This document shows positions 1 through 64,000 of a stretch of 64,000 bases of DNA, piece by piece. Position numbers and translations under genes: made by a program. Within the stretch, counting starts at the first letter, position 1; the number at the start of each line of letters is the position of its first letter. Under the pieces are notes generated by a model. That model saw only the letters and a program-made list of their open reading frames with translations. It made no database searches and was not told where the DNA came from. This DNA comes from Marinobacter sp. DY40_1A1 (GTDB taxonomy: Bacteria; Pseudomonadota; Gammaproteobacteria; Pseudomonadales; Oleiphilaceae): positions 372,001-436,000 of the forward strand of contig NZ_VCHA01000004.1 in assembly GCF_016597815.1 (NCBI RefSeq), written 5' to 3'.

Positions 1-311
1 TACTGGCCCATTGGATAGATGCCAGCACCCGCGCCTTGCCACTGCATTGTGAGGCCGGCTTTGCCTGGATTTACAGCTTCTACCAGAGCAAAAAGTTCCT
101 AGGTGATCACGAACGCGCCATCAGCGATGCCCAACAGGCTTACACCACGGCCCTGGAGCGGGACACAGGTTATCTGCGCGGCGCCTTCGAAAGTGCTGAA
201 GCCTTAATAGAAAGCGGCGAATTTGAAGCCTTGTTGCACGCGCTTTATGTGCCTCTTTGGGAAGCCGAACAGGACAAATCCGCTGCCGGTCAGATTGAGG
301 GCAAGCTATGA
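1..311 (+). CDS. recC: RecC C-terminal fragment (exodeoxyribonuclease V subunit gamma)
   Basis: The reading frame is open from the left edge (first full codon at base 3) to a TGA. About 102 residues of the C-terminus are visible; the 5' part lies outside the window. RecC is the scaffold and Chi-recognition subunit of RecBCD, which processes double-strand breaks. The identification rests mainly on position: the stop codon overlaps the recB start in an ATGA arrangement, and recC-recB-recD is a standard order. The visible residues (LAHWIDAST, then GFAWIYSFYQSKK) are consistent with a RecC tail but carry no diagnostic motif. It is truncated by the window, not broken. Confidence 0.8.
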   Translation, partial: LAHWIDASTRALPLHCEAGFAWIYSFYQSKKFLGDHERAISDAQQAYTTALERDTGYLRGAFESAEALIESGEFEALLHALYVPLWEAEQDKSAAGQIEGKL

Positions 312-3300
312 CGGCTATCACCGTGACGAAAAACCCGAACCTTGACCCACTCGCTCTGCCCCTGAACGGCAGCAGCCTGATTGAGGCCAGCGCGGGTACC
401 GGAAAAACCTTCACCATCGCCATTCTGTACGTGCGTTTTGTGCTTGGCCACGGACAACCCGAAGACAGCCCGCTGGCTGCCGGCATGCTGCCGCCCAACC
501 TGCTGGTGGTCACCTTCACCGACGCCGCCACCAAGGAACTGCGTGATCGTATCCGCACCCGACTCACGCAAGCGGCCGAGGTGTTTTCCAGCAACGGGGA
601 AAGCCTCCAACCCACGCCGGAAACCGCACTGATCCATCAGCTCCGGGATGACAGCTACCCAGACCCGGCAACCTGGCCGGACTGCCGCAAAAAACTCCTG
701 CTGGCCGCCGAATGGATGGACGAAGCTGCGGTGTCCACCATTCACGCCTGGTGTAACCGGATGCTGACTGAGCATGCGTTCGACAGTGGCAGCCTGTTCC
801 GCCTTTCTCTGGAAACCGATCAGAGCGAGTTGCTCGATGAAGTCGCACGGGACTACTGGCGAACCTTTATCTACCCGCTGTCGCCGGTACTGATGGACGA
901 AGTGCTGAGCCACTGGAAAACCCCGGACAACCTGCGCGCCTCTGTGCATAACCTGCTTGGCGATGCCGATTCCTTTGAAGTTGCCACCGACGATGTTAAG
1001 CAAGCCATCGAAGCCACTGTGCAAAAGCGCATGGAACTGGCTCAGGCTTTGAAAGAATACCCTTGGGCAGACTGGAAGCCTGAAGTCACCGACATGCTGA
1101 TTGCGCTCAACAAGAGCAAGCGCCTGCACGGTGGCAGCATGAAGCCGATGATTGCCGCTTGGGACAAACTGCTGGATTGGGTCGCTTCCGATGAGCTCTA
1201 CCCGGAGGGTCTGGACAAGACCGGTTTCCAGAACCAGACACCAGACATACTCCCGACAAAACTCAAAGGCGAGGGCGATGTACCCCATCATCCCGCTTTT
1301 GATGCCATTGCAGAGCTGATCGAGTTCAGCCAGAGCCTGCCCAGCGCCGAGGCTGATATTCTTCGGCACGCCAGCCGCTGGATTGCAGCGCGGCTGGAAT
1401 CGGAAAAACAAAAGCGCTCGGAAATGGGTTTTGATGACCTGCTCACACGGCTGGACGATGCCCTGCATGGCTCCCGTGGCGATCAACTGGCGGCCACCAT
1501 TCGCCGCCAGTTCCCGGTGGCGCTGATCGACGAGTTCCAGGACACAGATCCTGTGCAATACCGCATCTTCAACCGCATTTACCGGGTTGCAGAGAATCAC
1601 CCGGATACCTGCCTGCTGATGATTGGCGATCCGAAGCAGGCCATTTACGGCTTCCGCGGCGCCGACATCTACACCTATCTGGACGCCCGCACCGGTGCCC
1701 GAGACCGCACCTGGACGCTGGGCCGCAACTTCCGTTCGTCCAAGCCCATGGTGAAAGCGGTCAACCGGGTGTTTGAACATGGCGACCTCAACAGCCCGGA
1801 AGGTGCCTTCCTCTTCGGCAAAGGCGATACCTCACCCCTGCCATTTCAGGGGGTAGACGCCAACGGCACCAAGCGCCTGTGGTCGGTGAATGGCGAGGTA
1901 CAGCCCAGCCTCACCCTGTGGTCACTGGAAAGCGATCAGGTAGACAAAAATGGCAATCGTAAAGGTCTCGCGAAAGGCGCCACCACAACGGATATGGCCG
2001 AAACCTGCGCCAGCGAAATCGCCCGACTGCTGACACTTGGCCAACAAGGGCTGGCAGGATTTGCTCTGGAAGAGAACAAAGGCGACCTGGAGCCGGTTGA
2101 ACCCAAAGACATAGCCATTCTGGTGAATAACCGCAACGAAGCCGCTGCTGTGCGAGATGCGCTGGGCCAAAGGCGCATTAAAAGTGTGTACCTGTCTGAC
2201 CGGGATTCGGTGCTTACCTCGCAAGAGGCAAAAGAAGTGCTGTGCTGGCTCAAAGCTTTTGCCGAGCCGCGGCAACTGGCCTACGCCCGCGCGGCGCTGG
2301 CCACGCCCACGCTCGGCTTACCCTGGCGCTATCTCGACCAACTGTTGACCGACGAGATGGCGCTGGAGCGGGAGATTGATCGCTTTATGGGCTATCAGAG
2401 GCAATGGCAAAGCCAGGGTGTACTGCCCATGCTGCGCAGCTTCCTGATGGACTTTGATGTACCCGGCCGTCTGCTACAGCGCCCGGAAGGCGAACGCCGT
2501 CTCACCGACATTCTGCACATTGCCGAACTCTTGCAACAAGACAGCCTGCAACTGGATGGCGAACACGCCCTGGTACACCACTACACCCAGATTCTGCGGG
2601 CGGCAGACGAAGAAGACGAACACCGCACCCTGCGCCTCGAAAGCGATGCCGGCCTGGTGAAGGTGATTACCGTGCACAAATCCAAAGGTCTGGAATACCC
2701 CTTGGTGTTCCTGCCCTTTGGCACAGCCTTCCGCGCTCAAAGTGAAAGACAATCCTTTGTTCGTTATCACGATGACAACGCAAAGCTGATCACTGTGTTC
2801 GACCCCACACCGGAAGACGTTGCCCGAGCAGATCAGGAGCGGTTGGGCGAGGATATCCGCAAACTCTACGTGGCCCTTACTCGCGCCCGTTTCGCTACTT
2901 GGGTCGGCGTCGCCGAGATTGATAACTGGCATCTCAGCGGTCTGGGTTATCTGCTGGGTGGAGAGCCTGCTGTGCAACACCCGCTGAGTGACGCGCTGAA
3001 GCATCTGGTTGATGGCCACACAGAGTTATGTACAGAGGCTCTGCCAGAAGCTACCGGGTTACGTTATGCAGAAGAAGCGCCCGCAGCACTCGGGCCAGCG
3101 CTGATCTCAACCCGCGAAGCCCGGGAAGACTGGTGGATTGCCAGCTACTCCTCACTGGAATACACCGGGCTTTCCGGCACAGGTATAGCCTTCGCCGGTG
3201 AGGTAGAAGACGCCGAAACCCAGAACCTGCTGGAAGAGGGCGCCCACAACCCTGAGGATGAGGACGCAAGCATTTCACTCAGCCACAGCCTGCACAGCTT

Positions 3301-4039
3301 CCCGAAAGGCGCAGGCCCCGGAACCTTTCTGCACGATCTACTGGAGTGGTGCGTACAACAGGGCCTGCAACACATTGTGGATAACCCCGAACACTTGCGT
3401 GAGCAGCTCACCCGCCGTTGCAGCACGCGAGGCTGGACTGATTGGGTAGATACGCTTGAACACTGGATACTTGCGCTCATTCGCCAGCCACTGCTGTTGA
3501 ACCGCAGCGGTGGTGAAAGCGTCAGTCTGGCGAGCCTGGGCACCCTGCGCCCGGAACTGGAGTTCTGGTTTGAGAGCCGTAACGTAAGCACCCGGGCCAT
3601 GGACAAACTGGTGACCCAACACACCCTCAACGGCGCGGACCGACCGCGAGTGGACGACGGGCGCTTCAACGGCATGTTGAAAGGCTTTATTGATCTGGTG
3701 TTTGAACACAACGGGCAATATTACGTGCTGGACTACAAATCCAACTATCTTGGCGATAACGACAGCGCCTACACAGATCAGGCCATGGGCGAGGCGATTC
3801 TGGATAAGCGCTACGACCTGCAATACATCCTTTATCTGCTGGCCTTGCACCGCTTGCTGAAAGCCCGCCTGCCGGATTATGACTACGACCAGCACATAGG
3901 CGGTGCGGTGTATCTGTTTTTGCGCGGCGTGAATGCGCCGGGGGCAGGGGCGTTTACCGACAAACCACCCAGAGAGTTGATTGAACAACTGGATGCCATG
4001 TTCGACGGCAAGGCAGTCCCCGGGGAGGTGGCGGCATGA
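308..4039 (+). CDS. recB: RecB, exodeoxyribonuclease V subunit beta (helicase-nuclease)
   Basis: This is a 1243-residue UvrD/SF1A helicase fused to a C-terminal nuclease, the motor and nuclease of RecBCD. Visible motifs in order: Walker A SAGTGKTFT near residues 28-36, Walker B IDEFQDTD near 405, GDPKQAIYGFRGAD near 445, TVHKSKGLEYP near 786 and LYVALTRAR near 855. The RecB nuclease signature is DLVFEHN...VLDYKSN near 1127-1145, with the catalytic Asp and Lys present. The length is slightly above the E. coli protein (about 1180). The start ATG overlaps the recC stop by four bases, and the recB stop overlaps the recD start the same way, indicating translational coupling. Nothing looks damaged. 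Confidence 0.97.
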   Translation: MTAITVTKNPNLDPLALPLNGSSLIEASAGTGKTFTIAILYVRFVLGHGQPEDSPLAAGMLPPNLLVVTFTDAATKELRDRIRTRLTQAAEVFSSNGESLQPTPETALIHQLRDDSYPDPATWPDCRKKLLLAAEWMDEAAVSTIHAWCNRMLTEHAFDSGSLFRLSLETDQSELLDEVARDYWRTFIYPLSPVLMDEVLSHWKTPDNLRASVHNLLGDADSFEVATDDVKQAIEATVQKRMELAQALKEYPWADWKPEVTDMLIALNKSKRLHGGSMKPMIAAWDKLLDWVASDELYPEGLDKTGFQNQTPDILPTKLKGEGDVPHHPAFDAIAELIEFSQSLPSAEADILRHASRWIAARLESEKQKRSEMGFDDLLTRLDDALHGSRGDQLAATIRRQFPVALIDEFQDTDPVQYRIFNRIYRVAENHPDTCLLMIGDPKQAIYGFRGADIYTYLDARTGARDRTWTLGRNFRSSKPMVKAVNRVFEHGDLNSPEGAFLFGKGDTSPLPFQGVDANGTKRLWSVNGEVQPSLTLWSLESDQVDKNGNRKGLAKGATTTDMAETCASEIARLLTLGQQGLAGFALEENKGDLEPVEPKDIAILVNNRNEAAAVRDALGQRRIKSVYLSDRDSVLTSQEAKEVLCWLKAFAEPRQLAYARAALATPTLGLPWRYLDQLLTDEMALEREIDRFMGYQRQWQSQGVLPMLRSFLMDFDVPGRLLQRPEGERRLTDILHIAELLQQDSLQLDGEHALVHHYTQILRAADEEDEHRTLRLESDAGLVKVITVHKSKGLEYPLVFLPFGTAFRAQSERQSFVRYHDDNAKLITVFDPTPEDVARADQERLGEDIRKLYVALTRARFATWVGVAEIDNWHLSGLGYLLGGEPAVQHPLSDALKHLVDGHTELCTEALPEATGLRYAEEAPAALGPALISTREAREDWWIASYSSLEYTGLSGTGIAFAGEVEDAETQNLLEEGAHNPEDEDASISLSHSLHSFPKGAGPGTFLHDLLEWCVQQGLQHIVDNPEHLREQLTRRCSTRGWTDWVDTLEHWILALIRQPLLLNRSGGESVSLASLGTLRPELEFWFESRNVSTRAMDKLVTQHTLNGADRPRVDDGRFNGMLKGFIDLVFEHNGQYYVLDYKSNYLGDNDSAYTDQAMGEAILDKRYDLQYILYLLALHRLLKARLPDYDYDQHIGGAVYLFLRGVNAPGAGAFTDKPPRELIEQLDAMFDGKAVPGEVAA

Positions 4040-6282
4040 GCAAAACTCGGAATACCGATAATCAATTTGCCTTTGATCTGGATGGAGCCATTGATGCGGT
4101 TAAGACACCGCCAACATCTCCCAGCAAGGACACTCGCCTTGCTTTAGACCAAACCGAAAATGTTCTGGAGCTTCTGGATAGCTGGCAGCAAGCTGGCTGG
4201 ATTCGCCCGCTGGACGTGCGCTTTGCCCGAGTGATTCAGGATCTTTCAGAAGAGCAGGGTGAAGCACCGCAACCGCTGGTTTTGCTACTCGCCGCACTGA
4301 CATCCCATCAGGTTGGCCGGGGCCATGTATGTGTGGATCTGGCCGACCTGATAGCTGATGCGAACAGTACTCTCTCCCTCCCAACGGAGGAGCAAGAAAA
4401 CGCGGATAGCAACCTCAATGGCCCCGAAGAAGTACTGGCTCGCGTATCCACGGAACAATGCCTGGACGCTCTGGGTATGGCGCTGGCGGTAAGTGATGGC
4501 TCACACACCACACCCCTTGTATTGAGTGGTACTCGCCTCTACTTGCGCCGATTCTGGCGTTACGAACAGAAAATTGCCGCCGGTATTCTGCAGCGTCTGG
4601 CGCAGCCATCTACCCTGACTGACCCGTCTTCACTGGCTGCAAAAACACTTAGCAATGCCTTGAACGTTCTGTTCAAACCACAGGGTTCTGCGGGCTATTC
4701 GGTTGACTATCAAAAGCTCGCCTGTGCCCTGGCGGCCCGTAATCGGTTTGCTGTTATTACTGGTGGCCCCGGCACCGGAAAAACCACCACAGTAGTAAAT
4801 TTACTGGCCGCCCTGCAGTCCGTCGCAGGTGAATCTGCCGAGCGCGAGGGGCGCAAATACCGTATTCGCCTGGCAGCACCCACAGGCAAAGCCGCGGCCC
4901 GGCTCAACGAATCCATCGGCGGTGCCGTCAGCCGTCTGCCCCTGGCGCAGTTACCGGGGCAGGTCTCTCTGGCGGACATTCCCACCAAAGTAACCACGCT
5001 CCATAGACTGTTAGGTAGTCGCCCGGACACCCGCAAATTCCGCCACAACCGCGACAACCCGCTGCTGGTGGACATTCTGGTGATTGATGAAGCCTCCATG
5101 GTGGATCTGGACATGATGGCGTCGGTGTTCGACGCCCTGCCCGCTAACGCCCAACTCATTCTGCTGGGCGATAAAGACCAACTGGCCTCGGTAGACGCCG
5201 GCGCTGTGTTGGGTGAATTGTGCCAGCGCGCGCCAGACGGACACTATCTGCCAGAAACTGTGCAGTGGCTGAAAGCCATAACCGGCACCGACATCCCGGC
5301 AAGCCTACAAAACTCTGAAGGCCAGCCGCTGGATCAGGCCGTGGCCATGTTGCGCAAGAGTTACCGCTTTGCCGAAGGCAGTGGCATTCGCCAACTGGCC
5401 GAAGCGGTCAACACCAACACCTTGAACGACAGCATGCTTCAGCAGGCCCGCAGCGCCGGTTTTGAGGATGTGGTGTGGCTGAATGGCGGTACCAACAAAC
5501 CCTCTCTGGAAGACGCTCAGGTGCTCATCTGCCGCCATGCGGTCAGTGGTAGCCCAGAAGCTTTCCACAATAACGGGGAAGGGCGAATCGATGGCAACAG
5601 CCAGCCCCTGCCACCACCAGTAGGCTATCGTCACTACTTGTCGCTAATGCAGGATCACTGCCTGGACAGCAACAGCACAACTGCGAAGTGGGATGAACTG
5701 GCAAGATCGGTATTACAGGCCTTCAGCGATTTCCAGGTGCTCTGCGCCCTGCGCCGCGGCCCTTGGGGCGTGGAAGGGCTCAACGAGCTGATCGCCGACC
5801 ACCTGCTCAAACAAAGGCTCATTCCCCGCGCCGAAGGTTGGTACGCCGGGCGTCCGGTGCTGATTACCGGCAACGATTACAACTTGGGCCTGATGAACGG
5901 CGATGTAGGCATTACCTTCAGCCTGCCCTGGGGCACCGACGATCAGAACAATGACGCACAACCTCAGCCAGTATTGCGCGTGGCCTTTCCAAGCAGCGAT
6001 GGCAGCGGCGATATCCGCTGGATATCACCCAGCCGACTGCAGCAACTGGAAACCGTGTACGCCATGACGGTTCACAAATCCCAGGGCTCAGAATTCAATC
6101 ACACCTGCCTGGTGCTTCCCGACCGCCTAAGCCCCGTGCTCACGCGGGAGTTGGTGTATACCGGCATCACCCGTGCAAGAAATTGGTTCAGCCTGATAAC
6201 CGGTGATGCCAGCGTGTTCTCGGAAAGTGTGGAGCAGCGGGTGGTTCGGGCTTCGGGGTTGGCTTCGGTTTTGTCTCGGTGA
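4036..6282 (+). CDS. recD: RecD, exodeoxyribonuclease V subunit alpha (5'-3' helicase)
   Basis: This is a 748-residue SF1B helicase, the fast motor of RecBCD. The Walker A motif GGPGTGKTTT is near residues 242-251, Walker B VIDEASMVDLDMM near 350, GDKDQLASVDAG near 378, and the UvrD-like C-terminal motifs MTVHKSQGSEF and YTGITRAR near 676 and 708. It is longer than E. coli RecD (about 608); the extra length includes an acidic, low-conservation N-terminal stretch and a loop near 520-545. The start overlaps the end of recB (ATGA). It is the last gene of the recCBD operon; downstream is a palindromic repeat that may end transcription, and the next gene is convergent. Confidence 0.96.
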   Translation: MSKTRNTDNQFAFDLDGAIDAVKTPPTSPSKDTRLALDQTENVLELLDSWQQAGWIRPLDVRFARVIQDLSEEQGEAPQPLVLLLAALTSHQVGRGHVCVDLADLIADANSTLSLPTEEQENADSNLNGPEEVLARVSTEQCLDALGMALAVSDGSHTTPLVLSGTRLYLRRFWRYEQKIAAGILQRLAQPSTLTDPSSLAAKTLSNALNVLFKPQGSAGYSVDYQKLACALAARNRFAVITGGPGTGKTTTVVNLLAALQSVAGESAEREGRKYRIRLAAPTGKAAARLNESIGGAVSRLPLAQLPGQVSLADIPTKVTTLHRLLGSRPDTRKFRHNRDNPLLVDILVIDEASMVDLDMMASVFDALPANAQLILLGDKDQLASVDAGAVLGELCQRAPDGHYLPETVQWLKAITGTDIPASLQNSEGQPLDQAVAMLRKSYRFAEGSGIRQLAEAVNTNTLNDSMLQQARSAGFEDVVWLNGGTNKPSLEDAQVLICRHAVSGSPEAFHNNGEGRIDGNSQPLPPPVGYRHYLSLMQDHCLDSNSTTAKWDELARSVLQAFSDFQVLCALRRGPWGVEGLNELIADHLLKQRLIPRAEGWYAGRPVLITGNDYNLGLMNGDVGITFSLPWGTDDQNNDAQPQPVLRVAFPSSDGSGDIRWISPSRLQQLETVYAMTVHKSQGSEFNHTCLVLPDRLSPVLTRELVYTGITRARNWFSLITGDASVFSESVEQRVVRASGLASVLSR

Positions 6283-6327
6283 TTTCCTGTTTCGAAAAAT
6301 CATGATGTAACACATTTGTTCGGGCGA

Positions 6328-6430
6328 GCCTCCGGAAGCGACCTACGAAAACCTGGAGCGCCAGGGATGGCGCGACGGAGCCCTACAGGGACGTATTTAC
6401 GGGCGTTTTTCGTAGGTCGCTTCCAGAGGC
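6328..6430. repeat. Palindromic REP/MITE-like intergenic element with 24-bp terminal inverted repeats
   Basis: Arms at 6328-6351 and 6407-6430 are inverted copies matching at 23 of 24 positions. The 55-bp centre contains its own short palindromes: GCGCCA-GGGA-TGGCGC, and CCCTACAGGG. It lies between the convergent ends of recD and the Atm1-like gene, a common place for REP/BIME or MITE elements, and could act as a bidirectional transcription stop. No target-site duplication is evident. Short ORFs across it look spurious. Whether it is repeated elsewhere in the genome cannot be tested here. Confidence 0.7.
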
Positions 6431-6467
6431 TGGCTTGCACCAAATCTGATCCCAGGGAAAATCAGTC

Positions 6468-8270
6468 TCACGTGGGATTATCATCCTCACTGTGCTGTTG
6501 TTGCAGCCACAATCTGGCGTAGTAGCCATTCTGTGCCAGCAACTCGCTGTGCCCTCCGCTCTCCACAATCTGGCCATGATCCATTACGAGAATGGTATCG
6601 GCATCACGCACTGTGGAAAGGCGGTGGGCGATGACCAGCGTAGTGCGCTGACGGCTGACTTCGTTGAGGGCATCCAGGATTGCCTGTTCGGAGATGGAAT
6701 CCAGTGATGAGGTGGCTTCGTCGAGAATCAGCAACGGTGGGTTTTTCAACAGCACGCGGGCAATGGCAACGCGCTGTTTCTCACCGCCGGAGAGTTTCAG
6801 GCCGCGCTCGCCCACTTTGGTGTCGTATCCTTCTGGCAGGCTGCGGATGAAGTCTTCCAGGCGCGCCTGCTTTGCAGCATGGTGTACCTCCGCTTCGGTA
6901 GCCTCCGGCCTGCCGTATGCGAGGTTACTGTACAGGGTGTCGTTGAACAGAACGGTGTCTTGCGGAACCACTCCGATTGCTGAGCGCAGGCTGTCCTGGC
7001 TAACCTCGCGAATGTCCTGGCCATCAATGGTGATGCTGCCCTTATCCACGTCAAAGAATCGGAACAGCAGGCGGGCGAGGGTGGATTTACCTGCTCCGCT
7101 GGCGCCCACAACTGCCAGTGTGTGTCCGGCTGGTATAGTGAAGTTCACATCCTGCAGAATCTGTCGATCTGAACGGTAGGCAAAATGCACGTGATGAAAG
7201 CCTACCTCGCCTTTATCAACTGTGAGCGCGGGAGCCCCTGGGGCATTTTCAATGGCCGGTGCCTCGCCGAGCAAGCCAAACAGCCGCTCCACATTTACCA
7301 AAGACTGACGAATTTCTCGATAGACAAAACCCAAGGCATTCAGCGGAATAAACAGTTGGAGCAGGTAGGCGTTGATCATGGTGAAATCACCAAGGGTAAT
7401 AACCCCACTGGCCACTTCTCTCACGGCCATCACCATCATGGTTATCATGGCCAAACCAATGATCAGTGCCTGGCCGGAGTTGAGAGCCGCCAGAGACAGG
7501 CGGTTTTTCAGGCGTGCTTTCTCCCAGCCTTCCAGATTCTCGTCGTAAAGCTCGGCTTCGAATTTTTCGTTATTAAAGTATTTAACGGTTTCGTAGTTGA
7601 GCAGGCTGTCGATGGCACGGGAGTTGGACTGATTATCCCGGGCGTTGGCCTCACGAACGAACTTGGTTCGCCACTCCGTGACTCTGATAGAGAAAACCAC
7701 ATACACCACTACTGCGATGAGGATGGCAAACACATAGCTGGCGTTAAACGCCACAAACAAAATGCCCGCCACCATCAGGATTTCCAGCAGGGTGGGCACT
7801 ATATTGAACAGGGTAAAACGTAGCAGGAAGCTGATACCCGTAGTGCCTCGCTCTATGTCCCGGGCCAGCCCTCCGGTTTTGCGATCGAGATGGAACGCCA
7901 GTTCGCGGTCGTGCAGATGGCGGAACACCCGTAGCGATACCCGCCGCATGGCGCGCTCGGCGACCCGCGCAAACACAGCATCCCGCAGCTCACCGAACAG
8001 CGTGCTGCTAAACCTCAAGGTTCCGTAGGCAACCACCAGCACCACGGGAATCCATAGTAACAGCTCAGCCTCGCGGCCCTGGTCCAGATAATCCACAATG
8101 TATTTCAAGGCCACAGGCGTTGCGACCGTCGCCAGTTTTGCCAGTATCAGGAAGGCAACAGACAAGGCTACTCGCCCACGGAATTCGGCAAGATAGGGCC
8201 AGAGCCCGGCGATCACTTTCCAGTCAGGTTTGTGGTTAGCGGGGTAATCACTGTCAGCATAAGCGCGCAA
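6468..8270 (-). CDS. Atm1-like ABC exporter (ABCB7/HMT1 family), half-transporter
   Basis: A 600-residue fused permease-ATPase. The N-terminal 330 residues form a six-helix ABC exporter membrane domain. The NYETVKYFNNE motif near residue 225 is characteristic of the Atm1/ABCB7/HMT1 family, whose members export glutathione-linked metal or sulfur species from the cytoplasm. The nucleotide-binding domain shows Walker A GASGAGKST near 390, signature LSGGEKQR near 492 and Walker B LLILDEATSSLD near 510. The only workable start is TTG, preceded by AAGGAA at proper spacing; no in-frame ATG lies upstream. It is divergent from the next ABC gene. The family call is firm, the exact substrate is not known. 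Confidence 0.9.
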   Translation of the reverse strand: MRAYADSDYPANHKPDWKVIAGLWPYLAEFRGRVALSVAFLILAKLATVATPVALKYIVDYLDQGREAELLLWIPVVLVVAYGTLRFSSTLFGELRDAVFARVAERAMRRVSLRVFRHLHDRELAFHLDRKTGGLARDIERGTTGISFLLRFTLFNIVPTLLEILMVAGILFVAFNASYVFAILIAVVVYVVFSIRVTEWRTKFVREANARDNQSNSRAIDSLLNYETVKYFNNEKFEAELYDENLEGWEKARLKNRLSLAALNSGQALIIGLAMITMMVMAVREVASGVITLGDFTMINAYLLQLFIPLNALGFVYREIRQSLVNVERLFGLLGEAPAIENAPGAPALTVDKGEVGFHHVHFAYRSDRQILQDVNFTIPAGHTLAVVGASGAGKSTLARLLFRFFDVDKGSITIDGQDIREVSQDSLRSAIGVVPQDTVLFNDTLYSNLAYGRPEATEAEVHHAAKQARLEDFIRSLPEGYDTKVGERGLKLSGGEKQRVAIARVLLKNPPLLILDEATSSLDSISEQAILDALNEVSRQRTTLVIAHRLSTVRDADTILVMDHGQIVESGGHSELLAQNGYYARLWLQQQHSEDDNPT

Positions 8271-8354
8271 GGGACTTCCTTCATTTTTACGGAGAGGACA
8301 AGCGTATGATAGGGCTTGTGAATATTACTGCACCTCAACTTCAGGAGTCACATC

Positions 8355-10115
8355 ATTAACACACGTCATCGGCAGGCCCTGAAACTGATAATCGGCTTTA
8401 TTCTTCCCTATCGCAAAGCGGTTGCCGGCGCTTTGGTGGCACTGGTCATTACTGCAGGTATCACGCTCGGTTTGGGGCAGGGCCTCAAGATTCTGGTGGA
8501 TCAAGGCCTGGCTACGGAATCCCCGGCCAACCTTGCCCGCGCCGTTGGGCTGTTCTTTATCTTGGTGTTGGGGCTCGCCTTTGGTTCTTTCGCACGCTTC
8601 TATCTGGTGTCCTGGATTGGCGAGCGCGTGGTGGCCGATATCCGCAAGCAGGTGTTCAATCATCTTATTGATCTGCACCCGGGGTTTTTTGAGCAGAACC
8701 GTGCTCTGGAAATACAGTCACGATTTACCGCCGACACCACAGTGCTGCAATCGGTCATCGGCTCAACCGTCTCCATTGCCCTGCGCAATGCTCTCATGCT
8801 GGTGGGCGGCCTGGTTTTGCTGTTCATCACCAATGCCAAGCTGGCCGGGATTATCCTGCTGGGGTTTCCTCTGATTATCGCGCCTATCCTGTTTTTCGGT
8901 CGACGCGTTCGGCAGTTGTCGCGGCTAAGTCAGGACAGAGTTGCAGATGTGGGCAGCTACGTGGGTGAAAACCTCACGCAGATCAAAACCGTTCAGGCCT
9001 TCAACCACCAACCCCATGACCAACAGTTTTTTTCTGAAGTTTCCGAACGGGCTTTCGACATCGCCCGCGCCCGCATAAAACAGCGTGCCTGGTTAACCAC
9101 CTTGGCCATTTCTCTGGTGATGGGCGCTGTCGGTGTTGTCATCTGGATTGGCGGTCTGGATGTTATCCACGGCCGCATTACCCCGGGAGAGTTGGCCGCA
9201 TTTCTGTTTTACAGTTTGTTGGTGGGCGTAGCGGCAGGCGCAATCAGCGAAGTCATTGGTGAGCTGCAACGGGCTGCTGGCTCCGCTGCACGGTTGTTTG
9301 AACTGCTCCAGACAAAACCGGCATTCATCCGGCCGGCAGAACAAGCAAACGAGTTCCCCGGGGCCATTACCGGCGAAATTTCCATCGAGGGCCTTAATTT
9401 CAGCTACCCCGGCCGGAGCGAACACCCGGCACTGACCGATATCTGTCTGCACGTTCGTGCCGGTGAAACCCTGGCGCTGGTTGGGCCTTCCGGTGCAGGA
9501 AAGTCCACCTTGTTTGATCTGCTGTTGCACTTCTATCAGCCCGACAGCGGTACCATTCACATTGACGGAACAGACAGCGCCACAGTTTCCCTTGAAGCGC
9601 TACGCAGCTGCTTTTCGCTGGTACCCCAGAACCCCGCACTGTTCCATGGCACCGTGGCCGACAACATCCGCTACGCACGCCCGGATGCCAGCCAGGCGGA
9701 CGTTGAAAAGGCTGCACGCATTGCCCACGCCCATGAATTCATCGAGAAGCTGCCTGAAGGCTACAGCACGCAACTGGGCGATGCAGGGCTAGGGCTATCT
9801 GGTGGCCAAAAGCAACGGCTGGCTATTGCCCGTGCGCTGCTTGCTGATGCCCCAATACTGCTGCTTGATGAAGCGACGAGCGCGCTTGATGCTGAGAGCG
9901 AGAGCCTGATTCAGCAAGCCATGCCGGCCCTGACATCCGGAAGAACTACCCTGGTGATTGCCCACAGGCTTGCCACCGTGCGTGATGCTGACCGTATTGC
10001 CGTACTGGAACAGGGGCGCCTTCTAGCCGTCGGCACCCATGATGAGTTGATGCAAGGGAATGAACTTTACCGGCGTCTGGCCGATTTGCAGTTCCGGGAG
10101 CAACCGGTGGATTAA
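8355..10115 (+). CDS. MsbA/ABCB-type ABC exporter, probable ATT start codon
   Basis: A fused membrane-ATPase half transporter of about 586 residues, with Walker A GPSGAGKST near residue 376, signature LSGGQKQRLAIARALL near 480 and Walker B ILLLDEATSALD near 502. The first membrane helix runs through PYRKAVAGALVALVITAGI, so the first ordinary start codons (TTG 8433, GTG 8436) would cut it in half. In-frame coding extends upstream to a stop at 8319, and the only site with a good ribosome-binding site is ATT at 8355, with AGGAG at 8343-8347 seven bases before it. The family includes lipid and multidrug exporters; the substrate is unknown. It is divergently transcribed from the Atm1-like gene. 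Confidence 0.88.
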   Translation: MNTRHRQALKLIIGFILPYRKAVAGALVALVITAGITLGLGQGLKILVDQGLATESPANLARAVGLFFILVLGLAFGSFARFYLVSWIGERVVADIRKQVFNHLIDLHPGFFEQNRALEIQSRFTADTTVLQSVIGSTVSIALRNALMLVGGLVLLFITNAKLAGIILLGFPLIIAPILFFGRRVRQLSRLSQDRVADVGSYVGENLTQIKTVQAFNHQPHDQQFFSEVSERAFDIARARIKQRAWLTTLAISLVMGAVGVVIWIGGLDVIHGRITPGELAAFLFYSLLVGVAAGAISEVIGELQRAAGSAARLFELLQTKPAFIRPAEQANEFPGAITGEISIEGLNFSYPGRSEHPALTDICLHVRAGETLALVGPSGAGKSTLFDLLLHFYQPDSGTIHIDGTDSATVSLEALRSCFSLVPQNPALFHGTVADNIRYARPDASQADVEKAARIAHAHEFIEKLPEGYSTQLGDAGLGLSGGQKQRLAIARALLADAPILLLDEATSALDAESESLIQQAMPALTSGRTTLVIAHRLATVRDADRIAVLEQGRLLAVGTHDELMQGNELYRRLADLQFREQPVD

Positions 10116-10208
10116 TTTATTCCTTGCTGTCAGTTTGTGTCATTCCGTTCTACTCCCTACACTGAGGAACGAGATTGTTACTATCAGAGACACAGGGAGA
10201 ATGGCAAA

Positions 10209-11486
10209 GTGAGCAACAAAGAACTTCAGGCACTCAAAGAACGCTATGTTGCAGCAGGCGTTGCGAGCCCAAATAAGCAATTTGCTGACCACGCAACCAA
10301 CGCAGAACTGTGGGACGCTGACGGCAAACGTATGATCGATTTTGCCGGTGGTATTGGTGTTCTCAACATCGGCCACCGCCACCCGAAAGTAGTGGCAGCG
10401 ATCAAAGCCCAACTCGATAAGCTGATGCATACCTGCCAAACGGTTATGCCCTATGAGGGCTATGTGCGCCTGGCGCAGAAGCTGAGCGAAGTCACTCCGG
10501 TTAAAGGCCATGCCAAAGTAATGCTGGCCAACTCCGGTGCGGAAGCACTGGAAAACGCCCTCAAGATTGCCCGAGCGGCCACTGGTCGCACCAACGTCAT
10601 CTGCTTCAACGGCGGTTATCACGGCCGCACCTTTATGACCATGGCAATGAATGGCAAGGCAGCACCTTACCAGACCGACTTTGGCCCCATGCCAGGAAGC
10701 GTATTCCGCGCACCTTATCCTGTTCCGTATCACGGGGTTACAGAGGAAGAAGCACTGCGTGGCCTGCAGATGACTATGAAAGCCGACTCTCCGGCAAACC
10801 AGACTGCTGCCATCGTGCTCGAACCGGTACTGGGCGAGGGTGGCTTTTACGCAGCACCCACCAGCTTTCTTAAAGCACTACGGAAAATTTGTGACGATAA
10901 CGGCATCCTGCTGATTGTGGACGAAGTTCAGAGTGGCTTTGGCCGTACCGGCAAGATGTTTGCGCTTGAGCACAGTGGTGTTGAAGCTGACATCATTACC
11001 ATGGCGAAAAGTATGGCTGACGGTATGCCAATCTCAGCAATTGTTGGTACCGACAAAGTCATGGACTCGTCCGGGCCCAACTCGTTGGGCGGCACCTATA
11101 CCGGCAGCCCGACTGCCTGTGCGGCTGCCCTTGCTGTATTCGAGGTATTCAAGGAAGAGGATATCCTGGGCAAGAGCATACGCCTTGGCGAAAAGCTGAA
11201 TCAGCGCTTTACCCAGTGGCAGGAGCAGTTTACCCATGTGGACAACGTACGTGGGCTGGGGCCCATGGCCGCATTCGAAATGGTTGAAAGCAAGGAAAGC
11301 CGTAAACCAATGCCCGAAATGGCTGCAGCAATTACCAAGAAAGCCCAAGAGAAGGGACTGATCCTTCTTAGCTGTGGCATGTTTGGGAATACCCTGCGCT
11401 TCCTCATGCCGGTAACGATCGAGGACAGTATCCTTGAAGAAGGCTTGGCGATCGTTGAAGAGTGCCTGAAAGAAGTCGGCGCTTGA
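10209..11486 (+). CDS. gabT: 4-aminobutyrate aminotransferase (GABA transaminase)
   Basis: A 425-residue class III PLP-dependent aminotransferase that converts 4-aminobutyrate and 2-oxoglutarate to succinate semialdehyde and glutamate. Visible hallmarks are NSGAEALENALKIAR, GGYHGRTF, the cofactor-binding LIVDEVQSGFGRTG, and the catalytic lysine in MAKSMADG near residue 267. The start is GTG at 10209, preceded by AGGGAG; this gives a length almost identical to E. coli GabT (426). An upstream in-frame extension has no supporting ribosome site. No gabD or gabP neighbour is present; a good intrinsic terminator follows, so it is probably monocistronic. A related omega-aminotransferase is possible but less likely. 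Confidence 0.9.
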   Translation: MSNKELQALKERYVAAGVASPNKQFADHATNAELWDADGKRMIDFAGGIGVLNIGHRHPKVVAAIKAQLDKLMHTCQTVMPYEGYVRLAQKLSEVTPVKGHAKVMLANSGAEALENALKIARAATGRTNVICFNGGYHGRTFMTMAMNGKAAPYQTDFGPMPGSVFRAPYPVPYHGVTEEEALRGLQMTMKADSPANQTAAIVLEPVLGEGGFYAAPTSFLKALRKICDDNGILLIVDEVQSGFGRTGKMFALEHSGVEADIITMAKSMADGMPISAIVGTDKVMDSSGPNSLGGTYTGSPTACAAALAVFEVFKEEDILGKSIRLGEKLNQRFTQWQEQFTHVDNVRGLGPMAAFEMVESKESRKPMPEMAAAITKKAQEKGLILLSCGMFGNTLRFLMPVTIEDSILEEGLAIVEECLKEVGA

Positions 11487-11517
11487 TACCTTTTGTTTGA
11501 TCCATTTGTGAAGCAAG

Positions 11518-11542
11518 CCGAACCTCCGGGTTCGGTTTTTTT
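11518..11542 (+). terminator. Rho-independent terminator after gabT
   Basis: A perfect 7-bp stem CCGAACC/GGTTCGG with a TCCG loop is followed directly by seven T residues, 31 bases after the gabT stop. Confidence 0.92.
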
Positions 11543-11593
11543 ATGGCGTTCGTCGTATACTGGCCCGAGCAGTTTCACTAATCAGGCAGAGCC

Positions 11594-12328
11594 ATGACCG
11601 CACCAAATACTACCGCCGTGCCCGACCACAAACCCAGACCTTGGGTCGATCTTCTGGTCAGCATTATCATTCCATCCGTTATCTTGATGAAGTTCAGTGG
11701 CGACCAGCATCTTGGCAGTGTCAACGCCCTGATCCTGGGCCTGGCCTTTCCACTAGGGTGGGGCCTTTTCGAGCTGATTCGTTACAACAAAAAGAACTTT
11801 ATAGCCTTGCTGGGCCTGGTAAGCGTGGGTCTAACAGGTGGTATCGGCTTGCTGGAACTGGATGCCGGCTGGCTCGCCATAAAGGAAGCAGCTATTCCCG
11901 CAATCATTGGTCTAGCGGTGCTTACCTCAACACGCACGAAATACCCCCTGGTTCGCACGCTCCTCTACAATCCCAATGTGCTCGATGTCGATAAAATTCA
12001 GAAGACCCTGGAAGAAAAGGACCAGGTAGAAGAGTTCGAAGGGCGCCTGCTCAATGCCAGCTACTTTTTTGCCGGCACCTTTCTGTTTTCTTCCATCATG
12101 AACTACGTTCTCGCCCGCTGGATTGTCGTCAGCCCGTCCGGTACCCAAGCGTTCAATGAAGAGCTTGGAAGGATGACTCTGGTGAGCTATCCGATGATTG
12201 CCATCCCCTCTATGGTGATGATGATGCTCATTTTCTATTATCTTTGGAGAACCATCCGCAGGCTTACGGGCTACACCCTGGAAGAAGTCATGGCGCCTCA
12301 TTTGGCGGAGAAGGAAAAAGCCAGGTAA
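11594..12328 (+). CDS. VC0807-family integral membrane protein, function unknown
   Basis: A 244-residue polytopic inner membrane protein. About six hydrophobic segments are visible: around residues 19-35, 44-60, 68-86, 95-107, 155-173 and 198-217, the last containing VMMMLIFYYLW. The pattern and length recall the uncharacterised VC0807 family, in which no biochemical role is established. It lies between two terminators, so it is transcribed alone; the start ATG is at 11594 with AGGCAGAG upstream. Nothing in the sequence indicates a substrate. Confidence 0.75.
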   Translation: MTAPNTTAVPDHKPRPWVDLLVSIIIPSVILMKFSGDQHLGSVNALILGLAFPLGWGLFELIRYNKKNFIALLGLVSVGLTGGIGLLELDAGWLAIKEAAIPAIIGLAVLTSTRTKYPLVRTLLYNPNVLDVDKIQKTLEEKDQVEEFEGRLLNASYFFAGTFLFSSIMNYVLARWIVVSPSGTQAFNEELGRMTLVSYPMIAIPSMVMMMLIFYYLWRTIRRLTGYTLEEVMAPHLAEKEKAR

Positions 12329-12388
12329 TCAGCTTCGTATGACGGAAGATAATGCAGTAATCCAGTGAGGCACCCGGTTTTCAGGTAT

Positions 12389-12419
12389 AAAAAAAGCGGC
12401 CACAGTGGGCCGCTTTTTT
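12389..12419. terminator. Bidirectional intrinsic terminator between the VC0807-like gene and gyrB
   Basis: A 12-bp stem (six A plus GCGGCC paired with GGCCGC plus six T) with a six-base loop. The A-run on one side and T-run on the other serve both convergent genes. Confidence 0.92.
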
Positions 12420-12438
12420 GTACCTGCTTAAAACCCCA

Positions 12439-14931
<2,493 letters not shown>

Positions 14932-16065
14932 TTATTCTTCCTTCAATTTGCCATGTTCCACGTGGAACATTCGGTAATCAGGTATTTGGTTATTCTGCCA
15001 CAACGACTCCGGATCAGGATGTTCAATGGCGGTAATAAATACCTGGCAACGTAACTGCTGTAACTTCCGAGCCAGCATGGTTCTATGGCTCTCATCCAGC
15101 TCGGCGTTAATATCGTCAACCAAGAAGCTTACCTGCTTTCCAAGATCGTTTAACACCATGCTCTGGGCAATCTTCATCAGAATGACGAGGGTCTTTTGCT
15201 GGCCGCGAGAAAAGGTTTCCGCCACCGGTCGTCCCTGAAACCTGATGCGGATGTCTGCACGGTTTGGCCCATAAAGGGTATGCCCCATGCGGGCTTCCTG
15301 CTCCCTGTGACGTACCAACACATCAGCCAGAGACTGACTCGTGTCCCATCCAGGGTAGAATTCAAGTTTCAGCCCGTCTGTCCAACTCACATCCACTTCG
15401 TGAACCAGGCTGTCGAACGCCCTTTTGAACTGATCAAAGGCGGTCTTTCGGGCATCGCTTATTCGTTCGCTCAGTGCCACGTACTGGGTATCCCAGATAC
15501 GCAACATGGATTCGTCTAGTCTACCATTTCTCAGCGTTTGATTCCGCTGTGATGTGACTCTCTGGCACTGTTGCCAGCTTGAAGCGAAAGAAGGTTCCAC
15601 GTGGAACACTGCCCAATCGAGAAATTGCCGACGTTTTCCGGGACCTCCCGCGACAATGTCAAACACGCCCGGATCGATTACCGAAACTGGCAAATGCATC
15701 GCGAGCGAAGATAAGCTGCGTACACTTTCTCCGTCGACCCGCAACGTCGTTTCTTTTTGCGCAACATCCCGGGAGATCCCCAGGCGATGGGCAAGAGCCC
15801 CTTCACCAGGATTATTACGATGGCTGTCAAACCCATGGTCCAGGCCACCAAACACGGTGAAACGCTGCTGGCCATGCTGCACAACTGCCTGATGTCTACT
15901 CACCCGGAAGGATCGGCCCAAACCCAGATAACCAATTGCTTCGAGCACGCTGGTTTTGCCACTACCGTTCGCACCGTGAAGAAAGTTGAAAGACGGTGAG
16001 AAGGAAACAGGTTCAGTAGAAGACAGGTTGCGAAAAAACTCGGTATGAAGTTTAACCAGCGCCAT
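14932..16065 (-). CDS. recF: RecF, DNA replication and repair ATPase
   Basis: A 377-residue SMC-like ABC ATPase that acts with RecO and RecR to load RecA at single-strand gaps. Walker A is GANGSGKTS near residues 31-39, the signature is FSRGQQKTLVILM near 300, and Walker B is FLVDDINAELD near 325. The start chosen is the ATG of MALVKLHTEF, standard for the family; a longer frame begins nine residues upstream. The ribosome site is weak. Two palindromic parS sites are embedded in the coding sequence, and each forces the residues FHVE into the protein (FHVEP mid-gene, FHVEH near the C-terminus). A terminator just upstream separates recF from dnaN and the kinase-like gene. Confidence 0.95.
   Translation of the reverse strand: MALVKLHTEFFRNLSSTEPVSFSPSFNFLHGANGSGKTSVLEAIGYLGLGRSFRVSRHQAVVQHGQQRFTVFGGLDHGFDSHRNNPGEGALAHRLGISRDVAQKETTLRVDGESVRSLSSLAMHLPVSVIDPGVFDIVAGGPGKRRQFLDWAVFHVEPSFASSWQQCQRVTSQRNQTLRNGRLDESMLRIWDTQYVALSERISDARKTAFDQFKRAFDSLVHEVDVSWTDGLKLEFYPGWDTSQSLADVLVRHREQEARMGHTLYGPNRADIRIRFQGRPVAETFSRGQQKTLVILMKIAQSMVLNDLGKQVSFLVDDINAELDESHRTMLARKLQQLRCQVFITAIEHPDPESLWQNNQIPDYRMFHVEHGKLKEE
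14954..14969. promoter_or_regulatory. parS: parS centromere site (perfect palindrome) inside the 3' end of recF
   Basis: The 16-bp perfect palindrome TGTTCCACGTGGAACA carries the Pseudomonas-type ParB-binding core GTTCCACGTGGAAC. parA and parB are in this window, and parS sites normally lie near the origin. Confidence 0.9.
15593..15608. promoter_or_regulatory. parS: Second parS site inside recF (15 of 16 match)
   Basis: GGTTCCACGTGGAACA keeps the complete 14-bp ParB core and differs from the first site only in its first base. It is 639 bp from the other copy and lies within the recF coding region. Confidence 0.87.
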
Positions 16066-16113
16066 AGGAAGCAAAGCTCGTCGCGGCAGCAAGAGGAATG
16101 GAACGAATCCACG

Positions 16114-16154
16114 AAAAAAGGCAGCAACTCGCGAATCACACGAATTGCTGCCTT
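16114..16154 (-). terminator. Rho-independent terminator between the UbiB-like gene and recF
   Basis: Read on the minus strand, a 10-bp stem AAGGCAGCAA/TTGCTGCCTT encloses a 17-base loop and runs into six T residues. It lies 36 bases after the kinase-like gene and about 50 bases before the recF start, so recF-gyrB probably has its own promoter. Confidence 0.82.
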
Positions 16155-16189
16155 AGTGTACAAAACCAGGCTTGCGAAGGCGACTGCCT

Positions 16190-17461
16190 TCAGTGAAGCA
16201 TATTCAGGCGGTCGTCCATAAACACATCCATTTCCGGCGCGAGAATATGTACGTATCGATCAAAATACAGGAATTGTTTCAGAAGCAGAGCGAACTCCCT
16301 CGGAAAGTGCAGGCCGTGGCTTTCACCGACCTTCACCATATCCATAAGGATGCTATTCACGTCGTCCTCAGCCTGGTCCGCCTGATAAGGGACATGATCG
16401 GGCACCATTTTATCCATTTGCTGGTAAAGTTTGCGCAAATCTGCAGCAAGATCGTGTACCTTCACGGTATGCTTGGTAATCCCGATACGGATCATGGCAT
16501 CTGCCATGCCCTCGAAATTCCCAACCATCACTGCCGATATAAAATCACTGACCGCTTCCCAGGTGTCTGGGCGAATACGTCCAACAATACCAAAATCAAT
16601 AAACCCTACGCGCCCATCCTTCAACACCATCAAATTGCCTGCGTGGACATCCGCATGGAAAAACTCGCACTTCGTAAGGCTGGCAAACCAGGTGTTCATG
16701 GCCGTGATCAGCGTTCGTTCCGGATCCTTTGCATAACCGCGGATGCTTTCCAGGTCCGTTAAGGGTACACCGTGGAACCGCTCCATCGTCAGGATCCGGC
16801 GAGTACTAGCATGCTCATATACCGCTGGGACTGTTGCATCTTCATTATGGGTATCATGAAGGAACTTCCGGAAAACCTTGAGGTTGTTCGCCTCTTTAAT
16901 GAAGTCACACTCCTCCATCATAGTGCGTTGAATTTCTTCAACGATACCTGAGAGAGACGTCCAGGAGAGCTTGGGTGCGAGGGTTTCCAGGATACGTGCC
17001 GATAGGTACAGGAAGTTCAGGTCGGTCAGCAGGATATTTTCAACACCTGGCTTTTGGACTTTGATGACCACGTCTTCGCCGGTCACCAGGCGCGCCGCAT
17101 GCACCTGGGCAATGGAGGCGGAGGCCAGAGCTACCGGATCAATCTCGGAGAACACTTGATCAATCGGCCGATTCAGCTCTTTACTGATAATTCCTTTTAT
17201 AACACCGAACGGCAAATTAGGCGTACGATCAAGACAGTACTGAAATTCCTCCACATACTCTTTCGGGAAGAAGGTCGGTGAACTGGCGATGAACTGCCCG
17301 AGTTTAATGTAGGTTGCGCCCAGTGATTCGAAAGTCTGGCGCAGCATACGCGGAGCAGGGGGGCGCTCCCCCCTGACCCAATTGACACCGGTTCGGCCGA
17401 GTACAGAAAGTGTTTGCCCTATTCTGAATACGCCTTTGATTCCGTTCGTTACGGTGCCCAT
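16190..17461 (-). CDS. ABC1/AarF/UbiB-family atypical kinase-like protein (short form)
   Basis: A 423-residue member of the ABC1/UbiB protein-kinase-like family. The family KxGQ motif is at residues 53-56 (KLGQFIASSP), the ATP-binding lysine region is VIKVQKPGVE near 133, and the catalytic and metal loops are HADVHAGNL and GFIDFGIVG near 270-290. Characterised relatives (UbiB, Coq8/ADCK3) support ubiquinone synthesis as ATPases. This copy is shorter than UbiB (about 540) and has no obvious C-terminal membrane anchor. It starts 10 bp after dnaN, with AGGAG in the gap, so it belongs to the dnaA-dnaN transcript and is followed by a terminator. Its place between dnaN and recF is unusual; no replication role can be read from sequence. 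Confidence 0.88.
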   Translation of the reverse strand: MGTVTNGIKGVFRIGQTLSVLGRTGVNWVRGERPPAPRMLRQTFESLGATYIKLGQFIASSPTFFPKEYVEEFQYCLDRTPNLPFGVIKGIISKELNRPIDQVFSEIDPVALASASIAQVHAARLVTGEDVVIKVQKPGVENILLTDLNFLYLSARILETLAPKLSWTSLSGIVEEIQRTMMEECDFIKEANNLKVFRKFLHDTHNEDATVPAVYEHASTRRILTMERFHGVPLTDLESIRGYAKDPERTLITAMNTWFASLTKCEFFHADVHAGNLMVLKDGRVGFIDFGIVGRIRPDTWEAVSDFISAVMVGNFEGMADAMIRIGITKHTVKVHDLAADLRKLYQQMDKMVPDHVPYQADQAEDDVNSILMDMVKVGESHGLHFPREFALLLKQFLYFDRYVHILAPEMDVFMDDRLNMLH

Positions 17462-17471
17462 TTCTTATCTC

Positions 17472-18575
17472 CTATAGCCTCATCGGCATAACCACATAAA
17501 GGCAGCGGTTATCAGTTTGCGATTCGATCAATGCACTGCTGTTGGGATTCGACAGGGTGATCTTTACCTGCTCATCATCCAGCGCATTCATTACATCTAT
17601 CAGGTAGCCTACATTAAAACCGATCTGTAGTGATTCGCCCTGATAATCCACTGGCAGCGCGTCTTCGGCCTGTTCCTGATCCGGATTGTTTGCAAACACC
17701 TGCAATTCGTTTGTGGCCAGGTTCAGCCGAACACCGCGAATATTCTCATGGGACAATATTCCGGCGCGCTGAAGGGTGTTTTTAAGCGTGCCACGATCTG
17801 CCAGGACAATCTTGTCACCGCCGCGGGGAATTACCCGGTTATAGTCCGGGAACTTGCCTTCAATCAGCTTGGAGGTAAACGTGTACGACCCAACCGTAGC
17901 TCGCAGATGGTTATCACCAATAACCAGAGTAACGGGTGTTTCTACATCATCCAGCAGGCGCGACAACTCAAGCACGCCTTTACGAGGCACAATTACCTGC
18001 CGAGGTTCGGCACAACCGGTGTTCAACTGAACGTGGGCCATAGCCAACCGGTGACCATCGGTAGCAACCGTGCGCACGTGGTCCTTATCTACTTCAAGCA
18101 ATAAACCGTTGAGATAGTAACGCACATCCTGCTGGGCCATAGCGAAGGCAGTTGCGTCGAACATACGCCTCAGTTCTTTCTGCGGCAGCTCCAGCCGGAA
18201 ACTCTCAGGCTCATCTTCCACATTGGGAAAATGCTCAGCAGGCAGGGTAGACAGGGTAAAATGACTTGCACCACATCGTACATGCAAACGATCGCCTTCA
18301 AGCACAAGCTCGATTGGCGCTTCGTCTCCTAGAGACCGGCAGATATCTGAAAGCTTGCGGGCAGGGACGGTGATACGCCCTGGATGGTCAACATGGACAG
18401 GTGTTACCCGGCCGACCAGCTCAACTTCCATATTTGTCCCGGTCAGAACCAGGGTGTTGTCTTCGGCTACCAGCAATACGTTGGACAGTACCGGCATGGT
18501 CTGCTTTTTTTCAACAACACCGGCAATGCTTTGCAAAGGTATGAGCAGGGATTCACGGCTGATCGTCAGTTTCAT
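17472..18575 (-). CDS. dnaN: DNA polymerase III beta sliding clamp
   Basis: A 367-residue processivity clamp (E. coli 366) that forms a ring dimer on DNA and tethers polymerase III. The start is the ATG of MKLTISRESLL, the canonical N-terminus; the longer open frame upstream covers the dnaA-dnaN gap and should not be used. Typical blocks are VEKKQTMPVLSNVLL, the protein-binding region near LPVDYQGESLQIGFN, and the C-terminal YVVMPMRL. It lies 74 bp downstream of dnaA and 10 bp before the UbiB-like gene on the same strand. Confidence 0.98.
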   Translation of the reverse strand: MKLTISRESLLIPLQSIAGVVEKKQTMPVLSNVLLVAEDNTLVLTGTNMEVELVGRVTPVHVDHPGRITVPARKLSDICRSLGDEAPIELVLEGDRLHVRCGASHFTLSTLPAEHFPNVEDEPESFRLELPQKELRRMFDATAFAMAQQDVRYYLNGLLLEVDKDHVRTVATDGHRLAMAHVQLNTGCAEPRQVIVPRKGVLELSRLLDDVETPVTLVIGDNHLRATVGSYTFTSKLIEGKFPDYNRVIPRGGDKIVLADRGTLKNTLQRAGILSHENIRGVRLNLATNELQVFANNPDQEQAEDALPVDYQGESLQIGFNVGYLIDVMNALDDEQVKITLSNPNSSALIESQTDNRCLYVVMPMRL

Positions 18576-18649
18576 GTCACTCAGCTTTCTATTGTTGGAA
18601 GGATGAATGTAATTTTTGCTTGAGGCTTCACACATCTTCTGCACAGAAG

Positions 18650-20116
18650 TCAGGTGGTCAGCAATCTCATAAAGTTCTGATAGTCCTCGCGGATACCAGG
18701 ATCTGTTTCCTGAAGCTCCACAATTTTCTTGCACGCATGCAAAACGGTGGTGTGATCTCGACCACCAAACGCATCGCCAATTTCCGGCAAGCTGTGATTC
18801 GTCAGCTCTTTGGACAACGCCATGGCGACTTGGCGGGGCCGGGTTATCACACGAGTGCGCCGCTTGGAATGAAGATCCGCAACTTTGATTTTATAGTACT
18901 CAGCCACCGTACGCTGAATGTTATCTATGCTTACTTGCTTCTCATGCAGGGCAAGCAAGTCTTTCAGGCTTTCCCGAATAAACGGCGGCGTAATTTCCGA
19001 GCCGGTGAAGTGAGCATTCGCTATCACCAAACGAAGCGCGCCTTCGAGCTCTCGCACGTTTGATCGTATTTTCTGGGCGATAAAAAAAGCGGCTTCGCTG
19101 CTTAATTTAACATTGGTTTGCTCAGCCTTTTTCATCAGAATCGCAACCCGCGTTTCCAGCTCAGGGGGCTCAACCATCACTGTAAGCCCCCAGCCAAAGC
19201 GGGACTTTAGACGCTCTTCCATATCCACGATTTCTTTCGGAAACCGGTCACAGGTTACGATGACCTGCTGCCCACCTTCCAGCAACGCATTAAAGGTATG
19301 AAAGAACTCTTCTTGTGAGCGCTCTTTACGGGCAAAAAACTGGATATCATCAATCAGCAAGGCATCGACTGACCGGTAATACCGCTTGAATTCATTGATG
19401 GCGTTCAGCTGCAATGCCTTGACCATATCGGCAACAAATCGCTCAGACCGCAAGTAAGCAACCTTTGCGTTAGGGTTGCGGCGAACAATGTCGTTCCCGA
19501 TTGCGTGCATAAGGTGGGTCTTACCCAAACCCACACCGCCATATAAGAACAGCGGGTTGTATGCACCACCGGGGTTCTCGGCAACCTGCATGGAGGCGGC
19601 TCGTGCGAGTTGGTTCGACTTGCCCTCTACAAAAGTGTCAAACGTAAAGCCCTCGTTCAGAAAGCTCTGGTGCTTGATATCACCCTCTACCTGAACCGGC
19701 CTGCGCCCACCGTTGGATGTGTACTCATTAAGCTGTGCTTGCCGGTTACCGCCTGAAGTTGCTGCAACAACCTTTTCTTCTTCAGTCACCCTGCCACCGG
19801 ACTCTTCCTGAATCCGCTTGCCGGTATCTTGCTTAACCAGTTCGGAGCGCACAACCGGCTCACTTTCCCGGGGAGCTGAGCCTACTTTCATTCCTACTCG
19901 TGGAGCCTGGCCACCGTTTAAATCCTTCAGCACTTCTTCTATACGACGGAGGTACTTCTCATGGACCCAGTCCATCACAAAACGGTTAGGGGCAAACAAC
20001 ATCAGTTGCCCTTCCCGATGATCAGACTGAAGAGGCCTGAGCCAGGTATTGAACTGTTGTGCGGGAAACTCATCCCGGAGTACTTCAAGACATTGATGCC
20101 ACAGTCTGTTCGGCAC
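18650..20116 (-). CDS. dnaA: Chromosomal replication initiator DnaA
   Basis: A 488-residue initiator that binds DnaA boxes and melts the origin. The N-terminal domain I reads [14 protein letters not shown], followed by a variable linker. The AAA+ domain has Walker [16 protein letters not shown] near residue 198 and Walker [11 protein letters not shown]. Domain IV ends with the DNA-recognition [16 protein letters not shown] prefer the GTG start (protein MPNRLWHQ...) because GGGAG stands nine bases before it; an ATG eight codons upstream and a longer frame have poorer sites. The gene faces away from the origin-like intergenic region and leads the dnaA-dnaN-kinase unit. Confidence 0.97.
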
Positions 20117-20796
20117 GACAGCCAGCTCCCGATAACCCATAATTTTCTCGGACCTGACAACAACTGTCCGATCCCGAAAGATGACCACGGATTCTAACCC
20201 GCCAGACCCTTCAGTGAAAGAGCAAAAGGCTCTTCATGAACACCCTGTGGAAATTTATCTACCGATTTATCAATATTTTACAGACTTGTGTACAACCTTG
20301 TGTACAGAAAATTCCTGACTGAATAGTTACGCACAACCCTGTGTGCACAACCGATCCTCAGCTCTGTGCACAATCACCTTGTCTTTCGGTGGATAACTCA
20401 AACCTCTTCCCTCATCCCTACTTGTCCACAATCCGTTATGAACTCATCCACAGGGCTTAGGGCCACTTTTACGATCCTTTATCAATGATCCAATTATATG
20501 ATTTTATTAGTATAATTTCAGTTCTCCACAGAAAACAGCCCCTGTAATAACAGTAATAATAGAATTCTTTAAAGAATATTAAAAAGACCTATAACTACTA
20601 TTATTCTGCTGATCACCTCCAGGTGGCTGGTTTGTTTTCCAACCTCCCCGAACATACAATCCGGCATCGGCATAAGCCCCTACCAATAAACATTGAACCC
20701 TCAGCAGAATTTGCATAGAATGCCGCTCCTGTTTTGGCTATTAATTTTTTAAGCCATTTCCTGAATGTCCAACACACGAATTGTGAGATAGTCACC
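20117..20796. other. oriC: dnaA-rpmH intergenic region, candidate oriC
   Basis: No gene is seen in these 680 bp. This is the classical Pseudomonas origin position. Near-consensus DnaA boxes, one mismatch each, are at 20388-20396 (GGTGGATAA), 20422-20430 (TTGTCCACA) and 20444-20452 (TCATCCACA). Upstream are two tandem TTGTGTACA motifs 12 bp apart (20286, 20298) and two TGTGCACAA motifs (20342, 20365), which are two or more mismatches from consensus. A very AT-rich stretch at about 20480-20600 could be the unwinding element. Gene orientation diverges here (dnaA side minus, rpmH side plus), as expected for an origin. No perfect TTATCCACA was found. Confidence 0.72.
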
Positions 20797-20931
20797 ATGA
20801 AAAGAACGTTTCAACCAAGCGTACTGAAGCGTAAGCGCGTTCACGGATTCCGTGCCCGTATGGCAACTGCCAACGGCCGCAAGGTAATTTCCCGTCGTCG
20901 TGCCAAAGGCCGTGCACGTCTGTCTGCGTAA
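20797..20931 (+). CDS. rpmH: 50S ribosomal protein L34
   Basis: A 44-residue, highly basic large-subunit ribosomal protein matching the universal L34 pattern: MKRTFQPS at the start, then [11 protein letters not shown] and the C-terminal [12 protein letters not shown]. The start is the ATG of MKRTF; the open frame extends upstream but the family always begins here. It leads the rpmH-rnpA-yidD-yidC cluster next to the origin region, the standard arrangement in gammaproteobacteria. Confidence 0.98.
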
Positions 20932-20946
20932 TCTGTCGTTCGCCTC

Positions 20947-21354
20947 ATGAAGGCTTTGAATTTTCCGAAATCACATCGCCTGCTACGGCCAGCTGATTAC
21001 GGCAAAGTCTTCAACGACGTACAGCTGAAGGTTCCGCACAGGAATTTTCTGATCCTGGCTACTCCGAATAATCTCGGACATGCCAGGATCGGTCTTGTAT
21101 TTGCGAAAAAGAACCTGAAACTGTCTGTTCAGCGAAACCGGATCAAGCGCCAGGTACGGGAAACCTTTCGTAACCAGCCTGAACTTCCCGGAATGGATAT
21201 CATCGTTCTTGGACGCCAAGGGCTAGCAGCAATGGACAATCACGCCGTCCGTGCTTCTCTCGATGGTCTCTGGCATCGGTTATCGAAAAAATACTATCAG
21301 CTACCGCCATCTCGGCCAGCAGAAACCACTTCTGCCGGTGAGGGAACAGGTTAA
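20947..21354 (+). CDS. rnpA: Ribonuclease P protein component
   Basis: A 135-residue basic protein that pairs with the RNase P RNA to remove tRNA 5' leaders. The family signature is [29 protein letters not shown], with the RNR motif near residue 60. It begins 15 bp after rpmH, and its TAA overlaps the yidD start in a TAATG arrangement. The last 20 residues are low-complexity and not part of the conserved fold. The RNA partner gene was not found in this window. Confidence 0.96.
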
Positions 21355-21647
21355 TGCGAAAGTTGCTTCTTTTTCCCATCCGCTTCTACCAGTATGCCAT
21401 CAGCCCGCTAATGGCCAGCCATTGCCGCCATTATCCAACCTGCTCACAATATGCTGTGGAAGCTATTTCTCATCACGGTTCACTGAAAGGTCTCTATCTG
21501 TCAGTTAAACGCCTGCTGAGATGCCACCCTTGGGCCGAAGGCGGTTACGATCCAGTACCTGGCACTGTAAACTCTGCTCCAGAAGAAACGACCTCCTGTT
21601 GCCCTCGGGCTGACCATTCCCCAATAACAACCCAGACCAGACAGTAA
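21354..21647 (+). CDS. yidD: YidD, membrane protein insertion efficiency factor
   Basis: A 97-residue member of the YidD (DUF37) family that assists YidC-dependent membrane insertion. The conserved core is visible: [11 protein letters not shown], then [15 protein letters not shown] and [16 protein letters not shown], with the conserved cysteines. The Ser/Thr-rich tail after residue 75 is variable. Its start overlaps the rnpA stop by one base, so its translation is likely coupled. It is followed four bases later by yidC. Confidence 0.95.
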
Positions 21648-21651
21648 CTCT

Positions 21652-23373
21652 ATGGATATTCAACGCATCGTATTATTTGCCGGCCTGGCTATTGTCAGTT
21701 ATCTGATGGTACTTGCCTGGAACAAAGATTATCACCAGCCGGTTCCTACTGAGCAGGTTGCAGAATCCGGGCGTATCCAGTCCGATAACAGTTCGGCTGA
21801 TGCCATGGTACTTCCAGGCGAGGTCTCCCAGGGGAGCACAACCGCAAATCGTGCAAACGAAGAATTTACAACACCGGAAACTGGCCAATCCGTATCCAGT
21901 CCTGCTTCTTCCGGTGTAAGCGTAAGTGATCAATACATCACAATCCGCACCGATGTACTGGATCTGGTTGTTGATCGTGTTAGTGGCAACCTCGTCAAAA
22001 GCTCTCTACTTAGCTATAACAAGTCGCTGAATAGTGAAGAACCTCTCACGCTTCTCAACAACACTGAAAACCGTTTTTATGTGCTTGAAAGCGGTTTGAT
22101 TGGCCAAAATGGCCCGGATAGTGCCAAGAACGGACAAGCTCCCGTATACACCACAGATGCCACTAGCTATGAACTTGCGGAAGGCGAAAACGAACTGACC
22201 GTTAATCTCGTTCACACGATGGATAACGGTGTTCAAATCACCAAGCGCTATCAGTTCGCCCGTGACAGCTATGAGATTCGCGTTCGTTATCTGATTGATA
22301 ACCGTTCCAGTGAGAACTGGCAGGGTAACTTTACCGGCAAGATTGTTCGTGACCAGTCACCAGATCCTACATCTGGCCCCAGCATGGGTATCAAGGCGTT
22401 TCTGGGACTGGTGACCAGTTCACCTGAAGACCCTTACGAAAAATATGACTTTGGTGATCTGGAAGACAAGCGCATTAACGAAACAGTCACTAACGGCTGG
22501 ATGGCATTTTTGCAGCACTACTTCCTTGCTGCCTGGGTCCCTGATCGGGACCAACCCGCACAATTCCAGACCACTCGCCGTGGTCCCCTGCATGTAATGG
22601 GTTTTGTATACCCGGCAACAACAGTCGCACCTGGTGAAACAACAGAAATTGGCGCCAGTGCCTATGTAGGGCCGAAGATTATCGATCGCCTTGAAGCCGT
22701 TGCGCCCAGCCTCGACCGTACTGTCGATTTCGGTTGGCTGTTCTTCATCTCCTTGCCGCTGTTCATCATCATGGAATGGTTTCACAGCTGGGTAGGAAAC
22801 TGGGGTGTATCCATTATTTTGCTGACCGTTCTGGTTAAAGCTGTGTTCTTCAAACTATCAGCAACCAGCTATCGTTCAATGGGGCGTATGCGGGCAGTTG
22901 CTCCACAGCTTACCCGTCTGAAAGAACTGTACGGCGATGATCGCCAGCGCATGTCTCAGGAAATGATGGCGCTGTACAAGAAAGAAAAGATCAATCCGCT
23001 GGGTGGCTGCCTGCCAATTCTGGTGCAGATGCCAGTGTTTATCTCCCTGTACTGGGTACTGTTCGAAAGCGTACAACTGCGCCATGCGCCATTTATGCTC
23101 TGGATCCACGACCTTTCGGTAATGGACCCTTACTTCATTCTGCCGATCCTTATGGGCGCCAGCATGATGTTGCAGATGAGCCTGAACCCGACGCCTCCCG
23201 ATCCCATGCAGGCGAAGATCATGAAGCTGATGCCAGTAGTATTTACCATCTTCTTCCTGTGGTTCCCGGCAGGTCTGGTACTCTACTGGTTGGTAAACAA
23301 CATTCTTTCGATCAGCCAGCAGTGGTACATTACTCGCAAAATCGAAGCAGAAATGGCCACAAAAAAGCACTGA
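21652..23373 (+). CDS. yidC: YidC membrane protein insertase
   Basis: A 573-residue Oxa1/YidC-type insertase of the inner membrane that acts alone or with SecYEG, including on F0 subunits encoded further right. Residues 1-22 form the first membrane helix. A large periplasmic beta-sandwich domain follows, with an acidic, poorly conserved linker near residues 30-90. The Oxa1 core starts near 360 (FFISLPLFIIMEWFHSWVGNWG) and includes the hydrophilic-groove arginine region LSATSYRSMGRM and the cytoplasmic loop KEKINPLGGCLP. Length is close to E. coli (548). The gene belongs to the rpmH-rnpA-yidD-yidC cluster. Confidence 0.97.
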   Translation: MDIQRIVLFAGLAIVSYLMVLAWNKDYHQPVPTEQVAESGRIQSDNSSADAMVLPGEVSQGSTTANRANEEFTTPETGQSVSSPASSGVSVSDQYITIRTDVLDLVVDRVSGNLVKSSLLSYNKSLNSEEPLTLLNNTENRFYVLESGLIGQNGPDSAKNGQAPVYTTDATSYELAEGENELTVNLVHTMDNGVQITKRYQFARDSYEIRVRYLIDNRSSENWQGNFTGKIVRDQSPDPTSGPSMGIKAFLGLVTSSPEDPYEKYDFGDLEDKRINETVTNGWMAFLQHYFLAAWVPDRDQPAQFQTTRRGPLHVMGFVYPATTVAPGETTEIGASAYVGPKIIDRLEAVAPSLDRTVDFGWLFFISLPLFIIMEWFHSWVGNWGVSIILLTVLVKAVFFKLSATSYRSMGRMRAVAPQLTRLKELYGDDRQRMSQEMMALYKKEKINPLGGCLPILVQMPVFISLYWVLFESVQLRHAPFMLWIHDLSVMDPYFILPILMGASMMLQMSLNPTPPDPMQAKIMKLMPVVFTIFFLWFPAGLVLYWLVNNILSISQQWYITRKIEAEMATKKH

Positions 23374-23400
23374 TCCTGTGACCGTTTGATTGTTAAGTAG

Positions 23401-23419
23401 AGGCTCCGCAAAGGGGCCT
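23401..23419 (+). terminator. Weak hairpin between yidC and mnmE
   Basis: A 7-bp stem AGGCTCC/GGGGCCT (one G-T wobble) with a five-base loop is followed by a broken T-tract (TTACTGTTTC). It might attenuate read-through into mnmE rather than end it fully. Confidence 0.35.
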
Positions 23420-23466
23420 TTACTGTTTCAGGAATGCACAAAATTGCTGTGGAAGAGGCATTACCC

Positions 23467-24855
23467 ATGAACCAGAACCCTGGAATCTCCAATACGCCCG
23501 ACACCATAACAGCCATAGCCACAGCACCTGGCCAGGCTGGCGTAGGAATTGTTCGAGTGTCTGGCCCACTGGCAAAGGACATTGCCACCGCAATGCTGGG
23601 GTACACGCCAAAGCCCAGATATGCTCATTACGGGCCTTTTCTGGATAAGAACAGCGAGTTGATAGATGAAGGCATCGGGCTGTTTTTCCCGAACCCGCAT
23701 TCGTTTACCGGGGAAGACGTTTTTGAGTTGCAGGGCCATGGTGGCACCATCATTCTGGATCTTCTTTTGCGGGAAGTCCGTCGACTCGGGGCCAGGCTGG
23801 CTCGCCCTGGGGAGTTCTCCGAGCGTGCATTCCTTAACGACAAACTGGATCTTGCCCAGGCCGAAGCCATTGCCGATCTCATTGAAAGCAGTTCAGAGCA
23901 GGCGGCTCGCTGTGCAGTAAGATCCATGCAAGGAGTGTTTTCACGGCGGATCGAAACATTGGTTGAGGCTGTTACACACCTGCGGATTTATGTAGAAGCT
24001 GCCATCGACTTTCCGGAAGAAGAAATCGATTTTTTGGCCGATGGCAAGGTAGCCACTGATCTGCAGGCGTTGCTGGCACAACTCGAGGATATTCTGGGCG
24101 AAGCCCAGCAAGGCACCATTCTGCGTGATGGCATGAAGGTTGTAATTGCAGGGCGCCCCAACGCCGGAAAATCCAGCCTGCTCAATGCCCTGGCCGGTCG
24201 CGAAGCGGCTATTGTAACTGCCATTGAAGGCACTACACGGGATGTGCTGAGGGAACACATCCACATTGATGGTATGCCTCTACATATTGTCGATACCGCT
24301 GGTCTGCGGGACAGCCCGGATGAAGTGGAGCAAATAGGTATTGCTCGTGCCTGGGATGAAATACGTCAGGCAGATCGAATTCTGTTAATGGTGGATGCGA
24401 CCACCACTGAGAAAACCGCACCCCATGAAATCTGGCCAGATTTTATCGACCAGCTACCCGCGGCTGCACCGGTTACAGTAATCCGGAATAAAGTTGATCT
24501 GAGTGGCGAAAGCGTAGGACTTTCAGAGGTATCTGGCGACGGTACACCAGTGATTCGACTGGCAGCCAAGTCCACCGATGGTCTGGACGTGCTCAGGGAC
24601 CATCTTAAGCAATGCATGGGCTTTGCCAGCACCACCGAAGGTGGCTTTCTGGCCCGTCGCCGGCATCTGGATGCGCTGGAGCGTGCAAAGGACTTTCTTG
24701 TACAAGGCCAGGCGCAGCTGGAAGGCTATGGTGCTGGTGAGTTGTTGGCTGAAGATTTACGGGCAGCCCAGGATGCCTTGGGAGAAATCACAGGGCAGAT
24801 TACGCCGGATGATTTGCTTGGAAAGATTTTTGGTTCGTTTTGCATTGGGAAGTAG
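23467..24855 (+). CDS. mnmE: tRNA uridine-5-carboxymethylaminomethyl(34) synthesis GTPase MnmE
   Basis: A 462-residue GTPase that, with MnmG, modifies the wobble uridine of several tRNAs. Visible elements are the N-terminal formyl-THF-binding domain ([21 protein letters not shown]), a helical domain, and the G domain inserted near residue 220 with G1 [12 protein letters not shown]2 TTRD, G3 DTAGLR and G4 NKVD. The C-terminal [13 protein letters not shown] carries the essential cysteine. The start is the ATG of MNQNPGISN, with GAAGAGG eight bases before it; an upstream in-frame ATG lacks a site. Its partner mnmG, usually adjacent, lies 25 kb away here. Confidence 0.97.
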
Positions 24856-24887
24856 AAATATCAACCACATCAGTGGACTGTATGGAA

Positions 24888-24911
24888 CACCCATCAGAGA
24901 TGAGTGGTTTT
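24888..24911 (+). terminator. Possible terminator after mnmE
   Basis: A hairpin CACCCATC-AGA-GATGAGTG with one internal mismatch is followed by GTTTT, 32 bases after the mnmE stop. Confidence 0.45.
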
Positions 24912-25015
24912 GATAAGTGTTTCCTGGTGAGCTTATTTGACAGATCCCAACCCCCTGCCTATATGGATATTGGTTCGGCTGAACGGAAAACTCCACCCAC
25001 GGGGGTGTCTCAGCC

Positions 25016-27329
25016 ATGGATATTTTTAATAGCAGAAACGTCTTTTTTAGCCCATCTATTCGCCCGAGTGGCGCCTTTCCAAGAGTATTTCTTTGGCTAA
25101 CGCTGATCATGGTGCCGTTACTGGCGTCCTGTGGCGGGGACAACGATAACAGTAATAATACAGCTCCCGCGGCGCTCTCGATTAGCTCGCAGCCAACCAG
25201 TCAAACTGTAACAGAAGGTTCGGGTGTCCGATGACAACGGATCTGTTGATAGCGCTGCGGCCATCCTGACGGTAAATGCCGCATTGGCTGCGCCGACAAT
25301 TACAACTCAGCCTTTGGTGCAGTCAGTTGAACAAGGCCAAAAGGCCACTTTCACGGTGACTGCAGGGGGCGCTGCTCCATTAAGCTATCAGTGGCAACGG
25401 GACAATATAGATATTGCAGGTGCCAACGCTGCCAGCTATACCACTCCCGTGCTCACCCTTGCAGCGGACGACGGCGCTGTTTACAGAGTGATTGTGACCA
25501 ACCCGGTGAATAGCGTTACCAGCAGCGATGCCGTAATTACAGTTACCCAAACACTTTTGGCCTGTTCGGGCGGTGCGCAAGCTGGCTGGTGCTGGATAGA
25601 ACCCAAACCCCATGGCAATACCCTCCGAGATGTTGAATATCTGGGCGCAGATGTATTCGTGGCGGCCGGTGGCGGTGGCGTATTCATGCGCTCCACTGAC
25701 GGCGGTGCCACATGGAGCACCAGTTTTGCCATCGGTAGCAGTGTTAACGCCATGCATTTTGTCAGCAGCACCTTAGGATATGTAGTGGGTGATAGGGGGT
25801 TTATCGCTCGTACTGATGATGGCGGGCAGACCTGGTTGCCTCAGATAAGCACCGTAGAAACCACCCTGCACGAAGTACACTTCTTTGACGCGAACCTGGG
25901 GCTCGCCGTTGGCGATTCCGGGACTATTCTTCATACCACCGACGGTGGCAGCACCTGGACACCGATCACAGTTCCGGCGTTTGGGCACGCTTTTGGAGTG
26001 AGTTTTGCTGATGCCGATGTTGCCATGATTGTGGGTTCAGGCGGTGCCCGCCTGCGTTCTGTCGACGGTGGCGCCAGCTGGAACCGGATTGATATACCGG
26101 CTGGCTGTCAGACCTGCACTCTGATAAGCGTCACTTTCACCAGCGCCACCACCGGTTTTGCCGTTGGTGACATATCGAGCTCATTGATGCGCACTGACGA
26201 TGCCGGCCAAACCTGGACGAAGGTGCCGGGAATTAATGCTGCAGGAGGGAGTGCCGACTGCAGATTGGAAGATATCAGATTTTCAGGTACCAATGCCCTG
26301 GCTGTATCCACCTGCGGTTCTGTTACACGTTCCACGGATGGAGGAATAACCTGGACCAAATTCCCGGCGGGCGGTAGCAGGTTGGAAACCACCACTTTCG
26401 GCGTCGCGTTCGGTACGGGCTCCGCTGTGGCGGTGGCAGTGGGGGGTGAAGGTCAGATCTACCGCACCACCAATGGGGGAACAAGCTGGACCAGTATATT
26501 CCCTGAACGTGTGCCACAGGACTTCTATAACGTGTATTACAAAAATGCCAGTACGGCTTACATTCTGGGCAGCACAAGCTATAAGTCAACCGATAGCGGG
26601 CTCACATGGGTTGAGGATTCATCGCTACCTAGCGGGCAGAGAGCGATGGCTTCAACCAATGCGGGACTGTTTACTGCGGGGGGCAGTCAAAGTATCTTCC
26701 AATCGGACGATGGGGGACTTAACTGGAGCCGCGTTCTTGCTGTGCCGTCTGGTTCCGATCTTTTCACCAATTTTTACTTTTTCAACTCCATGATTGGTTA
26801 CGCCTATGGTGACGGGGCAACTGTTAAAACAATAGATGGGGGTCTTACCTGGACTTATGTGTTTGGTGGAAGAAACCCCATCGTCGGAATCCATTTTTAT
26901 ACCAACCAGGTTGGTGTGATGGTGAACATTAGAGGCATTTATCGCACCGTAAACGGGGGAGCAAGCTGGTCCGAAGTCCAACGCTCCCTGAAGCGCCTTG
27001 CAGGTGCTGCATTCTCGGGTAATCGTGGGGTTGTCGTTGTCTCTAATGGCTCCGTGTATAGATCATCTGATCAAGGAGCAACGTGGATTGAGGCTACCGG
27101 AGTGACTACCGAAATCTTCAGAGGGGTAGGAAGTAACCCATCCGGCACTTTATCTATCGCCTACACCGAGTCGGGCAACATGCTGAAGAGTGTGGATGGC
27201 AGCAGCTGGAGCAAACTTGCATCGCCAGTGGGTGGCCGGATCAACATGCTCAGTTACTATAACGACTCGTTAGGCATTGCAGTTGGTGATGATGGGGTTA
27301 TCTTGCGCACAACGACCGGAGGGGAATAA
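25016..27329 (+). pseudogene. Frameshifted lipoprotein with Ig-like and Asp-box (BNR/YCF48-like) repeats
   Basis: The first frame (25016-25234) encodes a lipoprotein signal (lipobox LLASC, Cys at residue 39) and the beginning of an Ig-like repeat (LSISSQPTSQTVTEGS), then stops. The second frame (25224-27329) begins with the end of such a repeat (SDDNGSVDSAAAILTVNA), has one complete Ig-like repeat, and then about 13 Asp-box repeats of the type S-T-D-G-G-x-T-W, a beta-propeller. Together they look like one surface lipoprotein that lost about 50 residues of one Ig repeat out of frame. The second frame could start at GTG 25224 but would lack any export signal. A real deletion and a collapsed repeat in the assembly are both possible. 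Substrate and role are unknown. Confidence 0.75.
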
Positions 27330-27338
27330 ACGAACCCT

Positions 27339-27797
27339 CTACAAACAACACACCTTGAACTTCCTGCCGCTACCACAAGGGCAGGGTTCATTGCGCCCGG
27401 GTTTCAGAATACCTTCATCCGGTTGGCCTTTGAGGTAGTACCAGCGCCCATCTTCCCGCACAAACACGGAATTCTCCTGCAAATATCCCCAGCCCGACCC
27501 CATGCGATAAATAGCCTGAAAGTGCACATGGCCTGTATCGCCTGTTTTTCCACTATCCATAATTCGTAGCGATACCCAGTCTGGTGAATCGTCCAGATTC
27601 AGCCTGGTTGGTCGCGTGCTTTGGTGCCAACTGGATCGCAAATAATCTTCCAGCTTCAGAGCAAAACCGGTGAAGCGTGAGCCCATGAGCGCTTCAGGGG
27701 TTGGGGCAATGTCTCCATCATGGTAGCGCTGACAGCAGTCCGCATAGTTACGCTGGCTGCCACAGAGACAATATGAGATATTGGTTTGATCAGGCAT
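27339..27797 (-). CDS. ychJ: YchJ-family protein with SEC-C motif
   Basis: A 152-residue member of the YchJ (UPF0225) family. An N-terminal cysteine cluster [13 protein letters not shown] and a C-terminal SEC-C zinc-binding motif ([14 protein letters not shown]) flank an NTF2-like middle section. The function of the family is not established. The gene is convergent with the Asp-box lipoprotein (9 bp between stops) and read alone. The start ATG is at 27797. Confidence 0.92.
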
Positions 27798-27914
27798 AAG
27801 GTTATAACCATTGTGCGTAGGGCTTATGCAGGCAAGTATACCAGCCCGATCTGGAGGCTGATTTCAGCTTTTTTGGTTGAGTGCCTGGGCAGTATCAATT
27901 TAGAGGTGATGACT

Positions 27915-28118
27915 ATGTCTATTGAGCGTCTAGTGTTTGCCATTGCAGGAGCGTTTGTTCTCCTGAGTGTTGTGTTGTCGCAATTTCATTCTGTTAACTG
28001 GCTTTGGTTTACGGCATTTGTGGGCGCAAATATGCTGCAGGCAGCTTTTACCGGGTTCTGCCCTCTGGCGAAGATTTTGAAGGCGCTGGGTAAGCAGTCA
28101 GGAACTGCCTTTAATTGA
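27915..28118 (+). CDS. DUF2892-type small inner membrane protein
   Basis: A 67-residue protein with two hydrophobic helices (about residues 5-22 and 28-45) and a C-terminal [13 protein letters not shown] segment. This matches the DUF2892/YgaP membrane-domain family, whose members are often found alone or fused to rhodanese domains. Two in-frame ATGs are present at 27909 and 27915; the second is eight bases from TAGAGG and is preferred. A strong hairpin follows. Function is unknown. Confidence 0.8.
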
Positions 28119-28158
28119 AGAGGATGTTGGTAACAGAGCTGAATTGAACATGCATTTC

Positions 28159-28195
28159 AATGCCGGGTTATAACTTGGCTGTATAATCCGGCATT
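28159..28195. terminator. Strong hairpin between DUF2892 and cytochrome c genes
   Basis: A 14-bp stem, AATGCCGGGTTATA paired with TATAATCCGGCATT with one G-T wobble, has a nine-base loop. It lies between convergent genes; flanking A/T tracts are interrupted, so it is probably a bidirectional terminator of moderate strength. Confidence 0.75.
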
Positions 28196-28226
28196 TAAAA
28201 ATTTAAAGTAATTTAGATATATTTTA

Positions 28227-28544
28227 TTATTGCTTGCTGTAATAAGCAGCCATGTCCGCAATATCTTCATCGGTCAGATTCCTCGCCTGCGGTGTCATAA
28301 CCGCCGACATTCCTCCGTTGCGTTCGCCGGCACGATAAGCCTTAAGGGCCATCTCAAGATATGCCGGTGCCTGGCCAGCAAGGTTGGGGTAGATCGGGGC
28401 TGTGGATTGGCCGTCAACACCGTGGCAGGCAACGCACGTGGTGATTTTTTTTGTAATTGCTTCAGCATCTGCTGCGATTGCCGGCAGAGCAAAGGTGCCA
28501 AGGATAATGCCAGTCAGCGCGTGCTTTCTCAGTACCGTTTTCAT
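28227..28544 (-). CDS. Small periplasmic class I cytochrome c
   Basis: A 105-residue exported monohaem cytochrome. A Sec signal peptide (residues 1-22, ending AIAA) is followed by the haem site CVACH near residue 33 and an axial-ligand region around GGMSAVMTPQ near residue 80; the C-terminus DEDIADMAAYYSKQ is typical of cytochrome c553/c4-type domains. The start is MKTVLRKH, with GGAG seven bases upstream; the longer frame is not supported. It is divergent from the molybdoenzyme operon, and a consensus FNR/Anr box lies about 110 bp before its start. It could be an electron carrier for the adjacent oxidoreductase, which is an inference from position. Confidence 0.92.
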   Translation of the reverse strand: MKTVLRKHALTGIILGTFALPAIAADAEAITKKITTCVACHGVDGQSTAPIYPNLAGQAPAYLEMALKAYRAGERNGGMSAVMTPQARNLTDEDIADMAAYYSKQ

Positions 28545-28650
28545 ATCGATCTCCAGAGTCTGAACCATTCCACAGGCTTTCATGTTTGTAAAAGTAAGCG
28601 TCAGGACATGCCTTTTTGCAAGGAAGTGCTGAGTATGTGCTTGCTCATAT

Positions 28651-28664
28651 TTGACGTGTATCAA
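28651..28664. promoter_or_regulatory. FNR/Anr box
   Basis: TTGACGTGTATCAA matches the FNR/Anr consensus TTGAT-N4-ATCAA at 9 of 10 defined bases. On the minus strand a CATACT -10-like element lies about 20 bp beyond it, giving the class II activator layout for the cytochrome c gene. It is about 270 bp before the molybdoenzyme operon, so control of that side is less certain. Confidence 0.72.
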
Positions 28665-28746
28665 GATTTACCAGGAGATTCTCAGTAATAGGTATATTAC
28701 GACAACTTCGAAAAAATAACCTATGATAATTTTAAAGGAGTTGCCG

Positions 28747-28764
28747 ATGAAGAAAGCGCACTGA
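28747..28764 (+). other. Five-codon reading frame with strong Shine-Dalgarno
   Basis: AAAGGAG, six bases, then ATG and four codons (MKKAH) to a TGA. It could be a leader peptide or the remnant start of a lost secreted protein; no attenuator structure was seen. Confidence 0.3.
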
Positions 28765-28934
28765 TAGTTTATAACATTGTTTCTTATATGATAATTAATG
28801 TCATTAACGCTGCTTTCCTTCGCAAGACTGCACATCGGGCAACCCATTAATTTTAAGCGTGACGAACAGGTCATAAACAAGCTGCGGCCGGCCCTGATCG
28901 GCACAAAGCGGCAATTGTCGATGAGGAGAGAGTC

Positions 28935-31709
28935 ATGGGAATGTGGAAGCTTAAGCGCCGCGATTTCCTCAAGGGTTTGGGCGCAACGGGTACTGGGGTC
29001 ATGCTCAGTGGCAATGTTTGGGCGTTGAACCGGCTACAGCCAATAGAAGACACCCTGGCCACAGAATACCCGTACCGTGACTGGGAAGACCTGTATCGCA
29101 ATGAGTGGACATGGGACAGCGTTGGCCACGCGGCACACTGCATTAACTGTATGGGTAACTGCGCCTGGGACGTGTACGTTAAAGACGGCATCGTTATCCG
29201 CGAAGAGCAGATTGCCAAATACCCACAGGTTCACGAGAACATCCCCGATGCCAACCCCCGCGGTTGCCAGAAAGGCGCGATTCACTCCACTTCCATGTAC
29301 GAAGCGGATCGCCTGCGCTATCCGTTGAAGCGTGCCGGCGAGCGCGGCGAGGGTAAATGGCAGCGTATTTCCTGGGATCAGGCCACGGAAGAAGTGGCGG
29401 ACAAGATTATCGATATTTTTGTCAAACACGGCCCCGGCAAACTCAAGACTCACCAGGGTTCCGGCAACCAGACCATGGTTCGCCAGTCTGGCCCCGCGCG
29501 TTTCGCAGCTCTGGTGGGTGGTATCCAGCTCGACGGCTTTACCGTGGTGGGCGATCTGTTGACTGGTGCGCACCTGGCCTACGGCAACCCGCTGGAGAGT
29601 TTCACCTCGGATGCCTGGTTTGACGCCGATTACATTATGCTCGGCATGATCAACCCCAATGCCACCCGTATTCCGGATGCCCACTATATATGGGAAGCCA
29701 AGTACAACGGCGCACGCATCACCAGTACCTCACCGGATTACAACCCCAGTGCCATTCACACCGACTTGTGGATGCCCATTGAGCAGGGGTCGGACCCGTT
29801 CCTGGCGATGTCCTTTGTTAACGTGATCCTGGAAGAGGGGCTGTATAAATCTGACTTCATTAAAGAGCAGACCGACCTGCCCATGCTGGTGCGCAGGGAT
29901 AACGGCAACCTGTTGCGAGAGTCAGACCTGGTAGAAGGGGGTTCTGATGAGGTGTTCTACCACTGGGATCTGAACACCAATAAAGCGGTAAAAGCCAAAG
30001 GCTCCATGGGTGACGATGATAAAACCCTAAAGCTCGGCGACGTGGACCCGGCCCTTGAAGGTACCTTTACGGTAGAGCAAGGCATCAAAGTTACTACGGT
30101 ATTTGAACAGGTTAAACAGGAAGCGGCGAAGTACACGCCGGAGAAAACCCGGGAACAGACCGGCATTCATCCGGACATTGTGCGCCAGGAAGCCCGCCAT
30201 CTGGCCAAGGCGAAGAAAGCCATCATCATGTTGGGCTACATCACCTCCAGCTACTCCAACTGCCTGTATACCTGCTGGGGCTATGCCCTGACGCTGGCAT
30301 TGACCGGGCATGGTGGTCGTACCGGTGGTCTGGATACCTCCTGGGTTGTTTGGAACCACCCGCGCTGGAGCGAACTGGCAGGCTTTGAAGGCAAGAAATC
30401 AGCCCGTCTGGAAGCCGGTGGTTTGGGTGAGTTTTTGCGTGGCGGCATGATGGAAGGCGCCCGCAAACACTTTGACAACAAAAAGCTCAAAAAACGTGTC
30501 GGCTTCGATCTCGATGAGATGGAAGAGATGATGAACGAGTCCATGGAAAAGGGTTGGATGCCGTATTACGGTGAAATCAAAGGCATGATTTCTATTGCCG
30601 ACAACACCTTCCGCCGCAACAAGATGAGCAAGAAGTACCGCGAAGAGCACTTGCGCCAGGCGGAAGAGCTTTACGTGAATATCAACGTGCGCATGGACTC
30701 CACCGCGGAATGGGCCGACTACGTGCTGCCTGCGGCCAGCCACTATGAAGCTTGGGACATCCGTACCCAGGGCTATCACCGCTTCGCCAACATCTTTACC
30801 CGCTCGGTTGAGCCGGTGGGTGAGTCCAAACCCGACTGGGAAATCATGGCGCTGCTCACCAAGAAGATTCAGGAACGCGCCATTGCCCGTGGCATAGGCC
30901 CGATCCAGGATGGTGATGTAACCCGTGATCTGCATACCATTCACGACGACTTTACCCGCCAGGGCACACTGAACACAGACTACGATGTGCTCAAACACAT
31001 CATCGAAGATTCCCCGGAGTTTGGTGGCGTCACCATTGAAGAAGCCGCGGAAAAGGGCTTCATCGTGATGAACGAACATGCGGGCCTGAACCAGCCATTG
31101 AAGCCGGATGAAGGCTATAACCCCTTCACCGCGCAAACTGATGGTAAGAAGCCCTATGAAACCCTGACAGGTCGTATCACCTTCTTCTGTGACCACCCCT
31201 GGTTCAAGAAGCTGAACTCCACCGTACCCACAGCGCGTTTGCACGCTGGGCCCAAGGCCTCCAACTACCCGTTGGAATTCTATTCGCCCCACGCCCGCTG
31301 GGGTATCCACTCCAACTGGCGCAGTAACAAGTACCTGCTGCGCTTGCAGCGAGGCGAGCCGAACATCTATATCAACCCGCAGTTGGCTGAGCAGCGGGGT
31401 ATCAAGGACGGTGACACGGTTAGGTTGTTCAACGCCAACGGCGACTTTTATGCCCAGGCAAAGTTCTATCCGAGCATTCCGGTGAACTCCATCATGATGG
31501 AGCACGGCTGGGAGCCCCATCAGTACATCCAGCGCAAAAACATGAACATGTCCAATGCCGTGTTCCTGCAGCCGCTGGAACTGGCGGGCGGCTGGGGTCA
31601 CCTGCAGTTTATCTACGCCAAATGGAATGCCAACCAGCATATTCATGAAAGCTGCTACGACATTGAGCTGGCAAAACATGAAGACATCACCGACCCACGA
31701 GCCGTTTAA
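28935..31709 (+). CDS. Type II DMSO-reductase-family molybdoenzyme, catalytic alpha subunit (Ddh/Ser/Clr/Ebd-like)
   Basis: A 924-residue periplasmic molybdopterin oxidoreductase. The N-terminus KRRDFLKG is a twin-arginine export signal. A Fe-S ligand set H-x3-C-x2-C-x3-C followed by PRGCQKG lies near residues 70-120. The TVVGDLLTG segment near residue 200 supplies the aspartate expected as Mo ligand in type II enzymes. The C-terminal dinucleotide-binding domain ends near QFIYAKWNANQHIHES. Length fits dimethylsulfide dehydrogenase, selenate and chlorate reductase alphas (about 914-918) better than ethylbenzene dehydrogenase (about 976). The start has GAGGAG. Downstream genes run alpha-beta-chaperone-gamma. 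The class is secure; the substrate is unassigned, with a dimethylsulfide dehydrogenase-like role my best guess. Confidence 0.88.
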   Translation: MGMWKLKRRDFLKGLGATGTGVMLSGNVWALNRLQPIEDTLATEYPYRDWEDLYRNEWTWDSVGHAAHCINCMGNCAWDVYVKDGIVIREEQIAKYPQVHENIPDANPRGCQKGAIHSTSMYEADRLRYPLKRAGERGEGKWQRISWDQATEEVADKIIDIFVKHGPGKLKTHQGSGNQTMVRQSGPARFAALVGGIQLDGFTVVGDLLTGAHLAYGNPLESFTSDAWFDADYIMLGMINPNATRIPDAHYIWEAKYNGARITSTSPDYNPSAIHTDLWMPIEQGSDPFLAMSFVNVILEEGLYKSDFIKEQTDLPMLVRRDNGNLLRESDLVEGGSDEVFYHWDLNTNKAVKAKGSMGDDDKTLKLGDVDPALEGTFTVEQGIKVTTVFEQVKQEAAKYTPEKTREQTGIHPDIVRQEARHLAKAKKAIIMLGYITSSYSNCLYTCWGYALTLALTGHGGRTGGLDTSWVVWNHPRWSELAGFEGKKSARLEAGGLGEFLRGGMMEGARKHFDNKKLKKRVGFDLDEMEEMMNESMEKGWMPYYGEIKGMISIADNTFRRNKMSKKYREEHLRQAEELYVNINVRMDSTAEWADYVLPAASHYEAWDIRTQGYHRFANIFTRSVEPVGESKPDWEIMALLTKKIQERAIARGIGPIQDGDVTRDLHTIHDDFTRQGTLNTDYDVLKHIIEDSPEFGGVTIEEAAEKGFIVMNEHAGLNQPLKPDEGYNPFTAQTDGKKPYETLTGRITFFCDHPWFKKLNSTVPTARLHAGPKASNYPLEFYSPHARWGIHSNWRSNKYLLRLQRGEPNIYINPQLAEQRGIKDGDTVRLFNANGDFYAQAKFYPSIPVNSIMMEHGWEPHQYIQRKNMNMSNAVFLQPLELAGGWGHLQFIYAKWNANQHIHESCYDIELAKHEDITDPRAV

Positions 31710-31721
31710 GAGGAGATAATC

Positions 31722-32702
31722 ATGACTGTTAAACGCCAACTCAGCATGGTCCTGGATCTGAACAAATGCATCGGCTGCCAGACCTGCACCGCAGCCTGCA
31801 AACTCATGTGGACCAACCGCAACGGCCGTGAGTTCATGTACTGGAACAACGTGGAATCCCAACCCGGTAAAGGCTACCCGCGGGATTACGAGAATATGGG
31901 CGGTGGTTTCGACGCCGACGGCGCTTTGCGCCTGGGGCGCCAGCCCAGCCAGGAAGACTATGGTATTCCCTGGGAGTACAACTACGAAGACGCGTTGATG
32001 ACCGGCACCGACCCCTGGTTGCGCCCCAATGTGAAACCCACCTGGGGTGCCAACTGGGACGAAGATGAAGGTGAGGGAGACTACCCCAACAGCTACTACT
32101 TCTACCTGCCGCGCCTGTGTAACCACTGCGCCAACCCGGCGTGCCTGGCGGCCTGCACCCGCAACGCCATCTACAAGCGCCAGGAAGACGGCATTGTGCT
32201 GGTGGATCAGGAACGCTGCCGGGGCTACCGCTACTGCGTAAATGCCTGCCCGTACAAGAAAATCTACTTCAACGAGGAGATTTCAAAATCCGAGAAGTGT
32301 ATTTTCTGTTACCCGCGGATTGAAAAAGGCCTGCCCACCGCCTGTGCACAACAGTGTGTAGGGCGCATCCGCTGGATAGGCTATCGCGACGATGAAGACG
32401 GCCCGATTCACAAGCTGGTGGAAAAATACAAGGTGGCCTTGCCGCTGCACGCAGAATGGGGCACGCAGCCCAACGTGTTCTACGTGCCGCCCATGTCGCC
32501 GCCCAAGTTTGGTGAAAACGGCGAACAGCTGGATGAGTCCCGCATACCCCTGTCGTATCTTGAGAGTCTGTTTGGCCCCCGCACCGGCGAAGTGCTGGAC
32601 ACTTTGGCGGATGCCCGCCAGGCGAAAGCCGATGGCAGAGGCAGCGAACTTATGGACATCCTGATTGGCTACAAACACTCTGAAATGTTCAAACTGAGCT
32701 GA
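31722..32702 (+). CDS. Type II molybdoenzyme beta subunit, four-cluster ferredoxin-like protein
   Basis: A 326-residue electron-transfer subunit with four cysteine groups: CIGCQTCTAAC near residue 16, CNHCANPACLAAC near 130, CRGYRYCVNAC near 165 and CIFCYPRIEKG...CAQQC near 190-210. The tyrosine in CRGYRYC replaces a cysteine, as the aromatic residue does in NarH, so this group probably holds a [3Fe-4S] cluster. It has no signal peptide and is presumably exported bound to the Tat-bearing alpha subunit. It begins 12 bp after alpha with AGGAG. It resembles DdhB/SerB/ClrB/EbdB throughout. Confidence 0.92.
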   Translation: MTVKRQLSMVLDLNKCIGCQTCTAACKLMWTNRNGREFMYWNNVESQPGKGYPRDYENMGGGFDADGALRLGRQPSQEDYGIPWEYNYEDALMTGTDPWLRPNVKPTWGANWDEDEGEGDYPNSYYFYLPRLCNHCANPACLAACTRNAIYKRQEDGIVLVDQERCRGYRYCVNACPYKKIYFNEEISKSEKCIFCYPRIEKGLPTACAQQCVGRIRWIGYRDDEDGPIHKLVEKYKVALPLHAEWGTQPNVFYVPPMSPPKFGENGEQLDESRIPLSYLESLFGPRTGEVLDTLADARQAKADGRGSELMDILIGYKHSEMFKLS

Positions 32703-32718
32703 CGCCCGGAGGCATGCA

Positions 32719-33462
32719 ATGACGCAATTAGCAGCGCCCGCTGTCCGGCAGCATGAACGGGAGTTCGCCGAGGCGCGCGGGGCTATCTATCGGCTTGCCG
32801 CCGTGGCCCTGAGCTATCCCATGGAAGAAACCTGGGAAGCTCTCACCGATGGACGCCTGCAAGAGGCGCTCAACGAAGCCTGGCAAACGCTGGGTGGCGA
32901 ACCCTGGCCCAGGTTTGAATCAAGCCCGACTTCGCAAGATCTGCAAGTGGGTTACATGGCCACGTTTGTGCACGGTAAGCGGGGTAAACCCAGAGTGCCA
33001 TTGGTGGCCAGTGCCTACGACAGCCTGGTAGGCGGTCTGACACCTGGCGCCTATCTACTGAATGTTCAGGCATTTTATACCCACTTTGGGCTAACAGCGG
33101 CAGTGGACGACGAAGGTCACAAAGATCAGCCTGATCACCTTATAGCGATGCTGGAGTTCTGCGCACTGCTGTGCCATCTGGAGGTTCAGGCACTGGAAAA
33201 CCAGCGGGATGCTGCGCCTTACCGTCGTGCTCAACGGGATTTTCTGGTGCGATACCTCAGGCCCCTCCTGCAAACCATTCGCGCAAAATACGCCCATGAA
33301 AATCAGCACGGTCTGGATGCCAATCTGGCTCATTTGGTGAAGGTGCTCCCGGACTGGACCCGCACCCAACAACTGGCGCTGGAAAATCAGGTAGGGCCAT
33401 GCCCCGAAGAAGGGGCACGAAAAGCAGGCCCCGAAACCACCAGCCAGCCCATGTGGGACTGA
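32719..33462 (+). CDS. TorD/DmsD-type molybdoenzyme assembly chaperone
   Basis: A 247-residue all-helical cytoplasmic protein of the TorD/NarJ-like chaperone superfamily, corresponding to DdhD/SerD/ClrD. It would hold the alpha subunit until Mo cofactor insertion and Tat export. Family-like features are RGAIYRLAAVALSYP near residue 20, a central DHLIAMLEFCALLCHLE helix near 138 and a conserved-looking FLVRYLRPLL near 173. It follows the beta subunit by 16 bp. The position between beta and gamma matches ddhABDC, serABDC and clrABDC, not ebdABCD. Confidence 0.87.
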   Translation: MTQLAAPAVRQHEREFAEARGAIYRLAAVALSYPMEETWEALTDGRLQEALNEAWQTLGGEPWPRFESSPTSQDLQVGYMATFVHGKRGKPRVPLVASAYDSLVGGLTPGAYLLNVQAFYTHFGLTAAVDDEGHKDQPDHLIAMLEFCALLCHLEVQALENQRDAAPYRRAQRDFLVRYLRPLLQTIRAKYAHENQHGLDANLAHLVKVLPDWTRTQQLALENQVGPCPEEGARKAGPETTSQPMWD

Positions 33463-33492
33463 ACCCAACCGATTAGCATGAGGAACCATGCC

Positions 33493-34323
33493 ATGACATC
33501 GAAAAACATCGAAAACGGTCGCCTGGCAAAGAGTATTGGCCGGCTAACCGGCACGCTAACCCTGGCGGCCTGCATCCTGGCAAGCAGCAACCTACTGGCT
33601 GATCACACCGATAGGAACCCGAACGTGAGTGAGGTAAAAGCCTGGGATACGGTGAAAGTTTCTCGCATTCCTGATGGCATATACTTGCGTACCCAAAACG
33701 ACCCGGACGACCTGATTTGGGATCGCTTACCAAAGTATCGAACCAACCTGTTACCGGCACCCCCGGTACATCAGTCGGTTGGCCTGCGTTTTGACGAAGG
33801 CTCCACACGTGGCAAGCATGTGTATTTCCAGATAGCCCGTTCGGATGAGCGTTTATACATTCGCCTGCATTGGAAAGATGCCAGCGAAGACCGAGCCACC
33901 ACCGTAGACACATTTAGTGATGGTGTGGCGGTGCAGTTTGCACTGAAGGATGTGGATACCTCATACATGATGGGGACTGATCACGAGAACCCTGTAAACA
34001 TCTGGTATTGGCGCGCCGATACGGACAAAGTGGAGAATCTGGCCGCGGGTGGCTATGGCAGCACCACCACCTTGCCCCAACAGAGCGTGAAAGGCGCCAG
34101 CGCCTACGTGACCAGCGACGTTCCGCAAAAGAGGGAGTGGCAAGTGGTGATGTCGCGGCCGTTCAAATCTGATGGCGAGTACGATGTGGATTTTGATCGT
34201 GAAACCATACCTATGGGCTTTGCTGTATGGCAGGGTAACGACAGCGAACGCGATGGCAACAAACGCGTAACCCACACCTGGATCCTGCTGGACACAAGCC
34301 TGAATGGCAGTACCAAGAACTAA
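33493..34323 (+). CDS. Type II molybdoenzyme gamma subunit, haem b protein (EB_dh domain)
   Basis: A 276-residue exported protein with a Sec-type signal peptide ending near NLLA-DH (residue 35) and an ethylbenzene-dehydrogenase-type gamma domain. In characterised relatives one haem b is held by Met and Lys; candidate ligands here are in SYMMGTD near residue 160 and GNKRVTHTW near 260. The NPVNIWYW motif is typical. Of two ATGs, the second (MTSKN) has AGGAA seven bases before it and is preferred. This subunit would pass electrons from the Fe-S chain to a periplasmic acceptor such as a cytochrome c. Confidence 0.88.
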   Translation: MTSKNIENGRLAKSIGRLTGTLTLAACILASSNLLADHTDRNPNVSEVKAWDTVKVSRIPDGIYLRTQNDPDDLIWDRLPKYRTNLLPAPPVHQSVGLRFDEGSTRGKHVYFQIARSDERLYIRLHWKDASEDRATTVDTFSDGVAVQFALKDVDTSYMMGTDHENPVNIWYWRADTDKVENLAAGGYGSTTTLPQQSVKGASAYVTSDVPQKREWQVVMSRPFKSDGEYDVDFDRETIPMGFAVWQGNDSERDGNKRVTHTWILLDTSLNGSTKN

Positions 34324-34333
34324 GGAGCCTTAG

Positions 34334-35425
34334 ATGGCGGTTTCCCATTTTCCCGGTCGTGACCCACTGGCTCTGGTGCCGGAAGATTGCGGGCGTGGCC
34401 ATGCCTGCCAGTTCTGCCCAGAAGAAGAGCAGTGCAAGCTGGACAAGGGGCAGCACGAAAAACGTCTGATTGAATCCCGCCTTGCGCAGATTGGCCAGAT
34501 TATTATGGTCATGGCCAACAAAGGCGGCGTGGGTAAAAGCACCGTGTCGGCCAACGTAGCTGCAGGGCTTGCAGCTCAAGGATATCGGGTAGGAGTGGCG
34601 GATGCCGACATCCATGGCCCAAATCAAAGCCGGTTTTTCGGTTTTGTGGGTCAGCGCGTGCGCCTGGGCAAACAGGGTTTGCCACCAAAGGATTTTGAGT
34701 TTTTTGGTCTGGAGTACCCGGTAAAGGTTGGTTCTTTGGCCTTCATGATGGAAAGGGACGACACCCCCATTGTCTGGCGGGATGCTTACAAGCACGACTT
34801 CATGCACCACCTGATTGGCTCATTCGATTGGGGACCGCTGGATTTTCTGGTAATCGATATGCCGCCGGGCACAGGCAACGAACTGATTACCCTGGCAGAT
34901 ATGCTTGAAGGCCATGATGTAGCCGCATTACTGGCCACGACACCCCAGGAAGTGGCGTTGATGGACAGCCTCAAAGCCGTGCGTTTTTGCCAGGAGCGTG
35001 GCATGCCAATGATTGGCGTGGTGGAAAATATGGCGGGCGTAACCTGCCCCCACTGCAGTGGGCATTTTCATGTATTCCCCCGCTCTCATCTGGCGGATGC
35101 TCTGGCAGCAGCCGATGTGGCATCTGTGGCACAAATCCCCTTGTCGCTGGCATTGTCCAGTGGCTCTGATACCGGAATACCAATTGTGCTTTCAGAACCT
35201 GAAGGCCCGGAAGCACAAGCATTCGCACCGGCCGTCGACGCTTGTGTAGCACACGCCAAGGCGGGTTTTGCTGACGCCGCAAAGCAATCCCTGCATGGGC
35301 TTGCACAGGCCAGCCTGGAAAGCGACGAACTTGAGCAGGCGCTGGGAGCCGTTCCACCAGAACAACGAGACGCCCTGCGCCAACAACTGGAATCCTTGCT
35401 GGGTAACAGTAACGAGCCTTCCTGA
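34334..35425 (+). CDS. Mrp/Nbp35-like Fe-S cluster carrier ATPase with N-terminal cysteine cluster
   Basis: A 363-residue P-loop ATPase of the Mrp/ApbC/Nbp35 family, cytoplasmic. The deviant Walker A is NKGGVGKST near residue 64, with DADIHGP near 94 and VIDMPPGTGNE near 175. The inter-subunit CxxC that holds a bridging [4Fe-4S] in this family is present as CPHC near 240. An additional N-terminal cysteine set, C19-x5-C25-x2-C28-x5-C34, ends in the same C-x2-C-x5-C spacing as eukaryotic Nbp35. It starts 10 bp after the gamma subunit, so it is in the operon and probably serves Fe-S maturation of the molybdoenzyme (inference). The C-terminal 50 residues are an acidic extension. Confidence 0.87.
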   Translation: MAVSHFPGRDPLALVPEDCGRGHACQFCPEEEQCKLDKGQHEKRLIESRLAQIGQIIMVMANKGGVGKSTVSANVAAGLAAQGYRVGVADADIHGPNQSRFFGFVGQRVRLGKQGLPPKDFEFFGLEYPVKVGSLAFMMERDDTPIVWRDAYKHDFMHHLIGSFDWGPLDFLVIDMPPGTGNELITLADMLEGHDVAALLATTPQEVALMDSLKAVRFCQERGMPMIGVVENMAGVTCPHCSGHFHVFPRSHLADALAAADVASVAQIPLSLALSSGSDTGIPIVLSEPEGPEAQAFAPAVDACVAHAKAGFADAAKQSLHGLAQASLESDELEQALGAVPPEQRDALRQQLESLLGNSNEPS

Positions 35426-35450
35426 CCCACTCATATTCGAGAGAATTGCC

Positions 35451-37322
35451 ATGACTGACACTCGCGCGCCGGAACGCCGTCGTTTTTTTCGCCAGCTTTT
35501 AGGCACAGATAATGCCAGTCAACCCGGCCGCGCTCCCTGGCACCGGGTACCGGAAGTCGGTGCCGGCGATGGCGACGTGCTCTGGTCGGGCTGGACCGGC
35601 AATGGCGAGCTGTTTGTTGTGGGCGATGAAGGCATGGTATTGCGCTATACCAGCAGCGCCGATGCCGGCGGCGCGCAATGGCAGCACATGGCAGTGCCAA
35701 CGCGCCTGCCGTTGCACGGTATTTGGGGGCCTGCTGCTGATAATCTTTATGCCGTGGGCTGGATGGGCGCTCTGTTGCACTTCGATGGCGCACAATGGCA
35801 GCTGCTGCGGGGTGGGGTGATAGATGAAAAGGGTGGCCGATTTGCTGCCTGTAAAGAAAACACGCCCCTGTTTGCCATCGACGGTAACGATCAGGGCATG
35901 GCTTGGGCCGTGGGTGACGATGGCGTAATTCTGCATTTTGACGGTGCCAACTGGCAGTCCGAGCAGAGTCCAACCCAGGTTAATCTGCGGGCAGTCGCCT
36001 GTGGACCCAATAACACCGTTTACGCCGCTGGTGGCGAAGGCACTGTGCTCCACCGTGACAGCGAAGGGTTGTGGACAAAACTCGATTGCCCCTTGGGTTC
36101 CGGATTTCATGCCTTGCTGGTAATGGACGATGGTAGCTTGCTGTTAGGCGGTGGTCGGTATTTTGTTAATCAGGGCGGCTTTCGTGGAGAACTGGTGCGT
36201 TATCAGAACGGCCAGTTTCAGGCTCTCAAATTTGATGAGCCCATGCCGCGCCTGAGATCGCTCAAAGCCTATAAAGGCGGTGTGCTGATTGTTGGCGACC
36301 AGGGTCATTTGTACTACTTCAAGGATTTGCGCCTCGACAAGCTGGAGAGCAACAGCCATCACGATCTGATGGATATTATCCTGCTGTCTACAGGCGAGGC
36401 ACTGGTGGTCGGTGATTTCGGCACCATCATGACGGCTGCCGAAGATTTCACCCAGGCACTGGCACCGCCGCCCATGGCCGCCGCGGCCAGCCCCTGGCAA
36501 ACCATGGTTGTGCCCACCGAAAACCAACTCTGGGGCATTACCGAAGGCCCGGACGGCACCTGTTATGCCTGTGGCGAAGCCGGCACAGTGATACGCCTGC
36601 GAGGTGGCAGCTGGGAGTTGTTACCGGCCCCCAGCGAATTGGCGGTGCATTGTTTGTGGGATACCGGGGCAGGGCTGTTTGCCGCCGGACAACTGGGGCG
36701 TATCTATCGCTTCGATGGCCAGCAGTGGGCATTGCACTATGATCTGAATCTGGATCTCACCATTCTTGGCATGTGGGGCAGCAGCCCTGAATCTCTTTAT
36801 GCCGTGGGCGATGAAGGTCTGATTCTGCATTTCGACGGCTTGCGCTGGCAGCGGATGCCCAGTGGCACTCAGTCTGCCCTGTACAGTCTATGGGCCATGG
36901 ATGACGAGCACATGCTGGCCCCCGGCGACTTCGGGCTGGTGTTGAGACACAACGGCAAAGACTGGAGTGAGTTCAATGTGGGCACCGAGAATTTCCTTTA
37001 TGGAATCTGGGGCGACAGCTTGAGCAATATCTACGCCGTTGGGCTGTCGGGCACCCTGGCACATTTCAATGGCCAGCGTTGGCAGCAAATGGCTACGCGC
37101 CTGCGGGAAGACCTGCTGGCGATATCCGGTTCAGATGCCGCAGGGGCTTTCGCTGTGGGTACCCGGGGCTGTGTCCTGCGACTCGATCGTGATCAGTGGG
37201 TAACAGAGGTAAGTGGCAGCGATGCCGGTTTACGGGCGGTTTGTGCTACCCGCAGTGGAGCAGTTTATGCAGTAGGTGATCGGGGAACTGTGTTGTGCCG
37301 CAACGGAAAAACGGGGCATTAA
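35451..37322 (+). CDS. Beta-propeller repeat protein (YCF48/BNR-like), last gene of the molybdoenzyme operon
   Basis: A 623-residue protein made almost wholly of about 14 repeats of the type A-V-G-x-x-G-x-x-L-x-x-F-D-G-x-x-W, each 38-50 residues, enough for two seven-bladed propellers. It begins 25 bp after the Nbp35-like gene, with GAGAG upstream. The N-terminus ERRRFFRQLLG resembles a twin-arginine motif, but no hydrophobic segment follows, so it is probably cytoplasmic unless carried by a partner. The YCF48/HCF136 fold assists photosystem II assembly in chloroplasts; by analogy an assembly role for the molybdoenzyme is conceivable but unproven. I do not recognise a named homologue in type II operons. 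Confidence 0.8.
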   Translation: MTDTRAPERRRFFRQLLGTDNASQPGRAPWHRVPEVGAGDGDVLWSGWTGNGELFVVGDEGMVLRYTSSADAGGAQWQHMAVPTRLPLHGIWGPAADNLYAVGWMGALLHFDGAQWQLLRGGVIDEKGGRFAACKENTPLFAIDGNDQGMAWAVGDDGVILHFDGANWQSEQSPTQVNLRAVACGPNNTVYAAGGEGTVLHRDSEGLWTKLDCPLGSGFHALLVMDDGSLLLGGGRYFVNQGGFRGELVRYQNGQFQALKFDEPMPRLRSLKAYKGGVLIVGDQGHLYYFKDLRLDKLESNSHHDLMDIILLSTGEALVVGDFGTIMTAAEDFTQALAPPPMAAAASPWQTMVVPTENQLWGITEGPDGTCYACGEAGTVIRLRGGSWELLPAPSELAVHCLWDTGAGLFAAGQLGRIYRFDGQQWALHYDLNLDLTILGMWGSSPESLYAVGDEGLILHFDGLRWQRMPSGTQSALYSLWAMDDEHMLAPGDFGLVLRHNGKDWSEFNVGTENFLYGIWGDSLSNIYAVGLSGTLAHFNGQRWQQMATRLREDLLAISGSDAAGAFAVGTRGCVLRLDRDQWVTEVSGSDAGLRAVCATRSGAVYAVGDRGTVLCRNGKTGH

Positions 37323-37359
37323 GGGATTTATTCACATAAGTATTATTGCTATTTGTAAA

Positions 37360-37374
37360 TGAGAAGTAATATCA
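37360..37374. promoter_or_regulatory. Putative Fur box upstream of the TonB receptor
   Basis: TGAGAAG-T-AATATCA matches the 7-1-7 Fur model TGATAAT-N-ATTATCA at 11 of 14 bases, 38 bp before the receptor start. Confidence 0.55.
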
Positions 37375-37411
37375 TTCGCACCTTTATGACATCGTCAAAA
37401 GGAGGAATGGT

Positions 37412-39520
37412 ATGTTGTTTTATCGGATAGCCATGGGTGCGGCCTGCAGCGCGCTTGTTTTCAATACGGCGGCACAAGCGCAACCTGCGGAGCTGAATGA
37501 GCTGGTGGTAACCGCCTCCGGCTTTGAACAAAGCCAGTCTGCTGCGCCTGCCAGTATTACTGTTATTTCCGGTGAAGAGATCCGTAGCAAACAAGCGTTC
37601 AGTCTTACGGATATTCTGGATGACGTGGAAGGCCTGGATGTCAGTGGCTCTGCCGGTAAAACTGGCGGTTTCGATATACGCATGCGTGGCATGCCCTCAG
37701 AATACACCTTGATTCTGATTGATGGTCGCAGGCAGAACACCGCTGGCAGCGTAACCCCTAATGGTTTTGGCCAGACCGCAACAAGCTTCCTGCCGCCCCC
37801 TTCCGCAATTGAACGCATTGAAGTTGTACGTGGTCCCATGTCGACCCTTTACGGATCTGACGCCATGGGTGGTGTTATCAACATCATCACCCGCAAAGTT
37901 GGCCCGGAATGGGCATCTACCCTCACAGCAGAAACGACACTCAACCAGGACAGTGATTTTGGTAACAGCCGAGCCTATAGCGCCTATACCAATGGACCGC
38001 TGGTGGACGACCTGATTGGCTTTCAGCTGCGTGGTCGCTGGTTTGAGAGGGATGAGTCCAAACTGGAATATCTGGACTTGAACGGCGATCCGATTGAAGT
38101 CAGCACCCGAGGGCCGAGCCCGGTTGAGTCTGAACAGTATACGGTTGGTGGTCGCTTTACTGTAACGCCCGGAGAGTCGAATGACCTTTGGTTGGATATC
38201 GAAAGCAGCAAACAGGATTACGATAACTCAGAAGGGCAATTGGGTACCTTGGGCGTAAAAGGTTACAAACCGGAGCTGGAGTTCGATCGTGACCAGTTTG
38301 CTGTGGGCCACACTGGTCGGTTCGATATCGGCACGCTGGAAACCAGCATCATGAGAAATGTGACGGAAACCATCGGCCGGGTTATTCCCGAAGGTGTGCC
38401 CGGGAAGACGCCGGGGTCTGACCGGGAACTGAAAACGGAAAACCGTGTAATCGACAGTAAGTTGGTAATGCCATTAGCCAATCACGTGGTGACAGTCGGC
38501 GGTCAGTGGCTTGATGCACGGATGATCGATGGCGTCGCAACGGACGAATTCAAGCAGAAAACCCAAGCCCTGTTCGTAGAAGACGAGTGGTTCCTGGCCG
38601 AGGATCTCGCCCTGACTCTGGGTGGCCGGTATGACCACCATGATTCGTTTGGTGGCCAGTTCAGCCCACGAGCCTATCTTGTGTGGAACTCTACACCCGA
38701 GCTAACGGTTAAAGGTGGCGTAAGCCGAGGTTACAAAACACCAGGCCTTGAGCAGTTGGCCCCCGGCGTTATCGGTTTTACCGGGCAGGGCACCATCCCA
38801 CTGTTCGGGAACCCGGATTTGAAACCCGAGAAATCAACATCAACGGAACTGGCAGTGATCTACGAAAAGCCGGCGGGCTACCGGGTGGGTGCAACGGTGT
38901 TCTACAACGAGTTCACTGACAAAATTGCAGAAGGCCCCGACCTGCTGAACTGCAGTTATGCACAAGATCCAAACCGACCCGGCTGTGTTGATAGGGGTAA
39001 CTGGCCTCTGGCGGATGTGTTTGGCCAGGACCTGAACATTGATGAAGCCATTACCCAGGGCGTGGAGCTGCATGGCTCAGTGCCGTTCGCGCAGGATTGG
39101 CGTCTGGGTGCAAACTACACATACACCGACAGCGAGCAAAAATCCGGAGAGAATAAAGGCGAGCCGCTTACTGATACACCGGAGCATATGGCGAATATTT
39201 CCTTGCGCTGGGTGCCTTCCGTTCGCTGGTCAGCCTTTGTGAAGGCCCAGTACGAAAGCGAGCGTTACCGTGCGCGGGACAGGATCAGAGGGGCTGCTTC
39301 GTATGCAGACCTGGGTGATTTCAAATCCGTTACCCTTGTGCACCTGGGTGGCCAGTATCAGGCTTCAGAAAACCTGGGTTTCAGTGCCACCATATATAAC
39401 CTTCTGGATGAAGACTTTATCGAGTATCAGGCCTATGACAACGGCGCCCAATACGGAAACCTCTACGCCAACTCGGAAGAAGGTCGGCGTTTGTGGGTGT
39501 CTGCAACCTACTCATTCTGA
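37412..39520 (+). CDS. TonB-dependent outer membrane receptor, ferric-siderophore type
   Basis: A 702-residue outer membrane barrel with a signal peptide ending AQAQP near residue 25. The TonB box is near NELVVTAS, the plug domain shows SLTDILDDVEGLDVSG, RMRGMPSEYTLILIDGRR and RIEVVRGPMSTLYGSDAMGG, and the C-terminus ends in SATYSF with the terminal Phe required for BAM insertion. The plug pattern resembles FepA/IrgA-like receptors. A likely Fur box precedes it, so it should be induced by iron limitation. The start ATG has AGGAGG at good spacing. The ligand cannot be assigned; copper or haem receptors are alternatives. Confidence 0.92.
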   Translation: MLFYRIAMGAACSALVFNTAAQAQPAELNELVVTASGFEQSQSAAPASITVISGEEIRSKQAFSLTDILDDVEGLDVSGSAGKTGGFDIRMRGMPSEYTLILIDGRRQNTAGSVTPNGFGQTATSFLPPPSAIERIEVVRGPMSTLYGSDAMGGVINIITRKVGPEWASTLTAETTLNQDSDFGNSRAYSAYTNGPLVDDLIGFQLRGRWFERDESKLEYLDLNGDPIEVSTRGPSPVESEQYTVGGRFTVTPGESNDLWLDIESSKQDYDNSEGQLGTLGVKGYKPELEFDRDQFAVGHTGRFDIGTLETSIMRNVTETIGRVIPEGVPGKTPGSDRELKTENRVIDSKLVMPLANHVVTVGGQWLDARMIDGVATDEFKQKTQALFVEDEWFLAEDLALTLGGRYDHHDSFGGQFSPRAYLVWNSTPELTVKGGVSRGYKTPGLEQLAPGVIGFTGQGTIPLFGNPDLKPEKSTSTELAVIYEKPAGYRVGATVFYNEFTDKIAEGPDLLNCSYAQDPNRPGCVDRGNWPLADVFGQDLNIDEAITQGVELHGSVPFAQDWRLGANYTYTDSEQKSGENKGEPLTDTPEHMANISLRWVPSVRWSAFVKAQYESERYRARDRIRGAASYADLGDFKSVTLVHLGGQYQASENLGFSATIYNLLDEDFIEYQAYDNGAQYGNLYANSEEGRRLWVSATYSF

Positions 39521-39564
39521 GACACATCAATCGCTGATATGAGAATTTGACGGTCGTCAATTTT

Positions 39565-39588
39565 GCTGCCGGTAATTGTGCCGGCAGC
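39565..39588 (+). terminator. Terminator after the TonB receptor
   Basis: A perfect 8-bp stem GCTGCCGG/CCGGCAGC with an eight-base loop is followed by TTTCAAATTATTT. Confidence 0.72.
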
Positions 39589-39662
39589 TTTCAAATTATT
39601 TACAAAAATTAACCTTCTGCTAGCTTGGTAACAGTAAATCCTGTTAATGAGAGAGCAGAAAG

Positions 39663-40718
39663 ATGAAACGGCAAACACTGAAGCTTGCTATCGCTGTCAG
39701 CCTTGGCCTTACCGCAGGAGCAGCCATGGCTGCCGACTTGCAGGATCGTGCGCGGGACATGTTTTCGGCGATACCCCAGTACCCACCGGTTATCGATGGC
39801 AACGAACTGACGGAAGCGAAAGTTGAGCTTGGTAAGATGTTGTTTTTTGAGCCCCGTCTGTCCGCAAGCCATCTGATCAGCTGCAATACCTGCCACAACG
39901 TGGGTATGGGTGGACACGATTACCTTCCTGTCTCTATTGGCCACGGTTGGCAGAAAGGGCCACGCAACTCGCCTACAGTCTTTAATGCTGTCTTCAACGC
40001 CGCCCAGTTCTGGGATGGCCGCGCGGCGGACCTCGCGGAGCAGGCTAAAGGGCCGGTTCAGGCGGGCGTTGAGATGAGCAGCACGCCAGAGCGCGTTGTG
40101 AAGACATTGACCAGCATGCCAGCCTATGTTGAGAAGTTTGGTCAAGCCTTTCCCGGTGAGGATGATCCGGTAACCTTTAACAACATGGCCATTGCGATCG
40201 AAGCGTATGAAGCCACGCTGATTACGCCAGATGCCGATTTTGACAAGTTCCTGCGCGGCGATAAAACAGCCTTGAACGAGCAGGAGCAAGAAGGTTTGGC
40301 ACTGTTCATGGATAAGGGCTGTGTGGCCTGCCATGCGGGCGTTAACCTTGGCGGCCAGGAATACTATCCGTTTGGCCTGGTAACCAAGCCTGGTGCCGAT
40401 ATTCTGCCCACCGGTGACAAAGGCCGGTTTGCGGTTACCGAGACGGCCTCGGATGAGTACGTATTCCGTGCTTCACCCTTGCGAAATATTGAGCTCACAG
40501 CCCCTTATTTTCACTCAGGCGCCGTTTGGAGCCTGGAAGAGGCGGTTGCAGTTATGGGTACCGCTCAGTTGGGAGCAGAGCTGAATGATGATGAAGTAAA
40601 ATCTATCACCGCTTTCCTGAAAACCCTGACCGGCAAAATACCGGAAGTGCGCTACCCGGAGTTGCCGCCAAGCACAGACAGCACCCCGAAACCAGAATCA
40701 ATGGTGCTGGCTCAGTAA
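39663..40718 (+). CDS. Di-haem cytochrome c peroxidase-family protein (CcpA/MauG superfamily)
   Basis: A 351-residue periplasmic protein. The signal peptide (residues 1-24, ending AMA-AD) is followed by two haem c sites, CNTCH near residue 77 and CVACH near 220. The order and the segment PRNSPTVFNAVFNAAQFWDGRAADL are typical of bacterial cytochrome c peroxidases, which reduce hydrogen peroxide with electrons from small cytochromes. The C-terminal LRNIELTAPYFHSGAVWSLEEAV supports that call. It is separated from the TonB receptor by a terminator and read alone. The small cytochrome c at 28227 is a possible donor (inference). Confidence 0.93.
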   Translation: MKRQTLKLAIAVSLGLTAGAAMAADLQDRARDMFSAIPQYPPVIDGNELTEAKVELGKMLFFEPRLSASHLISCNTCHNVGMGGHDYLPVSIGHGWQKGPRNSPTVFNAVFNAAQFWDGRAADLAEQAKGPVQAGVEMSSTPERVVKTLTSMPAYVEKFGQAFPGEDDPVTFNNMAIAIEAYEATLITPDADFDKFLRGDKTALNEQEQEGLALFMDKGCVACHAGVNLGGQEYYPFGLVTKPGADILPTGDKGRFAVTETASDEYVFRASPLRNIELTAPYFHSGAVWSLEEAVAVMGTAQLGAELNDDEVKSITAFLKTLTGKIPEVRYPELPPSTDSTPKPESMVLAQ

Positions 40719-40731
40719 TCTGCAAGTCCTT

Positions 40732-40773
40732 GGCCCTGTTACTCCCTCATGTGATTTTCGGGGTAACAGAGCC
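40732..40773. terminator. Inverted repeat after the peroxidase gene
   Basis: GGCCCTGTTACTCCC pairs with GGGGTAACAGAGCC with two irregularities and a loop of about 13 bases. There is no T-tract, so it is a possible but weak terminator. Confidence 0.45.
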
Positions 40774-40866
40774 ACAGGTATTTAACGTCCTTTCCTGAAG
40801 GCTGCGGGTGTTTTTTGGCCGCCTTTAACTCATGTGGGTTTTACGAAAACACACATTTTACTTCTG

Positions 40867-40881
40867 AAATAGTCATTATCA
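40867..40881. promoter_or_regulatory. Putative Fur box upstream of the solute-binding protein
   Basis: The right half ATTATCA is perfect and the 7-1-7 match is 11 of 14. It sits about 100 bp before the GTG start in an AT-rich promoter-like stretch. Confidence 0.55.
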
Positions 40882-40979
40882 TTGCGGTAAGCTAGCAGTA
40901 CTCAGGCTTGAGTACTCGTTTGAGCCCGTTGCAAGGTAGTGCTTGGGTCGAACTTATTGAAGATAAAAGGAGAGTTTCT

Positions 40980-41738
40980 GTGAGGAAGAGCGTTCGTCAC
41001 ATAGTGCTACTAATGGTGGCAATGATAGGAAGCATGGCGTCGGGGCAGGGTTATGCATCGGATAAGCTGTTTCTTTATACGGAGAACTTTCCGCCTTATA
41101 ACATGAGTTCCTCCGGGCGGGCTTTTGAGCACAATGGAAATAGTATCGACGGTATTTGCACTGAAATGGTGAAAGCCATTCTGCAAAACACCGATCTGGA
41201 TTACGTGATCAAATTACGTAACTGGGATTATGGCTACAATCGAGCCCTGGATAAGCAGAATCATGGTATTTTCTGCACAACCTTCACTGAAGAGCGTGAG
41301 AACCTGTTTAAGTGGGTAGGCCCACTGACCAAAAACCTTTGGACAATCTTCGCCGGCAGCGGGACTAACCTGAAGATTGATAAGCTGGAAGATACCAAAG
41401 GCATGCTTTATGCGGGATACCGCAATGACGTCATGACCACGTATTTGCTGGATCGCGGTTACAAGGTGTCTGCTATGGAGAGTGACGACATCAACCCGAA
41501 ACGTCTTGAGCTCGGTCAGGTAGATCTGTGGATTGCTGACCGGCTGGCTGGTCCTTACTTCGCATCCCAGCAGGATGTAGAAGGGCTTGAACCGGTCTTT
41601 TCGTTTAACGAGACTGAATTGTACCTGGCCATGAACCTGGATACTTCTGAAAAAATCATGCAAAAACTGCAGGAAGGTCTCAGAAAGATCAGGAGCAATG
41701 GCATGTACGAGGCTATAGAGACCAAGTACGGACTTTAA
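40980..41738 (+). CDS. Periplasmic solute-binding protein, family 3 (orphan)
   Basis: A 252-residue exported protein with a signal peptide (hydrophobic IVLLMVAMIGSMASG, cut near GYA-SD) and an amino-acid-binding-protein fold: LYTENFPPYN, then NSIDGICTEMVKAIL, RNWDYGYNRALDKQNHGIFCTTFTEERENLFKWVGPL and a C-terminal IRSNGMYEAIETKYG. The start is GTG with AAGGAG seven bases before it; the upstream frame is spurious. No ABC permease or ATPase gene is adjacent, so it is an orphan binding protein. A probable Fur box lies upstream, hinting at iron control. Confidence 0.88.
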   Translation: MRKSVRHIVLLMVAMIGSMASGQGYASDKLFLYTENFPPYNMSSSGRAFEHNGNSIDGICTEMVKAILQNTDLDYVIKLRNWDYGYNRALDKQNHGIFCTTFTEERENLFKWVGPLTKNLWTIFAGSGTNLKIDKLEDTKGMLYAGYRNDVMTTYLLDRGYKVSAMESDDINPKRLELGQVDLWIADRLAGPYFASQQDVEGLEPVFSFNETELYLAMNLDTSEKIMQKLQEGLRKIRSNGMYEAIETKYGL

Positions 41739-41754
41739 GCACAGAAAGTTATGC

Positions 41755-41783
41755 AAAAAAACCCGGGTAGGTTCCTACCCGGG
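41755..41783 (-). terminator. Intrinsic terminator of the acyl-CoA dehydrogenase gene
   Basis: A perfect 10-bp stem CCCGGGTAGG/CCTACCCGGG with a two-base loop is followed on the minus strand by seven T residues. It may also weakly stop the convergent binding-protein transcript. Confidence 0.9.
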
Positions 41784-41803
41784 ATAAAGTATCACCGGTT
41801 GAT

Positions 41804-43624
41804 CTATCCGGTGAAGGCCATATCTTCCGCACCTATCTGCATCAGGTTTTTGCTGGGGCTCAGCATGCTACTTGCGTGAGCCTGGGATCTGGGAAGCAGT
41901 CGCTCGTAATAGAATTCTGCAGTTGCCAGTTTGGTGGCATAGAAAGCCTCAGAGTCATCGCCGCCGTTATCCAGGCGATCTACCGCTGCTACCGCCTGTC
42001 GTGCCCACATGTAAGCCATGGATACGTAACCGCTGTACATAAGAAAGTCGTAGGATGCAGAGCTAACCACATCGCGATCCTTTCGCGCGGCAAGCATGAT
42101 CCGCACGGTAAGCAAATTCCATTGTGCCGTAAGCTTCAGCAGCTCCACTGCAAATGGGCGCACACGGCTGTCGGTCAAATGCTTACGGGCAAAGTTTGCA
42201 ATCCGGGCGGTGAATTCACGAACTGCGCCGCCTTTGGTGGTTAGCAGTACCTTACGGCCCAGCAGATCCAGTGCCTGAATACCGGTGGTGCCTTCATACA
42301 AGGTGGCAATCCGGGTATCCCGGGCAATCTGTTCCATGCCGTGTTCACGAATGTAACCGTGGCCACCAAATACCTGCATACCAAGGTTTGCTGCCTCGTT
42401 CCCAAGTTCCGTCAGGAAACCTTTAAGAATCGGGGTCAGAAAGCCCAGTTTGTCATCGTATTTTGCTGCCTTTTCATCATCACCGGCGGCGTAGCCTTCA
42501 ACCATATGATCGGCCAGGCGGGCGGCGTCATAGAGCATGGCGCGGCCACCTTCAGCGATAGCTTTCTGGGTCAGTAGCATGCGGCGAACATCGGCGTGGT
42601 GAATCAGGCTGTCAGCGACATGTTCGGGGTCTTTCTTACCGGAAAGCGCACGCATGGAGCGGCGCTCTTTGGCGTAGTCCAGAGCCCATTGGTATGACAA
42701 CTCAGCGGGCCCGACACCTTGAATGGCGGTACCGATACGAGCCGTGTTCATAAAAGTGAACATGCACTCCAGGCCTTCGTTCTCAGGACCGATCAGGTAG
42801 CCGGTTGCGCCATCAAAGTTCATAACGCAGGTAGCAGAGGCCTTTATGCCCATTTTCTTCTCGAGGCTGCCACAAACTACGGCGTTGCGCTCACCTGCGC
42901 CACCTTCGGCTGTGGGTACAAACTTCGGCACGATAAACAGGCTGATGCCACGGGTGCCCTTGGGTGCGCCCGGCAGACGAGCCAGAACAATATGGATAAT
43001 GTTCTCGGTAAGATCGTGATCACCGGAGGAGATAAAGATTTTGGTACCCGTTACTTTGTAAGTACCATCAGCCTGCGGCTCGGCTTTGGTTTTTACCTGG
43101 CCCAGGTCCGTCCCGCACTGGGGTTCGGTGAGGCACATGGTGCCGGCCCAGCGGCCTTCTGTCATAGGCAGCAGGTAGGTGGCTTTCTGGTCGTCAGAAC
43201 CGTGCAAATAGATGGTGTTCATGGCACCCATGGACAAGCCCGGATACATGGAGAACGACCAGTTCGCTGTACCCATCATTTCCTGCTTCAGCAGGCCCAT
43301 GGAAGCGGGCAGACCTTGGCCGCCGTATTCCTCCGGGGCAGAAAGCCCCTGCCAGCCACCCATCACATATTGATCGTAAGCTTCTTTGTAGCCTTTCGGG
43401 GTGGTTACCTCGCCATCTTTCAGCGTACAGCCTTCTTCATCACCTGGCTGGTATAGGGGGCTTAGCTGCTCCTCACTGAAGCGAGCGCATTCGGCGAGGA
43501 TAGCGTCCACGATATCCGGAGTTGCGTTCTCTCCGCTGGCCAATGTGGCGTAGTGCTTTGGGTAATCAAACACTTCATTCAGCAGAAACTTCATGTCACG
43601 CAAAGGCGCCTTGTATACCGGCAT
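41804..43624 (-). CDS. Acyl-CoA dehydrogenase, large DmdC/AcdA-like type
   Basis: A 606-residue FAD-dependent acyl-CoA dehydrogenase with the extra C-terminal domain seen in the about 600-residue class, to which DmdC (3-methylthiopropanoyl-CoA dehydrogenase) belongs. Visible family segments are MPVYKAPLRDMKFLLNEVF at the start, MCLTEPQCGTDLGQVKT near 160, KIFISSGDHD near 195, and QVFGGHGYIREHGMEQIARDTRIATLYEGTTGIQALDLLGRK near 415-460. Members act on various chain lengths, so substrate is open. The start is ATG at 43624 with AGAGG eight bases upstream. It is read alone, convergent with the binding protein. Confidence 0.92.
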   Translation of the reverse strand: MPVYKAPLRDMKFLLNEVFDYPKHYATLASGENATPDIVDAILAECARFSEEQLSPLYQPGDEEGCTLKDGEVTTPKGYKEAYDQYVMGGWQGLSAPEEYGGQGLPASMGLLKQEMMGTANWSFSMYPGLSMGAMNTIYLHGSDDQKATYLLPMTEGRWAGTMCLTEPQCGTDLGQVKTKAEPQADGTYKVTGTKIFISSGDHDLTENIIHIVLARLPGAPKGTRGISLFIVPKFVPTAEGGAGERNAVVCGSLEKKMGIKASATCVMNFDGATGYLIGPENEGLECMFTFMNTARIGTAIQGVGPAELSYQWALDYAKERRSMRALSGKKDPEHVADSLIHHADVRRMLLTQKAIAEGGRAMLYDAARLADHMVEGYAAGDDEKAAKYDDKLGFLTPILKGFLTELGNEAANLGMQVFGGHGYIREHGMEQIARDTRIATLYEGTTGIQALDLLGRKVLLTTKGGAVREFTARIANFARKHLTDSRVRPFAVELLKLTAQWNLLTVRIMLAARKDRDVVSSASYDFLMYSGYVSMAYMWARQAVAAVDRLDNGGDDSEAFYATKLATAEFYYERLLPRSQAHASSMLSPSKNLMQIGAEDMAFTG

Positions 43625-43733
43625 AATCAATCCTCTGTACTGGTCTGAAAATCTACGAGCGGGGATTATTCACCGCCAGGTTGCGTGCAGTTTTACGGCA
43701 TAGTGTGGGGGATTCCATTGACGAAAAGCGCTC

Positions 43734-43883
43734 ATGGCGGTGTCAGTAAAGACAGTCCTTGATTTTTCCACAGGCCATCCGCTGATCGAAGAGCTCTCCC
43801 GGGGCGTATTTCAGGTATCAGGCAATGAGGCGTTAATCCTGATCGCAAGACTGAATGGAAATACCCGTTGGAGAGGTTTATGA
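43734..43883 (+). CDS. Possible 49-residue protein translationally coupled to the DUF3833 gene
   Basis: A short frame MAVSVKTVLDFSTGHPL...RWRGL ends in a TGA that overlaps the next gene's ATG (ATGA). Residue composition looks coding, but the ribosome site is weak and no family is recognised. It may be a real small gene or the remnant of a longer one. Confidence 0.3.
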   Translation: MAVSVKTVLDFSTGHPLIEELSRGVFQVSGNEALILIARLNGNTRWRGL

Positions 43884-44464
43884 AGAGTGTAAAAAAAGTG
43901 CAAAACCTGTGTTCTGTGATACCCAAAATCGGGCGGCGCTCTATACTCGTGTTAACCGCCATTTTGGCGCTTTTGGGGGGCTGCTCTGGTCCGGCGCTGA
44001 CGGATTATTCAGAACGTGAGCCCAAGCTCGTTCCTGAAGATTTCTTTAACGGTGAACTAAGCGCCCGTGGCGTGGTCAAGGACATGTCCGGTGAAGTGAT
44101 TCGCACGTTCGATGCGGATATCTCCGCATCCTGGGACCAATCTGGTGTGGGTACCCTGGATGAAGAATTCCGTTTTGATGATGGCGAAGTGCAAACCAGG
44201 ATCTGGACGTTAACACCATCGGCAACCGGCGACAGCTTTCATGCCGAAGCGGGCGATGTGACGGAGCCCGGAACCATGCGCTGGAGCGGTAATAGCATAA
44301 ACATGAATTACGTGCTTCGGATAGCCTATGGCGATGGAACCCTGGATGTACGAATGGACGACTGGATGTATCTGGTAACGCCCGACACATTGATTAACCA
44401 GACCACCATGAGCAAATGGGGGGTTGATGTCGGTGAACTTTTGCTTGTGATACAGAAAAAATAA
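43880..44464 (+). CDS. DUF3833-family lipoprotein
   Basis: A 194-residue lipoprotein: signal with lipobox ALLGGC near residue 35, then the DUF3833 pattern EPKLVPEDFFNGELSARGVVKDMSG and FRFDDGEVQTRIWTL, ending with DDWMYLVTPDTLINQTTMSKWGVDVGEL. In related organisms such genes often sit in clusters with cyclopropane fatty acid synthase and DUF2878 genes, which are absent here. The start ATG at 43880 has GGAG six bases upstream; a TTG four codons earlier is not preferred. Function is unknown. Confidence 0.85.
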   Translation: MKSVKKVQNLCSVIPKIGRRSILVLTAILALLGGCSGPALTDYSEREPKLVPEDFFNGELSARGVVKDMSGEVIRTFDADISASWDQSGVGTLDEEFRFDDGEVQTRIWTLTPSATGDSFHAEAGDVTEPGTMRWSGNSINMNYVLRIAYGDGTLDVRMDDWMYLVTPDTLINQTTMSKWGVDVGELLLVIQKK

Positions 44465-44501
44465 TGCCCGGCGGTGGCCGGTCTGTCTGCTGAGAGACTC
44501 T

Positions 44502-45596
44502 ATGTTGAAACAATGGCTGATCGGTTTGCTGCTGGTCGTATTGGCACTGGGTGCTGCGTTTATTTATCAGGGCCTGGATGACTCGTCTCAAGCCCAGGAT
44601 GATTCTGAGCGCCCCCCCAGTGCAGTAAATACAGTACTTCCCATAATCGACACGGTGCAGGATCAGGTCAGGGCAGTTGGCAGCCTGAAAGCCGTAAGTG
44701 CCGTTAAGCTGACCACAGAAACCAGCGGCCGCGTGGTAGGTATCAACCTGAAATCCGGTCGCCCGGTAAAACAGGGCGACCTGTTGTTGCGGCTTGATGA
44801 TCGGCAGGCAAGGGCAGATCTGGGTGTGATTGAAGCGCAGTTGGCAGATGCCCGGCGTCAGTACGAACGCGCCAGAAGCCTGCGTGACAACAACAGTATC
44901 TCCCAATCTTTCGTAGATGAGCTGAGAACCGCTGTAGAGGTGTCCGAAGCTCAGCGCACTGCGGCCCAGGTTCGGCTTGAAAACCATCGCATTGAAGCGC
45001 CGTTCTCCGGCGTGGCGGGCCTGAGCGATATCAGTATCGGCGCTTATATTACCGCAGGCACCACAATAACCACTTTGGACGCTACATCCCCCATGGAGCT
45101 GAATTTCTCCATTCCCGAGCGCTTTCTTGGCCAGATCAATCCGGGCCAGAAGGTGCAGGGCAGCTCCCCGGCTTACCCTGATCAGGCATTTATTGGCGAA
45201 CTCGTTGAATTGGGTTCCCGCATTGACGAGCTTAGCCGCTCCTTGCCGGTTCGGGCCCTGATTGATAACACTGAGGGGCGATTGCGCCCTGGCCAGTTCA
45301 TGTCCGTTAGCCTGACCTTGCGTGAACGCCAGGCTCTGGTTATTCCGGAGCAGGCGGTGATGGTTCGTGGTGCTGAACAATATGTATTTGTGGCAGAAGA
45401 CGGTATTGCACGGCGTGTGCCCGTAACGGTTGGCTCACGCATGCCCGGGCGCGTGGAAATTGCGAAAGGACTGACAGCAGAAGATCTGGTAGTGGTGACC
45501 GGCCAGGACCGTCTGAGCAGTGGTGAGCGCATCCGGGTGACAGATGATGAAAACGCGATTCCAGACAACCGGTTTACCAGTGCTGCGGGGTCGTAA
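44502..45596 (+). CDS. RND efflux periplasmic adaptor (membrane fusion protein)
   Basis: A 364-residue HlyD/AcrA-type adaptor. An uncleaved N-terminal membrane anchor (residues 5-23) is followed by a lipoyl half-motif (VKLTTETSGRVVGINLKSGRPVKQGD), an alpha-hairpin near residues 95-150, the second lipoyl half (IEAPFSGVAGLSDISIGAYITAG) and beta-barrel and membrane-proximal domains. It lies 3 bp before the RND pump gene, forming a two-gene efflux operon. No outer membrane channel gene is in this stretch, so TolC or an equivalent elsewhere is expected. Confidence 0.95.
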   Translation: MLKQWLIGLLLVVLALGAAFIYQGLDDSSQAQDDSERPPSAVNTVLPIIDTVQDQVRAVGSLKAVSAVKLTTETSGRVVGINLKSGRPVKQGDLLLRLDDRQARADLGVIEAQLADARRQYERARSLRDNNSISQSFVDELRTAVEVSEAQRTAAQVRLENHRIEAPFSGVAGLSDISIGAYITAGTTITTLDATSPMELNFSIPERFLGQINPGQKVQGSSPAYPDQAFIGELVELGSRIDELSRSLPVRALIDNTEGRLRPGQFMSVSLTLRERQALVIPEQAVMVRGAEQYVFVAEDGIARRVPVTVGSRMPGRVEIAKGLTAEDLVVVTGQDRLSSGERIRVTDDENAIPDNRFTSAAGS

Positions 45597-45599
45597 TCG

Positions 45600-48500
45600 G
45601 TGATTCTTTCAGATATTTCCATCAAACGCCCGGTATTTGCCACGGTTCTCAGCCTGTTGATTGTCGTGTTTGGTTTGGCCGCTTTGTTTGGCCTGCCCGT
45701 GCGTGAATACCCCGACATTGACCCACCCGTGGTATCCGTTTCGACCAACTATACGGGTGCGGCCGCTGAGGTGGTTGATACCCAGATTACTCAGATCATC
45801 GAAGGTGCCATCAGCGGTATAGAAGGAATTCGTTCTATCCAGTCGTCCACCCGCCAGGGTGGGTCTTATACCACTATTGAGTTTTCCCCCAGCCGGGATG
45901 TGGACATTGCCGCCAACGATGTGCGCGATGCAATTTCGCGAGTAAACAACCAGTTGCCGGATGAAGCAGATCCACCCGTGGTGCGCAAAGCGGATTCCGA
46001 TGCCCGACCCATGATGTGGGTGACCCTGCGCAGCGATGTTTGGGATTCAGCCCAGATGAGTGATTACGCCGACCGGGTTCTGGCAGACCGGTTGGCCGTG
46101 GTCGATGGCGTTGCCGATGTGCGAATTGGTGGTGAGCGCCGTTATGCCATTCGCGTGTGGCTCGACCGGGAACGCCTGGCGGCTCGCGATATCACTGTGG
46201 CCGAGGTAGAGCGTGCCTTGCGCGCTAACAACGTAGAACTACCCGCCGGTTCGGTAGATTCCTCCACACGTAACTTTACCGTGCGGGCTGAAGGCAGGCT
46301 GGCGACGGTTGAAGAATTCCGCGAATTAGTGGTTCGGCGAGATGGCAATCAACTGCTGCGCCTCGGAGAGGTCGCCGATGTGGTTATGGGTGTAGAATCC
46401 GATATCGGGCGCTTGCGGGCCAACGGCCAAACAGCCATTGGCATGGGTATTATTCGTCAGTCCAAGGCCAATACCGTGGCAGTATCAGATGCTGTCCGGG
46501 GCGAGCTGGATAAAATACGGGAAACCCTGCCACCGGAAATAAGCATCACTGAAAGCTACGACGAATCTGTTTTTATTCGCGCCTCCATTCGCGAGGTAAT
46601 GATCACCCTGGCGATTGCCGTGTCGTTGGTCATCCTGGTGATATTCCTGTTCCTGCGCTCCTGGCGCGCTACGCTGATTCCGGCAGTAACTATTCCGGTA
46701 GCGGTAATCGGTGCCTTTATCGGCCTCGGCTTTTTGGGCTTCTCCATCAACGTGCTCACCTTGCTGGCAGTTATACTCGCCATTGGCCTGGTGGTGGACG
46801 ACGCCATAGTAATGCTTGAAAACATCCAGCGCCGAATTGATAAAGGCGAGCCACCACTGCTGGCGGCCTATCGCGGTGCCAGGCAAGTAGCCTTTGCGGT
46901 AATTGCCACCACACTGACTCTGGTTGCCGTGTTTGTACCCATTTCGTTTATGGGCGGCAACATAGGCCGGCTGTTTGCGGAGTTTGGTTTCACTCTTGCG
47001 GCGGCAGTTGTTGTGTCCAGTTTGGTGGCACTGACTCTGGCACCCATGCTTTGCTCCAAATGGTTAAAGCCCAGCCCGGAAAGTGGGGAAGGGCGTGGTT
47101 TTTGGGCCATCATCGAGAAGGTGCTTAACGGACTCACCAGTGGATATGAGCGGCTGCTGAAGTTTTCACTCAATCAAGCGGGCCTGGTGCTGGGCATTGG
47201 TCTGGTAGGTTTGGTTGTGGCAGTTGTGATATACCCGAAACTGCCTCAGGAACTGGCACCTATTGAGGACAGGGGCACGATTATTATGCCCGCCAATGCG
47301 CCTCGGGGTGCTACCGTTCAGTACACCGATCACTATGTAAAGCAGGCAGAAGAAAAGCTGATGCCTTTTCTGGAAGATGGACCGGCCAGCCGCATGTTGT
47401 CCATTGTCGGCTTCCGCGAGCGGGAAGACAGCGCGTTTATTATTATGGGGTTGGCCCCTTGGGACGAGCGGGAGGTCAAGCAGCAGCAGGTTACCAGCGA
47501 GATTCGAAAAAAATTTGATGATATTTCCGGTATTCGCATGGTGGCCATTAATCCGCCAGGGCTGGGGCAGCGTGGCTTTAGCCAACCGGTAGAGTTCGTG
47601 GTTGCCGGGCCGGACTATGAATCCGTACAAGCCTGGAGTGACGAACTGGTAGAGCGGGCCAAGGAAAACCCCAACCTGTTGAACCTGCAAACCGATTTTG
47701 AACTCACCCGGCCGGAGCTCAGTGTTGCCATTGATCGCGAACGAGCAGCAGATCTGGACATTACCATTGAAGATGTGGGCCTTACACTGCAAACCATGTT
47801 GGCGTCACGCAAGGTAACCACCTATCTGGAACGTGGCCGCGAGTACGATGTCATAATGCAGGCAGATGATGCCAGCCGTGCCACCCCATCGGATCTGGGC
47901 CAGATATTCTTGCGCCCCAGAGAAGGTGGCGACCTGATTCCACTGCAGGCACTGGTTTCAATCACCGAGAAAGGGGCTAACCCCGATCTTCGGCGCATAG
48001 ATCGCCTGCCTGCCGTGGTTATCAGCGGATCTCTGGCAGATGGCTACGATCTTGGCTCCGCACTGACCTATCTGAACACCTTGGCGGTAGACAGCCTGCC
48101 TTCAGAGGCCAGGTTGAGCTACCAGGGGTTGAGCCGGGAGTTTCAGGAATCCTCTTCAGCGATTTATGTCACATTTGGTTTGGCCTTCATTATCGTGTTC
48201 CTCGTGCTGGCGGCCCAGTTTGAAAGCTGGATTCATCCGCTGATCATCATGCTCCCTGTGCCATTGGCAGTAACCGGCGCGCTGCTGGCATTGTGGTGGA
48301 GCGGCATCAGCCTGAACATATATAGCCAGATCGGGATCATTATGCTGCTGGGGCTGATGTCGAAGAACGGCATATTGATTGTGGAGTTTGCCAACCAGCT
48401 GCGAGATGAAGGCTACGCGGTTAAAGAGGCAATTCTGGCGGGAGCATCCTTGCGCTTCCGCCCGGTATTGATGACCACTATATCCACAGTCTTCGGTGCA

Positions 48501-48713
48501 GTGCCTCTGGTGGTTGCCACGGGCGCAGGCGCAGAAAGCCGTGCAGCAATTGGTATGGTGATTCTGGGTGGGCTGATTTTTGCGACCACGCTTACGTTGT
48601 TTATCATTCCGGTGCTATACAATCTGCTGGCCTGCTTTGCGAAATCCGCCAATGCGATTGAACATGAGCTGGAGCGTCAGGCATCTTTATCCCAAGCCAG
48701 TTCGATCGATTAA
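45600..48713 (+). CDS. RND-family multidrug efflux permease (HAE1 type)
   Basis: A 1037-residue proton-driven inner membrane pump. The N-terminus SDISIKRPVFATVLSLLIVVFGLAA and REYPDIDPPVVSVSTNYTGA are standard, with twelve membrane helices and two large periplasmic loops. The TM4 proton-relay aspartates are in GLVVDDAIVMLENIQRRI near residue 400. Helices 8-12 near 850-1010 include FGAVPLVVATGAGAESR. It starts with GTG three bases after the adaptor stop, so translation is probably coupled. Drug specificity cannot be told from sequence. Confidence 0.96.
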   Translation: MILSDISIKRPVFATVLSLLIVVFGLAALFGLPVREYPDIDPPVVSVSTNYTGAAAEVVDTQITQIIEGAISGIEGIRSIQSSTRQGGSYTTIEFSPSRDVDIAANDVRDAISRVNNQLPDEADPPVVRKADSDARPMMWVTLRSDVWDSAQMSDYADRVLADRLAVVDGVADVRIGGERRYAIRVWLDRERLAARDITVAEVERALRANNVELPAGSVDSSTRNFTVRAEGRLATVEEFRELVVRRDGNQLLRLGEVADVVMGVESDIGRLRANGQTAIGMGIIRQSKANTVAVSDAVRGELDKIRETLPPEISITESYDESVFIRASIREVMITLAIAVSLVILVIFLFLRSWRATLIPAVTIPVAVIGAFIGLGFLGFSINVLTLLAVILAIGLVVDDAIVMLENIQRRIDKGEPPLLAAYRGARQVAFAVIATTLTLVAVFVPISFMGGNIGRLFAEFGFTLAAAVVVSSLVALTLAPMLCSKWLKPSPESGEGRGFWAIIEKVLNGLTSGYERLLKFSLNQAGLVLGIGLVGLVVAVVIYPKLPQELAPIEDRGTIIMPANAPRGATVQYTDHYVKQAEEKLMPFLEDGPASRMLSIVGFREREDSAFIIMGLAPWDEREVKQQQVTSEIRKKFDDISGIRMVAINPPGLGQRGFSQPVEFVVAGPDYESVQAWSDELVERAKENPNLLNLQTDFELTRPELSVAIDRERAADLDITIEDVGLTLQTMLASRKVTTYLERGREYDVIMQADDASRATPSDLGQIFLRPREGGDLIPLQALVSITEKGANPDLRRIDRLPAVVISGSLADGYDLGSALTYLNTLAVDSLPSEARLSYQGLSREFQESSSAIYVTFGLAFIIVFLVLAAQFESWIHPLIIMLPVPLAVTGALLALWWSGISLNIYSQIGIIMLLGLMSKNGILIVEFANQLRDEGYAVKEAILAGASLRFRPVLMTTISTVFGAVPLVVATGAGAESRAAIGMVILGGLIFATTLTLFIIPVLYNLLACFAKSANAIEHELERQASLSQASSID

Positions 48714-48751
48714 TGAGCGGGCTGGCATGACCCTACAATCCGGATGTTTTC

Positions 48752-50032
48752 ATGGCCATATCCAGCCAGTTCCGCCTACTGGGACAGCGTCGATTTTTGC
48801 CGTTTTACCTCACTCAGTTTTCCGGGGCGTTCAACGACAACCTCTATAAAAACGCACTCCTGTTGCTGATTGCCTACAAGACCACGGGCTTGATGGGGCT
48901 ATCTGTGAACACGGTAATCAACCTGGCTGCGTTTCTGTTTATTTTGCCGTTCTTTCTGTTTTCCGGCATTGCCGGGCAGATGGCGGATCGCTATGAAAAA
49001 GCCGCCATAATCCGCAAGGTAAAACTGGCCGAGATAGCCATTATGGTACTGGCCACCCTGGCACTCTGGATTGGTTGGTACGAAGGGCTCCTGGTGTTGC
49101 TGTTCCTGATGGGTGCCCAGTCTACGTTTTTCGGGCCGGTGAAGTACGCCATTTTGCCCCAGGTGCTTGGGGATGATGAACTGGTGGGCGGCAATGGCCT
49201 TGTGAGCATGGGCACCTTCGTGGCGATTTTGCTCGGCACCATAGCAGCCGGTTTGCTTATGGGGCTTGAGGGGGCCGCAAAGCTGACGGCCACAAGCGTA
49301 CTGGTGATGGCGGTTCTGGGCTATATTGCCGCAAGACAAGTGCCAGACACCGGAGTTGTCAGCAACGGGCAGGCAGTTCGCTTCCGCCCTGTTTTGGAAA
49401 CCTGGAACCTCATGAGTGTGGCCGCCGAGCGCAAGCCGGTACTCTGGGCGATTCTCGCCATTTCCTGGTTCTGGTTTCTTGGTGCAGCCTATCTCACCCA
49501 GTTTCCCAATTTTGCCCTGAGTAATCTGCGGGGTGATGAAACTGTGGTCACACTTCTGCTATCCATGTTTATTGTGGGCATATCGATCGGATCGATGATG
49601 TGTGAGCGCCTTACGCGACATCGCATCACTCTTGCCCCTGTTCCCTGGGGCGCACTTGGCCTGACTCTGTTAGGGATAGATCTGTTCTTTGCAGTACCGG
49701 CAAGCCCGGAGCCTTCTACCTGGTGGACTCTGGTGACCGACCCGGCTTACATCCGGGTATTGCTCGATCTGGTGGGCATCGGGGTTTGTGGCGGGTTGTT
49801 CATTGTGCCCCTTTACGCATTTATCCAGCATGAAACCCCTCAAAATAAACGGGCGCAAATCATTGCGGCTCTCAATGTAATCAATGCGCTGTTCATGGTT
49901 GCGAGCGCGCTCACAGGTATCCTTGTGCTCGGGGTTCTGGATGTAAGCATTCCGGGCTTCTTCTTGCTGTTGTCATCGGCTAATGGGCTGGTGCTTATCG
50001 CGGTGTGGCGGTTGAGACGGCGGACAGGATAA
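48752..50032 (+). CDS. MFS transporter, LplT-like (lysophospholipid flippase family)
   Basis: A 426-residue twelve-helix transporter whose start, FYLTQFSGAFNDNLYKNALL, and the FFGPVKYAILPQVL block near residue 135 are characteristic of LplT and of the membrane half of Aas-type fusions. LplT moves lysophospholipids inward for re-acylation by the Aas acyltransferase. No acyltransferase or acyl-ACP synthetase gene follows here, so the partner would be elsewhere. The start ATG has GGA upstream at acceptable spacing. It is 38 bp after the RND pump, possibly cotranscribed. Confidence 0.85.
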   Translation: MAISSQFRLLGQRRFLPFYLTQFSGAFNDNLYKNALLLLIAYKTTGLMGLSVNTVINLAAFLFILPFFLFSGIAGQMADRYEKAAIIRKVKLAEIAIMVLATLALWIGWYEGLLVLLFLMGAQSTFFGPVKYAILPQVLGDDELVGGNGLVSMGTFVAILLGTIAAGLLMGLEGAAKLTATSVLVMAVLGYIAARQVPDTGVVSNGQAVRFRPVLETWNLMSVAAERKPVLWAILAISWFWFLGAAYLTQFPNFALSNLRGDETVVTLLLSMFIVGISIGSMMCERLTRHRITLAPVPWGALGLTLLGIDLFFAVPASPEPSTWWTLVTDPAYIRVLLDLVGIGVCGGLFIVPLYAFIQHETPQNKRAQIIAALNVINALFMVASALTGILVLGVLDVSIPGFFLLLSSANGLVLIAVWRLRRRTG

Positions 50033-50376
50033 GAGTCTGTGGATAATTAATTGGATAAGCTGCGGACAAGCTTTGGATAGTTTTTGCTAATACCTTTTAA
50101 AACAACGGGTTGCTTGTCAATACAAGGCTCTTGATAAGCAACAGATTTGTGGATAACTTTATTGAAAACTATTTGAGGAGAGCTGCCCAAGCCTATGAAA
50201 ACCTGATGATTTCGGTTTTCCACTTCATTGGAAGGGTAGCTGAACAGTTATTTTTCGGGTGTTGGCTGCCATCCGTAGGTGCTTCTGGTTAAAATTTGCA
50301 CATTCTGACTGCATTTTTCCGGGTGAAACGTTATACTCCCGGCCCTGTTTTTATCCCCCGATTTCCGAGGTGAGCT
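50033..50376. other. mnmG upstream region with a DnaA-box cluster, possible second or true origin
   Basis: No gene is seen in these 344 bp. Two perfect DnaA boxes, TGTGGATAA, are at 50038-50046 and 50148-50156. Four further 7-of-9 matches lie in the same orientation at 50050 (ATTGGATAA), 50061 (TGCGGACAA), 50082 (TTTGGATAG) and 50129 (TCTTGATAA). An AT-rich stretch at about 50088-50105 lies within the cluster. In E. coli oriC stands just upstream of mnmG. The surrounding genes are mostly plus-strand on both sides, which argues against an active bidirectional origin here. Confidence 0.65.
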
Positions 50377-52263
50377 GTGGATTTTCCGACCCGTTTCGAT
50401 GTAATTGTCATTGGTGGTGGCCATGCCGGTACCGAAGCTGCGCTTGCGGCCGCGCGCATGGGCTCGCAAACCCTGCTGCTGACCCACAACATTGAAACCC
50501 TCGGGCAGATGTCCTGTAACCCGGCCATCGGTGGCATTGGCAAAAGCCATCTGGTGAAGGAAATTGATGCCCTTGGTGGCGCTATGGCACAGGCCACGGA
50601 TCTGGCGGGCATACAGTTCCGGGTACTCAATAGCCGCAAAGGCCCGGCTGTACGGGCTACCCGTGCTCAGGCTGACCGGGTTCTGTATAAGGCAGCCATT
50701 CGCCAGGTTCTCGAAAGCGAGCCAAACCTCACCTTGTTTCAGCAGGCTGCAGATGACCTGATTGTGGAAAACGATCAGGTAACCGGCGTGGTGACCCAGA
50801 CAGGCATCCGGTTTAACGCCAAAACCGTTGTGCTGACAACCGGCACCTTTCTCGGCGGCGTTATCCACATTGGCATGCAGCAGCATTCCGGCGGCCGTGC
50901 CGGCGATGCTCCAGCCAACGCGCTGGCTCAGCGGTTGCGGGAGTTGCCGTTTAACGTGGGCCGCCTGAAAACCGGCACACCACCGCGTATTGATGCTCGC
51001 AGTGTTGATTTTTCGGTTATGCAGGAGCAGTGGGGCGACAACCCAGCACCAGTGATGTCGTTTATTGGCAACCGGGACCAGCATCCTGAGCAGGTGTGCT
51101 GCTACGTTACCCGCACCACCGAGCAGACCCACGATATTATTCGCAGCGGCTTTGATCGCTCGCCCATGTTTGCCGGCAACATTGAAGGTGTCGGGCCGCG
51201 CTATTGCCCGTCGATTGAAGACAAGGTTAACCGCTTTGCCGACAAGGACTCGCATCAGATTTTTGTAGAGCCAGAAGGCCTGACCACCAACGAACTATAC
51301 CCGAATGGCATATCCACCAGCTTGCCGTTTGATATTCAGCTGGCGGCAGTGCGTTCCATTCCGGGTTTCGAAAACGCCCATATCACGCGACCCGGTTATG
51401 CCATTGAATACGACTATCTGAACCCCCAGGATCTGCGCCACACTCTGGAAACCAAGTTTATCCAGGGCCTCTATTTCGCTGGCCAGATCAACGGTACCAC
51501 CGGCTATGAAGAAGCCGGTGCCCAGGGTTTGCTGGCGGGTATCAACGCCGCCCTGCGGGCGCAGGAAAAGAGCGAATGGTATCCGCGCCGCGATGAAGCC
51601 TATCTCGGGGTGCTGGTGGACGACCTGATCACCATGGGGACCAAAGAGCCTTACCGCATGTTCACCAGCCGCGCGGAATACCGGCTTATCCTCCGTGAAG
51701 ACAATGCTGATCTGCGTCTCACCGAAACTGGCCGCAAGCTGGGCCTGGTGAACGACGAGCGTTGGCAAAAATTCAATGCCAAGTTTGAGGCCATTGCGAC
51801 AGAGCGCAAGCGTCTGGAGACCACCAGGATACACCCTGCAACTGAAGCGGGTGAACGTGCCAATAACTTTCTCAAGCAACCCATGACCCGGGACCACACC
51901 CTGGCTGAGTTGCTTCGCCGCCCGGAAATTGCCTACAGCCACGTAGCGGAGATTGGGGCCGCGCAATCGGAAGACCCGGTTGTGGCGGAACAGGTGGAAA
52001 TCGAGATCAAGTACGAAGGCTACATTTCGCGCCAGACCGATGAAATCGAGCGTTTACGCCGGAATGAGAACACGGCGCTGCCTATCGACCTTGATTACGA
52101 TGTCATCGGCGGGCTGTCGAATGAGATCAAGCAGAAACTGAAAGAGGTTCGACCGGAAACCGTTGCCCAGGCATCGCGAATCCAGGGTGTAACGCCGGCT
52201 GCGATCTCGCAGATTCTGGTAAACCTGAAAAAGCGCGAGTTATTGCGCAAGCAGAGCGCCTGA
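50377..52263 (+). CDS. mnmG: tRNA uridine-5-carboxymethylaminomethyl(34) synthesis enzyme MnmG
   Basis: A 628-residue FAD/NADH protein that, with MnmE, adds the carboxymethylaminomethyl group to wobble uridine. The N-terminal FAD fingerprint is [17 protein letters not shown]; family motifs are [41 protein letters not shown] and [10 protein letters not shown]; the C-terminal helical domain begins near residue 500 and contains [15 protein letters not shown]. The start is GTG, with GAGGTGA three bases upstream. It leads mnmG-rsmG-parA-parB; it is separated from mnmE by the accessory block. Confidence 0.98.
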
Positions 52264-52271
52264 ATGCTGCC

Positions 52272-52913
52272 ATGACTCAAACTCTCTGGCAGCGCCAACT
52301 CCGGGAAGGGCTGGGGCACATGCAGCTCTCCCTCGATGACCACAAGCAACAACAGCTGTTGGCATTTCTTGCTCTGCTTAACAAGTGGAACAAGGCATAC
52401 AACCTCACGGCTGTGCGCAACGAGGGGGAGATGGTTTCCCGCCAGTTGCTCGACAGCCTCAGTATTCTGCCTTGGGTAACCACGGAACATCTTCTCGATG
52501 TGGGTGCCGGCGGTGGCCTGCCGGGAATTCCGTTGGCTATTGTGATGCCGGAAACGCGCTTCACCCTGCTGGACAGCAACGGCAAGAAAACCCGCTTTCT
52601 GAATCAGTGTGTACTGGAGCTGGGCCTCAAAAACGTGGATGTTATCCATGGCCGTGCCGAAGACTGCAAGCCGGAGCAGCCATATAGCCAGATCAGCAGC
52701 CGTGCGTTTACCGCCTTGGATAACCTGGTGGCCTGGTGTGGCGACCTGCTGGCGCACAATGGCAGCTTCCTTGCCATGAAAGGCCAGTATCCGGATGATG
52801 AGGTGGCTGCCCTTCCAGCGGGTTGGCAGGTATCATCCACGCATACTCTTGGCGTTCCCGGCGCTGGCGGCGAGAGACACCTGCTGGTCCTGGGTCGGTC
52901 AGAGCAACTCTAA
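52272..52913 (+). CDS. rsmG: 16S rRNA (guanine-N7) methyltransferase RsmG
   Basis: A 213-residue SAM-dependent methyltransferase that methylates G527 of 16S rRNA. Family features are LLNKWNKAYNLTAVRN near residue 38, the SAM loop LLDVGAGGGLPGIPLAI near residue 75, and FTLLDSNGKKTRFL near 97. It follows mnmG by 8 bp in the conserved pair. The ribosome site before the ATG is weak, suggesting translation coupled to mnmG. Confidence 0.97.
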   Translation: MTQTLWQRQLREGLGHMQLSLDDHKQQQLLAFLALLNKWNKAYNLTAVRNEGEMVSRQLLDSLSILPWVTTEHLLDVGAGGGLPGIPLAIVMPETRFTLLDSNGKKTRFLNQCVLELGLKNVDVIHGRAEDCKPEQPYSQISSRAFTALDNLVAWCGDLLAHNGSFLAMKGQYPDDEVAALPAGWQVSSTHTLGVPGAGGERHLLVLGRSEQL

Positions 52914-52977
52914 CCAGAAAAAACCCAGTACTCGCAACAGTATTCGGCAGCGGTATTCATTAACAAGGAGGCGAGAC

Positions 52978-53772
52978 ATGGCGCGCGTGATTGCAGTGAC
53001 CAATCAAAAAGGTGGTGTGGGCAAAACCACTACCTGCGTCAATCTTGCAGCCTCACTGGCCGCCACCAGGCGCCGGGTTCTGCTGGTGGATATGGACCCC
53101 CAGGGCAACGCCACCATGGGCAGTGGTGTTGACAAAAGCTCCCTGGAACTATCGGGTTACGACTTGCTTACCAAGCGTGCGACCGCTGCCGAGGTGATTA
53201 TTCCTGCAGAGGCCTCCGGCTATGACATCATGCCGTCCAATGGCGATCTGACCGCCGCTGAAGTTGAGCTGATGAACGAGATTGGCCGGGAGCATCGGCT
53301 CAGGCTTGCCATCAATGGCGTTCGAGACAACTACGATTACATTCTGATCGATTGCCCGCCCTCACTCAGCCTGTTAACGGTGAACGCTCTGTCTGCCGCT
53401 GACTCAGTACTTATTCCCATGCAGTGTGAGTACTACGCCCTGGAAGGCCTGGCTGCACTGATGAATACCGTGGAGCAGATCAAGGAGACGGTTAACCCGA
53501 ATCTGGAGATCGAGGGCATCCTCAGGACCATGTACGACCCCCGGAACAGTCTCACGCTGGATGTGTCTGGCCAGCTTACAGAGTATTTCGGAGACAAGGT
53601 GTACCGTGCGGTAATTCCCCGTAACGTGCGTCTTGCGGAAGCGCCCAGCTATGGCATGCCCGCATTAAAGTATGACAAAACCTCCAAGGGTGCGATTGCT
53701 TACCTCGCGCTGGCCGGTGAAATGGTGCGTCGCCACGGGGTGAAAAAGACATCGGCTCCGGTTGCGGTGTAA
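52978..53772 (+). CDS. parA: Chromosome partitioning ATPase ParA (Soj)
   Basis: A 264-residue Walker-type ATPase that drives segregation of ParB-parS complexes. Visible motifs are the deviant Walker A NQKGGVGKTTT at residues 8-18, VDMDPQGN near 38, and the ILIDCPPSLSLLT block near 118. The start is the ATG of MARVIAVTN with AAGGAGG eight bases upstream; a longer frame overlapping rsmG is spurious. It lies upstream of parB in the standard arrangement, and the cognate parS sites are in recF. Confidence 0.97.
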   Translation: MARVIAVTNQKGGVGKTTTCVNLAASLAATRRRVLLVDMDPQGNATMGSGVDKSSLELSGYDLLTKRATAAEVIIPAEASGYDIMPSNGDLTAAEVELMNEIGREHRLRLAINGVRDNYDYILIDCPPSLSLLTVNALSAADSVLIPMQCEYYALEGLAALMNTVEQIKETVNPNLEIEGILRTMYDPRNSLTLDVSGQLTEYFGDKVYRAVIPRNVRLAEAPSYGMPALKYDKTSKGAIAYLALAGEMVRRHGVKKTSAPVAV

Positions 53773-53825
53773 CATAGTGGCTGGTCTCTCTTAATAAAGA
53801 AGCACAACGACTATCAACGGGAAGA

Positions 53826-54713
53826 ATGACTGACACCATGGCGGCGAAGAAACGAGGATTGGGCGAGCGCGGGCTGGGAGCCCTGCTGGCCGGCTCCAGG
53901 GTGAACCTGGATCAGGAACTGAAAAACCATGACGGTGAGTTGCGGCAGGTTCCTATCGATCTGATCCAGCGCGGCCGTTTTCAGCCACGCCGTGACATGG
54001 ACCCAGCCGCTCTGCAGGAGCTGGCAGACTCCATTCGCCAGCAAGGGGTGATGCAGCCCGTTGTTATTCGTCCCATTGCGGAAGGCCGCTACGAGCTGAT
54101 TGCCGGTGAGCGCCGCTGGCGGGCTACCCAAATGGCGGAGCTCGACAGCATCCCTGCCATCATCCGGGATGTTCCCGACGAAGCCGCCATTGCCATGGCG
54201 CTCATCGAGAACATTCAGCGTGAAAATCTCAATCCTATAGAAGAGGCCTTCGCGCTCCAGCGTTTGCAGGACGAGTTCGGCCTTACTCAGGCCCAGGTAG
54301 CGGAAGCTGTGGGTAAGTCCCGTTCCACCATCACCAACCTGCTGCGACTGATTGGGCTAACCGAAGATGTGCGCTTGATGCTGGAGCACGGCGATCTCGA
54401 AATGGGGCACGGCCGGGCCATGCTGACACTCACGCCAGAACAGCAGATGCAGGTGGCCAAACAGGTTGTCGCCAAATCCTTGTCGGTGCGCCAGACTGAA
54501 GCCCTTGTTCGCCAGCTGCAGCAGGAAGCCGGCGCTGGAAAACCGGCAAAGCCAGGCGCCATTGATCCCAATATACGTGCCCTGCAGGATGATCTTGCGG
54601 AGCGTCTGGGAGCAAAAGTATCCATTGCCCATGGTCAGCGGGGTAAAGGCAAGCTGGTTATTGAGTACAGTTCACTGGATGAGTTGGACGGTATTCTGGG
54701 CCATATCCGTTAA
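53826..54713 (+). CDS. parB: Chromosome partitioning protein ParB (Spo0J)
   Basis: A 295-residue CTPase/DNA-binding protein that spreads from parS. The N-terminal basic stretch AAKKRGLGERGLGALL is typical. The CTP-binding motifs are GERRWRAT near residue 97 and ENIQRENLNPIEEA near 128, followed by the helix-turn-helix LTQAQVAEAVGKSRSTITNLLRL near 155-180 and a C-terminal dimerisation segment. Two in-frame starts (53826 and 53838) are close together; the first has GGGAAG before it. It is 53 bp after parA. Confidence 0.97.
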   Translation: MTDTMAAKKRGLGERGLGALLAGSRVNLDQELKNHDGELRQVPIDLIQRGRFQPRRDMDPAALQELADSIRQQGVMQPVVIRPIAEGRYELIAGERRWRATQMAELDSIPAIIRDVPDEAAIAMALIENIQRENLNPIEEAFALQRLQDEFGLTQAQVAEAVGKSRSTITNLLRLIGLTEDVRLMLEHGDLEMGHGRAMLTLTPEQQMQVAKQVVAKSLSVRQTEALVRQLQQEAGAGKPAKPGAIDPNIRALQDDLAERLGAKVSIAHGQRGKGKLVIEYSSLDELDGILGHIR

Positions 54714-54859
54714 TTGAAAATAAATTCGGAATTCTGACTGAAAGCCACTAACCACCAGATGTCGTGACCGCAAAGGGCGGGACCCACTAGGTGTGTGATA
54801 AATAGCAGTTCTCAATCCCGATGTGACGAAAAACCAGCCAGGTTTAGTGCAGAGTCTGG

Positions 54860-54888
54860 TTGAACAACAAGTGCTTAAAACATATAAT
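54860..54888 (+). promoter_or_regulatory. Sigma70-type promoter of the atp operon
   Basis: TTGAAC and TATAAT are separated by exactly 17 bp. Transcription would start near 54895, about 20 bp before the atpI ATG, which supports the shorter atpI start. It is the best promoter match I noticed in the window. Confidence 0.82.
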
Positions 54889-54916
54889 TTCGCGCGATTG
54901 GAATTATGGCGGTGAT

Positions 54917-55309
54917 ATGAAACCTCGGCAATCTCGAATCACCAAGGTTCCGTTGGCCCGCTGGCTGATCATTGAGTTTACAGGGCTGAGTGTTTTCAGT
55001 CTTTTATGGTTACTGCACAGTCCTTTGGCCGGTTATTCCGCTTTTGTTGGCGGTCTTATATTTATAGTGCCGAACGCCTGGTTTGTACACCGGGTTTATC
55101 GTTACCAGGGCGCACGTAACGCGCATCTGATGGTGGGGAATTTGTTTCGGGCGGAATCCACTAAAATCGCCCTTACCGCAGTTTTCTTCGCGGCCGTTTT
55201 CACTTTAATGGAGCCGGTACATGTACCGGCTCTGTTATTCACTTTTGCTGTGATGGTCCTGGCAGGTGGCGCATTGCGCTGGCTGATACGGCCTAAACCA
55301 CGGCGATGA
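54917..55309 (+). CDS. atpI: F0F1 ATP synthase assembly protein I
   Basis: A 130-residue membrane protein with four hydrophobic segments (about residues 17-33, 38-56, 83-98 and 102-120), first gene of the atp operon. AtpI assists c-ring assembly and is the least conserved atp product. The start is MKPRQSRIT; an upstream in-frame ATG falls inside the promoter and would be excluded from the mRNA. It precedes atpB by 15 bp. Confidence 0.9.
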   Translation: MKPRQSRITKVPLARWLIIEFTGLSVFSLLWLLHSPLAGYSAFVGGLIFIVPNAWFVHRVYRYQGARNAHLMVGNLFRAESTKIALTAVFFAAVFTLMEPVHVPALLFTFAVMVLAGGALRWLIRPKPRR

Positions 55310-56176
<867 letters not shown>

Positions 56177-56211
56177 TTTACCCGTTAAAAAGCAAACCCT
56201 TAACTATCTGA

Positions 56212-56457
<246 letters not shown>

Positions 56458-56552
56458 TCAGCCCAATAATGCGGGCGCTGCTCTTGTAAACAGAGCCTGG
56501 CGCCCGGTTTTTTGGTCTCCAGCACGCAACGAATAGCAAGAGGTATATTGCC

Positions 56553-57023
56553 GTGAATATAAACCTTACGTTGATAGGGCAATCGATTGCCTTCGCTATT
56601 TTCGTCTGGTTCTGCGTGAAATATGTTTGGCCGCCTATTACGGCTGCCATGCAAGCGCGCCAGAAGAAGATTGCTGATGGTCTTTCCGCTGCTGACCGGG
56701 CTTCACTGGACCTTGAGCTTGCTCAGGAGAAAGCCGCCCAGCAAATGCAGCAAGCCAAAGAAGAAGCTTCCGTTCTGATTGATCAGGCCAACAAGCGTGC
56801 CGCTCAGATTGTGGAAGCGTCCAAAGACGATGCCCGCAAAGAAGGCGAAAAGCTCATTGAGCAAGCCCGAGCGGAAATTCAACAGGAGCGTGTTCAGGCT
56901 CGCGACGCACTAAGAACTGAAGTGGCATTGCTTGTCATTGCCGGTGCCGAGAAGATTCTGGAAACCTCTGTCGATGCCAAAGCTCACAGCGAGATGCTGG
57001 ACAAGCTGGCAGCACAACTCTAA
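56553..57023 (+). CDS. atpF: ATP synthase F0 subunit b
   Basis: A 156-residue peripheral-stalk subunit, the same length as E. coli b. One N-terminal membrane helix (residues 5-24) is followed by a long charged, Ala/Glu/Lys-rich helix (about 30-140) that dimerises. The start is GTG with AAGAGG upstream. It lies 95 bp after atpE and 11 bp before atpH. Confidence 0.97.
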
Positions 57024-57034
57024 GCGAGGGTCCC

Positions 57035-57571
57035 ATGGCAGAACTGACTACGTTAGCCCGGCCCTACGCAAAAGCCGTTTTTGAAGCCGCGAAAGAGCGA
57101 GACGCCGTTGGATCCTGGGATCAGGCTCTTGCTCTTGTTGGTATGCTGGCAGCTGACGGCGCTGTGAAGAAAATTCTGGCCAATCCTGGCCTGTCTGAGC
57201 AACGCAAGGCAGAGCTGTTTTTCGATACTGCTGAAGAACAGATGCCCGAAGCGCTCAGAAACTTCCTGTTGATTCTTGCTGAAAACAAGCGCCTGGCGTT
57301 GCTGCCGGAAATTTCAACCCTGTTCACCTTCTACCGCGCAGAACTTGAGCGCACGGTAAACATGAAGGTAAGTACTGCGTTTGAAATGACTCCGGAAGAG
57401 CAGCAAAAGCTGGCAGAAGCATTGTCCAGGAAACTGGAGCGTAAAGTCGCCCTGGAAACCGCTGTTGATCGTTCGTTGATTGGCGGCGTGGTGGTAAATA
57501 CCGGCGATTTGGTTATTGACGCTTCAGTCCGTGGCAAGCTGGCCAAAATGGCTAAAGCTCTGGGCTCCTGA
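57035..57571 (+). CDS. atpH: ATP synthase F1 subunit delta
   Basis: A 178-residue subunit joining the peripheral stalk to the alpha3beta3 head. Typical segments are [12 protein letters not shown] at the start and [28 protein letters not shown] at the end. It sits between atpF and atpA in the standard order. Confidence 0.96.
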
Positions 57572-57599
57572 TTTCAGCAAAAGGTTTGAGGACAAAGGC

Positions 57600-59144
57600 A
57601 TGCAGCAACTGAATCCATCCGAGATCAGTGACATCATTAAAAAGAGAATCGAAAAGCTCGATATCTCTTCTGAAGCAAAAAACGAAGGCACTATCCTGTC
57701 TGTTGCAGATGGTATTGTGCTGATTCACGGCCTTGCCGACGTAATGTCCGGCGAAATGATCGAATTTGCTAACGGCACATACGGCATGGCGCTGAACCTT
57801 GAGCGCGACTCTGTCGGTGCCGTAGTACTGGGCGACTATGAAGGTCTGGCTGAAGGCCAGAAAGTTCGTTGTACCGGCCGTATTCTTGAAGTGCCTGTTG
57901 GTCCGGAATTGCTTGGTCGCGTTGTTGACGGTCTGGGTAACCCGATCGACGGCAAAGGCGAGCTGGGTACTACCCTGACCGATCCCGTTGAGAAGGTAGC
58001 ACCGGGTGTTATCGAGCGTCAGTCTGTTGATCAGCCGATCCAGACTGGTATGAAAGCGATCGATACCATGGTTCCGGTTGGCCGCGGCCAGCGTGAGCTG
58101 ATCATTGGTGACCGTCAGATTGGTAAGACAGCTGTCGCCATCGACGCGATCATCAACCAGAAGAACTCCGGCATCAAGTGTATCTATGTTGCCATTGGCC
58201 AGAAGCAGTCTTCGATTGCTGCCGTTGTGCGCAAGCTTGAAGAGCATGGTGCGATGGATCACACCATTGTGATTGCCGCTGGCGCCGCAGACCCGGCCGC
58301 GATGCAGTTCCTGGCACCGTACTCCGGTACCACCATGGGTGAATACTTCCGTGACCGCGGTGAAGATGCCCTGATTGTATACGATGACCTGTCAAAGCAG
58401 GCTGTTGCTTACCGTCAGATCTCTCTTCTGCTGCGTCGTCCACCAGGTCGTGAAGCTTATCCTGGTGACGTTTTCTATCTGCACTCCCGTCTTCTGGAGC
58501 GTGCATCCCGCGTAAACGCGGACTACGTTGAAAAGTTCACCAACGGTGAAGTGAAAGGCAAGACCGGTTCTTTGACCGCACTGCCAATCATCGAAACCCA
58601 GGCTGGTGACGTTTCGGCTTTCGTACCGACCAACGTAATCTCCATTACCGACGGTCAGATCTTCCTTGAGACCAACCTGTTCAACTCCGGCATCCGTCCG
58701 GCGATGAACGCTGGTATTTCGGTATCTCGGGTAGGTGGTGCAGCTCAGACCAAGATCATGAAGAAACTGGGCGGTAACATCCGTCTGGCGCTGGCTCAGT
58801 ATCGCGAGCTGGCAGCGTTTGCGCAGTTTGCTTCGGATCTGGATGACGCGACACGTAAGCAGCTCGAGCACGGTCAGCGTGTTACTGAACTGATGAAGCA
58901 GAACCAGTACAGCCCAATGACTGTGGCTGAAATGGGTAGTGTTCTGTTCGCAGCTAACGAAGGCTTCCTTGATGACGTAGACGTCGCCAAAGTTGTTCAG
59001 TTTGAAGCCCAGTTGTTGGATTGGTTGCGTTCAGAGCAAAAAGAACTGCTTGAGAAGATCGGTGCCGAAGGCAACTACAACGATGACGTTGCCGCAGGTC
59101 TTAAAGCTGCGCTGGAGAAATTCAAGACCACTCAAACCTGGTAA
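57600..59144 (+). CDS. atpA: ATP synthase F1 subunit alpha
   Basis: A 514-residue nucleotide-binding subunit (E. coli 513). The P-loop is [11 protein letters not shown] near residue 170, and the arginine-finger region with [10 protein letters not shown] is near 375. The start is the ATG of [10 protein letters not shown] with GAGG upstream; a longer open frame overlaps the end of atpH and is spurious. Confidence 0.98.
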
Positions 59145-59211
59145 CACCGCTGGCCCGCTGCGGCGGGCTTGCAGGTCCAAATGAGTGTCTAACTTGAAAG
59201 GGCAGTGATCT

Positions 59212-61520
<2,309 letters not shown>

Positions 61521-61556
61521 TCCTCTTTCAATTTCTGACCCAAGAGGCTTAGAGAT

Positions 61557-61979
61557 ATGGCTATGACTGTACATTGTGACGTCGTAAGCGCTGAGAAGAA
61601 GATTTACTCCGGTCTGGTAGAGATGCTTATCGCTACCGGCACCGAGGGTGAGTTGGGCATTCAGTTTGGCCATGCTCCGTTGCTGTCCGCGCTTAAGCCG
61701 GGGGCAGTCCGGATCATCAAACAAGGTGGCGAAGAGGAAATCCTCTACGTTTCCGGGGGATACCTGGAAGTGCAGCCAAATCTTGTAACATTGATGGCCG
61801 ATACAGCGGTGCGGGCGAAAGACGTTGATGAGGCTGCCGCAGTGCAGGCTCAAAAAGACGCCGAAGCAGCATTGGCGAACAAGACGGGTGAGTTTGAGTA
61901 CTATCGTGCGGCTGCAGAGTTGGCCGAAGCGGCTGCTCAGCTACGCACCCTGCAAAAGCTGCGCAAAAACGTTCGATAG
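61557..61979 (+). CDS. atpC: ATP synthase F1 subunit epsilon
   Basis: A 140-residue regulatory subunit with an N-terminal beta-sandwich ([41 protein letters not shown]) and a C-terminal helical hairpin that can inhibit hydrolysis. Two in-frame ATGs (61557, 61563) are possible; the first is used. It is the last atp gene and is followed by a terminator. Confidence 0.97.
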
Positions 61980-62006
61980 AACAGATTGCGAGAGCTTGCA
62001 TCGAAG

Positions 62007-62042
62007 AAGCCGCATCCTTCCATTCCGAGGTGCGGCTTTTTT
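62007..62042 (+). terminator. Rho-independent terminator of the atp operon
   Basis: An 8-bp stem AAGCCGCA/TGCGGCTT with a 16-base loop is followed by a run of six T residues, 28 bp after atpC. Confidence 0.88.
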
Positions 62043-62098
62043 GTTGTGTGAACTACCATTGATATAGAACCCCGACCACGTAAGGGAGTTGTTGCCCC

Positions 62099-63463
62099 AT
62101 GTCACCGTTGCACGTTGTTATCCTGGCTGCCGGCCAGGGATCAAGGATGAAATCATCGCTGCCGAAGGTACTGCATAAAGTGGCAGGGCGGTCGATGCTC
62201 CATCACGTGATCGAGACTGCCCAGACATTGGGCGCCGAAAAAGTACATGGCGTGATTGGCCACGGGGCTGATCAGGTACGAGAGGCTTCAAAGGCTTACA
62301 GCGTAAGCTGGGTGATGCAGGAACAGCAGCTGGGAACAGGCCACGCTGTCGCTCAAACACTGCCTGAGCTGCCTGACGATGCCAGGGTTCTGGTGCTTTA
62401 TGGTGATGTGCCTCTGACCACAGCACAAACCCTGCAGGGTTTGGTGCAGGGTCTGGACGAAACCACCCTTGGGTTGTTAACGGTGACTCTGGACAACCCC
62501 CAGGGCTATGGCCGTATTTTGCGCGACCAAGCGGGGCAGGTTACCGCCATCGTTGAACAAAAAGACGCCAGCCCGGAACAGCTGGCTGTTAATGAAGTCA
62601 ACACAGGCATTCTTGCCGTAAGTGCGCGCCACTTGAAAGCCTGGCTTCCCCAGCTATCAAGCAGCAACGCCCAGGGCGAATATTATCTCACTGATATTAT
62701 CGCCATGGCGGTTCAGGCTGGCATGACGGTAAACGTGGCTCAGCCGGGCAACCCGTTTGAAGTACAGGGCGTGAACAATCGCCTGCAACTGGCCGAGCTT
62801 GAGCGCTGGTATCAAAGCCGGGAAGCAGAGCGCCTGATGACTGAAGGCGCCACCCTGGCTGACCCATCGCGAGTGGATGTGCGCGGTGAACTCACCATCG
62901 GCAACGACATTCTGATCGATGTGAACGTGGTCTTTAATGGCAAGGTGACACTGGGCAGCCATGTATCCATCGGTCCCGGTTGTGTCATCACCGATAGCAA
63001 CATCGCCGATGGCGTCCATATACATGCCAACAGCGTCATTGAGCAAAGCAATGTGGGCCCCAATGCCAACGTTGGGCCCTTTGCTCGCCTGCGGCCAGGC
63101 ACGCAACTGGCAGCTAACAGCAAGGTAGGGAATTTTGTTGAAACAAAAAACACCATCGTTGGCGAGGGCAGCAAAATTAACCACCTGAGTTACGTGGGTG
63201 ATGCTACGCTGGGCGCTAACGTAAACGTAGGTGCAGGCACTATTACCTGCAACTATGATGGCGTGAACAAGTACAAAACCGTGTTGGGCGACGGTGTGTT
63301 TGTAGGCTCCAACAGCGCGCTTGTGGCGCCGGTTACGATTGCTGCAGGTGCCACAGTTGGTGCTGGCTCTACGATTACCAAGGATGTGCCTGAGCAGCAA
63401 CTGGCCGTAGCCCGGGGTCGCCAGCGCAACATCTCCGGCTGGCAAAAACCGGAAAAACACTGA
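62099..63463 (+). CDS. glmU: Bifunctional UDP-GlcNAc diphosphorylase / glucosamine-1-phosphate acetyltransferase
   Basis: A 454-residue cytoplasmic enzyme making UDP-N-acetylglucosamine for peptidoglycan and lipid A. The N-terminal uridyltransferase has LAAGQGSRMKSSLPKVLH at residues 9-26 and LYGDVPL near 103. The C-terminal left-handed beta-helix acetyltransferase has hexapeptide repeats and the block GNFVETKNTIVGEG...VNVGAGTITCNYDGVNK near 345-390, with the catalytic histidine in NHLSYVGD. It stands between atpC and glmS, the common gammaproteobacterial order. Confidence 0.98.
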   Translation: MSPLHVVILAAGQGSRMKSSLPKVLHKVAGRSMLHHVIETAQTLGAEKVHGVIGHGADQVREASKAYSVSWVMQEQQLGTGHAVAQTLPELPDDARVLVLYGDVPLTTAQTLQGLVQGLDETTLGLLTVTLDNPQGYGRILRDQAGQVTAIVEQKDASPEQLAVNEVNTGILAVSARHLKAWLPQLSSSNAQGEYYLTDIIAMAVQAGMTVNVAQPGNPFEVQGVNNRLQLAELERWYQSREAERLMTEGATLADPSRVDVRGELTIGNDILIDVNVVFNGKVTLGSHVSIGPGCVITDSNIADGVHIHANSVIEQSNVGPNANVGPFARLRPGTQLAANSKVGNFVETKNTIVGEGSKINHLSYVGDATLGANVNVGAGTITCNYDGVNKYKTVLGDGVFVGSNSALVAPVTIAAGATVGAGSTITKDVPEQQLAVARGRQRNISGWQKPEKH

Positions 63464-63519
63464 CCGTAATTTTCTCCCGGTAATTACCACGATTTTTTAT
63501 CACGAACAGGACAGACAGC

Positions 63520-64000
63520 ATGTGTGGCATTGTAGGTGCAGTTTCGGAACGGGACGTTCAGGGCATTCTTCTTGAGGGCCTGCGCCGCTTGGAATACCGG
63601 GGATATGATTCTGCCGGTATGGCCGTTCTGGATGGCAAGAGTGCCGTTCAGCGCGCTCGGGAAGTGGGCAAGGTAGCCTCGCTTGCGGCTGCCATTGAAG
63701 CCAACCCACTCACAGGTTATCTGGGTATTGCTCACACCCGTTGGGCAACCCACGGAGAGCCATCACAGCTTAATGCTCACCCACACATGTCTGGCGACCG
63801 CCTCGCAATCGTGCACAACGGTATCATCGAGAACTACCAGGAACTGCGCGAGGAACTGAAGGCCGACGGCTTCAAGTTTACGTCTGAGACGGACACAGAA
63901 GTTGTTGTGCACTTGATAGAAAAGAACTACCGCGAACTGGGCAAACTGTACGAGGCGGTGAAGATCTCTGTAACCCGCCTGCGCGGTGCCTATGCGCTGG
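63520..64000 (+). CDS. glmS: Glutamine-fructose-6-phosphate aminotransferase (isomerising), N-terminal part
   Basis: The first 160 residues of GlmS, cut by the right edge of the window. The N-terminal cysteine nucleophile is in MCGIVGAV, followed by the glutamine-binding [12 protein letters not shown] and [11 protein letters not shown] and by HNGIIENY, all typical of the Ntn-hydrolase glutaminase domain. The isomerase domains are outside the window. The start ATG is at 63520; ACAGGACAG precedes it. The enzyme supplies glucosamine-6-phosphate upstream of GlmM and GlmU. Confidence 0.97.

Follow-up and report, generated by a model that had tools for sequence, protein, structure and literature searches.

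An Nbp35-like ATPase and a double beta-propeller protein are a hallmark of the DdhA-type branch of type II DMSO reductases

Introduction

In the type II DMSO reductase class, the chlorate reductase genes clrABDC of Ideonella dechloratans follow the order alpha-beta-D-gamma. The ddh operon of Rhodovulum sulfidophilum, which is described in print as ddhABDC, has the same order. How the Fe-S clusters of exported molybdoenzymes are filled before Tat export is largely an open question. The ferredoxin NapF of Escherichia coli is a cytoplasmic partner of one such enzyme, NapA, and according to a review (PMC10609526), it forms complexes with NapA and is required for Fe-S reconstitution of NapA in vitro. 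The review adds that some nap operons lack NapF and that it is of little importance in E. coli and Wolinella. The Fe-S carriers ApbC and Mrp receive no mention in its text, and our literature search found no paper on ApbC together with a molybdoenzyme.

Here, we describe an operon of the alpha-beta-D-gamma type that is extended by genes for a P-loop ATPase and a double beta-propeller protein, and we compare it with related loci. If these two genes form a dedicated loading module, as proposed below, then two widely conserved genes would acquire a testable job, and the presence of the same pair beside a probable dimethylsulfide (DMS) dehydrogenase and in a chlorate respirer would be explained.

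Results and discussion

A six-gene operon encoding a type II molybdoenzyme

The operon lies within the window, the whole 64,000-nucleotide stretch of Marinobacter DNA that was analyzed, from a genome of 3.86 Mb. It consists of six plus-strand ORFs (28935-37322), separated in order by gaps of 12, 16, 15, 10 and 25 bp. The first encodes the catalytic alpha subunit (28935..31709), which carries the Mo-bisMGD cofactor and the FS0 cluster and scored 1231 bits with TIGR03479 (cut-off, 985). The Fe-S protein beta (31722..32702) scored 579 bits with TIGR03478 (cut-off, 481), and the haem b subunit gamma (33478..34323), also matched by PF09459, scored 198 bits with TIGR03477 (cut-off, 170). Between them lies the D (delta) gene for a NarJ/TorD-type chaperone (32719..33462), whose score of 141.8 bits with TIGR03482 was under the cut-off of 152.3, and whose 66.8 bits with PF02613, the NarJ-type family, were over the cut-off. 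The fifth gene encodes the ATPase (34334..35425), which matched PF10609, the NUBPL iron-transfer NTPase family, with 233 bits. The sixth product (35451..37322, counted from an ATG inside an ORF listed from 35268) gave weak profile matches alone (PF23366, PSII_BNR/YCF48) and was assigned as a double beta-propeller from its AlphaFold2 model. Thus, the six genes that a sequence-only reading of this DNA had proposed are present as claimed, in the ddh/ser/clr type of gene order, and the scores of alpha, beta and gamma over curated cut-offs support its assignment of the enzyme to the type II class.

The predicted metal and haem positions are conserved as well. Alpha has a Tat-type signal, KRRDFLKG. 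When it was aligned with PcrA, EbdA and ClrA, counterparts were found for its HCINCMGNC...GC segment, an H-x3-C-x3-C...C motif, and for D207, which corresponds to the Mo-ligand Asp in PcrA and EbdA. We take this Asp to be the Mo ligand and the Cys motif to bind FS0. D207 closes the segment GFTVVGD (residues 201-207; 29535..29555, plus strand). In beta, 15 Cys residues were kept in 66/66 rows, and in gamma, M165 and K262, presumably the haem b ligands by analogy with EbdC, were kept in 71/71 rows and also in ClrC.

Alpha falls in a DdhA-type clade

The sequence-only reading had called for a phylogeny of alpha, which we ran as a quick maximum-likelihood tree of 75 alphas that included ClrA, PcrA, EbdA and a probable DdhA. 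The Marinobacter alpha fell in a DdhA-type clade of 63 rows with SH-aLRT support of 100, where its nearest rows were also from Marinobacter and where purple bacteria were among the members. Ideonella ClrA was the sister of this clade, and EbdA and PcrA were placed farther out; because several outgroup branches were long, only the inner clade was relied on. The clade includes the alpha of G516, a genome from the genus of Rhodovulum imhoffii, which is probably R. sulfidophilum, so that its alpha is probably DdhA. This alpha is 68.7% identical to that of Marinobacter, and in the G516 operon, the ATPase and propeller genes follow alpha-beta-D-gamma. Thus, DdhABDC shares with the Marinobacter operon its gene order and alpha clade and, in this probable genome, both additional genes as well. 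In contrast, the alpha of Ideonella ClrABDC is 44.7% identical and lies outside the clade, and its stretch contains neither the ATPase nor the propeller gene, which indicates that related enzymes are made without them.

A hydrocarbon substrate, which had been listed among the candidates, is unlikely. EbdA lies in another branch, and the NCBIfam equivalog models for ethylbenzene dehydrogenase scored far under their cut-offs: 433 bits for alpha (EbdA; cut-off, 2000), 442 for beta (EbdB; 740) and 70 for gamma (EbdC; 400).

The ATPase and propeller genes accompany the enzyme branch

An ATPase-first scan of named genomes retained 78 loci, and at 67 (L007-L073) the identity was ≥50%. All six families were found together at 57 of these 67 loci, including some with broken or split members (beta and propeller at L024, propeller at L047, alpha and propeller at L048). 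The six-gene set is thus not a chance grouping. At L013, L014, L057 and L069, a contig end cuts off some of the upstream genes. The propeller alone was missing at six of the 67 loci (L061, L062, L065, L066, L070 and L073), whose hosts were Rhodospira, Thiohalocapsa, Thiorhodococcus, Rhabdochromatium and a gammaproteobacterial MAG. The L062 stretch stops 0.6 kb past the ATPase; the L061 and L070 genomes were searched whole, and no propeller was found in either.

Because such a scan starts from the ATPase, alpha-first surveys were added. Alpha was present in 7/124 Marinobacter genomes, and the ATPase and propeller genes adjoined it in all seven, including G400, whose propeller is split and whose alpha is divided into two pieces on separate contigs. 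For the Halomonas denitrificans family (Halomonadaceae), 16/250 genomes contained alpha, with both genes at 15 of the 15 assessable loci, the 16th being cut by a contig end; the corresponding values for the Rhodovulum family were 3/345 and 3/3. Most of these genomes are those of the ATPase-first loci, found here in a different way. At E 1e-150, a type II alpha was detected in at least 7/369 genomes class-wide and at least 1/398 phylum-wide, these counts being lower bounds because two candidates per genome were scored.

The sequence-only reading had set a consistent lack of the last two genes in related operons as what would refute its claim that they belong with the enzyme. The related operons did not consistently lack these genes; the opposite was found, and the claim is supported by all three alpha-first surveys. 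The view that the extension is peculiar was not supported: it occurs commonly in the DdhA-type clade, where the operons of the probable R. sulfidophilum and of Stutzerimonas chloritidismutans AW-1 have it too. The pair accompanies both the AW-1 enzyme and the probable DdhA, which argues that it tracks the enzyme branch and not the substrate. We conclude that the ATPase and propeller are a hallmark of this branch, not an oddity of the Marinobacter window.

Outside the clade, the propeller was absent from the stretches of the ten alphas compared (L085, L086, L118, L120-L125 and L127), and two of these loci, L086 and L127, have another kind of ATPase, which carries an FeS_assembly_P domain at its N-terminal end. 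Inside the clade, one locus from the class-wide sample (L119, genome G120) had neither gene nearby; no propeller was found in that genome, and its best ATPase matches were 34-35% identical.

The ATPase has Nbp35-type cysteine motifs

The ATPase contains a CX5CX2CX5C motif ahead of the P-loop (34388-34435) and CPHC after it. When the first gap was left free (2-16 residues), the N-terminal four-Cys pattern was present in 80/81 family rows, L076 being the exception, and was absent from all four ATPases used for comparison, of which two come from the same genome. Identity is 35-37% for the two next-best ATPases of the Marinobacter genome, neither of which has the N-terminal Cys motif. On these sequence features, the protein is an Nbp35-type ATPase, that is, a NUBPL P-loop ATPase with an N-terminal four-Cys motif and CPxC. 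It has in common with the Nbp35/ApbC/Mrp carriers the P-loop NTPase domain and CPHC, and with Nbp35 the four N-terminal Cys residues. It differs from these carriers in being tied to one operon and in its Cys spacing, which in eukaryotic Nbp35 is CX13CX2CX5C. As a separate observation, DUF2478 adjoins the ATPase at L061.

The propeller carries a twin-arginine motif without a hydrophobic segment

The AlphaFold2 model of the propeller, built on a 38-sequence alignment, had a pLDDT of 90.2 and a pTM of 0.54, the latter not defining the mutual orientation of the two halves. By a count of strands, the model predicts approximately 14 blades of four strands each, arranged as two halves that connect near residues 330-345, in agreement with the 14-repeat double propeller of the sequence-only reading. 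The PDB proteins among the 50 matches listed were generic propellers. Descent from the YCF48 photosystem factors was considered and found no support, as the profile matches were weak and the PDB matches listed were other propellers.

The propeller N-terminus bears the twin-arginine motif ERRRFFRQLL (35472-35501). The pattern RRx(F/L)(F/L), mostly after S, D or E, was found in 61/63 propeller rows; of the two misses, the L024 frame begins within the protein, past the N-terminus, and L037 reads ARRQLFRR. R9 and R10 were invariant in the 38-row alignment, in which no Cys column was invariant or nearly so. No hydrophobic segment follows the arginines: the best 13-residue hydropathy was -0.42 in Marinobacter and exceeded 0.9 in 3/61 rows. 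By the same measure, only 1/56 of the alpha Tat signals fell below 0.5.

A similar motif occurs in E. coli NapF, whose N-terminus reads VKIDASRRGILTGRWR and includes SRRGILTGRW. NapF is a ferredoxin and its counterpart in the operon is a beta-propeller; we claim no homology past the N-terminal motif that the two have in common. Distant relatives of the ATPase at 11 loci (L074-L084) provide a second parallel; ten of these loci belong to Planctomycetota, with anammox bacteria among them, and one to a Nitrospirae MAG. At 10/11 of these loci, a ferredoxin bearing RR(Q/E)(F/L)FK close to its N-terminus lies directly upstream of the ATPase relative. The one compared, from L083, has Fer4 domains and shares 31% identity with NapF (E 3e-19). 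The stretches of two Scalindua loci contain, besides the ATPase relative, an NxrA-like gene, so labeled from its length and weak alpha-model scores.

A proposed pre-export Fe-S module

The new observations here, the NapF-like twin-arginine motif of the propeller and the pairing of the distant ATPases with RR-bearing ferredoxins, suggest a mechanism. We propose that the operon encodes an alpha-beta-gamma molybdoenzyme that is exported by Tat and acts in the periplasm, along with a dedicated assembly line, in which the ATPase and propeller would form a cytoplasmic module that loads and checks Fe-S clusters before export. This is the account that we favor, with some reservation; it draws on sequence features, namely the alpha clade, the ligand positions, the six-gene order, the FNR-like site described below, the Nbp35-type Cys residues of the ATPase and the RR motif at the propeller N-terminus. 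The NarJ/TorD-like chaperone would hold the alpha Tat signal in the cytoplasm while the ATPase, with a [4Fe-4S] cluster bound at its CX5CX2CX5C/CPHC sites, supplies both alpha and beta with their clusters. The propeller, which would be kept in the cytoplasm by a twin-arginine motif without a hydrophobic segment, may serve as a scaffold or checker that unites the ATPase with the apo-enzyme, a role likened to that of NapF for NapA, the cytoplasmic partner described in PMC10609526. The finished alpha-beta would then be exported, bind gamma and exchange electrons with a small cytochrome c. Because the propeller has no conserved Cys column and its PDB matches are generic, the case for a NapF-like role is built on a short motif and on gene position. 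The six loci with the ATPase and no adjacent propeller, and L119, with neither gene, count against a loading module, as do Ideonella Clr, which is made without the pair, and the limited importance of NapF itself in E. coli and Wolinella.

Alternatively, the two genes might simply be co-transcribed with those of the enzyme, and their products might have a task unrelated to Fe-S loading, such as insertion of Moco, sensing of metals or docking at the membrane. The weak profile matches of the propeller, the DUF2478 neighbor at L061 and the response-regulator-like ORFs that we noted by eye among the flanking clusters would all suit such a task. However, the Nbp35-type Cys motif, the conserved adjacency and the pairing of the distant ATPases with a NapF-like ferredoxin speak against it, and we consider it unlikely.

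The pre-export Fe-S module may also be portable. In this tentative extension, which we regard as possible without favoring it, an Nbp35-type ATPase and an RR-tagged cytoplasmic partner would together load and proofread Fe-S clusters; the partner would be a NapF-like ferredoxin in Planctomycetota, anammox bacteria among them, and a propeller would have replaced the ferredoxin in the DdhA/AW-1 branch. The RR sequence would then be a shared docking tag that mimics a Tat signal without leading to export.

A related operon in a chlorate-reducing strain

Strain AW-1 reduces chlorate, as stated in PMC6299022, and its chlorate reductase is, by title, the subject of a 2003 paper. The strain has a single type II alpha, 90.3% identical to that of Marinobacter, and approximately 2 kb upstream of it are genes for chlorite dismutase (Cld) and a small cytochrome c, together with an ORF that resembles a transposase gene. 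The AW-1 ATPase and propeller genes are on a second contig (L019) that overlaps the alpha contig by 1,638 bases at 99.9% identity. The AW-1 alpha was outside the tree, in which the 99% identical L015 stood for it; another Stutzerimonas alpha, L172, equals that of L015 and was not counted again. As the sole type II alpha of a chlorate-reducing strain lies beside Cld, the chlorate reductase of AW-1 is probably encoded by the same operon type. The AW-1 set comprises the same six genes as in Marinobacter, and differs from the Marinobacter genome in having Cld beside alpha.

Two genes of unknown function in Pseudomonas stutzeri PDA, clrE and clrF, were reportedly named by Clark et al. in 2016, and mutants in them are said to have chlorate fitness defects. 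We take the ATPase and propeller genes to be probably these two, following clrABDC. Our literature search found no chlorate paper that uses these two names.

These observations raise the possibility that the Marinobacter enzyme is itself a reductase of chlorate or another oxyanion, a second type of Clr, with the extra genes as helpers equivalent to clrE and clrF. The location of the 90% identical AW-1 alpha next to Cld and a cytochrome c, and the reported phenotype of the clrE and clrF mutants, are in its favor, as are the FNR-like boxes described below, which suit an anaerobic reductase. In contrast, no Cld (PF06778) was found in the Marinobacter genome or in 7/9 other operon-bearing genomes tested, and the extra genes are also found beside the probable DdhA. 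That the clade as a whole serves mainly in chlorate reduction is disfavored, with 8/10 operon-bearing genomes lacking Cld. Of the two that have Cld, Tropicimonas (G376) carries it on another contig, next to an alpha that is different and divergent.

The residues before the Mo-ligand Asp also bear on this question. Residues 201-204 are GFTV in Marinobacter and HVAA in AW-1 (HVAAVGD). At 14 sites, AW-1 and L015 differed from every one of the 39 rows in the comparison (L007-L049 plus the window, with L045-L047 alphaproteobacterial), and three of these sites are residues 201, 202 and 204. Among changes unique to single rows of the 39, only 1/368 fell within residues 201-213 (p 0.0007, in a post hoc test designed after the cluster had been seen, with AW-1 and L015 representing one lineage). 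Outside AW-1 and L015, F202 was kept in 59/61 and T203 in 61/61 clade rows. These residue differences between AW-1 and its relatives are new. Since the AW-1 pocket is unlike those of the relatives compared, chlorate is probably a derived substrate; the comparison suggests that the Marinobacter pocket keeps a DdhA-like form. Residues 201-204 may set the substrate, and the changes in AW-1 offer a way to tell chlorate reductases from look-alikes when genomes of the sulfur and chlorine cycles are annotated. Given the AW-1-specific residues and the lack of Cld, we consider a second type of Clr in Marinobacter a doubtful, though possible, reading.

Possible substrate, regulation and electron partner

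Alternatively, the Marinobacter enzyme may be a true DMS dehydrogenase that oxidizes periplasmic DMS to DMSO and passes the electrons to cytochrome c and, in anoxic water, perhaps on to denitrification. The 69% identity and common clade with the probable R. sulfidophilum alpha, the retention of F202 and T203 outside AW-1 and L015, and the purple bacteria within the clade are consistent with this reading. However, the tree lacks SerA and its DdhA reference is itself inferred, and control of the FNR type is more usual for a terminal reductase. We would place DMS oxidation a little short of an even chance. Overall, DMS as donor and an oxyanion as acceptor appear about equally likely as the substrate, and chlorate as the native substrate appears less likely.

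The FNR/ANR-like box TTGACGTGTATCAA (28651..28664) has one mismatch to the consensus TTGAT-N4-ATCAA. Sites with at most one mismatch were found in 20/56 alpha upstream regions, as compared to 0.85 expected by order-1 shuffling. Gammaproteobacterial loci, Alcaligenaceae included, account for 19 of these 20, and L050 is the sole alphaproteobacterial one. FNR-like control is commoner with terminal reductases, and the anaerobic expression that these boxes predict would be consistent with such a reductase or with an oxidation of DMS that is linked to denitrification.

A gene for a small monohaem c-type cytochrome (PF00034; 28227..28544, minus strand) is divergent from the operon. Its start at 28544 was inferred from an ATG before a signal-like stretch, the listed ORF reaching 28664. 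Some of the FNR-like boxes may serve this divergent gene. The small cytochrome c is likely the electron partner of the enzyme, and a homologue was found within 3 kb upstream of alpha in 15/57 loci with enough upstream sequence, in five of them on the strand of alpha.

Tandem copies and a locus without the propeller

The operon was found duplicated in tandem in a gammaproteobacterial MAG (locus L033), in Oceanimonas (L035) and in Oceanisphaera (L036), with the copies partly truncated by the locus ends. Between the two copies in Oceanimonas, neither the ATPase nor the propeller gene was seen. At L061, one of six loci with the ATPase but without the propeller, a DUF2478 protein is encoded immediately 3' of the ATPase (L061:10858-11448), at the position where no propeller is present. 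ORFs that appear similar on reading form a seven-locus cluster, the Pfam match being that of the L061 protein.

Type II clusters outside the clade of the window's alpha

In Tropicimonas isoalkanivorans, a divergent type II alpha, with 26% identity to that of the window, is encoded together with a beta subunit, a chaperone, a c-type cytochrome, chlorite dismutase and an ATPase that contains a FeS_assembly_P domain (L127:5964-12754; G376:C20). Judged by its predicted products, this gene set is a (per)chlorate-type cluster of an alphaproteobacterium. A DdhA-type operon is also present in this genome, on a different contig. On a Halarchaeum plasmid, an archaeal cluster (L086:5928-16423) combines a type II alpha with a Rieske protein and cytochrome b, and includes a P-loop NTPase. 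Because this NTPase carries FeS_assembly_P and DUF2249 domains, a different Mrp-type ATPase accompanies the type II enzyme in Halarchaeum.

Neighbours of the operon in the window

Just 3' of the operon, a TonB-dependent receptor is followed by a MauG/MbnH-like di-haem protein (37412-40718), and at three other Marinobacter loci (L007, L008 and L049) the downstream region likewise holds TonB or MauG homologues. Another YCF48/BNR-repeat protein, the second in the window, is encoded at 25224-27329 and contains an Ig-like domain. At 19463-19543, the Rfam model AsdA, an antisense RNA of dnaA mRNA, was matched at 52.7 bits against a gathering score of 52, consistent with a location close to the replication origin.
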